Assembly (NCBI GenBank): GCA_018268455.1
Contig: JAFDWM010000021.1
Location: 1 to 32,102 of the forward strand
Reading direction: 5' to 3'
From: Actinomycetota bacterium
Lineage (GTDB): Bacteria; Actinomycetota; Actinomycetes; Actinomycetales; Microbacteriaceae
DNA: 32,102 bases
The notes under the pieces were generated by a model, which was given only the letters and a program-made list of their open reading frames with translations, made no database searches and was not told where the DNA came from. The position numbers and the translations under genes are program-made. Below, one piece after another: positions 1-32,102 of this stretch (the first letter of the stretch is position 1; each line of letters opens with the position of its first letter).

Positions 1-1571
1 CCGCCGGACAGACGGTACCCGCGCTCCCCGACGACGGTGTCATAGCCGTCCTCGAAGCCGGCGATGACGTGGTGGATGTTCGCCGCCGTGCACGCCGCGA
101 CAAGCTCGGCGTCGGTCGCGTCGGGCTTGGCGTAGAGCAGGTTCTCGCGGATGGTGGCGTGGAACAGGTACGTCTCCTGGGACACGATGCCGATCTCATC
201 GATGATCGACTCCTGCGTCAGGCCGCGCACATCGGCGCCGTCGAACATGACCGATCCGCTCGTCGCCTCGTACAGCCGCGGCGCCAGATAAAGGATCGTC
301 GTCTTGCCCGCCCCCGACGGCCCCACGAAGGCGACCTGCTGGCCCGGCTCGGCGGTGAACGACAGGCCCTGCAGAGTGTCCCTCGCCGCGGGCGCCGAGT
401 CCGGATAGCGGAAGCGCACGTCGCGGAACTCGATGAGACCGCGCGGGCCGGGAGCCGCGGGGGCCCCGATCGCGCCCGGTGCGTCGGTGATCTGCGGCAC
501 CATGTCGAGGTACTCGAAGATCCGGGCGAACAGCGCCTGCGAGGTCTGCACGTCGAGGGCGACGCGCATGAGCCCGATGAGCGGCATGAGCAGACGGGCC
601 TGCACCGTGGTGAAGGCGACGATGGCTCCGGCGGAGATGGATCCGGTGCCGCCCGCGACGAGGAACCCGGCCACCAGGTAGATGATCGCCGGCACGCTGG
701 ACATGAGCACCGACACCACGGCGAAGAAGCCCTGGCCGCTCATGGCCGTGCGCACCTGCAGTCGGATCTGCGTGCGGTTCTGCGCCTGATAGCGCGCCGA
801 CTCCGAGCGCTGCCTGTTGAACGACTTCGACAGCAGGATCCCCGACACGCTCAGCGTCTCCTGCGTGATCGCAGTGAGCTCGGACAGCGACTCCTGGGTC
901 TCACCGGCGATGCGCGCCCGCACCTGGCCGACGCGACGCTGCACCAGCACGAGGATCGGCATGACGCAGACCGCGATGAGGGTGAGCCGCCAGTCCAGCA
1001 GGATCATCGCGACGAGCGAGGCGATCACGGTCACCGTGTTGCCCAGGATGCTCGTGACCGTGCTCGTGAGCACGCCGGAGACCCCGCCGACGTCGTTCTG
1101 CAGCCGGGACTGGATCACACCCGTCTTCGTCCGGGTGAAGAATCCGAGCTCCATCGACTGCAGGTGCTCGAACAGGCGCACGCGCAGATCGCCGGTGACG
1201 CTGTTGCCGACCGTCGAGGTGAGCCAGGTCTGCAACACGCCGAGCCCGGAGGACAGCAGGTACAGCCCGATCATCGACACGACCAGCACGACCAGCAGAC
1301 CGAGCTGGGGACTCGCCCCGCCCACAGGGAACAGGGCGTCGTCGAACACCTTCTGCACGAGCAGGGGCGGGATCACACCCAGCGCGGCGCCGAGGATGAC
1401 GAGAATCCCGGTCATGATGATCCGGCCGCGATAGGGCCGGAACAGGGCGATCACGCGGCGGCCCAGATCGGGGACCTTCGGCGCCTGCGCGTTCAGCCTG
1501 CGCTGGGCCGCCTCGTCCACCGGCCGTCCGCCCCCGCGGCCTCCGCCGCCCATCCTGCCCATCATGCTCAT
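1..1571 (-). CDS. ABC transporter, fused permease/ATPase (3' end outside window)
   Basis: Half-transporter of the exporter (type IV ABC) class: an N-terminal six-helix membrane domain (about residues 45-340) fused to a nucleotide-binding domain. The ATPase shows Walker A GPSGAGKTT near residue 415, a Q-loop in VSQETYLF, and the window edge falls just as the signature motif begins (LSGG). Walker B and the H-loop lie outside. The N-terminus is Gly/Arg/Met-rich (MSMMGRMGGGG). Start chosen at ATG 1571 because AGGAGG sits seven bases upstream (1579-1584). It probably works as a homo- or heterodimer exporting lipids, peptides or drugs; the substrate cannot be told. It diverges from the MFS exporter at 1851. 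Confidence 0.93.
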   Translation of the reverse strand, partial: MSMMGRMGGGGRGGGRPVDEAAQRRLNAQAPKVPDLGRRVIALFRPYRGRIIMTGILVILGAALGVIPPLLVQKVFDDALFPVGGASPQLGLLVVLVVSMIGLYLLSSGLGVLQTWLTSTVGNSVTGDLRVRLFEHLQSMELGFFTRTKTGVIQSRLQNDVGGVSGVLTSTVTSILGNTVTVIASLVAMILLDWRLTLIAVCVMPILVLVQRRVGQVRARIAGETQESLSELTAITQETLSVSGILLSKSFNRQRSESARYQAQNRTQIRLQVRTAMSGQGFFAVVSVLMSSVPAIIYLVAGFLVAGGTGSISAGAIVAFTTVQARLLMPLIGLMRVALDVQTSQALFARIFEYLDMVPQITDAPGAIGAPAAPGPRGLIEFRDVRFRYPDSAPAARDTLQGLSFTAEPGQQVAFVGPSGAGKTTILYLAPRLYEATSGSVMFDGADVRGLTQESIIDEIGIVSQETYLFHATIRENLLYAKPDATDAELVAACTAANIHHVIAGFEDGYDTVVGERGYRLSG

Positions 1572-1743
1572 CGAGCAGCCTCCTGCCTCGACCGTGCGCG
1601 CCGTCGCCCGGCCTGCGGTAAGCGTACGTCCCGCCGGGGACGCCGCGTCGCGCACGCGCATCGCGTCCGCTGACGGCGCAATGGATCCGGATCCGCCCGC
1701 GCCGGGACCGGATCCACCTGCTCGGGAATGGAATGTCCGAGCC

Positions 1744-1749
1744 TATGGT
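1744..1749 (+). promoter_or_regulatory. Putative -10 box of the MFS exporter gene
   Basis: TATGGT matches the actinobacterial TANNNT -10. It implies a 5' leader of about 95 nt before the start at 1851. The leader holds two short GC-rich hairpins (GCCGC-ctctt-GCGGC and GCCGC-gcttct-GCGGC), which could be an attenuator or just composition. The rest of the 1572-1850 gap holds only the ribosome-binding site of the divergent ABC gene and a possible -10 (TACGCT, 1626-1621) for it. Confidence 0.45.
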
Positions 1750-1850
1750 TACCCTGAAAGTCGCTTGCCGCCTCTTGCGGCCGACACCGCTCCCGCGGAC
1801 GCCGCCGCGCTTCTGCGGCTTCCCCCTCGAAGCACTTCCCGGAGGAAAGC

Positions 1851-3356
1851 ATGACCACCGCACGAACCGATTCGATCACCGTGGAAGACATGACCGCAGC
1901 AGACGCGAAAGCCGCATCCGGCCTCATCCCGCGGCGCGACATGGCCGTGATCTGGGTGTTGCTCGCGGCGGCCTTCGTCGCGATCCTCAACGAGACCACG
2001 ATGGGCATGGCGATCCCGCACCTCATCGATGACCTGTCGATCACGCCGCTGGCCGCGCAGTGGGTGACCAGCGCGTTCATGCTCACGATGGCCGTCGTGA
2101 TCCCCACGACCGGCTTCCTGCTCCAGCGCTTCACGACCCGGCAGATGTTCCTCGGGGCTCTCAGCCTGTTCTCCGCGGGAACGCTGATCGCCGCGCTCGC
2201 GCCGGGATTCACCGTGCTGCTCGTCGCGCGCGTCGTGCAGGCCTCGGGAACGGCCATCATGATGCCGCTGCTGATGACCACGCTGATGAATCTGGTCCCT
2301 GCCGTCAGCCGCGGCCGGATGATGGGCAGAGTCAGCATCGTCATGTCGCTGGCCCCGGCGATCGGGCCGACCCTGTCCGGCTTCCTGCTGGATCACTTCA
2401 GCTGGCGCTCCATCTTCGTCGTGGTGCTGCCGATCGCCCTCGTCGCGACTCTCATCGGCTGGCGTTGGCTGACGAACGTCGGCGAGCGCACCCAGGCACC
2501 GCTCGACGTGACGTCGATCGTGCTGAGCGCGTTCGGCTTCGGAGGGCTCGTGTTCGGGCTCAGCCAGATCGGGGCGCTCGCCGGAGGCGGCGGTTCCCCG
2601 CTCCCGCTGATCGTCTCGCTGGCGGTCGGCGTGGTCGGACTGGTCGCGTTCCTCTGGCGTCAGGTGCTCCTGCAGCGCAAGGACGACGCGCTCCTCGACC
2701 TGCGCGTCTTCCACTCGCGCGACTTCACGCTGTCGATGGTGCAGATGTTCCTGCTGTCGCTGGCGTTCTTCGGCACCCTCACCGTGATCCCGCTGTTCCT
2801 GCAGAAGGCGCTCGACCTCGAGACCACGGAGGCGGGGCTCGTCGTCCTGCCCGGCGCGCTCGCGATGGGTCTGCTCGGTCCGGTGATCGGCCGCATCTAC
2901 GACGCCCGCGGCACGAAGATCCTGCTGATCCCCGGATCCATCCTCACTGCGGCGACGTTGTGGCTGTACACGACGCTCACGACCAGCACGCCGGTCTGGA
3001 TCGTGCTCGTCGCGCAGACCCTGCTGTCCATCGGCCTCGCACTGTCGTTCACGCCGCTGTTCACGGCCTCACTGGCGTCGTTGACGCCGAAGTTCTACTC
3101 CTACGGCAGCGCGGTGATCGGCACCGTGCAGCAGGTCGCCGGCGCCGCGGGCATCGCCGTGATGATGGCGGTGTTCACGCTGATCGTGAACGCGAACGGC
3201 GGCACCGAGGTGCCCGAGGCGATCGCCGCGGGCTCACGCGTCACGTTCGTGATCGGCGCCGTCATCGCGACGGTGACGATCGTCGGCGCGTTCGTGATCC
3301 GCAAGCCGGAGGACCAGCCGGACGAGGCGGGCGTCGCCGCGTCCGCGATGCACTGA
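1851..3356 (+). CDS. MFS multidrug exporter, DHA2 (EmrB/QacA/LmrB-like) family
   Basis: 501-residue integral membrane protein with about 14 hydrophobic segments, the length and helix count of the DHA2 drug:H+ antiporters. A soluble N-terminus of about 30 residues precedes the first helix (AVIWVLLAAAFVAILNETTM). The motif-C-like stretch of helix 5 (IVMSLAPAIGPTLSGFLLD) and the following FSWRSIF, typical of EmrB relatives, are both present. Start at ATG 1851 is supported by GGAGG at 1840-1844. Likely exports hydrophobic toxic compounds using the proton gradient; the substrate is unknown. Divergent to an ABC exporter, so the two may form an efflux locus, but no regulator gene sits with them. Confidence 0.93.
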   Translation: MTTARTDSITVEDMTAADAKAASGLIPRRDMAVIWVLLAAAFVAILNETTMGMAIPHLIDDLSITPLAAQWVTSAFMLTMAVVIPTTGFLLQRFTTRQMFLGALSLFSAGTLIAALAPGFTVLLVARVVQASGTAIMMPLLMTTLMNLVPAVSRGRMMGRVSIVMSLAPAIGPTLSGFLLDHFSWRSIFVVVLPIALVATLIGWRWLTNVGERTQAPLDVTSIVLSAFGFGGLVFGLSQIGALAGGGGSPLPLIVSLAVGVVGLVAFLWRQVLLQRKDDALLDLRVFHSRDFTLSMVQMFLLSLAFFGTLTVIPLFLQKALDLETTEAGLVVLPGALAMGLLGPVIGRIYDARGTKILLIPGSILTAATLWLYTTLTTSTPVWIVLVAQTLLSIGLALSFTPLFTASLASLTPKFYSYGSAVIGTVQQVAGAAGIAVMMAVFTLIVNANGGTEVPEAIAAGSRVTFVIGAVIATVTIVGAFVIRKPEDQPDEAGVAASAMH

Positions 3357-3365
3357 CGCGGCGTG

Positions 3366-3560
3366 TCAGTGCTCGTCGGCGCGGACGGCCGCGCCGGGCA
3401 GACGGCACACGCCGCCGATGCAGAGACCGCCGGCGTCGGCATCGAGTCCAGCCAGGGATGCGAGACCGGACGGGGCCGAGAGCGCGGTCGGCGCGGATCC
3501 CGGAGTCGGGCGCTCGGCGCTCGGCGGGATCTGGGGTGCGGACTCTGCTGCGATGGGCAT
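3366..3560 (-). CDS. Small hypothetical protein with a C-terminal Cys pair (64 aa)
   Basis: Reads MPIAAESAPQIPP at the N-terminus, is rich in Ala/Pro/Ser, and ends in a segment with two cysteines (GLCIGGVCRLPG). No family recognised with certainty. Two things argue it is real. A TAGCAT -10 box (3572-3567) lies exactly six bases before the ATG, the spacing seen at many leaderless genes here. It also fits the convergent gap after the MFS gene, leaving only nine bases between stop codons. No signal peptide or membrane helix. The Cys pair could bind metal or form a disulfide; that is inference. Confidence 0.58.
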   Translation of the reverse strand: MPIAAESAPQIPPSAERPTPGSAPTALSAPSGLASLAGLDADAGGLCIGGVCRLPGAAVRADEH

Positions 3561-3742
3561 TCCTCGATGCTACGCCGGTCCGCGTCGGCCGGCGCCGGAA
3601 GCGGTGCGCGAGCGCCTGGGGCATCTGCCTCGATATCGCGCGAAACCGTTCCCCGCGGCGTCACCGAGGCGTAGTCTGCGGGCGGGTCTTGGGGCTCGGC
3701 CCGTCTTCACGACGCCCCGCGCGGACGTGAAGGAGCATCCCG

Positions 3743-4315
3743 ATGATCATCAGCACTCCGCCTGTTGAGGGCGCGGACGGCCACGTCGCGGAGATGTACG
3801 CCGAGGACCTGGACGGTGACGGATTCGTGTTCGGCTACACGCGGGCCATGGCGGTGAATCCCGACGCCCACGCCGCCTTCATGGCGCTGATCCGCGCGAT
3901 CGTGCCCTCGATCGGCGTCGGCGTCTACGAGGCGGCGACGCTCGGAGCGGCACGCGCGATCGGATCCCCGCACTGCCTGCTCGCACACGGGCGCAAGGCG
4001 CTGCGTGCGGATGTGCTCGACGACGACGGCCTCGCCGCATTCGCGGTCGGCGACGACCGCGGCTTCAGCGTCGCAGAGCAGGCGGTGATCCGCTACGCCG
4101 CGAAGCTGTCATCGGATCCGGGCGGGATGGATGACGGCGATGCCCAGGCGCTGCGCGACGGGGGCTTCGATGATCGCCAGATCGTGGACATCACCCTCGC
4201 CGCAGCCGCGCGGAACTACTTCAGCCGTGCGCTGCTCGCCCTCGCCGTGCCGACGGACGATGTGCCGGGGCTGGATCCGCGGACCACTGCGGCGCTCCTG
4301 CGCAGCACCGTCTGA
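3743..4315 (+). CDS. Carboxymuconolactone decarboxylase / AhpD-like family protein
   Basis: 190-residue all-helical protein of the CMD/AhpD superfamily. The conserved core is visible: Glu63 in VYEAATLG and then SPHCLLAHG, giving Cys78-x3-His82. The first cysteine of the classical CxxC pair is replaced by Ser75, as in the SxxC subgroup, so a thioredoxin-like AhpD peroxidase cycle through a CxxC disulfide is not possible. A peroxidase-related or unknown single-Cys function is more likely. Start at ATG 3743 follows AAGGAG with an eight-base spacer. A TAGTCT box at 3672-3677 would give a leader of about 58 nt. Confidence 0.85.
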   Translation: MIISTPPVEGADGHVAEMYAEDLDGDGFVFGYTRAMAVNPDAHAAFMALIRAIVPSIGVGVYEAATLGAARAIGSPHCLLAHGRKALRADVLDDDGLAAFAVGDDRGFSVAEQAVIRYAAKLSSDPGGMDDGDAQALRDGGFDDRQIVDITLAAAARNYFSRALLALAVPTDDVPGLDPRTTAALLRSTV

Positions 4316-4454
4316 GGTGGCGCCGTTCGTCGCGACGCCCCAGGTGGGAAGACCCTCCGAATCCCCGCCTGAGCTTGAAGTCGGCCCGATATCTCGGAAG
4401 CGTGGCCCGCACATGCCGTGACCTCGGCATGCCGCGACCAGAAGGAAGTGCTTC

Positions 4455-4754
4455 ATGCTCACCCTCACCGACAATGCGACCGCACTGGTCACCACCCTCG
4501 TCCGTCGCCGCACCGACACGGACGGCGCGGGACTGCGCATCCACACCTCGGACGCGCCGGCCACCGGCGGCGAGCCGCGGCTGTCCGCCGACATCGTGGT
4601 CAGCCCGGAACCGGACGATCAGGTGCTCGACCTGCCCGGTTCTCCCGTGTTCCTCGAAGGCGAAGCCGCCATCCTGCTCGATGACAAGGTGCTCGACGCG
4701 AACGTGACGGAGGAGGGCGCGGTGTCGTTCTCACTCCTGCCCCGAGCCGTCTGA
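4455..4754 (+). CDS. HesB/IscA-like (A-type fold) protein lacking cysteines
   Basis: 99 residues beginning MLTLTDNATALVTTL, the start and beta-rich layout of actinobacterial HesB-like Fe-S biogenesis proteins (hydrophobic pairs around GLRIHT, VFLEGEAAILLDDKVLDA). Real A-type carriers bind Fe-S through a C-x(n)-CGC pattern; this protein contains no cysteine at all, so it cannot be a classical cluster carrier. Its function is unknown; the fold assignment rests on overall resemblance. A GAAGGAAG ribosome-binding site precedes the ATG, and a strong terminator follows at 4767. Confidence 0.78.
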   Translation: MLTLTDNATALVTTLVRRRTDTDGAGLRIHTSDAPATGGEPRLSADIVVSPEPDDQVLDLPGSPVFLEGEAAILLDDKVLDANVTEEGAVSFSLLPRAV

Positions 4755-4766
4755 CGCACACTCCCG

Positions 4767-4806
4767 AGGGCGCGGGCGGACGGATCTCACCGTCTGCCCG
4801 CGCCCT
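4767..4806. terminator. Strong hairpin terminator after the HesB-like gene
   Basis: Inverted repeat with 17-bp arms (4767-4783 and 4790-4806), one mismatch and a six-base loop, 12 bases after the stop codon at 4754. There is no long U tract, as usual in high-GC actinobacteria. It separates the HesB-like gene from the promoter of the acyltransferase at 4852. Confidence 0.8.
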
Positions 4807-4851
4807 TCTGCATGCGGGGTGGGGCATACGCGGAGCCCTACGGTTGGAGGC

Positions 4852-5442
4852 ATGCTCAAACGCCTCGCCGCCCGCGTGTTCTGGACGTTCAGCCGCTGGT
4901 CGCTCGCGAGCGATCCGGCCCCGACACGACCCACGGTGCTCATCGGGGCTCCGCATACCTCGAACTGGGATTTCGTGCTCATGCTCGGCATCGCCTGGAG
5001 GCTCGGCATCGACGTGCACTGGCTGGGGAAGAAGAGCCTGTTCCACGGCTGGCGCGGCCCGATCATGCGCCGCCTCGGCGGCATCCCCGTGGACCGTGCG
5101 GATCCCGCCCGCGTCGTCGGCGAGGTCGTCGCCCAGATCCACGACGGCACCGTGTTCGGCCTGGTCGTGACTCCGGACGGCACCCGCGGCGGCAACGAGT
5201 ACTGGAAGAGCGGCTTCTACCGCATCGCCCGAGAGACGGGCATGCCGGTGACGCTCGGGTACGTCGATCGCACCACGATGACGACCGGTCTGGGACCGAC
5301 CATCGAGCTCACCGGCGACGTCGCCGCGGACATGGACGTGATCCGTGCGTTCTACGCCGACAAGGCGGGCGTGCGTCCGGAGCGACGCACCGAACCGCGG
5401 CTGCGCGAGGAGGAGGCGAGGGGGCTCAACCCAGCCCCGTGA
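4852..5442 (+). CDS. PlsC-like 1-acyl-glycerol-3-phosphate acyltransferase family protein
   Basis: 196 residues with the catalytic H-x4-D motif of glycerolipid acyltransferases, HTSNWD (His35, Asp40). The later TPDGTRGG stretch stands in for the EGTR substrate-phosphate motif, with Glu replaced by Asp. It would transfer an acyl chain to a lysophospholipid or a related acceptor at the membrane. Start chosen at ATG 4852: TACGGT (4839-4844) lies seven bases upstream, in the leaderless pattern, whereas the GTG at 4819 has no such support. The 3' end overlaps the convergent DUF1345 gene by 17 bp. Confidence 0.86.
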   Translation: MLKRLAARVFWTFSRWSLASDPAPTRPTVLIGAPHTSNWDFVLMLGIAWRLGIDVHWLGKKSLFHGWRGPIMRRLGGIPVDRADPARVVGEVVAQIHDGTVFGLVVTPDGTRGGNEYWKSGFYRIARETGMPVTLGYVDRTTMTTGLGPTIELTGDVAADMDVIRAFYADKAGVRPERRTEPRLREEEARGLNPAP

Positions 5443-6064
5443 CGAGGTTGATGATCGTGCCGAGGATGAGCGCCCCGAACACGTAGGCGATCGTGGTCTG
5501 CGCGATGACGATCCGCCGGATCGCGTTGCGGGTGACGTTCGTGTCGGCGACCTGGTAGGTCATCCCGAGGCCGACCGAGAAGTAGGCGAAGTCGGTGTAT
5601 TCGGGATCCTCGTTCTGGTTGAAGGTGATGCCGGCGGATCCGTCGTAGTAGAGCCTCGCGTACCGCAGCATGTAGTCGGCCTGGATCAGCCCCCACGAGG
5701 CGGCGACGCTCAGCACGGCGCTGCCCGCGAGCGCGAACTGGGTCCAGCCCTCCGCGTGCCGGGCCTGCAGCACGACGACCAGGACAGCCGCGATACTGGC
5801 GAAGCTCCCGATCACCGCGACCAGCCGGGCGATGCGTCGCCCGGGGTCTTCCTCGGTGGCATGCGAACGCGTCTGCTCAGCGTTCATCGGCCAGACGACG
5901 AGCAGGATCCACACGGTGCTGACGAGCGCCACCGCGCCCCACGCCGCGACAAGGCCGGCGGCCAGCCCCAGCAGCGGCGTCACGACGAACCCGACCACGA
6001 TCCCGACCACGATCGCGACGACGATGCGCACGTGCCAACGATGGCGCAGAGGAAGCGGGCTCAC
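5426..6064 (-). CDS. DUF1345 membrane protein
   Basis: 212 residues with about five membrane helices. The C-terminal half carries the family's characteristic pattern: ADYMLRYARLYYD, PEYTDFAYFSVGLGMTYQVAD, then TRNAIRRIVIAQT and a last helix. Function is unknown for the family; it is an inner-membrane protein. Start at GTG 6064 is supported by a TAGCAT box (6076-6071) exactly six bases upstream, so it is probably transcribed leaderless in its own right although it lies only 26 bases behind the Fpg/Nei gene. The last 17 bp overlap the end of the PlsC-like gene on the other strand. Confidence 0.9.
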   Translation of the reverse strand: MSPLPLRHRWHVRIVVAIVVGIVVGFVVTPLLGLAAGLVAAWGAVALVSTVWILLVVWPMNAEQTRSHATEEDPGRRIARLVAVIGSFASIAAVLVVVLQARHAEGWTQFALAGSAVLSVAASWGLIQADYMLRYARLYYDGSAGITFNQNEDPEYTDFAYFSVGLGMTYQVADTNVTRNAIRRIVIAQTTIAYVFGALILGTIINLVTGLG

Positions 6065-6090
6065 CCCGGAATGCTAACCCGCATGCTGCC

Positions 6091-6915
6091 TCACGCCGCG
6101 GAACGATCGGGCTGGCAGTGCGGGCAGTACTGTGCGGAGGCGCCGGAGAACACGCGGTCGACGATCGTCGTGCCGCAAACGGGGCAGGCCTCGCCGCCGC
6201 GCCCGTGCACGGCCATCGCGGCGACCTTCGCCTGCTTGAGCTGGTCGGGCGGCAGTCCTCGCCGATCCGCGAGCGCGCCGCGCAGCACGTCGACCGTGGC
6301 GTGGAAGAGGCGTTCCCGGTCCGCATCGTCGAGCGCCGCGGCGTGCACCACGGGCGGGATCTTCGCGCGGTGCAGGATCTCGTCGGAGTAGGCGTTGCCG
6401 ATGCCCGCGAACGACGTCTGCTCCTGCAGCAGCGCCTTGATCTGCTTGCGCCGGCTGCCGAGCGCCCGGTCGAACGCATCGCGGTCGAAGTCCGCGGCGA
6501 GCGGATCCGGCCCGAGTGCGGCGATGCCCGACGCATCGGTCGGCGCATCGACGACCGACGCGGTCACCGCGAGGAAATCGCCCAGGTCGACGACCTGCAT
6601 CACGGCACCGTCGTCGAGCGCGATCCGCGCGATCTCGGGGACGGACTCGTCACTCGGCTGATCTTCCGGGGCGGTCCAGCGGATCCAGCCGTTGCGTCCG
6701 AATCCGATCATCAGCCAGCCCGCGTCGGTGTCGAGGCCCACGTGCTTGCCGAAGCGCTCCAGGCGGCGGATCCGTGCCCCGATCAGCGAGCTGGGCGGAC
6801 GATTGCGAGTCTTGACGACGCGGAACTCGCCGACATCCAGGTCAGCGATCGCACGACCGCGGATCCGTTCATCGAGGAATTCGACGAGCGCCTGCACCTC
6901 CGGGGACTCGGGCAT
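6091..6915 (-). CDS. Fpg/Nei family DNA glycosylase
   Basis: 274 residues, the normal length for formamidopyrimidine/endonuclease VIII glycosylases. Catalytic Pro2-Glu3 follow the initiator Met (MPESPEV). The H2TH-type helix region (LLQEQTSFAGIGNAYSDEIL) and a C-terminal four-Cys zinc finger (Cys244, 247, 264, 267) are intact. It should excise oxidised bases and nick the abasic site by beta/delta elimination. The PESPE start differs from PELPE (Fpg) and PEGDT (Nei), so substrate preference is unclear. The gene follows the alpha/beta hydrolase by 45 bases. A degenerate box GAGGAT sits in the leaderless position. Confidence 0.93.
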   Translation of the reverse strand: MPESPEVQALVEFLDERIRGRAIADLDVGEFRVVKTRNRPPSSLIGARIRRLERFGKHVGLDTDAGWLMIGFGRNGWIRWTAPEDQPSDESVPEIARIALDDGAVMQVVDLGDFLAVTASVVDAPTDASGIAALGPDPLAADFDRDAFDRALGSRRKQIKALLQEQTSFAGIGNAYSDEILHRAKIPPVVHAAALDDADRERLFHATVDVLRGALADRRGLPPDQLKQAKVAAMAVHGRGGEACPVCGTTIVDRVFSGASAQYCPHCQPDRSAA

Positions 6916-6960
6916 GAGGTCATCCTCGCACCGACCCCAGACACGCGGGGTGCGCGAGCA

Positions 6961-7539
6961 TCAGTCCCAGGCGAGGTAGTCCTCGATCGCGAACGCCGTG
7001 TCGACGGGGTCACTGACCGGGAACAGGTGGCCACCGCCGTCGATCGTGACGATGCTCGCGCGCTCCGGCAGTTCCGCCTGCAGCTTCTCGCCGTTCGCGG
7101 CAGGGGTCACGTCGTCGTCGGATCCTTGGATGATGAGCACCGGCACCGCGGGCGCGATCGGCACGTCGACGTCCTCGACTCCGAGCAGCAGCACGCCCAG
7201 CGCCCGATCGGTGCGCTTCGCGGAGAGCGCGCGGGCGACGGTGCCGCCGACGCTGTGGCCGCCGATCCAGGTCGCACCGATGCCGACGTGGTCCATCACG
7301 TCGCTCGCGTCCTGTACGCGCTGGTCGAACGTGACCTGGTCGCCCTCATCCGCGGCGCGCGATCCGATGCGCAGCACGCGGATCCCCTCACCGGCGAGGA
7401 TGTGCGCGACGGAGCCCAGCGCCCCGCCCTCGAGTCCGCGACCGGGGATCAGCACCAGCGCGGGTCCGTCACCCTCCGACATCTCGTCGACATAGGTGAT
7501 GGCGCGGCCGTCGGGCTCGAAGATGCTGTTCTGAGTCAC
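6961..7539 (-). CDS. Small alpha/beta hydrolase
   Basis: 192 residues with the nucleophile elbow GHSVGG (Ser96), the acid region VLIIQGSDDD, and a late His in DGGGHLF, a complete Ser-Asp-His triad. It belongs to the dienelactone hydrolase/thioesterase-like small serine hydrolases; the substrate is unknown. No signal peptide, so cytoplasmic. Start at GTG 7539 is fixed by TACGAT (7551-7546) with a six-base spacer, indicating a leaderless mRNA. It diverges from the VOC gene at 7628, also leaderless. Confidence 0.87.
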   Translation of the reverse strand: MTQNSIFEPDGRAITYVDEMSEGDGPALVLIPGRGLEGGALGSVAHILAGEGIRVLRIGSRAADEGDQVTFDQRVQDASDVMDHVGIGATWIGGHSVGGTVARALSAKRTDRALGVLLLGVEDVDVPIAPAVPVLIIQGSDDDVTPAANGEKLQAELPERASIVTIDGGGHLFPVSDPVDTAFAIEDYLAWD

Positions 7540-7627
7540 CCGGCAATCGTACCGATTCCCGCCGGGCGGCCCGTGTGAGGCACTCGTGCACCGCGGGCTG
7601 CGCCGATGCCGGGCCTACCATGGCGCC

Positions 7628-8065
7628 ATGAGCGTGCGGATGGACAACGTGGGGATCGTCGTCGAGGATCTCGATGCGACGATCGCGTTCTTCGAGGATC
7701 TCGGGCTGGAGCTGGAGGGCAGGATGCCGGTCGAAGGCGCCTGGGCGGGGCGCGTGACCGGCCTCGGCGAGCAGCAGGTCGAGATCGCCACCATGCGCAC
7801 GCCCGACGGCCACGGCCGGCTCGAGCTGTCGCGCTTCCTGCACCCGGCCGTGGTCGCCGATCACCGCACCGCTCCCGTGAATTCACTGGGCTACCTGCGC
7901 GTGATGTTCGAGGTGGATGACCTCGACGACGTGCTCGAGCGGGTGAATCAGCACGGCGGCGAGCTCGTCAGCCGCGCCGTCGTCAACTACGAGGGCGTCT
8001 ACCGGCTCTGCTATGTGCGGGGCCCGGAGGGCATCCTGATCGGTCTCGCAGAAGCCCTGCACTGA
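7628..8065 (+). CDS. VOC (glyoxalase/bleomycin-resistance) superfamily protein
   Basis: 145 residues forming two beta-alpha-beta-beta-beta modules: NVGIVVEDLDATIAFFEDLGL at the start and YLRVMFEVDDLDDVLERV in the second half, ending in a GPEGILIGLAEAL strand. This is the vicinal oxygen chelate fold, used for metal-dependent isomerisation, dioxygenation or drug binding; the exact role cannot be read. Start set at ATG 7628: TACCAT (7616-7621) is six bases upstream. It is convergent with aidB, 36 bases away. Confidence 0.88.
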   Translation: MSVRMDNVGIVVEDLDATIAFFEDLGLELEGRMPVEGAWAGRVTGLGEQQVEIATMRTPDGHGRLELSRFLHPAVVADHRTAPVNSLGYLRVMFEVDDLDDVLERVNQHGGELVSRAVVNYEGVYRLCYVRGPEGILIGLAEALH

Positions 8066-8101
8066 GGGCCGACCGCGGGCCACCACCTGTGCTCGACCGG
8101 C

Positions 8102-9724
8102 TCACGCGCGGGCCGCGACGGCGGCGACGTCGAGCCCGGCGGGAAGCGCGCCGAACAGCCCACCGCCGGATGCGTCACCGCCGAGGCGGGCGGCCAGGAA
8201 TCCCTCGGCCACTGCGGTGGGCGCGGTCCGCACCAGCAGTGCCGCCTGCAGCGCGAGCGCCAGATCGGCGACGAGGCGACGGGCGCCGAGCTCGGGAACC
8301 GGGTCGGCCGCGATCGCGCGGATGCGCTCGCGTAGACGGGCGCGGTGGGCGTCGAGGCGCGGATCCGCTCCCGCGGCGCGCGCGATCTCGGCGTCGAACG
8401 CGTCGAACGTCTCCGGTTCCCGGGTGAGCGCGCGCAGCACGTCGAGCGCGATGACGTTCCCGGATCCCTCCCACACCGCCATCACCGGCTGCTCGCGGTA
8501 TCGCATCGCCAGCGGGAAGCCCTCCGTGTAGCCGTTGCCGCCCAGGCACTCGAGAGCCTCGGCGGCGTGCGCCGGCCCGCGCTTGCAGACCCAGTACTTC
8601 ATCACCGCGGTGCCGAGCCTGCGGAAGGCGATCTCCTGCGCGTCGGCGTCCTCGTCGTAGGCGCGCGCAAGACGAAGCGCGCTCGCGGTGGCCGCCTCCG
8701 TCTCCAGCTGCAGGTCTGCGATCACGGACGTCATCGCGGGCTGGTCGATGAGCGTACGGCCGAAGGCCGCACGGTGACGGGCATGCCACGCGGCTTCGCT
8801 CGCGGCCTGCCGCATGCCGGCCGTCGACCCAAGAATGCAGTCCAGCCGGGTGTTCGTGACCATCTCGATGATGGTGCGGACCCCGCGCCCCTCCTCCCCC
8901 ACGAGGTGCGCGATCGCCCCCTCGTACTCGACCTCGCTGGACGCGTTCGCCGCGTTGCCCAGCTTGTCCTTAAGACGCATGATCCGCATTCCGTTGCGCG
9001 ATCCGTCGTCCAGGAGCCGAGGCAGCAGGAAGCAGCTCAAGCCTCCGGGCGCCTGCGCCAGCACAAGGAAGCCGTCCGACATGGGAGCCGAGCAGAACCA
9101 CTTGTGCCCGGTGAGCGCGTACCTGCCGCCGCCGAGCGGCGACGCGACGGTCGTGTTCGCACGCACATCGGATCCGCCCTGCTTCTCGGTCATCGCCATG
9201 CCGAACAGGGCTCCCGCCTTGTCGGGGCGCAGCTCTGGGTCGTACTCCGTGGAGCGCAGTCGAGGGAGCCAGCGCGCGGCGAGCTCGTCGTGCGCGGCGA
9301 TCACCGGGTAGGCGGAGTGGGTCATCGACACCGGGCAGGCGTGGCCCGGTTCGATCTGTGCGAACAGCATGAAAGCCGCCGCCCGGGCGACGTTCGCTCC
9401 GGGTCGGGGATCCGCGAACGCGCTCGTGTGGGCGCCCGCAGCGACGGCGGCGCCGATCACCCGGTGATACGACTCGTCGTACTCGACCTCGTCGACGCGG
9501 TGTCCCCAGCGGTCGTGCGTGCGCAGCTCCGGCTTGTTCCGGTTCGCGCGCCGCGCATCGTCCTGGAACGACGCCGTGCCGACATGCGCGCCGACGGCCT
9601 GCAGACCCGCCTCGGCCCAGCCCGCGTCGTAGCGGCGGACGCCTTCGACCAGGGCGACGTTGCTCGTGAACTCGTTCAGGCCGACGCGCGGCGCGGCCTG
9701 GTTGGCGACGGTGTGCGTGGTCAT
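8102..9724 (-). CDS. aidB: AidB-type acyl-CoA dehydrogenase family flavoprotein
   Basis: 540 residues, matching the E. coli AidB length. Recognisable AidB blocks include the N-terminal THTVANQAAP, GMAMTEKQGGSDVRANTT (flavin contacts), TGHKWFCSAPMSDGFLV, and ECLGGNGYTEG near the active-site end. AidB is an FAD protein of the isovaleryl-CoA dehydrogenase group induced by alkylation stress in E. coli, where it binds DNA; activity on acyl-CoA is weak. Start set at ATG 9724 by homology. There is no ribosome-binding site, but a leaderless 7-codon ORF overlaps this ATG (see 9721-9744). Upstream in-frame codons to 9778 are excluded by the promoter position. Confidence 0.9.
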   Translation of the reverse strand: MTTHTVANQAAPRVGLNEFTSNVALVEGVRRYDAGWAEAGLQAVGAHVGTASFQDDARRANRNKPELRTHDRWGHRVDEVEYDESYHRVIGAAVAAGAHTSAFADPRPGANVARAAAFMLFAQIEPGHACPVSMTHSAYPVIAAHDELAARWLPRLRSTEYDPELRPDKAGALFGMAMTEKQGGSDVRANTTVASPLGGGRYALTGHKWFCSAPMSDGFLVLAQAPGGLSCFLLPRLLDDGSRNGMRIMRLKDKLGNAANASSEVEYEGAIAHLVGEEGRGVRTIIEMVTNTRLDCILGSTAGMRQAASEAAWHARHRAAFGRTLIDQPAMTSVIADLQLETEAATASALRLARAYDEDADAQEIAFRRLGTAVMKYWVCKRGPAHAAEALECLGGNGYTEGFPLAMRYREQPVMAVWEGSGNVIALDVLRALTREPETFDAFDAEIARAAGADPRLDAHRARLRERIRAIAADPVPELGARRLVADLALALQAALLVRTAPTAVAEGFLAARLGGDASGGGLFGALPAGLDVAAVAARA

Positions 9725-9744
9725 GCCGTTGGTCCCGGGTGCAT
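9721..9744 (-). CDS. Leaderless 7-codon upstream ORF coupled to aidB
   Basis: Encodes MHPGPTA and its TGA overlaps the aidB ATG as ATGA. TAGCGT (9756-9751) is exactly six bases before its ATG. A possible -35 TTGTGC (9780-9775) lies 18 bases further up. With the transcription start at or next to this ATG, aidB itself would sit 20 bases downstream without a Shine-Dalgarno, so ribosomes probably load on the mini-ORF and re-initiate at aidB. Inferred from layout only. Confidence 0.5.
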   Translation of the reverse strand: MHPGPTA

Positions 9745-9824
9745 GTCGCCACGCTAATTCGGGGTGCGCAAGGGGCACAACCGCAGGACGATCGAGCGGA
9801 GCGGATCCTGGGCTGCGACGGAGC

Positions 9825-10001
9825 TCAGGTGGCGCGCAGCGATCCTCCCGGTGCGATCACCACCGGGTGTGCCGCTGTCGGCGCCAGGGTGCGCAGGGCT
9901 GCACGGATCCTCGTCCCGCCCCGCGGCAGGACTCGGTGCCGTTCTCCCGGACGCGCTCGCACGATCTGCTCCGCCTCGAGGTCGATCTGCTGTGGTTCCA
10001 T
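9825..10001 (-). CDS. Small hypothetical protein (58 aa)
   Basis: Begins MEPQQIDLEAEQIVRARPGE and ends APGGSLRAT. Basic/acidic mixed composition with no membrane helix and no recognised family. A degenerate CAGGGT box sits in the leaderless position six bases before ATG 10001. The amino-acid pattern (amphipathic helix at the start, then a short hydrophobic AALRTL segment) looks protein-like, unlike the Arg/Pro/Ala shadow frames around it. It follows the 53-residue acidic protein by 49 bases and might be co-transcribed. An upstream in-frame extension to 10220 has shadow-like composition and is not accepted. Confidence 0.45.
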   Translation of the reverse strand: MEPQQIDLEAEQIVRARPGERHRVLPRGGTRIRAALRTLAPTAAHPVVIAPGGSLRAT

Positions 10002-10050
10002 GCCGGGACCCTGCCACGGGTCGCGGACATTCCGCCTTCGCATGTGCCGG

Positions 10051-10212
10051 TCAGCCGGTGCGGTCGTCCTCGTCCGGCTCGGCGCGGAGCAGATGGGCGA
10101 TCTCCTCCTCCGGGCGAGGAGCGACGTTCTCGTCCTGCTCGAGCTCGGGGACCGTCGGCTCCCCCGGCGCGGGGACATGGGCGTGTGCAGAGCGGGCATC
10201 GGTTTCGGACAC
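10051..10212 (-). CDS. Small acidic hypothetical protein (53 aa)
   Basis: Starts at GTG 10212 with a textbook AAGGAGG (10226-10220) seven bases upstream, and a consensus -10 TACAAT (10246-10241) about 30 bases upstream, so expression signals are among the best in the window. The product begins MSETDARSAHAHVPAPGEPT and carries an acidic tail (LLRAEPDEDD). No family recognised. It is soluble, likely disordered, and may be an adaptor or stress protein; the function is unknown. Confidence 0.65.
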   Translation of the reverse strand: MSETDARSAHAHVPAPGEPTVPELEQDENVAPRPEEEIAHLLRAEPDEDDRTG

Positions 10213-10238
10213 GAACGCACCTCCTTCGGACGACACCG

Positions 10239-10424
10239 TCATTGTAGGTCGCCGTACGCCGTCTGAAGCCGGCCGGCATCTCGACGGAGCACTCTCATCT
10301 CCTTCAGGCATCCGACCGAACCCCGCATCGCCACCGCTTGGCGCCAACTCGCCCTGGCGGCGAGTGGGCGGTCACGAGCGTGAGCGATACCGGCCATCTC
10401 ACCAGCCTCTGAAGCCGATCGCAC
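10239..10424 (-). pseudogene. Possible remnant of a TPR-containing regulator C-terminus
   Basis: The open frame reads EAGEMAGIAHARDRPLAARA followed by SWRQAVAMRG, which resembles the last tetratricopeptide repeat of large actinobacterial regulators (pattern GD..AAR..W.QAL......G...E). It has no ribosome-binding site, opens only in the low-GC patch, and would be just the tail of such a protein, so it is best read as a decayed fragment. Its end overlaps the promoter of the 53-aa gene. Together with the ychF-tail copy at 10451 and the padR promoter it accounts for the 10213-10584 gap. Confidence 0.33.
10241..10246 (-). promoter_or_regulatory. -10 box TACAAT for the 53-aa acidic protein
   Basis: TACAAT on the minus strand predicts a start about seven bases downstream and a leader of about 20 nt containing the AAGGAGG ribosome-binding site at 10226-10220. 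One of the clearest leadered promoters in the window. Confidence 0.6.
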
Positions 10425-10450
10425 GCTGAAGCGGAAACGAAATCCTTGGT

Positions 10451-10483
10451 TCAGTTCGAATAGCGGAACTCGACCACGTCGCG
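10451..10483 (-). repeat. Displaced copy of the ychF 3' tail (outermost copy)
   Basis: Read on the minus strand this gives RDVVEFRYSN and a TGA stop. The intact ychF ends GDVVEFRFNV and TGA, so the two match residue for residue in the same distance from the stop. DNA identity is strongest at GAACTCGACCACGTCGC (16 of 17 bases). A weaker second match, ACGCTGAAGCGGAA at 10423-10436, lies next to it, echoing the paired copies at 12114 and 12136. Marks the outer edge of the low-GC patch. Confidence 0.6.
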
Positions 10484-10548
10484 GCGGTTAGCAAACCTCT
10501 CGACGCGCCAATACGCCCTGCTTCAGCAGGCGTTGCACACCGCCAGCG

Positions 10549-10584
10549 TTGCACCCAATAGGCGTATACGTCTATATTATCTCC
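10549..10584 (+). promoter_or_regulatory. Leaderless padR promoter with an 18-bp palindromic operator
   Basis: A -35 TTGCAC (10549-10554) and a -10 TATATT (10573-10578) are 18 bases apart, and the GTG start at 10585 is six bases after the -10. The palindrome ATAGGCGTATACGTCTAT (10558-10575) fills the spacer and runs into the -10, with a single mismatched pair. This is where an autorepressing PadR dimer would bind. A direct repeat GCGTTGCAC occurs at 10530-10538 and 10546-10554. Confidence 0.6.
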
Positions 10585-11145
10585 GTGCCCACGAACGCGC
10601 TCCACAGCAAGTTGTCGCTGCCCATCCTGGGGCTCCTCCTCGAACAGGCGGACCACCCGTATGGGCTCACCTCGCGCCTGAACGATCGCTACCGACACCT
10701 CCACGCCTCCCGCAGCAGCATCACCACCCTCGCCAAGTCGCTGGCCGACGCCGACCTGATCGCGCCACGCGCGCCCGAACGTGCAGGAAACCGGCCCCCG
10801 CGGACGGTCTACGACCTCACTGAGGTCGGCGTCACACATCTGCGGCAGCGCATCGAGGAAATCATCCGCACCGCGCCCGCCATGAATACTGACTTCGTCA
10901 CGGCGCTCGCATATATCGGCCTCCTCGGCAAGCGATTAGCTGGAGACGCCGTCGACGAGAGAGCCAGTCGAATCCGGCAGGAGATTGGCGCTCTCAAAGA
11001 AGTCCCCACCGCAATCGCCGAGATCAAAATGATCGAGGTCGACTACTGGCTGCGCATGCTCACGTCGGAAGCGATCTGGCTCGAGGAGTTCGGTGCCCGA
11101 ATTGAAACTGGACGCATCGAATGGATTGGAGACAAACCAGAATGA
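10585..11145 (+). CDS. PadR-family transcriptional regulator
   Basis: 186 residues. The N-terminal winged helix follows the PadR pattern: LPILGLLLEQADHPYGLTSR, recognition region SSITTLAKSLADADLI, and wing RPPRTVYDLTEVG. The C-terminal half is the helical dimerisation domain. It probably represses its own operon and is released by a small ligand. GTG 10585 is chosen over the ATG at 10549 because the -10 and the palindrome lie between them. Its TGA overlaps the ATG of the next gene (ATGA), so the two are translationally coupled. Lower GC than the chromosome around it. Confidence 0.87.
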   Translation: MPTNALHSKLSLPILGLLLEQADHPYGLTSRLNDRYRHLHASRSSITTLAKSLADADLIAPRAPERAGNRPPRTVYDLTEVGVTHLRQRIEEIIRTAPAMNTDFVTALAYIGLLGKRLAGDAVDERASRIRQEIGALKEVPTAIAEIKMIEVDYWLRMLTSEAIWLEEFGARIETGRIEWIGDKPE

Positions 11146-12146
11146 AGTACGGCGTCTACGTCGCTGGCCGCGCCGGCACCACCAGCGCCAAGCCGGACAG
11201 CGCTAGAATGATCGGTTCTGCCGTCGACGACCTCACTGACGGGTCTCCGCACGTCATCCGTGAGTACATCCACTTTCTAGGTGCCGATCCGGACCCCGAT
11301 ATCGTCCATTCGCTCGGTGCAGAAGATGAGCTCGTCAGCCTCACCATGCCGGATGATTGGTACCTCGAGAACGGACGAGAACTGGACCTCGTGGTCAGCT
11401 ATCTCCCCTTAGCTGAGGACATTCCCGGATGGCTCATGTTTCTCGATACCGTCCTGCATCGCTACGGGCACATCGTCCGGTACTTCCAAGTGACCCTGGA
11501 ACCGAATTTCCCGATCCCCTTTATCGACGGGAGTTCGCCGGGAGTCATGGAAGCCCTCATACGGGGACTGCCCCACGCAAAGCGAGCTGCACCAGCAACC
11601 GTGCAGGTTGGCTTCTCGGTCGCTGAGCCAGCCGAGTGGCTGGGAGGCGATGACAAGTTCTGGCAGACGCTTGCGAGCCTGCCCGCAGAGCAGTTCGCCG
11701 ACCACGTCGACTATGTCGGTCTCGGCCTCTACCCCGATGCCTTCTCACCCACTCCGCCAGAAGCCGTTCCAGTGCTCACTGAGAATGCGGTACGACTCCT
11801 TCGCCTGCGCAGCCTCGCTACAGCGAAAATTCCCAGGCGGATACCCATCCACATCGCGGAGTTCGGCTCACCGAGCGGAGACGGCAGAACAGCAGCCACG
11901 CAGGCCCGGTCGATCACTGACATGGTGGCAACGCTCGAGCGCATCGCAGAAGAACTCAACGTCACGGTGTGCGAGTACTTCGGGCTCCGCGACGCGGACA
12001 CGTCAGGCGGACAAGCGGTCGGAACTTTTGGCCTGCTTGATGACGACTACACCCGCAAAGACTCGTTCGACGTCTATCGAAGCATCATCAGAGCCGAATT
12101 CTCCGGCAGGGACCAGACGTTGAACCGTAACTCGACTAGACGTTGA
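11142..12146 (+). CDS. TIM-barrel protein resembling clan GH-A glycoside hydrolases
   Basis: 334 residues, no signal peptide, so cytoplasmic. Features of a clan GH-A barrel are visible: RYFQVTLEPNFP with Glu120 in the acid/base position after strand 4, YVGLGLYPDAF after strand 6, IPIHIAEFGSPSG with Glu240 in the nucleophile position after strand 7, and a closing GLLDDDYTRKDSFDVYRSII like the strand-8 region of such enzymes. The 120-residue spacing of the two glutamates is normal. The exact family is not recognised; beta-glycosidase activity is inference. Coupled to padR by an ATGA overlap. Its last nine codons run through a ychF-tail repeat, so the native C-terminus may have been altered. Confidence 0.7.
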   Translation: MKYGVYVAGRAGTTSAKPDSARMIGSAVDDLTDGSPHVIREYIHFLGADPDPDIVHSLGAEDELVSLTMPDDWYLENGRELDLVVSYLPLAEDIPGWLMFLDTVLHRYGHIVRYFQVTLEPNFPIPFIDGSSPGVMEALIRGLPHAKRAAPATVQVGFSVAEPAEWLGGDDKFWQTLASLPAEQFADHVDYVGLGLYPDAFSPTPPEAVPVLTENAVRLLRLRSLATAKIPRRIPIHIAEFGSPSGDGRTAATQARSITDMVATLERIAEELNVTVCEYFGLRDADTSGGQAVGTFGLLDDDYTRKDSFDVYRSIIRAEFSGRDQTLNRNSTRR

Positions 12147-12162
12147 AACGGAATTCCACCAC
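12114..12162 (-). repeat. Two tandem ychF 3'-tail copies
   Basis: Copy one, CAGACGTTGAACC at 12114-12126, is identical over 13 bases to the sequence at the ychF stop codon (13350-13362). Copy two at 12136-12162 encodes HVVEFRFNV and a TAG stop on the minus strand, equal to the ychF terminus apart from one residue; AGACGTTGAA is shared exactly (12138-12147 and 13351-13360). Both lie in the same orientation as ychF. They overlap the 3' end of the GH-A-like gene. Confidence 0.65.
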
Positions 12163-12273
12163 ATGCCCACAGGTACCAACCTCCGGGGACAGGCCGGTCA
12201 CTTCTTGCTCGCAGAGGTTACGCAGTGACACCTCCGCACGAGTTTCATCACCGTTAGCTGTCAGCCGCGGCAC
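12136..12273 (-). CDS. Short ORF ending in a ychF-like tail (45 aa)
   Basis: From GTG 12273 the frame runs to a TAG at 12136. It begins MPRLTANGDETRAEVSLRN, has two Cys, and finishes with HVVEFRFNV, the ychF C-terminus. The composition is protein-like rather than shadow-like. It overlaps the end of the GNAT pseudogene by 20 bases. Most likely it is the remains of a longer gene joined to a displaced ychF tail at an insertion junction. No promoter or clear ribosome-binding site. Confidence 0.35.
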   Translation of the reverse strand: MPRLTANGDETRAEVSLRNLCEQEVTGLSPEVGTCGHVVEFRFNV

Positions 12274-12625
12274 CGCGGCGCGCCGCCGGCCTACGTCTCA
12301 GCAGAACGCCCTCGCCGCCAGTGAACTCGATGCGCGCGAATGTCGCTGCTCTTCCCACTTCTTCGAATCCGAGCGCCTCGTAGAGCCTGATCGACGCAAG
12401 GTTCTGCGCATTGATCACACTGAAGACCGGCTCCTCGGCGGAACTCACGATCGATCTCCGCGACGGACAGCACCGGCAGCCGCTCAATGAGCCCGCGAAC
12501 CCGCTCGCGATACTCGTCGATGTCGCCACCACGCGTTGCCATCACAACGGACAGCGCATGTACATCGGCGGGAGTCGCCGGCCGAATGCTGACAGCTTCG
12601 CCCGCACGCTGAGCCGCGCCAATGG
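12254..12625 (-). pseudogene. GNAT acetyltransferase gene with an internal deletion and frameshift
   Basis: The upstream frame (opening after a TGA at 12628-12626) reads AVSIRPATPADVHALSVVMA, a typical GNAT N-terminus, and continues to about VAEIDREF. The C-terminal part, SVINAQNLASIRLYEALGFEE onward, is in another frame and ends at 12254. A GNAT of about 170 residues is expected; the acetyl-CoA binding centre (R/Q-x-x-G-x-G/A) between the two pieces is missing, with only about 100 codons left. No in-frame start with a ribosome-binding site. Inactive. It directly follows higA. Confidence 0.72.
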
Positions 12626-12644
12626 CTCACAAGCCACGAGTCAG

Positions 12645-12965
12645 TCACGCGACCTTCAATGGTGTGATCTCGGCGATCTTGTCGCGCAGCGCCCGGCGCT
12701 CGAGGCGCAGCTCGTAGTTGGACTGCAGGTTCATCCAAAACTCCTCAGATGTGCCGAAGTAACGCGCAAGGCGGATCGCCGTATCCGCCGTGACCCCCCG
12801 CTTGCCATGCACGATCTCGTTGATCCGGCGCGGCGGAACGCCGATCGATACGGCCAGCTTGTTCTGCGTGATCCCGAAGCCGTTGATGAAGTCCTCCATG
12901 AGGATCTCCCCCGGGTGGATCGGCTCGATCAGCCCCATCTCAGTGGTAGTCGACGAGTTCGACAT
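12645..12965 (-). CDS. higA: HigA-family antitoxin
   Basis: 106 residues of the Xre/HigA type: IHPGEILMEDFINGFGITQN leads into the helix-turn-helix (LAVSIGVPPRRINEIVHGKR), followed by the conserved TADTAIRLARYFGTSEEFWMNLQ segment. It would neutralise HigB and, with it, repress the operon. Start at ATG 12965 follows GGAGG with an eight-base spacer and lies inside the 3' end of higB (26-base overlap), so toxin precedes antitoxin, the usual higBA order. The promoter-proximal palindrome is at 13231. Confidence 0.93.
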   Translation of the reverse strand: MSNSSTTTEMGLIEPIHPGEILMEDFINGFGITQNKLAVSIGVPPRRINEIVHGKRGVTADTAIRLARYFGTSEEFWMNLQSNYELRLERRALRDKIAEITPLKVA

Positions 12966-13221
12966 CTTCCGCACCTCCATTTCTCCAGACGAAGCAGACA
13001 CGCCACTGCACGTTCACACGGATGCTGTGCTGACCACGACGATCACCAGTCAGTCGCTCCAGCCGATTTCCCGGCGGGATCCGAAGATCCTCGACATCCT
13101 TGGCCGCGTGGATCAGCTCGAGCTTGCGCAGCGTGGCCCGCTGCACCACTCGATCAACGCCCTTGACGTACTGCTCATGCCAGATGCGTTCGGTTTCTCT
13201 GCTTCCGAACGATCTGATCAC
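12940..13221 (-). CDS. higB: HigB-family toxin (RelE-like mRNA interferase)
   Basis: 93 residues, full length for HigB. Hallmarks are MIRSFGSRETERIW at the start, RATLRKLELIHAA in the middle helix, RLERLTGDRRGQHSIRVN and WRVCFVWRNG with the final strand VELVDYH. HigB cuts mRNA on the translating ribosome and is held by HigA. Start at GTG 13221: the TATAAT box (13233-13228) is six bases upstream, so the mRNA is leaderless at the toxin. The neighbouring ATG at 13223 is followed at once by a stop and is not used. Confidence 0.93.
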   Translation of the reverse strand: MIRSFGSRETERIWHEQYVKGVDRVVQRATLRKLELIHAAKDVEDLRIPPGNRLERLTGDRRGQHSIRVNVQWRVCFVWRNGGAEDVELVDYH

Positions 13222-13227
13222 ATGAGA

Positions 13228-13267
13228 ATTATATAACGTGAAGCGTCATTAACGCTATGCGTTATAT
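13228..13267 (-). promoter_or_regulatory. higBA promoter and 37-bp palindromic operator
   Basis: The consensus -10 TATAAT (13233-13228) overlaps a palindrome at 13231-13267 whose outer arms are ATATAACG/CGTTATAT and inner arms AGCGT/ACGCT, centred at 13249. Two stacked half-site pairs over the promoter are what a HigA dimer or HigBA complex would occupy for autorepression. Confidence 0.75.
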
Positions 13268-13310
13268 CCGATCACGCCGGTGTCGTATAAAAGCCAAGCC
13301 GGTTCAGCGC

Positions 13311-13344
13311 GTTTCGTCTCGCTTCGCTCGCTCAACGACCGGGG
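13311..13344. repeat. Dispersed GC-rich intergenic repeat next to the ychF stop
   Basis: The stretch containing TCTCGCTTCGCTCGCTCAAC followed by GACCGG, five bases from the ychF stop, resembles a short repeat that I recall being scattered between genes in Microbacterium-like genomes. Only one copy is seen in this window, so the repeat claim rests on memory. Confidence 0.4.
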
Positions 13345-13348
13345 TGGG

Positions 13349-14422
<1,074 letters not shown>

Positions 14423-14433
14423 GGGGTACGAGT

Positions 14434-15180
14434 CTACCGTCGCCAGGCCGCCCGGACCGCTCGGTACGCGACGGTCACGTAGGGCAGCGCGAGAGTGCTC
14501 CCGTCGGACAGTCCGAGCTCGTCGAACAGCTGGTCCATGCCGCTCTCGATGCCGGCCTTCTCCTCATCGGAGGCGGTGATGAAATAGCTGCGCGAGCGCG
14601 CCATGGCGTGCAGCTCGGCCCGTGTCATCGTGCGCTGCCATTCCCAGCGCCTCTTCTCGAGAGCACCGAACGGATCCGACACGCGTACGCCGTCCTCGGC
14701 GATCATCTTCTCGGCCGCGCTGCCGTGCATGATGCCCGTGAGTCGGCGCACCCATTCGACGCGGTCGTCGCGGACGTTCCAGATCAGTCCGAGCACGCCG
14801 CCCTGGCGGAGCACCCGGCCGATCTCCCGGGACGCCGCATCCGGGTCGACCCAGTGCCAGGCCTGCCCGAGCACCGCCGCATCAGCCGAGCCATCCGGAA
14901 GCGGCAGCTCCTCAGCGACGCCCACGAGCGTGCGCACCTCGGGGCTCTTCTGCTGCAGTGCCGCGAGCATCAGCGGATCGGGATCCACCGCAGTCACCGT
15001 CGCACCGCGGGCGAGCACCGCGCGGGTGAGCTTGCCGGTGCCGGCGCCGATGTCGATCACCGCCGGCGCACGGTCAGTCAGCGCCTCCAGCATCCACCCG
15101 ACCGCCTCGGCCGGATACTCCGGGCGGCCCGTCTCGTAGCTGCCGCTCGCCGTTCCGAAGCTCGTCGCGCGCTCTCTCAT
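14434..15180 (-). CDS. Class I SAM-dependent methyltransferase
   Basis: 248 residues with motif I VIDIGAGTGK (41-50), an acidic ribose-binding residue after strand 2 (TAVDPDPLML), and LGQAWHWVDP plus VLRQGGVLGLIWN, as in Methyltransf_11 proteins of the UbiE/bioC-like group. The substrate is unknown. Start at ATG 15180 is fixed by TAGGCT (15192-15187) six bases upstream, a leaderless signature. Its TAG stop lies inside the -10 box of ychF, 11 bases before the ychF GTG. Confidence 0.9.
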   Translation of the reverse strand: MRERATSFGTASGSYETGRPEYPAEAVGWMLEALTDRAPAVIDIGAGTGKLTRAVLARGATVTAVDPDPLMLAALQQKSPEVRTLVGVAEELPLPDGSADAAVLGQAWHWVDPDAASREIGRVLRQGGVLGLIWNVRDDRVEWVRRLTGIMHGSAAEKMIAEDGVRVSDPFGALEKRRWEWQRTMTRAELHAMARSRSYFITASDEEKAGIESGMDQLFDELGLSDGSTLALPYVTVAYRAVRAAWRR

Positions 15181-15261
15181 GCCGCCAGCCTACGGGTGCC
15201 GATCAGGGCGTCCGCGGCGCGCCTGAGCGAGGGGCGTCGCGTGCCGACGGACAGTGGAGGC

Positions 15262-15888
15262 GTGGCCCTGGACTTCACTGCGATCGACTTCGAGACGGCG
15301 AACTCCTCCCCTGCGTCCGCGTGCTCTGTGGGCCTGGTGCGCGTACGCGACGGGATCGTCGTCGCACAGACCGGCTGGCTGATCCGCCCGCCCGCGGGGC
15401 ACGACGAGTTCCAGGAGTGGAATGTGCGGATCCACGGGATCCAGGCGCACGAGGTCACCGACGCTCCGTCGTGGACCGACCAGCTCGACCGGCTGTGCGC
15501 CTTCGCCGGGGCGGATGTCCTGGTCGCGCACAACGCCGGATTCGACCTGAACGTCATCCGTCGCGCGTGCGAGGTCACCGGCGACGCCTGCCCGCCGTAC
15601 CGCTCGCTGTGCAGTCTGGCCGTGGCGCGCAAGGTCTACGACCTCGACTCGTACAAGTTGCCCTCTGCCGCGGCTGCTGCGGGATTCGGCGGATTCGCGC
15701 ATCATGATGCGCTGGCCGACGCCCGCGCCTGCGCGGAGATCGTGATCGATGCCGGACGCCGCTCGGGCGCCCAGTCGATCGACCAGCTCTCCGATGCCGT
15801 CGGCGTAGCCATCGGCTCCCCGCTCGGCGCGGATCCCTCCTCGAAGACGCGGCGCACCCCGGCGGCGAGGGCCCGGATCGCCGCCTGA
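15262..15888 (+). CDS. DEDDh-type 3'-5' exonuclease (DnaQ-like)
   Basis: 208 residues. Exonuclease motif I is AIDFETAN (Asp9, Glu11), motif II VLVAHNAGFDLNVI, and motif III HHDALADARACAEIV with the His of the DEDDh class. It resembles DnaQ/epsilon-like stand-alone exonucleases that trim DNA or RNA 3' ends. The C-terminal tail of about 30 residues is basic and probably flexible. Start set at GTG 15262: GACAGT-ggaggc precedes it in the leaderless register, and GTG 15241 adds only seven residues. The long upstream in-frame extension is antisense to the methyltransferase. Confidence 0.9.
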   Translation: MALDFTAIDFETANSSPASACSVGLVRVRDGIVVAQTGWLIRPPAGHDEFQEWNVRIHGIQAHEVTDAPSWTDQLDRLCAFAGADVLVAHNAGFDLNVIRRACEVTGDACPPYRSLCSLAVARKVYDLDSYKLPSAAAAAGFGGFAHHDALADARACAEIVIDAGRRSGAQSIDQLSDAVGVAIGSPLGADPSSKTRRTPAARARIAA

Positions 15889-15947
15889 GTGAGCCCCTCG
15901 CCGGACCGTCGTGCGGGAATGTCCGTGGCGACGGCCATGCTGGGGGC

Positions 15948-17261
15948 ATGGATCCGATCGCCCTGCTCCTCGCCGTCCTCGCCGCCGCGGCTGGGCTCGC
16001 GCTCGGCTGGTACCTCGGCCGCTCCCGCGGCGCCGCCGACATCGCGCGTCTCGACGCCGAGCTCACGGTGGTGCGGGAAGACCGGGAACGGCAGCACGAC
16101 CTCTACCGCGACGCCGTCGAGCACGGCCGCCGCGAGCAGCACGAGGCAGCGGAGCGGGTACGGCAGGAGAATGCGGTTCTCACCGCTCTCGCACCGGTGC
16201 GCGAGAGCCTGCACCGCATGCAGCAGACCGTGACCACCCTGGAACGCGAACGGCAGACGCAGTTCGGCCAGCTCAGCGAACAACTGCGCCGCTCCGAGGA
16301 GAGCGGTGAGGCACTGCGCTCCACCACGGAGTCTCTCGCAGGCGCCCTGCGGTCCACGTCTGCACGAGGCGTGTGGGGCGAGACGCAGCTGCGACGCGTG
16401 GTGGAGGCAGCCGGTCTCACCCGGCACGTCGACTTCGACCTGCAGGCCACGATCCACTCCGACCGCGGGCACGGCCGACCGGACATGGTCATCCGTCTCG
16501 CCGGGGGCGCCGCCATCGCGGTCGACGCGAAGGCGCCGCTGGACGCGTTCCTCTCCGCCGGTGCGCTCTCCGACCAGGATCCGCAGCGACGCGCGCTGCT
16601 GCAGCAGCACGTCAAGGCCGTACGGGCCCACGTCGACGCGCTGGCCAAGAAGGCGTACTGGTCGGGGCTCGATGTCAGCCCCGAGTTCGTGATCTGCTTC
16701 CTGCCCAGCGAGTCCCTGCTGTCGGCGGCCCTCGACGAGGATCCGACGCTGCTCGACTACGCCTTCGGCAAGAGGGTCGCGCTCGCGACCCCGGTCAACC
16801 TGTGGGCGGTGCTGAAGACCGTCGCGTACACGTGGAAGCAGCAGGAGCTCTCGGCGGAGGCCGCCGTGCTGCTCGACCTCGGTACGCAGCTCTACGACCG
16901 GCTCGGTGTGCTCGCGGGGCATGCCGACGACCTGCGGCGGGCGCTCGAACGCACGGTCGACAGCTACAACCGCTTCGCTGGGTCGCTCGAGAGCCGAGTC
17001 CTCGCCACCGCGCGGCGCTTCCCCGGCGTCGATGCGACGGCGCTGGCCGCGCCGTCCGCCATCACGGGTGCGGCACGGCGCTTCACCGCCGATGAGCTCC
17101 GATCGCCCGCCGCGACCGAGGGCGAGGCTCAGGCCGCGACCCAGGGCGAGGGGATCCGCGCCGATCTCGGCGATGTCCGCCATCGCCTCGCGGATCCGCA
17201 TCCGGAAACACGAAGCGGATCCGCCGGTGCAGCCGACGGATCCGCGAGGGAGACCTGCTGA
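15948..17261 (+). CDS. rmuC: DNA recombination protein RmuC
   Basis: 437 residues. An N-terminal membrane anchor (about residues 4-24) is followed by a coiled coil (30-125) and the RmuC nuclease-like domain, with RGVWGETQLRRVVEAAGLTRHVDF, AVDAKAPLDAF, PEFVICFLPSESLLSAAL and a VNLWAVLKTVAYTWKQQ stretch typical of the family. RmuC limits DNA inversions at short repeats; the PD-(D/E)xK-type core is consistent with a nuclease. The tail after residue 380 is low-complexity. Start ATG 15948; a degenerate CATGCT box sits six bases upstream. Convergent with the small membrane protein, seven bases apart. Confidence 0.94.
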   Translation: MDPIALLLAVLAAAAGLALGWYLGRSRGAADIARLDAELTVVREDRERQHDLYRDAVEHGRREQHEAAERVRQENAVLTALAPVRESLHRMQQTVTTLERERQTQFGQLSEQLRRSEESGEALRSTTESLAGALRSTSARGVWGETQLRRVVEAAGLTRHVDFDLQATIHSDRGHGRPDMVIRLAGGAAIAVDAKAPLDAFLSAGALSDQDPQRRALLQQHVKAVRAHVDALAKKAYWSGLDVSPEFVICFLPSESLLSAALDEDPTLLDYAFGKRVALATPVNLWAVLKTVAYTWKQQELSAEAAVLLDLGTQLYDRLGVLAGHADDLRRALERTVDSYNRFAGSLESRVLATARRFPGVDATALAAPSAITGAARRFTADELRSPAATEGEAQAATQGEGIRADLGDVRHRLADPHPETRSGSAGAADGSARETC

Positions 17262-17268
17262 GAGGAGG

Positions 17269-17481
17269 TCAGGCGCTGCCGGGAACGCCGCTGAGCAGCA
17301 GCACCACTGTGGTGGAGAAGACGACGAAGGCGCCGACCATCCACCACGCGCTGATCTCGTGCCCCTCTTCGCGGCGGACGCGGAACAGCACGTCGGTGCG
17401 GCGGGCCGCGTCCATCTCGACGATCTTCACCGTGCCGGTGTCGGTGATCGTCTCCTGACGGTAGATGTTCTCCGCGACCAT
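17269..17481 (-). CDS. Small single-helix membrane protein (70 aa)
   Basis: Starts at ATG 17481 with AGGAGG ten bases upstream. A soluble N-terminal part of about 44 residues (VAENIYRQETITDTGTVKIV) is followed by one membrane helix (AWWMVGAFVVFSTTVVLLLSG, 45-65), so it likely sits with its N-terminus in the cytoplasm. No family recognised. The 17482-17704 gap upstream holds its leader and the glpX terminator, nothing else seen. Confidence 0.75.
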   Translation of the reverse strand: MVAENIYRQETITDTGTVKIVEMDAARRTDVLFRVRREEGHEISAWWMVGAFVVFSTTVVLLLSGVPGSA

Positions 17482-17640
17482 CGTCGATGACCCTCCTGTC
17501 TCACGCCCCGCGAACGAGGGACGTGACGTGCACGCCGAACGGCGCCCTTCCATTGTGCCAGCACCTGCATGAATCAGCAGGAATGCGATCAGGTCGTTAT
17601 CGACCGGGCACGATGCCATTCGGTGCATTCTCGACGGAGA

Positions 17641-17684
17641 CGTCCGCCCCGATCCGGTCGGGAGCTCGCGGATCGGGGCGGACG
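17641..17684. terminator. Perfect-stem terminator downstream of glpX
   Basis: Arms 17641-17655 and 17670-17684 pair over 15 bp without mismatch around a 14-base loop, 20 bases beyond the glpX stop. No U tract. May also insulate the divergent small membrane protein gene. Confidence 0.78.
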
Positions 17685-17704
17685 ACGTCAGGGCCGCACG
17701 CCCG

Positions 17705-18694
17705 TCACAGCCACTTGGAGACGAGGTGCTCCGAGGCGACGCGGCGCAGGGTGCCGGACGCGCTGCGCAGCACGACGCTCTCGGTGTACAGGTAGTCGCC
17801 CTCGCGGCGCACGCCGGCGACGAGCTGTCCGTCGGTCACGCCGGTCGCGACGAAGATCGTGTTGTTGCCGCTGACCAGGTCGTCGGCCTCGTAGACCTTG
17901 TCCATGTCGAGCCCGGCGTCGATGCCGCGCTGGCGCTCGTCGTCGTCGCGCGGCCACAGCCGGCCCTGGATGTGCCCGCCCAGTGCCTTGATGGCGCAGG
18001 CAGTGACGATGCCCTCGGGGCTGCCGCCGACGCCGATGCACATGTCGGTGCGGGCGCCGTGGCGCGCGGCATTGATGCCACCGGCCACGTCACCGTCGCT
18101 CATCAGACGGGTGCCGGCACCGGCATCACGGATCTCCTGGATGAGCTGCTCGTGACGCGGTCGGTTCAGCACCGACACCACGAGCTCCTCCACCGGCTTG
18201 CCGAGTGCGCCGGCCAGGCGCTTGATGTTCTCCGCGACAGGGAGGCGGATGTCGACGACACCGACGCCGGCGGGGCCCGTGACGAGCTTGTCCATGTAGA
18301 AGACGCTGGACGCGTCGAGCATCGTGCCGCGGTCCGAGACGGCGATCACCGAAAGCGCGTTCTGGCGGCCGGCGGCGGTGAGTGAGGTGCCGTCGATCGG
18401 GTCGACCGCGATGTCGCACAGCGGGCCTCCGGCACCGCTGCCGACATGCTCACCGTTGAAGAGCATCGGCGCATTGTCCTTCTCGCCCTCACCGATCACG
18501 ACGCGGCCGTCGAAATCGACCGTTCCGAGGAAGGCGCGCATGGCGTCGACAGCCGCACCGTCGGCCGCCTCCTTGGCACCGCGTCCGATGAACGGCACGG
18601 CGCGGATCGCGGCGGCCTCCGTCGCGCGGACGAGCTCGAGAGCGAGGTTGCGGTCGGGGCTGAGGGGGCTGAGATCAGCAGAGAGGCTCACCAT
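17705..18694 (-). CDS. glpX: Class II fructose-1,6-bisphosphatase
   Basis: 329 residues, full length. Metal and substrate motifs are present: VVIGEGEKDNAPMLF, AVDPIDGTSLTA (Asp98, Asp101), and SDGDVAGGINAARHG and GGSPEGIVTACAIKALGG further on. It removes the 1-phosphate of fructose 1,6-bisphosphate in gluconeogenesis, in the cytosol. Start at ATG 18694 with TACGCT (18706-18701) six bases upstream, so leaderless. It diverges from fba, the aldolase that makes its substrate, across 183 bases. Confidence 0.97.
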   Translation of the reverse strand: MVSLSADLSPLSPDRNLALELVRATEAAAIRAVPFIGRGAKEAADGAAVDAMRAFLGTVDFDGRVVIGEGEKDNAPMLFNGEHVGSGAGGPLCDIAVDPIDGTSLTAAGRQNALSVIAVSDRGTMLDASSVFYMDKLVTGPAGVGVVDIRLPVAENIKRLAGALGKPVEELVVSVLNRPRHEQLIQEIRDAGAGTRLMSDGDVAGGINAARHGARTDMCIGVGGSPEGIVTACAIKALGGHIQGRLWPRDDDERQRGIDAGLDMDKVYEADDLVSGNNTIFVATGVTDGQLVAGVRREGDYLYTESVVLRSASGTLRRVASEHLVSKWL

Positions 18695-18836
18695 GCCCCC
18701 AGCGTAGGGGCGAGATGGTTACGGATCCGCAGATTTCCGCGTCAGGAAACCGAAAGATCCAGGCTTCTTTACCCGGTGGAAGATCCGCGCTCCTGGCCCC
18801 GCTGACACGCGCTCTGAATCGCCGTTCCTGCGGCGC

Positions 18837-18842
18837 TAGAGT
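18837..18842 (+). promoter_or_regulatory. -10 box of fba
   Basis: TAGAGT predicts a start around 18849 and a leader of about 28 nt with AGGAG at 18868-18872. The glpX -10 (18706-18701) faces the other way, so the 18695-18877 gap is a divergent control region with about 130 bases between the two boxes. No clear operator seen. Confidence 0.5.
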
Positions 18843-18877
18843 GGCACCGACCCCCGTCGTCCAGCACAGGAGAAGCC

Positions 18878-19906
<1,029 letters not shown>

Positions 19907-19945
19907 CGCCCGTCACGCAGCGCACCCGACTTCTGTCGCGCAGGC

Positions 19946-19983
19946 AAGAGCCCGGCTCCCGATCGAATCGGGGCCGGGCTCTT
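19946..19983. terminator. Bidirectional terminator between fba and the DUF6264-like gene
   Basis: Arms beginning AAGAGCCCGGC and ending GCCGGGCTCTT pair over about 17 bp with one bulge around a three-base loop. It lies 39 bases after the fba stop and 18 bases beyond the stop of the convergent gene, so it can serve both. Confidence 0.85.
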
Positions 19984-20001
19984 CCGCGTCGGGGCTCAGG
20001 C

Positions 20002-20610
20002 TCAGGTCGGATTGCGCACCTGCTGGTCGATGTACGAGATCACCGCGGGATCGCTGTAGAACGGCACGACCAGGAGCACCGAGGCGAGGGCGACGAACAC
20101 GACGCCGCCGACGAGCGGCACCCACCAGGCGATCTTCCCGCGGCGCAGTCTCAGCACGGTCCAGGCCGCGGTCAGGATCCACCCGATGATCAGCACCGCT
20201 CCGGCGGCGATCCCCCACGTCTTCGCCATCGCGTCATTGGTGAACTCGCCGCTGATCCCCAGCATCTGCATCATCTGCGCCATCAGTGGCGACGGGTTCA
20301 GATACGTCGCCACCGCGGAGATCACATTCCAGAGGCCGAAGGCGAGCAGCCCCAGGGACACGAGGCGGTCGAGCGGGTGCGCCGGCACGGCGCTGGAGCG
20401 CGGCTCGTCGGACGCCGGCGCCATGTGAGCCGGGGAGGGCCCGGGAGCCGGCGCGGGCAGGGCCGCGGATGCCGGGGGCTGTACGCCGCCGGGCGCGGCC
20501 GCGGGGTTCTCCCGACCCGAGCGACGGCGCTGCTCTTCTGGCGTGGCGTACTCGCCGTACTGAGGACGGGGACGCGGGCTGTCGGCGGGCTGCGGTCGAG
20601 GATCGGACAC
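20002..20610 (-). CDS. Proline-rich membrane protein, probably DUF6264
   Basis: 202 residues. The first 80 are Pro/Ala/Arg-rich and likely disordered, with the short motif PQYGEYATPEEQRR that I associate with the actinobacterial DUF6264 family (from memory). Three membrane helices follow (about 83-103, 131-152, 161-183), with a Met-rich loop (SPLMAQMMQMLG). Function unknown. Start set at GTG 20610 because TACCAT (20622-20617) lies six bases upstream; the frame continues open to 20682 but that lies upstream of the promoter. It is 88 bases behind the lipoyl gene with its own promoter. Confidence 0.8.
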   Translation of the reverse strand: MSDPRPQPADSPRPRPQYGEYATPEEQRRRSGRENPAAAPGGVQPPASAALPAPAPGPSPAHMAPASDEPRSSAVPAHPLDRLVSLGLLAFGLWNVISAVATYLNPSPLMAQMMQMLGISGEFTNDAMAKTWGIAAGAVLIIGWILTAAWTVLRLRRGKIAWWVPLVGGVVFVALASVLLVVPFYSDPAVISYIDQQVRNPT

Positions 20611-20698
20611 CCGGCCATGGTACCGACGGGGCCTCGGAGCGACGTGGGGAGCGAGCTCTCGAGACCTCGCCGGATTCAGCACGCGAACGCGGAACAGT

Positions 20699-20929
20699 TC
20701 ACTCGATGCGGGCGATCACGCTCCCCTGCGCGACCTCGGTCTCCTCGGGGACCACGATCCGCAGGATCCCGGACCGCACGGCGTGGATCTCCTGATCGAC
20801 CTTGTCCATCGCGACCTCGGCGAGGAGGTCGTCGGGTTCGACCTGCTCGCCCTCCGACGCGAACCAGGTGACGATCACTCCGGTCGCCGCGGGATCCGAC
20901 GACATCTCCGGGAAGGTCACGTCGCTCAT
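20699..20929 (-). CDS. Stand-alone lipoyl/biotinyl carrier domain protein
   Basis: 76 residues forming one complete biotinyl/lipoyl barrel: VTFPEMSSDPAATGVIVTW, EGEQVEPDDLLAEVAMDKV with the modifiable Lys43 in the hairpin MDK, and a second half ending VAQGSVIARIE. In 2-oxoacid dehydrogenases this domain is normally the N-terminus of the E2 acyltransferase; here the peripheral-subunit-binding and catalytic domains are absent. Its ATG overlaps the E1-beta stop as ATGA, so it is translationally coupled. It likely swings acyl groups for the E1 pair beside it. Confidence 0.88.
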   Translation of the reverse strand: MSDVTFPEMSSDPAATGVIVTWFASEGEQVEPDDLLAEVAMDKVDQEIHAVRSGILRIVVPEETEVAQGSVIARIE

Positions 20930-21981
20930 GACGCCATGGCCTCGCGCACGGCGGCCTCGATTCGCGCCGGAGTGGGCAGCACCGCGTACTCGAGCACGCT
21001 CGCGTACGGGATCGGCACGTCCGGCACCGCCACCCGCGACACGTGCTTCAGCGCCGCCGGGTCCCGCTCGACGACGGAGGCGATCACCTCGCCGCTGACG
21101 CCGAACGACTGATAGTCCTCGTCGACGACGATCAGCCGGCCCGTCTTGCGCACCGAGGCGAGGATCGCGTCGCGGTCCAGCGGCACGAGGCTGCGCAGGT
21201 CGATGACCTCCACGTCGATGCCCTCTGCCGCGAGCTTCTCCGCGACGTCCAGGCTGTGGTGTACCGAGAGCGAGAGCGTGACGATCGTCACATCGGCCCC
21301 TTCACGCGCCACCCGCGCCTTGCCGATCGGAACCTCATACGCCTCCTGCGGCACGGCACCGATCGAGCGCGGGTTCTTCTTCATCCAGCCCAGGCCCATC
21401 ACCCCCTTGTGGAACAGGTAGACGACCGGGTCGTCGGAGCGGATCGCGGCGGTCATCAGCCCCTTCGCGTCGTACGGGTTCGAGGGCACGACGACCTTCA
21501 TGCCGGGCAGGTGCGCGAACGTCCCCCACAGGCTCTGCGAGTGCTGCGCCCCGTCGGAGTAGCCGCCACCGGTCGCGGTCATCAGCACCATCGGCACCTT
21601 CACGTTGCCACCGGACTCGAAGTGGATCTTCGCCATGTGGTTGTAGATCTGATCCATGCACACGCCGAAGAAGTCGACGAACATCAGCTCGACCACGGGT
21701 CGCATGCCCTCGACCGCCGCGCCGATGCCGAGTCCGATGAACGCGGTCTCGGAGATCGGCGTATCGAGCACGCGCGCGGGGCCGAACTCGTCGAGCAGAC
21801 CGGTGGTGGCGGAGAAGATGCCGCCGTAGGATCCGACATCCTCCCCCATCACGAAGACGCCGTCGTCCGCGCGCATCTGCTGGGCGATCGCCTCCGAGAT
21901 CGCCTTCGCCGTGGACAGCTTGCGCCGCCCTGGCTCCGGCTCGATGGGCAGGACAGCGGGCAGGTCGATGGTGGTGCTCAT
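20926..21981 (-). CDS. 2-oxoacid/acetoin dehydrogenase E1 component, beta subunit
   Basis: 351 residues of the transketolase-like E1-beta family: AKAISEAIAQQMRADDGVFV, GEDVGSYGGIFSATTGL, PISETAFIGLGIGAAVEGMR and a C-terminal transketolase domain with IDLRSLVPLDRDAILASVRK. With E1-alpha it forms the alpha2beta2 thiamine diphosphate enzyme that decarboxylates a 2-oxoacid or cleaves acetoin. It overlaps E1-alpha by four bases and the lipoyl protein by four, so the three are one operon. The exact substrate cannot be told from sequence alone; acetoin dehydrogenase (AcoB-like) is the closest resemblance. Confidence 0.9.
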   Translation of the reverse strand: MSTTIDLPAVLPIEPEPGRRKLSTAKAISEAIAQQMRADDGVFVMGEDVGSYGGIFSATTGLLDEFGPARVLDTPISETAFIGLGIGAAVEGMRPVVELMFVDFFGVCMDQIYNHMAKIHFESGGNVKVPMVLMTATGGGYSDGAQHSQSLWGTFAHLPGMKVVVPSNPYDAKGLMTAAIRSDDPVVYLFHKGVMGLGWMKKNPRSIGAVPQEAYEVPIGKARVAREGADVTIVTLSLSVHHSLDVAEKLAAEGIDVEVIDLRSLVPLDRDAILASVRKTGRLIVVDEDYQSFGVSGEVIASVVERDPAALKHVSRVAVPDVPIPYASVLEYAVLPTPARIEAAVREAMAS

Positions 21982-22985
21982 GAGCGTGCTCCTTCGGCGA
22001 AGACGTAGGCGAGGGCGTGGGCGGGGTCCGGCAGCGGAGAGGACTTGGCGTAGGTGATCGCGTCCTCGACGCGATCCGCGGCCGCCGCGGTGATGGCCGC
22101 CGCGTCGGCCTCGGTGAGCGCGCCGGCCGCGAGCAGCTGCGCGCGGTAGGTGGGGATCGGATCCCGTCCTGGCACGCCCTCGAGATCGCTGCGGTAACCC
22201 TGCGCATCACCCTCGAAGTGCCCCCACAGCCGCAGCGTGTGCACCTCGATGAGGCTGGGTCCCTCGCCGGCGCGAGCACGCGTGACAGCGGCGCCGACCG
22301 CCTCCCAGACGCCTTCCACCGCGTTGCCCTCGACTCGCACGCCCGGCATGCCGTAGGCGGCGGCGCGATCGGCATTGGAGGCGACCGACGTGGAGGCCGC
22401 ACGTGGCACCGAGATCCCCCAGTCGTTGTCCTCCACCACGAAGACGACGGGAAGCTTCCACAGCGCGGCGAGGTTCAGAGACTCGTGGAACGCGCCCTGA
22501 TTCGCGGCACCCTCGCCGGCGACGGCGACCGCGACACGGTCGGTGCCGGCGCGCTGGAACGCGAAGGCCTGGCCGAGCGCGGGCGGAAGACCCTCGGCGA
22601 TGATCCCGGAGCAGGAGAAGTGCGTGGCCGGGTCGAACAGGTGCATGTGCCCGCCGCGCCCGCGGCCGAGCCCTGTCTCGCGGCCGAAGATCTCCGCGGT
22701 CATCGCGCGCAGGTCGATGCCGTGCGCGATCGCGACGTGGTGCGGGCGGTGCGTCGCGGTGAGCGCGTCATCGGCGGTGAGGTGCGCGCCGATGCCGGCC
22801 GCCACCGGCTCCTGGCCCGCGGACAGATGCATCTCGCCCGGCACCAGTCCTGCGCCGATGTCGAATCCCGGCGACTTGTCTGCGTGGTACTCGCGCAGGA
22901 TCGCCTCTTCGTACGTGCGGATCAGCACCATCGTGCGGAACAGCTCGAGGCGTTCCGGATCCGTGAGCGTGGATCGATCGACCAT
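21978..22985 (-). CDS. 2-oxoacid/acetoin dehydrogenase E1 component, alpha subunit
   Basis: 335 residues. The thiamine diphosphate motif is GEGAANQGAFHESLNLA with the downstream VVEDN. GRGRGGHMHLFD and IIAEGLPPALGQAF fit AcoA/PdhA-type E1-alpha. First gene of the operon. Start ATG 22985 follows a GA-rich ribosome-binding site (GAGGAGGAG). The promoter TAGCGT (23047-23042) gives a leader of about 50 nt containing a perfect hairpin. An IclR regulator gene sits just upstream on the same strand and is the obvious candidate controller. Confidence 0.9.
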   Translation of the reverse strand: MVDRSTLTDPERLELFRTMVLIRTYEEAILREYHADKSPGFDIGAGLVPGEMHLSAGQEPVAAGIGAHLTADDALTATHRPHHVAIAHGIDLRAMTAEIFGRETGLGRGRGGHMHLFDPATHFSCSGIIAEGLPPALGQAFAFQRAGTDRVAVAVAGEGAANQGAFHESLNLAALWKLPVVFVVEDNDWGISVPRAASTSVASNADRAAAYGMPGVRVEGNAVEGVWEAVGAAVTRARAGEGPSLIEVHTLRLWGHFEGDAQGYRSDLEGVPGRDPIPTYRAQLLAAGALTEADAAAITAAAADRVEDAITYAKSSPLPDPAHALAYVFAEGARS

Positions 22986-23002
22986 GATCTCCTCCTCGGG
23001 TG

Positions 23003-23047
23003 GGAGTCTCGCCGTCGAGACTCCGGGGTGTCTTGGATCACACGCTA
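23003..23047 (-). promoter_or_regulatory. Promoter and leader hairpin of the E1 operon
   Basis: TAGCGT at 23047-23042 is the likely -10. Between it and the ribosome-binding site lies a perfect inverted repeat, GGAGTCTCG-ccgt-CGAGACTCC (23003-23024, 9-bp arms, 4-base loop). It may be an operator for the neighbouring IclR protein placed as a roadblock, or an RNA hairpin controlling access to the start. A second small palindrome, GCC-gaaa-GGC, lies above the -10 region. Confidence 0.5.
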
Positions 23048-23117
23048 GGAAAGAGATCCGCCTTTCGGCAGTACGGCTTTTTCAGATGCTGAAGCGACGA
23101 CGGACAGGAACACCGGG

Positions 23118-23885
23118 TCAGAGCGGGAACGGCCCGAAGCGGTCCGCGCCGAGCTGCAGGGAAAGTCGTCCGGCGACCGTCCCGAGGCGGCGGGCGAGAT
23201 CGTCGATCTGCACGTCGCGGCGATCGGTCGGCACCGACACCGCGAGCGATGCGGTGATGCCGGGAGCACTCACCGGAACCGCGACGCAGGTGTGCCCGAT
23301 TGCGTACTCCTCGCGGTCGAGCGTCCAGTCGCGCGGATGCTCGAGCTGGGTCAGCAGCACGCGGCGGTCGCTGATCGTGTGCGGGGTGAGCTCGCCGAGT
23401 GCGTGACGGGCGAGATAGTCGAGGCGTTGCTCGTGGGTCAGTTCGGTGAGGATCTGCTTGCCCAGAGCGGTCGCGTGCGCACTGTCCTGCAATCCGACCC
23501 ACAGCTCGACACGCGGGCTGCGTCGCGCGTCCACGATGTCGACGAGGTGCACCTCGCCGTCCGAGTACCGGGAGAGGTACGCCGTCACCCCGAGCTGACC
23601 GGTCGCCTCGTTCAGTGCAGCGCGCACCCGTGCCAGGAAGACCCCGCGCCCGTCGCGCTCTGCGCGGAAGCCAGGAAACCGATCCCCCAGCACCAGCCCG
23701 TCCGGCTCATGCTGCAGATAGCCCTCGTGCACGAGGGTGCGCACAAGGTTGTAGGTCGTGCCGAGGGTGAGCCCGGACGCCGTCGCGAGGGCTTTGGCAG
23801 ACACCGGCCGCGCGGAATTGGCGACGATGTCCACCAGGGAGAGGGCGCGCTGGACGGATCCGATCAGCGTCTGCTCGCGTTCCAT
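23118..23885 (-). CDS. IclR-family transcriptional regulator
   Basis: 255 residues. An N-terminal winged helix (LSLVDIVANSARPVSAKALA, then SGLTLGTTYNLVRTLVHEGYL) is followed by a GAF-like effector domain ending in a conserved stretch IDDLARRLGTVAGRLS. IclR proteins bind small metabolites, often organic acids, and control catabolic operons; the E1 operon downstream is the likely target. Start at ATG 23885, with TATCCT about 25 bases upstream and GAGGG as a weak ribosome-binding site. The open frame to 23996 has no support. Confidence 0.9.
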   Translation of the reverse strand: MEREQTLIGSVQRALSLVDIVANSARPVSAKALATASGLTLGTTYNLVRTLVHEGYLQHEPDGLVLGDRFPGFRAERDGRGVFLARVRAALNEATGQLGVTAYLSRYSDGEVHLVDIVDARRSPRVELWVGLQDSAHATALGKQILTELTHEQRLDYLARHALGELTPHTISDRRVLLTQLEHPRDWTLDREEYAIGHTCVAVPVSAPGITASLAVSVPTDRRDVQIDDLARRLGTVAGRLSLQLGADRFGPFPL

Positions 23886-23943
23886 GGTGCTACCCTCGTC
23901 CACCCGTTGCGGGTCAGGATACCCCGGGCGGGAAGCAGCCCGC

Positions 23944-25017
23944 TCAGCGGGGGCCGCGACCGCCGAGCGCGCGCTCGTCACGCTGACCGGTGACATCCTG
24001 GCGCAGCTCCTTCGGCAGCGAGAACATGAGGTCCTCCTCCGCGGTGCGCACCTCCTCGACGTCGCCGTAGCCGGCCTCGGCGAGCGCGGCGAGCACTTCC
24101 TGCACGAGCACCTCGGGCACCGACGCCCCGCTGGTCACGCCGACCGTCGAGACACCCTCGAGCCAGGCCTGCTGCACCTCTTCGGCGTAGTCGACGCGGT
24201 AGGCGGCCTTGGCACCGTACTCGCGCGCCACCTCGACCAGGCGCACGCTGTTGGACGAGTTCGCGGATCCGACCACGATCACCAGATCCGCGTCGGTCGC
24301 GACCTTCTTGATCGCCACCTGACGGTTCTGCGTCGCATAGCAGATGTCGTCCGAGGGCGGATCCTGCAGCTCGGGGAACCGCGTGCGCAGCCGGTTCACG
24401 GTCTCCATCGTCTCGTCGACCGACAGGGTGGTCTGCGACAGCCAGACGACCTTGCTCGGATCGCGCACCACGACCGTGTCGGCCTCGTCCGGGGAGTTCA
24501 CCACGGTGACGTGGTCGGGCGCCTCGCCGGCGGTGCCCTCCACCTCCTCGTGCCCGTCATGGCCGATGAGCAGGATCTCGAAATCGTCGCGCGCGAAGCG
24601 CACCGCCTCGCGGTGCACCTTGGTCACCAGCGGGCAGGTGGCGTCGATCGCGTGCAGGTGGCGGTCCTCGGCCGCGGAGACGACCATCGGCGAGACGCCG
24701 TGCGCGCTGAAGACGACGTGAGAGCCCTCCGGGATCTCGTCCACCTCGTCGACGAAGATCGCTCCCTGCGCCTCGAGCTCGGTGACCACGTGGATGTTGT
24801 GCACGATCTGCTTGCGCACGTACACCGGCGCGCCGTAGCGCTGCAGCGCCTTCTCCACCGCGACGACCGCACGGTCGACGCCCGCGCAGTACCCGCGCGG
24901 AGCGGCCAGCAGCACGCGCTTGCGCCCGTCGACCGGGCGGTCCTCGAGGGGCTCGCGCGCGGCCGTGGGGCGGCGGCGGGGGATCTGCGGGACGGGCAGC
25001 GCGACGGGAGAGCTCAC
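23944..25017 (-). CDS. ispH: 4-hydroxy-3-methylbut-2-enyl diphosphate reductase
   Basis: 357 residues: the usual core of about 315 plus a proline/arginine-rich N-terminal extension of about 33, common in actinobacteria. The three [4Fe-4S] ligands are in [26 protein letters not shown] and [27 protein letters not shown] and [13 protein letters not shown] complete the active site. Last step of the MEP isoprenoid pathway, giving IPP and DMAPP. Start at GTG 25017 with TAGAAT (25029-25024) six bases upstream, leaderless. Divergent from xseA. Confidence 0.97.
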
Positions 25018-25135
25018 CCCTGGATTCTACCGGCGCCGGCTGGGCGCGGGCCCGGCCCTGCGCTCCCGGGCACGCGCCGGCCGGCGATGTCTGCGGCCCG
25101 CGTTATCCTGAACCCGCCCCGATCGACAGGATGCG

Positions 25136-26434
25136 ATGACCGTCTTCGAAGCCGCTCCCGGCGAGGCTCCGCCCGCCGACGCCGTCTCCCCGCGAGAGTC
25201 CACGCCCGACGCTCCCACGTCGATCGCGCGGCTGAACGCCACGATCCGCGACTTCGTGGCGCAATGGGGAACGGTCTGGGTCGAGGGCGAGATCACGAGC
25301 TGGAACCTGCGCGCAGGCAACGTGTTCGCGCGACTCAAGGACACCCGCTCCGACGCGCAGATCTCCATCCGCGTGTGGTCGAGCGTGCGCGCACGGATCC
25401 CGGCAGACCTCGCCGTGGGCGATCACGTGGTCGCGGCCGTCAAGGCCGATTACTTCGTGAAGGCCGGCGATTTCAGCTTCACCGTGTCGGCGATGAAGCA
25501 CGTCGGCCTCGGTGACCAGCTCGAGCGGCTCGAGCGGCTGCGCGCGCAGCTGCGTCAGGAAGGCCTGTTCGACCCCGCACGCAAGAAGCCCCTGCCGTTC
25601 CTGCCGCACGTGATCGGGCTCATCACCGGGGAGAACTCCGATGCGGAGAAGGATGTGCACCGCAACGCCGAGCTGCGCTGGCCGCAGGTGCGCTTCCGCA
25701 CCGTGCACGCCGCCGTGCAGGGCGACCGCTGCGTGCCGGAGACGCTCGCGGCGCTGAAGACGCTCGACGCGGATCCCGACGTCGACGTGATCGTCATCGC
25801 CCGCGGCGGCGGGGATCCGCAGACGCTGCTCGGCTTCAGCGATGAGCGGCTGGTGCGCGCCGTGGCCGCGGCGACGACCCCGGTCGTGAGCGCGATCGGG
25901 CACGAGAACGACCACCCTCTGCTCGATGATGTGGCCGACCTGCGCGCGTCCACTCCGACCGACGCGGCGAAGCGCGTGGTGCCCGACGTCGGTGAGCAGC
26001 GGGCGCTCATCGCTCAGCTGCGCTCGCGTGCCACCACCCGCGTCGCGCAGCGGGTCGCGCACGACATCGCGCAGCTCGAGCAGCTGCGCTCACGCCCCGT
26101 GCTGCGTGACCCGGATCCGCTCCTCGAACGTCGGGCGCAGGAGGTGTGGCTGCTCGCCTCGCGCTCCCGCGATGCCCTCGGCCGCACGGTCGACCGTGCG
26201 GGCCGGCGCACCGCGGAGCTGCGCGCCTCGCTGCGTGCGCTGTCCCCGGCCGCGACGCTCGCCCGCGGGTACGCGATCGCGCACCGGGACGACGGCGTGA
26301 TCGTGCGCGATGCTGCGGATGCCCCGGCCGGCACGGCCCTCACCCTCACCGTCGACCGTGGGTCGCTCCGCGCGGTGTCGGAGGGCGAGGTCGCCGAGGC
26401 CGCGGCGGCGGACCGCCCGGGTGCGCGTCGGTAG
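25136..26434 (+). CDS. xseA: Exodeoxyribonuclease VII large subunit
   Basis: 432 residues. N-terminal OB fold (VWVEGEITSWNLRAGNVFAR), catalytic domain with GLITGENSDAEKDVHRNAEL and VIVIARGGGDPQTLLGFSDE, then SAIGHENDHPLLDDVADLRA and a long coiled-coil C-terminus. With XseB it degrades single-stranded DNA to oligonucleotides. A TATCCT box (25104-25109) gives a leader of about 20 nt. A two-codon frame (ATG CGA TGA from 25131) overlaps the xseA ATG. The TAG stop lies inside the -10 box of xseB. Confidence 0.96.
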   Translation: MTVFEAAPGEAPPADAVSPRESTPDAPTSIARLNATIRDFVAQWGTVWVEGEITSWNLRAGNVFARLKDTRSDAQISIRVWSSVRARIPADLAVGDHVVAAVKADYFVKAGDFSFTVSAMKHVGLGDQLERLERLRAQLRQEGLFDPARKKPLPFLPHVIGLITGENSDAEKDVHRNAELRWPQVRFRTVHAAVQGDRCVPETLAALKTLDADPDVDVIVIARGGGDPQTLLGFSDERLVRAVAAATTPVVSAIGHENDHPLLDDVADLRASTPTDAAKRVVPDVGEQRALIAQLRSRATTRVAQRVAHDIAQLEQLRSRPVLRDPDPLLERRAQEVWLLASRSRDALGRTVDRAGRRTAELRASLRALSPAATLARGYAIAHRDDGVIVRDAADAPAGTALTLTVDRGSLRAVSEGEVAEAAAADRPGARR

Positions 26435-26443
26435 GATGGAGGC
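26432..26443 (+). promoter_or_regulatory. Leaderless xseB promoter sharing the xseA stop codon
   Basis: TAGGAT (26432-26437) is followed by six bases and the xseB GTG. Its first three bases are the TAG that ends xseA, so one trinucleotide serves as stop codon and promoter element. Confidence 0.5.
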
Positions 26444-26713
26444 GTGACTGTGTCGAGCGAACCGTCGGCTTCCGGGGGGAGTTCCGCGCCGGCCGTCGCG
26501 GATCCCGCCTCCCTCACCTTCGAGCAGGCGCGCGACGAGCTCGTGCGCGTGGTCGCCGAACTCGAGCAGGGTGCACCCACTCTCGAGCAGTCCCTCACCC
26601 TGTGGGAGCGCGGCGAGGCCCTCGCCGCCCGCTGCGAGGAATGGCTGATCGGCGCCAAGCGCCGCCTCGACGCCGCCCGCCCTGGCTCTGCGCCCGACGG
26701 GAGTGCACGATGA
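26444..26713 (+). CDS. xseB: Exodeoxyribonuclease VII small subunit
   Basis: 89 residues with the XseB pattern [40 protein letters not shown] and a basic end. Several copies wrap each XseA coiled coil. An extra Ser/Ala-rich N-terminus of about 20 residues precedes the core. Start at GTG 26444, nine bases after xseA. The GGAGG before it is only one base from GTG, too close to act as a ribosome-binding site, which favours leaderless initiation or termination-reinitiation. Its stop overlaps the next ATG (ATGA). Confidence 0.95.
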
Positions 26714-27366
26714 GCCGCGAGCAGAGGAAGCAGGCGCCTGTCGTCGCCGAGCTCGGCCGGCCGGAGACGCCGCAGGAGACCGCCGACCGCAAGGCCGCCT
26801 CTTCCGCGGCCTATCGCTCCAGTCAGACCTTCCGCGGGCTCATCGCCGCGCTCATCGCCACGGTCGGCGTCGTGCTGCTGATCGTGCTGATCGTGCCCCG
26901 GGGCGATTTCACCGGAACCAACACCGTGGATCTGGCCGCCGCGGCCAAGAACGCGCAGAGCACCATGAATCGCCCGGTGCTGGTGCCCACCCCGCCGAAC
27001 AACTGGCGGGTGAACAAGGCCGTGCTGATCGACGGCAAGCCCGTCGTCTGGGACATCACGGTGGCTCCGCAGGCGGACGACGCCCGCGGCTACGCGCATA
27101 TCGCGCAGGCATTCGACGCCGACGCAGACTGGGCACTCACGCCGCTGCACGGCACGGCACCGAAGGGCACCGTCAAGATCGGCGGGCGCACCTGGGACGA
27201 GTACGTGATCCCGAACCCCGACTCCTCGGCCAACATCGACGCTGCCCTGGGTACGCAGGTCGGCAAGGACTACGTCCTCGTCTACGGCGCCCTCGGCAAG
27301 GCGGGGACGGCAGAGCTCGTCGCGAAGATCAGCCCGCAGATCGACATCCTGGAGAAGAGCAGATGA
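26710..27366 (+). CDS. DUF4245 membrane-anchored protein
   Basis: 218 residues. A polar N-terminus of about 42 residues is followed by one membrane helix (43-62, [18 protein letters not shown]) and an external domain of about 155 residues with [20 protein letters not shown] and [11 protein letters not shown], features of the actinobacterial DUF4245 family. Function unknown; the family is commonly found beside xseAB. It overlaps xseB and the carbonic anhydrase gene by four bases each, so the three are coupled. Confidence 0.88.
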
Positions 27367-28016
27367 CCCCTCCCGCACAGCGTTCCCTCACCCCCGACGA
27401 GGCGTGGAACCTCATGCTGGAGGGCAACAGCCGGTTCGTCGCCGGCACCCCGCAGCACCCGAACCAGAACGTCGACAAGCGCTTCGAGCTGTCCGAGGGG
27501 CAGGCGCCGCTCGCCACGCTGTTCGGATGCTCGGACTCGCGACTCGCGGCGGAGATCATCTTCGACAAGGGCCTCGGCGACCTGTTCGTCGTGCGCAACG
27601 CTGGTCAGGTGATCGGCGAGTCGATCGTCGCGAGCCTCGAGTACGCGGTCGGGATCCTCGGCGTGCCGCTCATCGTCGTGCTCGCGCATGACAGCTGTGG
27701 CGCGGTGCGCGCGGCGATCGACGGCACCGCGATCGATGCGGCCCCGCTGCCGCCGCACATCTGGAAGCTCATCGCCCCGATCGTGCCCGCCGCGCGCAAG
27801 GTCCTCGCCGAGCACGGCGGCTCCACCGCAGCAGACATCGACGCGGAGCTGGTCGGTCAGGAGCATCTGCGCAACACGGTCAAAGACCTGCTGCAGTCGT
27901 CCGAGATGATCGCCGATGCCGTGGCGGAGGGCCGGCTCGGCATCGTCGGCGCCAACTACCGTCTCGCGGAGGGCACGGCCGTGCCCGTCGTCACCGTCGG
28001 CCTCGCCGCCGCCTGA
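27363..28016 (+). CDS. Beta-class carbonic anhydrase
   Basis: 217 residues. Zinc ligands Cys56, His109 and Cys112 lie in [12 protein letters not shown] and [11 protein letters not shown]; Asp58-Arg60 form the conserved dyad. It interconverts CO2 and bicarbonate, supplying carboxylases. Start at ATG 27363 overlaps the DUF4245 stop. fumC follows after 49 bases with its own ribosome-binding site. Confidence 0.95.
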
Positions 28017-28065
28017 ACCACCCGTCATCCCCCACAATCCACCGTCGCATCTGGAGGAACAAGAA

Positions 28066-29487
28066 GTGACCGACAACCACCAGCAGAGCGGCGAGAACCC
28101 GCTCCAGTACCGCATCGAGCACGACACCATGGGCGAAGTGCGCGTGCCCGTGAACGCCCTCTACGGGGCGCAGACCCAGCGAGCCGTGGAGAACTTCCCG
28201 ATCTCCGGCAAGGGTCTCGAGTCGACGCAGATCGCTGCGCTCGCGCGCATCAAGAAGGCTGCGGCGCTCGCCAACAAGGAGCTGGGCACCCTTGACGGCG
28301 CGATCGCCGACGCGATCGCGCAGGCCGCCGACGAGGTGGCCGCCGGCACGCACGACGGGGAGTTCCCGGTCGACACGTACCAGACCGGATCCGGCACCAG
28401 CTCGAACATGAACATGAACGAGGTGCTCGCCACCCTTGCGACCCGGATCCTGGGCGCGACCGTGCACCCGAACGACCATGTGAACGCCTCGCAGTCGTCG
28501 AACGACGTCTTCCCGACCTCGGTGCACATCGCCGTCACGCAGGCGCTGATCGACACGCTCATCCCGGCGCTCGACCACCTCGCGGTGGCTCTCGAGGCGA
28601 AGGCGGAGCTGTGGAAGGATGCGGTCAAGTCGGGCCGCACACACCTCATGGATGCCACGCCGGTCACGCTCGGCCAGGAATTCGGCGGCTACGCGCGCCA
28701 GATCCGCCTCGGCATCGAGCGGGTGCAGGCCGCCCTCCCCCGCGTGGCAGAGGTCCCGCTCGGCGGCACCGCGGTCGGCACCGGCATCAACACCCCGCTC
28801 GGCTTCCCGCAGAAGGTCATCGCGCTGCTCGCCGCCGAGACCGAGCTGCCGATCACCGAGGCCAAGGACCACTTCGAGGCCCAGGCCAACCGCGACGGCC
28901 TCGTCGAGGCGTCGGGTGCGCTGCGCACGATCGCCGTGTCGCTGACCAAGATCAACAACGACCTGCGCTGGATGGGATCCGGCCCGAACACCGGCCTCGG
29001 CGAGATCCACATCCCCGACCTGCAGCCGGGTTCGTCGATCATGCCGGGCAAGGTCAACCCCGTCATCCCCGAGGCGACGCTCATGGTGTGCGCCCGGGTG
29101 ATCGGCAACGACGCAACGGTCGCCTGGGCCGGCGCGTCCGGATCCTTCGAACTCAACGTCGCGATCCCGGTCATGGGCACCGCGCTGCTCGAGTCGATCC
29201 GCCTGCTCTCCAACGCCGTGCGCGTGCTGGCCGACAAGACGGTCGACGGCCTGCAGGCGAACGTCGAGCGTGCCGCCGCGTTCGCGGGCATGAGCCCGTC
29301 GATCGTCACCCCGCTGAACAAGCTCATCGGCTACGAGGCGGCGGCGAAGATCGCCAAGCACGCGGTCGCCAAGGGCATCACCGTGCGCGACGCCGTGCTC
29401 GACCTCGGCTACGTCGAGCGCGGCGAGCTCACGCTCGAGCAGCTCGACGAGAAGCTCGACCTGCTGTCGATGACCCACGCCGGCTGA
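28066..29487 (+). CDS. fumC: Class II fumarate hydratase
   Basis: 473 residues. Family marks are [56 protein letters not shown] and the signature [15 protein letters not shown], whose mobile loop carries the catalytic Ser. Converts fumarate to malate in the TCA cycle without an Fe-S cluster. Start at GTG 28066 is set by GGAGG at 28053-28057, eight bases upstream; an open frame further up runs through the carbonic anhydrase gene out of register and is a shadow. Two strong hairpins follow. Confidence 0.97.
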
Positions 29488-29512
29488 TCCCGGATCCGAT
29501 CCATCGAGCACA

Positions 29513-29547
29513 CGGATGCCGCGGCCCCCTCGGGGCTGCGGCATCCG
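29513..29547. terminator. fumC terminator hairpin
   Basis: Arms 29513-29528 and 29532-29547, 16 pairs including one G-U, with a three-base loop, 25 bases after the fumC stop. Confidence 0.85.
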
Positions 29548-29577
29548 CCGTCTCCGGGTCGGACGGACGGACAGGCC

Positions 29578-29626
29578 TGCGACGCCTGCACGACCGGATC
29601 GGCAGATCCGTCGTGCAGGCGTCGCA
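29578..29626. terminator. Second long inverted repeat between fumC and phoH
   Basis: Left arm 29578-29600 and right arm 29605-29626 pair over 22 bp with a single bulged C and a GGCA loop. It lies between convergent genes and would stop transcription from the phoH side, but the stem is longer than usual for a terminator. The rest of 29488-29689 holds only the hairpin at 29513. Confidence 0.75.
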
Positions 29627-29689
29627 CGGTCGTGCATCCGTCGCGGGAAGGCGGTGCGTGGATGAGGCGGCACGCGGCGCCGCCGGGCG

Positions 29690-31054
29690 TCAGCTGAGCT
29701 CGTTGCCCTCCAGCAGCTCGGTCACGAGCGCGGCGATGGCGGAGCGCTCCGAACGCTGCAGGGTGACATGGCCGAAGAGGCTGTGACCCTTCAGCGTCTC
29801 GATCACGCTGGCGATGCCGTCGTGGCGCCCCACGCGCAGGTTGTCGCGCTGGCCCACGTCGTGGGTGAGCACGACGCGCGAGTTCTGCCCCATCCGACTC
29901 AGCACCGTGAGCAGCACGTTGCGCTCGAGCGACTGGGCCTCGTCGACGATCACGAAGGCGTCGTGCAGCGAACGCCCGCGGATGTGCGTGAGCGGCAGCA
30001 CCTCGAGCAACCCGCGCCCGATGACCTCCTCCATCACATTGCCGGAGACGACGGATCCGAGGGTGTCGAAGACCGCCTGCCCCCACGGGCTCATCTTCTC
30101 GTCCCTGTCACCGGGCAGGTAGCCGAGCTCCTGCCCGCCGACGGCGAACAAAGGGCGGAACACGATGATCTTCTTCTGCTGCTGCCGCTCCAGCACGGCC
30201 TCCAGTCCCGCGCATAGAGCGAGGGCCGACTTTCCGGTGCCGGCGCGGCCTCCGAGCGAGACGATGCCGACCTCGGGGTCGGTCAGCAGGTCGATCGCGA
30301 TGCGCTGCTCGGCCGAGCGCCCGTGCAGCCCGAACACCTCACGGTCGCCGCGCACGAGCGCGTACTCTCCGTCGCCCGTGACGCGTCCGAGGGCGGATCC
30401 GCGCTCGGAGTGGATGATGAGGCCCGTGTTCACCGGGAGCCCGATCGCCTCGTCACTCGTGCCCACCTCGCTCTCGTAGAGGTCGCTCATCTCGTCGCCG
30501 GAGAGCGAGATGGAGCTGATGCCGGTCCACCCCGAGTCCACCGCCTGCTCGGCGAGGTACTCCTCGGCGTTGATGCCGAGCGACGCGGCCTTGACCCGCA
30601 TCGGCAGATCCTTGGACACGACCGTGACGTCCTGCCCCGCCTGCGCGAGGTGCATGGCCACGGCGAGGATCCGGCTGTCATTGTCGCCGAGCCGGATGCC
30701 GCTGGGCAGCACGGTCTGGTCGGTGTTGTTCAGCTCGACGCGCAGGGTGCCGCCGTCGCCGATCGGGACCGGGAAGTCGAGCCGTCCGTACTCGACGCGC
30801 AGCTCGTCGAGGTGGCGCAGGGCCCGCCGGGCGAAGTAGCCGAGCTCGGGATCGTGCCGTTTGCCCTCGAGCTCGCCGATCACGACGACGGGCAGGACGA
30901 TGGAGTGCTCGGCGAAGCGGAAGAACGCCTGCGGATCAGACAGCAGCACGGACGTGTCGAGCACGTACGTCTTCAGAGCCTGGTCGGGCGTTGCACCTCC
31001 CCCGTCGACGGTGCTCGTGCGGGTGCTGCTCTTCAGTGCGGTGCGTGCGGCCAC
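29690..31054 (-). CDS. PIN-PhoH fusion ATPase (PhoH2 type)
   Basis: 454 residues. An N-terminal PIN nuclease domain starts at [14 protein letters not shown] (Asp33) and includes [15 protein letters not shown] with further acidic residues. A linker domain follows, then the PhoH ATPase with Walker [14 protein letters not shown] and Walker [10 protein letters not shown]. In mycobacteria PhoH2 is an ATP-dependent RNA helicase and ribonuclease. Start set at GTG 31054, after GGGAGAGG and with TAGCAC (31089-31084) as a possible -10. In-frame codons up to 31264 would cross that promoter and run into the aminotransferase gene. Confidence 0.92.
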
Positions 31055-31223
31055 GACCCTCTCCCGACCCGGGATGATTCCCGGTGCTAGGCGAATCGGC
31101 CAGGGCCACGAGTCGCGATCCTTGAGGCCGACCCGATCGGACGCCATGTCCGATGGCTCGAAGGTACGACGGCCCACCGACATCACGCAGGAGACACGCG
31201 CGCACAGCACGGTTAAGAGCGCG

Positions 31224-32102
31224 TCAACGACCGATGAACTCTCGCGCCTCCGCCAGCGCCGCATCGAGCATGTCGAGGGTCTCCGCGGTCGTGCCGGCGT
31301 GCGGCGAGACCCGCACGGCCCCGGCGCGCACGGTCACGGTGACGCCGGCTGCGTCCAGTCTCGCGCCGAGCCTGGCCGGATCCGCCGGCACGAGCACCAC
31401 GATCCCCGCACGGCGCTCGCGCTCCCGTGGAGAGAGAACCGGGACTCCGTGCCGGTCGGCGATCCGGAGGACGTCATCGACCCGCTCGGACAGCCGTGCC
31501 GCGATCCCGGCGATGCCCGTGCTGCGGCTCTCCTGCACCGCCACGGCGAGGCGCGCCGCAGCGAGCGGATCCGGCCCGCTGACGGCGAACGCCTGTGCGG
31601 AGGCCGCCGGCTCCGGAAGGGTGTCGGTGGGCAGGCCCTCCGCAGCGGTGCCGACTCGCCCGCTGAGCACGGGACGGATGCGGTCGCGTGCGTGTGCCGT
31701 GAAGCGGGCGAACCCGGTGCCGCGCCCCGCACGCAGCCACTTGTAGGCGTGCCCGACCACGACATCCGCGGCCGACCAGTCCTCATCCACCACGCCGCAC
31801 GACTGCACGGCGTCGACGATGAGCAGGCGATCGGGTCCGAGCACCTCGCGCAGTGCCGCGAGATCGGCGCGGTAGCCCGAGCGGAAGTCGACATGGCTGA
31901 CGACCAGGGCGGTGACCGCAGGAACCAATGCCGCAGCCACGGCATCGGGGGTCACCCGAGCCGCCGGCGGCGAGATCCATCGCGTTGCGAGGCGCCCGGA
32001 CGACGCCGCGGCCGCGCGCGCAAGGGTGATCGTCACGCTCGGGAACTCGGCGCCGGCAGCGAAGACCTCACCGTCGATGCCGGCCAGTGCCTGCTGCAGA
32101 GC
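31224..32102 (-). CDS. Class V aminotransferase-like PLP enzyme (5' end outside window)
   Basis: The C-terminal 292 residues are visible and the frame stays open to the window edge. The PLP-binding Lys is in [18 protein letters not shown], preceded by the Asp of [13 protein letters not shown], both typical of fold-type I class V (cysteine desulfurase/kynureninase-like) enzymes. The small domain ends [15 protein letters not shown]. No desulfurase active-site Cys loop is evident in the usual place, so an aminotransferase or lyase role is more likely than Fe-S assembly. The 169-base gap to phoH holds the phoH leader. Confidence 0.85.

Follow-up and report, generated by a model that had tools for sequence, protein, structure and literature searches.

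Integron-like gene cassette arrays at the 3' end of ychF in actinobacteria

Related systems at gene ends and cassette platforms

Integrons are known chiefly from Gram-negative bacteria. Their attC sites carry RYYYAAC/GTTRRRY boxes and are recombined as a folded single strand, and clusters of attC sites without an integrase are termed CALINs. The cassette arrays found behind ychF in actinobacteria resemble integrons in that small cassettes, each closed by a site, stand in tandem and in one orientation on a fixed platform, and in shared cargo types (GNAT acetyltransferases, toxin-antitoxin pairs and many unassigned genes). However, no IntI was found in them, they are seated on a housekeeping gene at its 3' end, their 49-bp site combines a 24-bp flank with coding sequence of ychF, and the cargo, regulators included, has ORFs on both strands. 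The ychF system is integron-like, or cassette-accretion-like, in operation but does not belong among the integrons.

One class of tyrosine-integrase elements targets the 3' ends of protein-coding genes and reconstitutes the end on insertion. At ychF, such elements (e.g., phage contig L205, satellite phage Mulchroom and an element in genome G488) have a ychF tail adjoining the integrase gene, with a displaced end on the far side in G488. The ychF cassettes share the use of a host gene 3' end as the site, its restoration and the displacement of the old end; these elements encode an integrase and many more genes, whereas the cassettes are without a detected tyrosine integrase. Cis-mobilizable elements accrete in tandem beside ICEs; like the ychF cassettes as read here, they lack an integrase, are bounded by att sites, pile up at a single gene end and depend on mobilisation in trans. 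The ychF units differ in being about 1 kb long with mostly one or two genes, in forming arrays of up to 12 sites, and in having cassettes and sites common to several actinobacterial orders. A pneumococcal prophage also sits next to ychF, between dnaN and ychF; it is reported to lie upstream of the gene, to have an attB of 14 bp that is unrelated, and to change the promoter (PMC6375853). A search of the literature found no description of a cassette system at the ychF tail.

The ychF locus and its attachment site

The window analysed is the whole 32,102-bp stretch of DNA. In the ORF list, ychF, the platform gene, occupies 13349-14422 on the minus strand (PF06071 YchF C-terminal domain, E 1.7e-38), and its intact product terminates in GDVVEFRFNV-stop. 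The final ~25 nt of ychF double as the right half of an attachment site, which was scored with a 49-bp model joining a 24-bp cassette-side flank to the last 25 nt of ychF. The native ychF-borne site (13349-13397, minus strand) scores 39.4 bits and has a left flank of ychF type (3.8 bits); breakpoint profiles place its putative exchange region, core positions 0-8, at approximately 13365-13373.

Behind ychF lie two cassettes. The first encodes, on the minus strand, a HigB toxin (12940-13221; PF05015, E 1.9e-18), a HigA antitoxin (12645-13001; HTH_3, E 5.5e-10) and a fragmentary GNAT acetyltransferase (12254-12545). Relatives of HigB and HigA in other loci are at most 92% and 91.5% identical, respectively. 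The GNAT remnant comprises two overlapping ORFs (12254-12532, with an FR47 match at E 1.5e-4, and 12291-12545); stretches of 47-50 aa that are 74-76% identical occur in other loci, and the fragments are related to a 189-aa ORF in locus L033. The cassette ends at displaced site B (12136-12184, minus strand; 50.4 bits), which has a cassette-type left flank (13.2 bits) and a tail translating as GHVVEFRFNV with stop codon TAG. Abutting it is an extra half-site C (12113-12135, minus strand; 27.1 bits), a direct repeat of the right half-site that reads VELRFNV-W. The second cassette begins at site B and carries, on the plus strand, a 341-aa protein (11121-12146) and a PadR-like regulator (10549-11145; PF03551, E 9.3e-7). 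The 3' end of the 341-aa ORF crosses half-site C and enters site B; its product, described earlier as GH-A-like, matched no Pfam family below E 0.1. Displaced site D (10451-10499, minus strand; 30.2 bits) closes this cassette, with a cassette-type left flank (10.4 bits) of the same subtype as that of a site at 4879 in locus L191, and a tail reading RDVVEFRYSN before a TGA stop (right half, VEFRYSN-stop). Sites B and D and half-site C share one orientation.

Much of this arrangement had been recognised in a first-pass annotation of the sequence, and its account of the ychF terminus at 13349, the similarly oriented minus-strand tails at 12136 and 10451 and the cargo (PadR and a further protein; broken GNAT and HigBA) holds. 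The low-GC patch it reported has a GC of 0.609 against ~0.70, the 13-base exact match it placed at 12114 proved to be a real second half-site, and the integrase it found missing was likewise not detected by a tyrosine-integrase HMM among window ORFs of at least 80 aa. Its identification of the repeat with the ychF tail was right about the tail but not about the repeat being the tail alone, as a cassette-specific 24-bp left flank is also present. Its labelling of ychF as essential is unwarranted without a test; in pneumococcus, a ychF deletion is reported to leave growth unimpaired (PMC6375853).

Across loci, the attachment site falls into three parts, namely a left half, a core that hardly varies (GGTGGAGTTCCG), and a right half formed by the last codons of ychF, and breakpoints point to exchange within the first nine bases of the core, GGTGGAGTT. 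In 37 upstream-homologous pairs of sites, similarity extends over -24..0 and falls to background level rightwards, and in 138 downstream-homologous pairs it appears only from about +12 onwards; the pairs in these two sets are not independent. Left halves track the cassette upstream of the site, and right halves the one downstream of it. The cassette-side 24-bp left flank is unrelated to ychF and conserved across genera. At some displaced sites the left flank resembles that of ychF (5% quantile, 2.3 bits), a point against the cassette mechanism proposed below. Native ychF ends are in frame at all 61 loci, and the stop codon falls at the ychF stop position in 163 of 192 displaced tails. An inverted repeat (-8..-3 / 6..11) flanking 8 bp, with at least five of six positions paired, is present at 102/192 displaced sites and 0/87 native sites.

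Arrays and the movement of cassettes between genera

The earlier suggestion that the ychF 3' end is a reused insertion hot spot is supported by relatives, and the locus is in fact part of a cassette-array system in many actinobacterial genera. Among 60 relatives (the top-ranked ychF matches, minus G123 and G124), 24 carry one or more displaced tails downstream of ychF by the 49-bp model, and 13 carry at least two. The largest arrays contain 12 sites (G148) and 11 sites (G026), every one of them on the ychF strand. Multi-site arrays were also seen in further actinobacterial genera with a patchy distribution; a strict site pattern occurred in only 2 of 396 genomes sampled across the phylum and 32 of 198 genomes of the genus, and the system is therefore considered patchy. 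A further 20 regions picked for having pattern matches were excluded from these prevalence figures. Sites are spaced at a median of 1183 bp (n=168), and the cassettes hold mostly one or two genes of diverse accessory cargo, with ORFs on both strands. A simple script selected the ORFs, and 147 of the 159 selected entered the family scans. The Pfam tally includes, among the matches listed, GNATs, toxin-antitoxin pairs, glyoxalases and regulators, along with many unassigned genes.

The first-pass annotation had proposed looking in relatives for empty sites, for further cargo enclosed by copies of the tail and for integrases next to ychF. Such cargo is common, and integrases lie beside ychF tails in phages, one satellite and a few chromosomes. 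The DNA beyond the last displaced tail of locus L071 aligns with the DNA beyond the intact ychF stop of L076 (82% over 429 bp, same 12-bp offset), and an equivalent empty-site picture is given by L140 against L055 and L070. Neither of the outcomes named as refuting the hot spot, an absence of variable insertion at ychF or an origin of the tails in unrelated intact genes, occurred. DNA comparison outperformed syntenic anchor genes for locating empty sites. Of the window's own anchors, aidB and VOC were not detected in any other locus and the distance of small98 varies. G148 and G026 have four consecutive cassettes in common, in conserved order, and the arrays differ on either side of this block. 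A platform-proximal polarity of insertion, considered from this pair, was dropped because the differences flank the shared block both ways.

Whole cassettes that are 97.5-99.8% identical occur across genera, including Microbacterium, Brachybacterium, Brevibacterium and Nocardia farcinica. These near-identical cassettes measure 1313, ~1870 and 1176 bp, with Nocardia farcinica among the carriers, and their identity begins and ends inside the two sites, within 2 bp, between unrelated flanks. A plasmid search using the site returned a single record, from Nocardia farcinica. An order-wide search with one whole cassette gave one near-full match (G1207) and one of 290 bases with 99% identity, most of the remainder being short, and 18 of 20 loci retrieved after this search have a site of at least 22 bits.

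Taken together, these comparisons show arrays, modular left and right halves, breakpoints that fall in the core, empty sites, and recent transfer of individual cassettes from one genus to another. The ychF end is probably a docking site for site-specific, integron-like cassettes that are likely moved in trans by ychF-targeting tyrosine integrases. A presumably circular cassette bearing one site would recombine with the ychF site, so that the right half of the cassette would become the new ychF end with the reading frame kept, and the old ychF end would be displaced downstream of the cassette, fused to the cassette's own left half. Repeated insertion would build an array, and the reverse reaction would release a cassette. 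The enzyme would most likely be a tyrosine integrase borne by a phage, satellite or island for which the same ychF tail serves as a site. The broader reading, in which actinobacteria have an integron-like capture system of separate origin from IntI/attC, with cassettes bearing a portable ychF tail, docking at an end of ychF that is resealed each time, and a recombinase supplied by passing phages and satellites instead of being retained in the array, is tentative, at slightly less than an even chance. If true, the actinobacterial virosphere would be the common driver of a pool of gene cassettes. A cassette system operating in many actinobacterial genera could account for the movement of small accessory genes (toxin-antitoxin pairs, acetyltransferases, regulators and AbiD-like genes) between distant actinobacteria, with a conserved housekeeping gene having its last codons repeatedly replaced. 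The 49-bp site offers a marker for finding many further cassettes, and whether arrays can be built and shuffled without a resident dedicated recombinase, by phage integrases acting in trans, becomes a testable question.

The arrays could instead do without a dedicated recombinase: once foreign DNA has been taken up, RecA-dependent homologous recombination could shuffle them via the repeated tails and the conserved flank of ychF. In favour of this, the directly repeated tails share ~25-49 bp and the cassettes are without a detected tyrosine recombinase, but it is unlikely: inter-genus transfers stop at the 49-bp sites with unrelated flanks on either side, and the conserved 24-bp left flank, which is not ychF sequence, would be needless for homologous exchange. 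Each tail might also be the relic of a separate full island or prophage at ychF that has since lost its integrase and most of its genes. Insertion at ychF of elements that carry an integrase does occur (L068, G488); near-identical cassettes of equal or near-equal length without a tyrosine integrase in different genera imply, however, that this form is itself mobile, and the median spacing of the sites likewise speaks against relics, which we regard as rather improbable. The first-pass annotation had left open remnants or cargo mobilised in trans, and the second option fits better, because integrase-less whole cassettes are near-identical between genera and end at the sites.

Candidate recombinases and controls on the site

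An HMM trained on tyrosine integrases from the genus was run on the ORFs of the window, the 60 relatives and 24 further stretches, and gave two matches, in L144 and L068. That in L144, considered as an array integrase, is XerD, adjoining CTP synthase and RecN, and that in L068 belongs to an island and not to a cassette of this type. The L068 type was also rejected as a general engine, being too rare (a relative at E<=1e-20 in 1 of 398 family genomes). In this relative, found in genome G349, a ychF-like tail (right half, 26.8 bits) lies 107 bp before the integrase start, so this integrase type also goes with a ychF tail; ychF is absent from the 19.9 kb read in G349. No tyrosine recombinase gene was found in the cassettes, and PF00589 matches were absent from the retrieved array stretch in all 16 array-bearing genomes searched. 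The serine recombinase family PF00239 was present in 12/12 array-bearing genomes searched and never within the retrieved array stretches. Among the 25 of 113 Pfam families listed for 147 ORFs from 13 array loci, none represented packaging or helper-hijack genes.

Elements that carry a tyrosine integrase beside a ychF tail bear on the favoured reading, in which ychF-targeting tyrosine integrases mobilise the cassettes in trans. In phage contig L205, a cassette-type site with a left flank of 14.1 bits (a level of 14 bits was attained at 15 of 2,499,216 control positions) lies 20 bp from a tyrosine integrase; L205 is the sole integrase-bearing element found with such a flank. A serine recombinase ORF begins 18 bp from the same site. 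Of 16 chromosomal matches to the L205 integrase, 3 are no more than 0.33 kb away from the end of ychF. The left flanks in Mulchroom (-4.2 bits) and L269 (3.8 bits) are not of cassette type. The Mulchroom integrase has been reported, and the main text of that report mentions neither ychF nor attP (PMC10690885). The L068 element has two degenerate tails, which score too low to pass the 49-bp model's threshold, and G488 has a broken integrase with a displaced ychF end 12.4 kb off. In viral contigs, the strict cassette pattern was not found and a ychF-type pattern was found seven times.

The host recombinases XerC and XerD could move the cassettes, as they do for other Xer-exploiting elements. The complete, array-bearing genome G164 has just two PF00589 matches, judged XerC/XerD by rank, which favours this reading; the enzyme there would accordingly need to be transient, lost, XerC/XerD or of another kind (its sole PF00239 match is short and weak, E 6.9e-6). 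Nevertheless, the cassette site does not seem to resemble dif, and phage integrases beside the same ychF tail would be left unexplained, so that Xer mobilisation is about as doubtful as relics.

Ordinary integrons (IntI and attC) or integrase-less attC clusters are a much weaker explanation. Cassette anatomy and cargo (GNATs, toxin-antitoxin pairs, glyoxalases, regulators) are similar, and cassette sites fold somewhat better as single strands than mononucleotide shuffles (mean -6.4 kcal/mol for the top and -6.2 for the bottom strand, vs -4.4; native sites -5.3 and -4.2, vs -4.9). However, no integrase gene was detected in the arrays by HMM or PF00589, the platform is ychF itself, and coding sequence of ychF makes up half of the site, the exchange being placed within the coding core, which makes this very improbable.

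A short VEFRF-like tail could appear by accident, but a chance origin of the displaced tails, or one from unrelated C-termini, is excluded by controls, none of which reached 14 bits under the 49-bp model, and by the precision of cassette transfer, and its probability is negligible. Scanned over the same 80 loci that had trained it, the 49-bp model gave 114 sites of at least 14 bits in 44 loci, and none at this level among 1,251,381 reversed positions and an equal number of reverse-complement positions. An earlier, cruder 33-nt matrix had two reverse-complement positions of at least 14 (14.8 and 16.6), and an earlier, cruder 24-nt score reached 36 or above at 43 positions in the forward direction, against 0 reversed and 3 reverse-complement ones. 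On the minus strand of the window, the next best place after sites B and D, the native site and half-site C falls below zero bits; the opposite strand has a single weak place (25441-25489; 15.3 bits). Doubled half-sites resembling that at site B were counted with a motif composed after examples had been seen, and occur at 22/279 sites vs 0/7513 control positions; seven loci taken as repeats of genus loci were left out of the 279 beforehand, and G1207, whose site spacings equal those of L190 and which looks like the same record, was counted once.

Sites at the ychF end: anatomy and distribution

The minus-strand ychF gene of the window (13349-14422) ends in ...GDVVEFRFNV-stop. Displaced ychF-like tails lie on the same strand at 12136 (GHVVEFRFNV-stop) and 10451 (RDVVEFRYSN-stop), and a half-tail, forming a second right half-site, occupies 12113-12135 (minus strand). 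The tails and a 13-base match at 12114 were reported in the first-pass annotation and were confirmed by re-reading the sequence and by scoring with a 49-bp site model made from relatives of the window (24 bp of cassette-side left flank and the last 25 nt of ychF). The model assigned 39.4 bits to the native site, 50.4 and 30.2 bits to the tails at 12136 and 10451, and 27.1 bits to the half-tail; no further place on the ychF strand of the window scored above 0 bits. A weak match on the opposite strand (25441-25489, plus, 15.3 bits) is probably a chance one. An CCGGTCGTTGAGCGAGCGAAGCGAGACGAAA element, by its looks a dispersed repeat or terminator, follows ychF at 13281-13345, and its start recurs behind ychF in the fetched loci L041, L090 and L141; in L061 and L090 it follows displaced tails.

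In 80 loci, the model identified 114 displaced sites of at least 14 bits, and this score was reached by none of the 1,251,381 reversed and 1,251,381 reverse-complement positions of the same loci. The site has a nearly invariant core, GGTGGAGTTCCG, and a right half that is the end of ychF. The 24-bp left flank is alike among cassettes, the units lying between two sites (types such as AGAGGTTGGTCCGTGCCGGAACTC), and unlike ychF, with a median left-flank score of 19.3 bits in cassettes versus 4.0 in native ychF, although a minority of displaced sites score low. Judged by sequence conservation, the site is more than the ychF tail alone, as it includes this flank. Furthermore, an inverted repeat pairing positions -8 to -3 with 6 to 11 around 8 bp (at least 5 of 6 pairs; positions counted from core 0) was present in 102 of 192 displaced and 0 of 87 native sites, a layout that suggests a tyrosine-recombinase core. 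A second right half-site directly follows 22 of 279 sites (16 displaced, 6 native), as at window 12113, compared with 0 of 7513 control positions. The ends of native ychF remain in frame, and the stop codon at the ychF position is kept in 163 of 192 displaced tails, most commonly as VEFRFNV-stop (97).

All 198 genus genomes searched carry ychF, and 60 loci comprising ychF and up to 16 kb downstream were fetched (best-ranked ychF matches bar two). Displaced sites of at least 20 bits were found in 24 of these 60 relatives, with two or more in 13; the insertion hot spot proposed earlier for the ychF 3' end is thus real and common in the genus. A stricter pattern placed sites in 32 of 198 genus genomes and, read backwards, in none. 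Twenty further regions chosen from strict-pattern matches supplied the long arrays, including 12 sites behind ychF in genome G148 and 11 in G026, every one of them on the same strand as ychF. Across the phylum, the strict pattern occurred in only 2 of 396 genomes drawn, and the cassette system is therefore patchy. An exact pattern matched 38 stretches in a collection of 84,980 species, all Actinomycetota as read from record titles, including Nocardia, Amycolatopsis, Nonomuraea, Propioniferax, Glutamicibacter, Rothia, Kocuria and Brevibacterium. At least two displaced sites of at least 22 bits were present in 27 of these 38 loci, and Glutamicibacter ardleyensis has 8 sites of at least 18 bits within 8 kb. 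One contig (G175:C21, loci L128/L144) has a cassette site at 30554 and also encodes XerD, RecN and CTP synthase, and the 29.6 kb read of it contains no ychF match; it may represent an array located elsewhere than ychF, or an artefact of assembly.

Cassette cargo and exchange

Cargo was typed from 147 ORFs of 13 array loci, which matched 113 Pfam families. The 25 families listed include HTH_3 (8 ORFs), TetR (7), short-chain dehydrogenases (6), GNAT (6), glyoxalases (5), PIN (4) and HigB (3), and PADLOC matches include AbiD (2). Among 26 loci taken, HigBA was the commonest recurrent cassette, with members of the window's HigA cluster in 10 and of its HigB cluster in 7. The GNAT gene of the window is in two pieces, and a related 189-aa ORF adjoins HigBA in L033.

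Three cassettes are common to different genera. A 1313-bp cassette (TetR regulator and an unassigned gene) is 98.5-99.8% identical between G038 (Microbacterium barkeri) and Brachybacterium massiliense, a Brevibacterium MAG and Nocardia farcinica; one of about 1870 bp (98.7%) is found in genus member G021, Thermocrispum municipale and Brachybacterium massiliense; and one of 1176 bp (97.5%) in G038 and Timonella senegalensis. In all three, alignment limits fall within both sites to within 2 bp, and there is no alignment between the flanks. Agreement begins only at core position 0 at one site and ends after core position 7 at the other, which would place the exchange within core 0-8, unless point mutations account for the flanking differences. 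Site pairs with homologous upstream and different downstream sequence (n=37) agree well over -24 to 0, with agreement close to background further right. Pairs homologous only downstream (n=138, 73 of them native versus cassette) stay at background until about -1 and match from about +12 rightwards. Thus the left half of a site remains with the unit upstream of it, and the right half moves with the unit downstream.

Within the genus, a 3.75-kb cassette (97.7% identity) lies directly behind ychF in G026 and further down the array in G148. These two genomes also have four consecutive cassettes in the same order, and on each side of this block their arrays differ, indicating that cassettes were gained or lost on either side. 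Empty sites were found in relatives in a comparison of 41 array loci with 36 site-free loci, in which 31 of the 41 gave some alignment. Sequence after the last displaced tail of L071 aligns with that after the intact ychF stop of L076 (offset 12 versus 12, 82%, 429 bp); L140 matches L055 and L070 (34 versus 34 and 35), and L132 matches L047 (80 versus 76). The clean empty sites are these few cases; elsewhere the alignments either lay at other distances or involved cassettes that the loci share. Very probably, the array is built through site-specific exchange at the end of ychF.

Integrases and the movement of cassettes

Searches of the cassettes turned up no tyrosine recombinase. PF00589 had no match in the fetched array stretch of 16 of 16 array-bearing genomes, nor had the serine recombinase family PF00239 in 12 of 12. 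The complete, array-bearing genome G164 has just two PF00589 matches, taken as XerC/XerD. Several tyrosine integrases do occur beside ychF tails, in phages, a satellite and a few chromosomes. The satellite phage Mulchroom (OQ784832.1) carries a ychF tail at 7344-7377 (34 of 36 query bases aligned, 94.1%) adjoining an integrase gene (6514-7269), and relatives of this integrase are found in viral contigs L201, L202 and L207. The main text of the Mulchroom paper mentions the integrase, with ychF and attP absent from it (PMC10690885). In L205, a phage contig with terminase, portal and capsid genes, a 388-aa tyrosine integrase ends 20 bp from a ychF-type site with a cassette-type left flank (14.1 bits; 15 of 2,499,216 control positions reach 14). 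A serine recombinase ORF lies 18 bp from the opposite side of this site, the whole arrangement spanning 1386-4007 of L205, and the acting enzyme could be either.

At an E-value threshold of 1e-40, the L205 integrase has relatives in 15 of 398 family genomes, with 3 of the 16 matches no more than 0.33 kb away from the ychF end. Among these genomes, G488 carries a displaced end of ychF at a further distance of 12.4 kb, and in G328 none was seen over 59.7 kb. Two of 30 further viral relatives (L248 and L269) have a ychF tail nearby, many of the other contigs stopping at the integrase, where a site would not be visible. In seven loci (L251, L253, L256, L257, L258, L260 and L267), relatives end beside another apparent gene end, like ...FTNYR-stop, so the family may specialise on the 3' ends of protein genes.

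Given integrases beside ychF tails and none with the cassettes, trans-acting ychF-targeting integrases are proposed as the movers; for this step alone, the chances appear about even. The cassette system works like an integron; however, it differs in that no IntI was found, the site is another and the end of the gene itself serves as platform, and it is not an integron. Gene-tail-targeting elements and the accretion of cis-mobilizable elements are the closest known systems, here reduced to cassettes of about 1 kb. Among the matches listed from the open-access literature, a scope outside which most subscription papers and preprints fall, none described ychF-tail arrays. In a paper on mycobacterial prophages, 'GTP' is absent from the main text, and the attB table is in the supplement (PMC10654092).

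A rare integrase-bearing island unlike the cassettes lies 4.2-7.1 kb behind ychF in L068 (G083), with a large tyrosine integrase (594 aa) by degenerate ychF tails. One relative was seen in the family draw (L232, 12082-13968; G349). This integrase type is rare, and a ychF-like tail lies alongside it in both genomes where it was seen.
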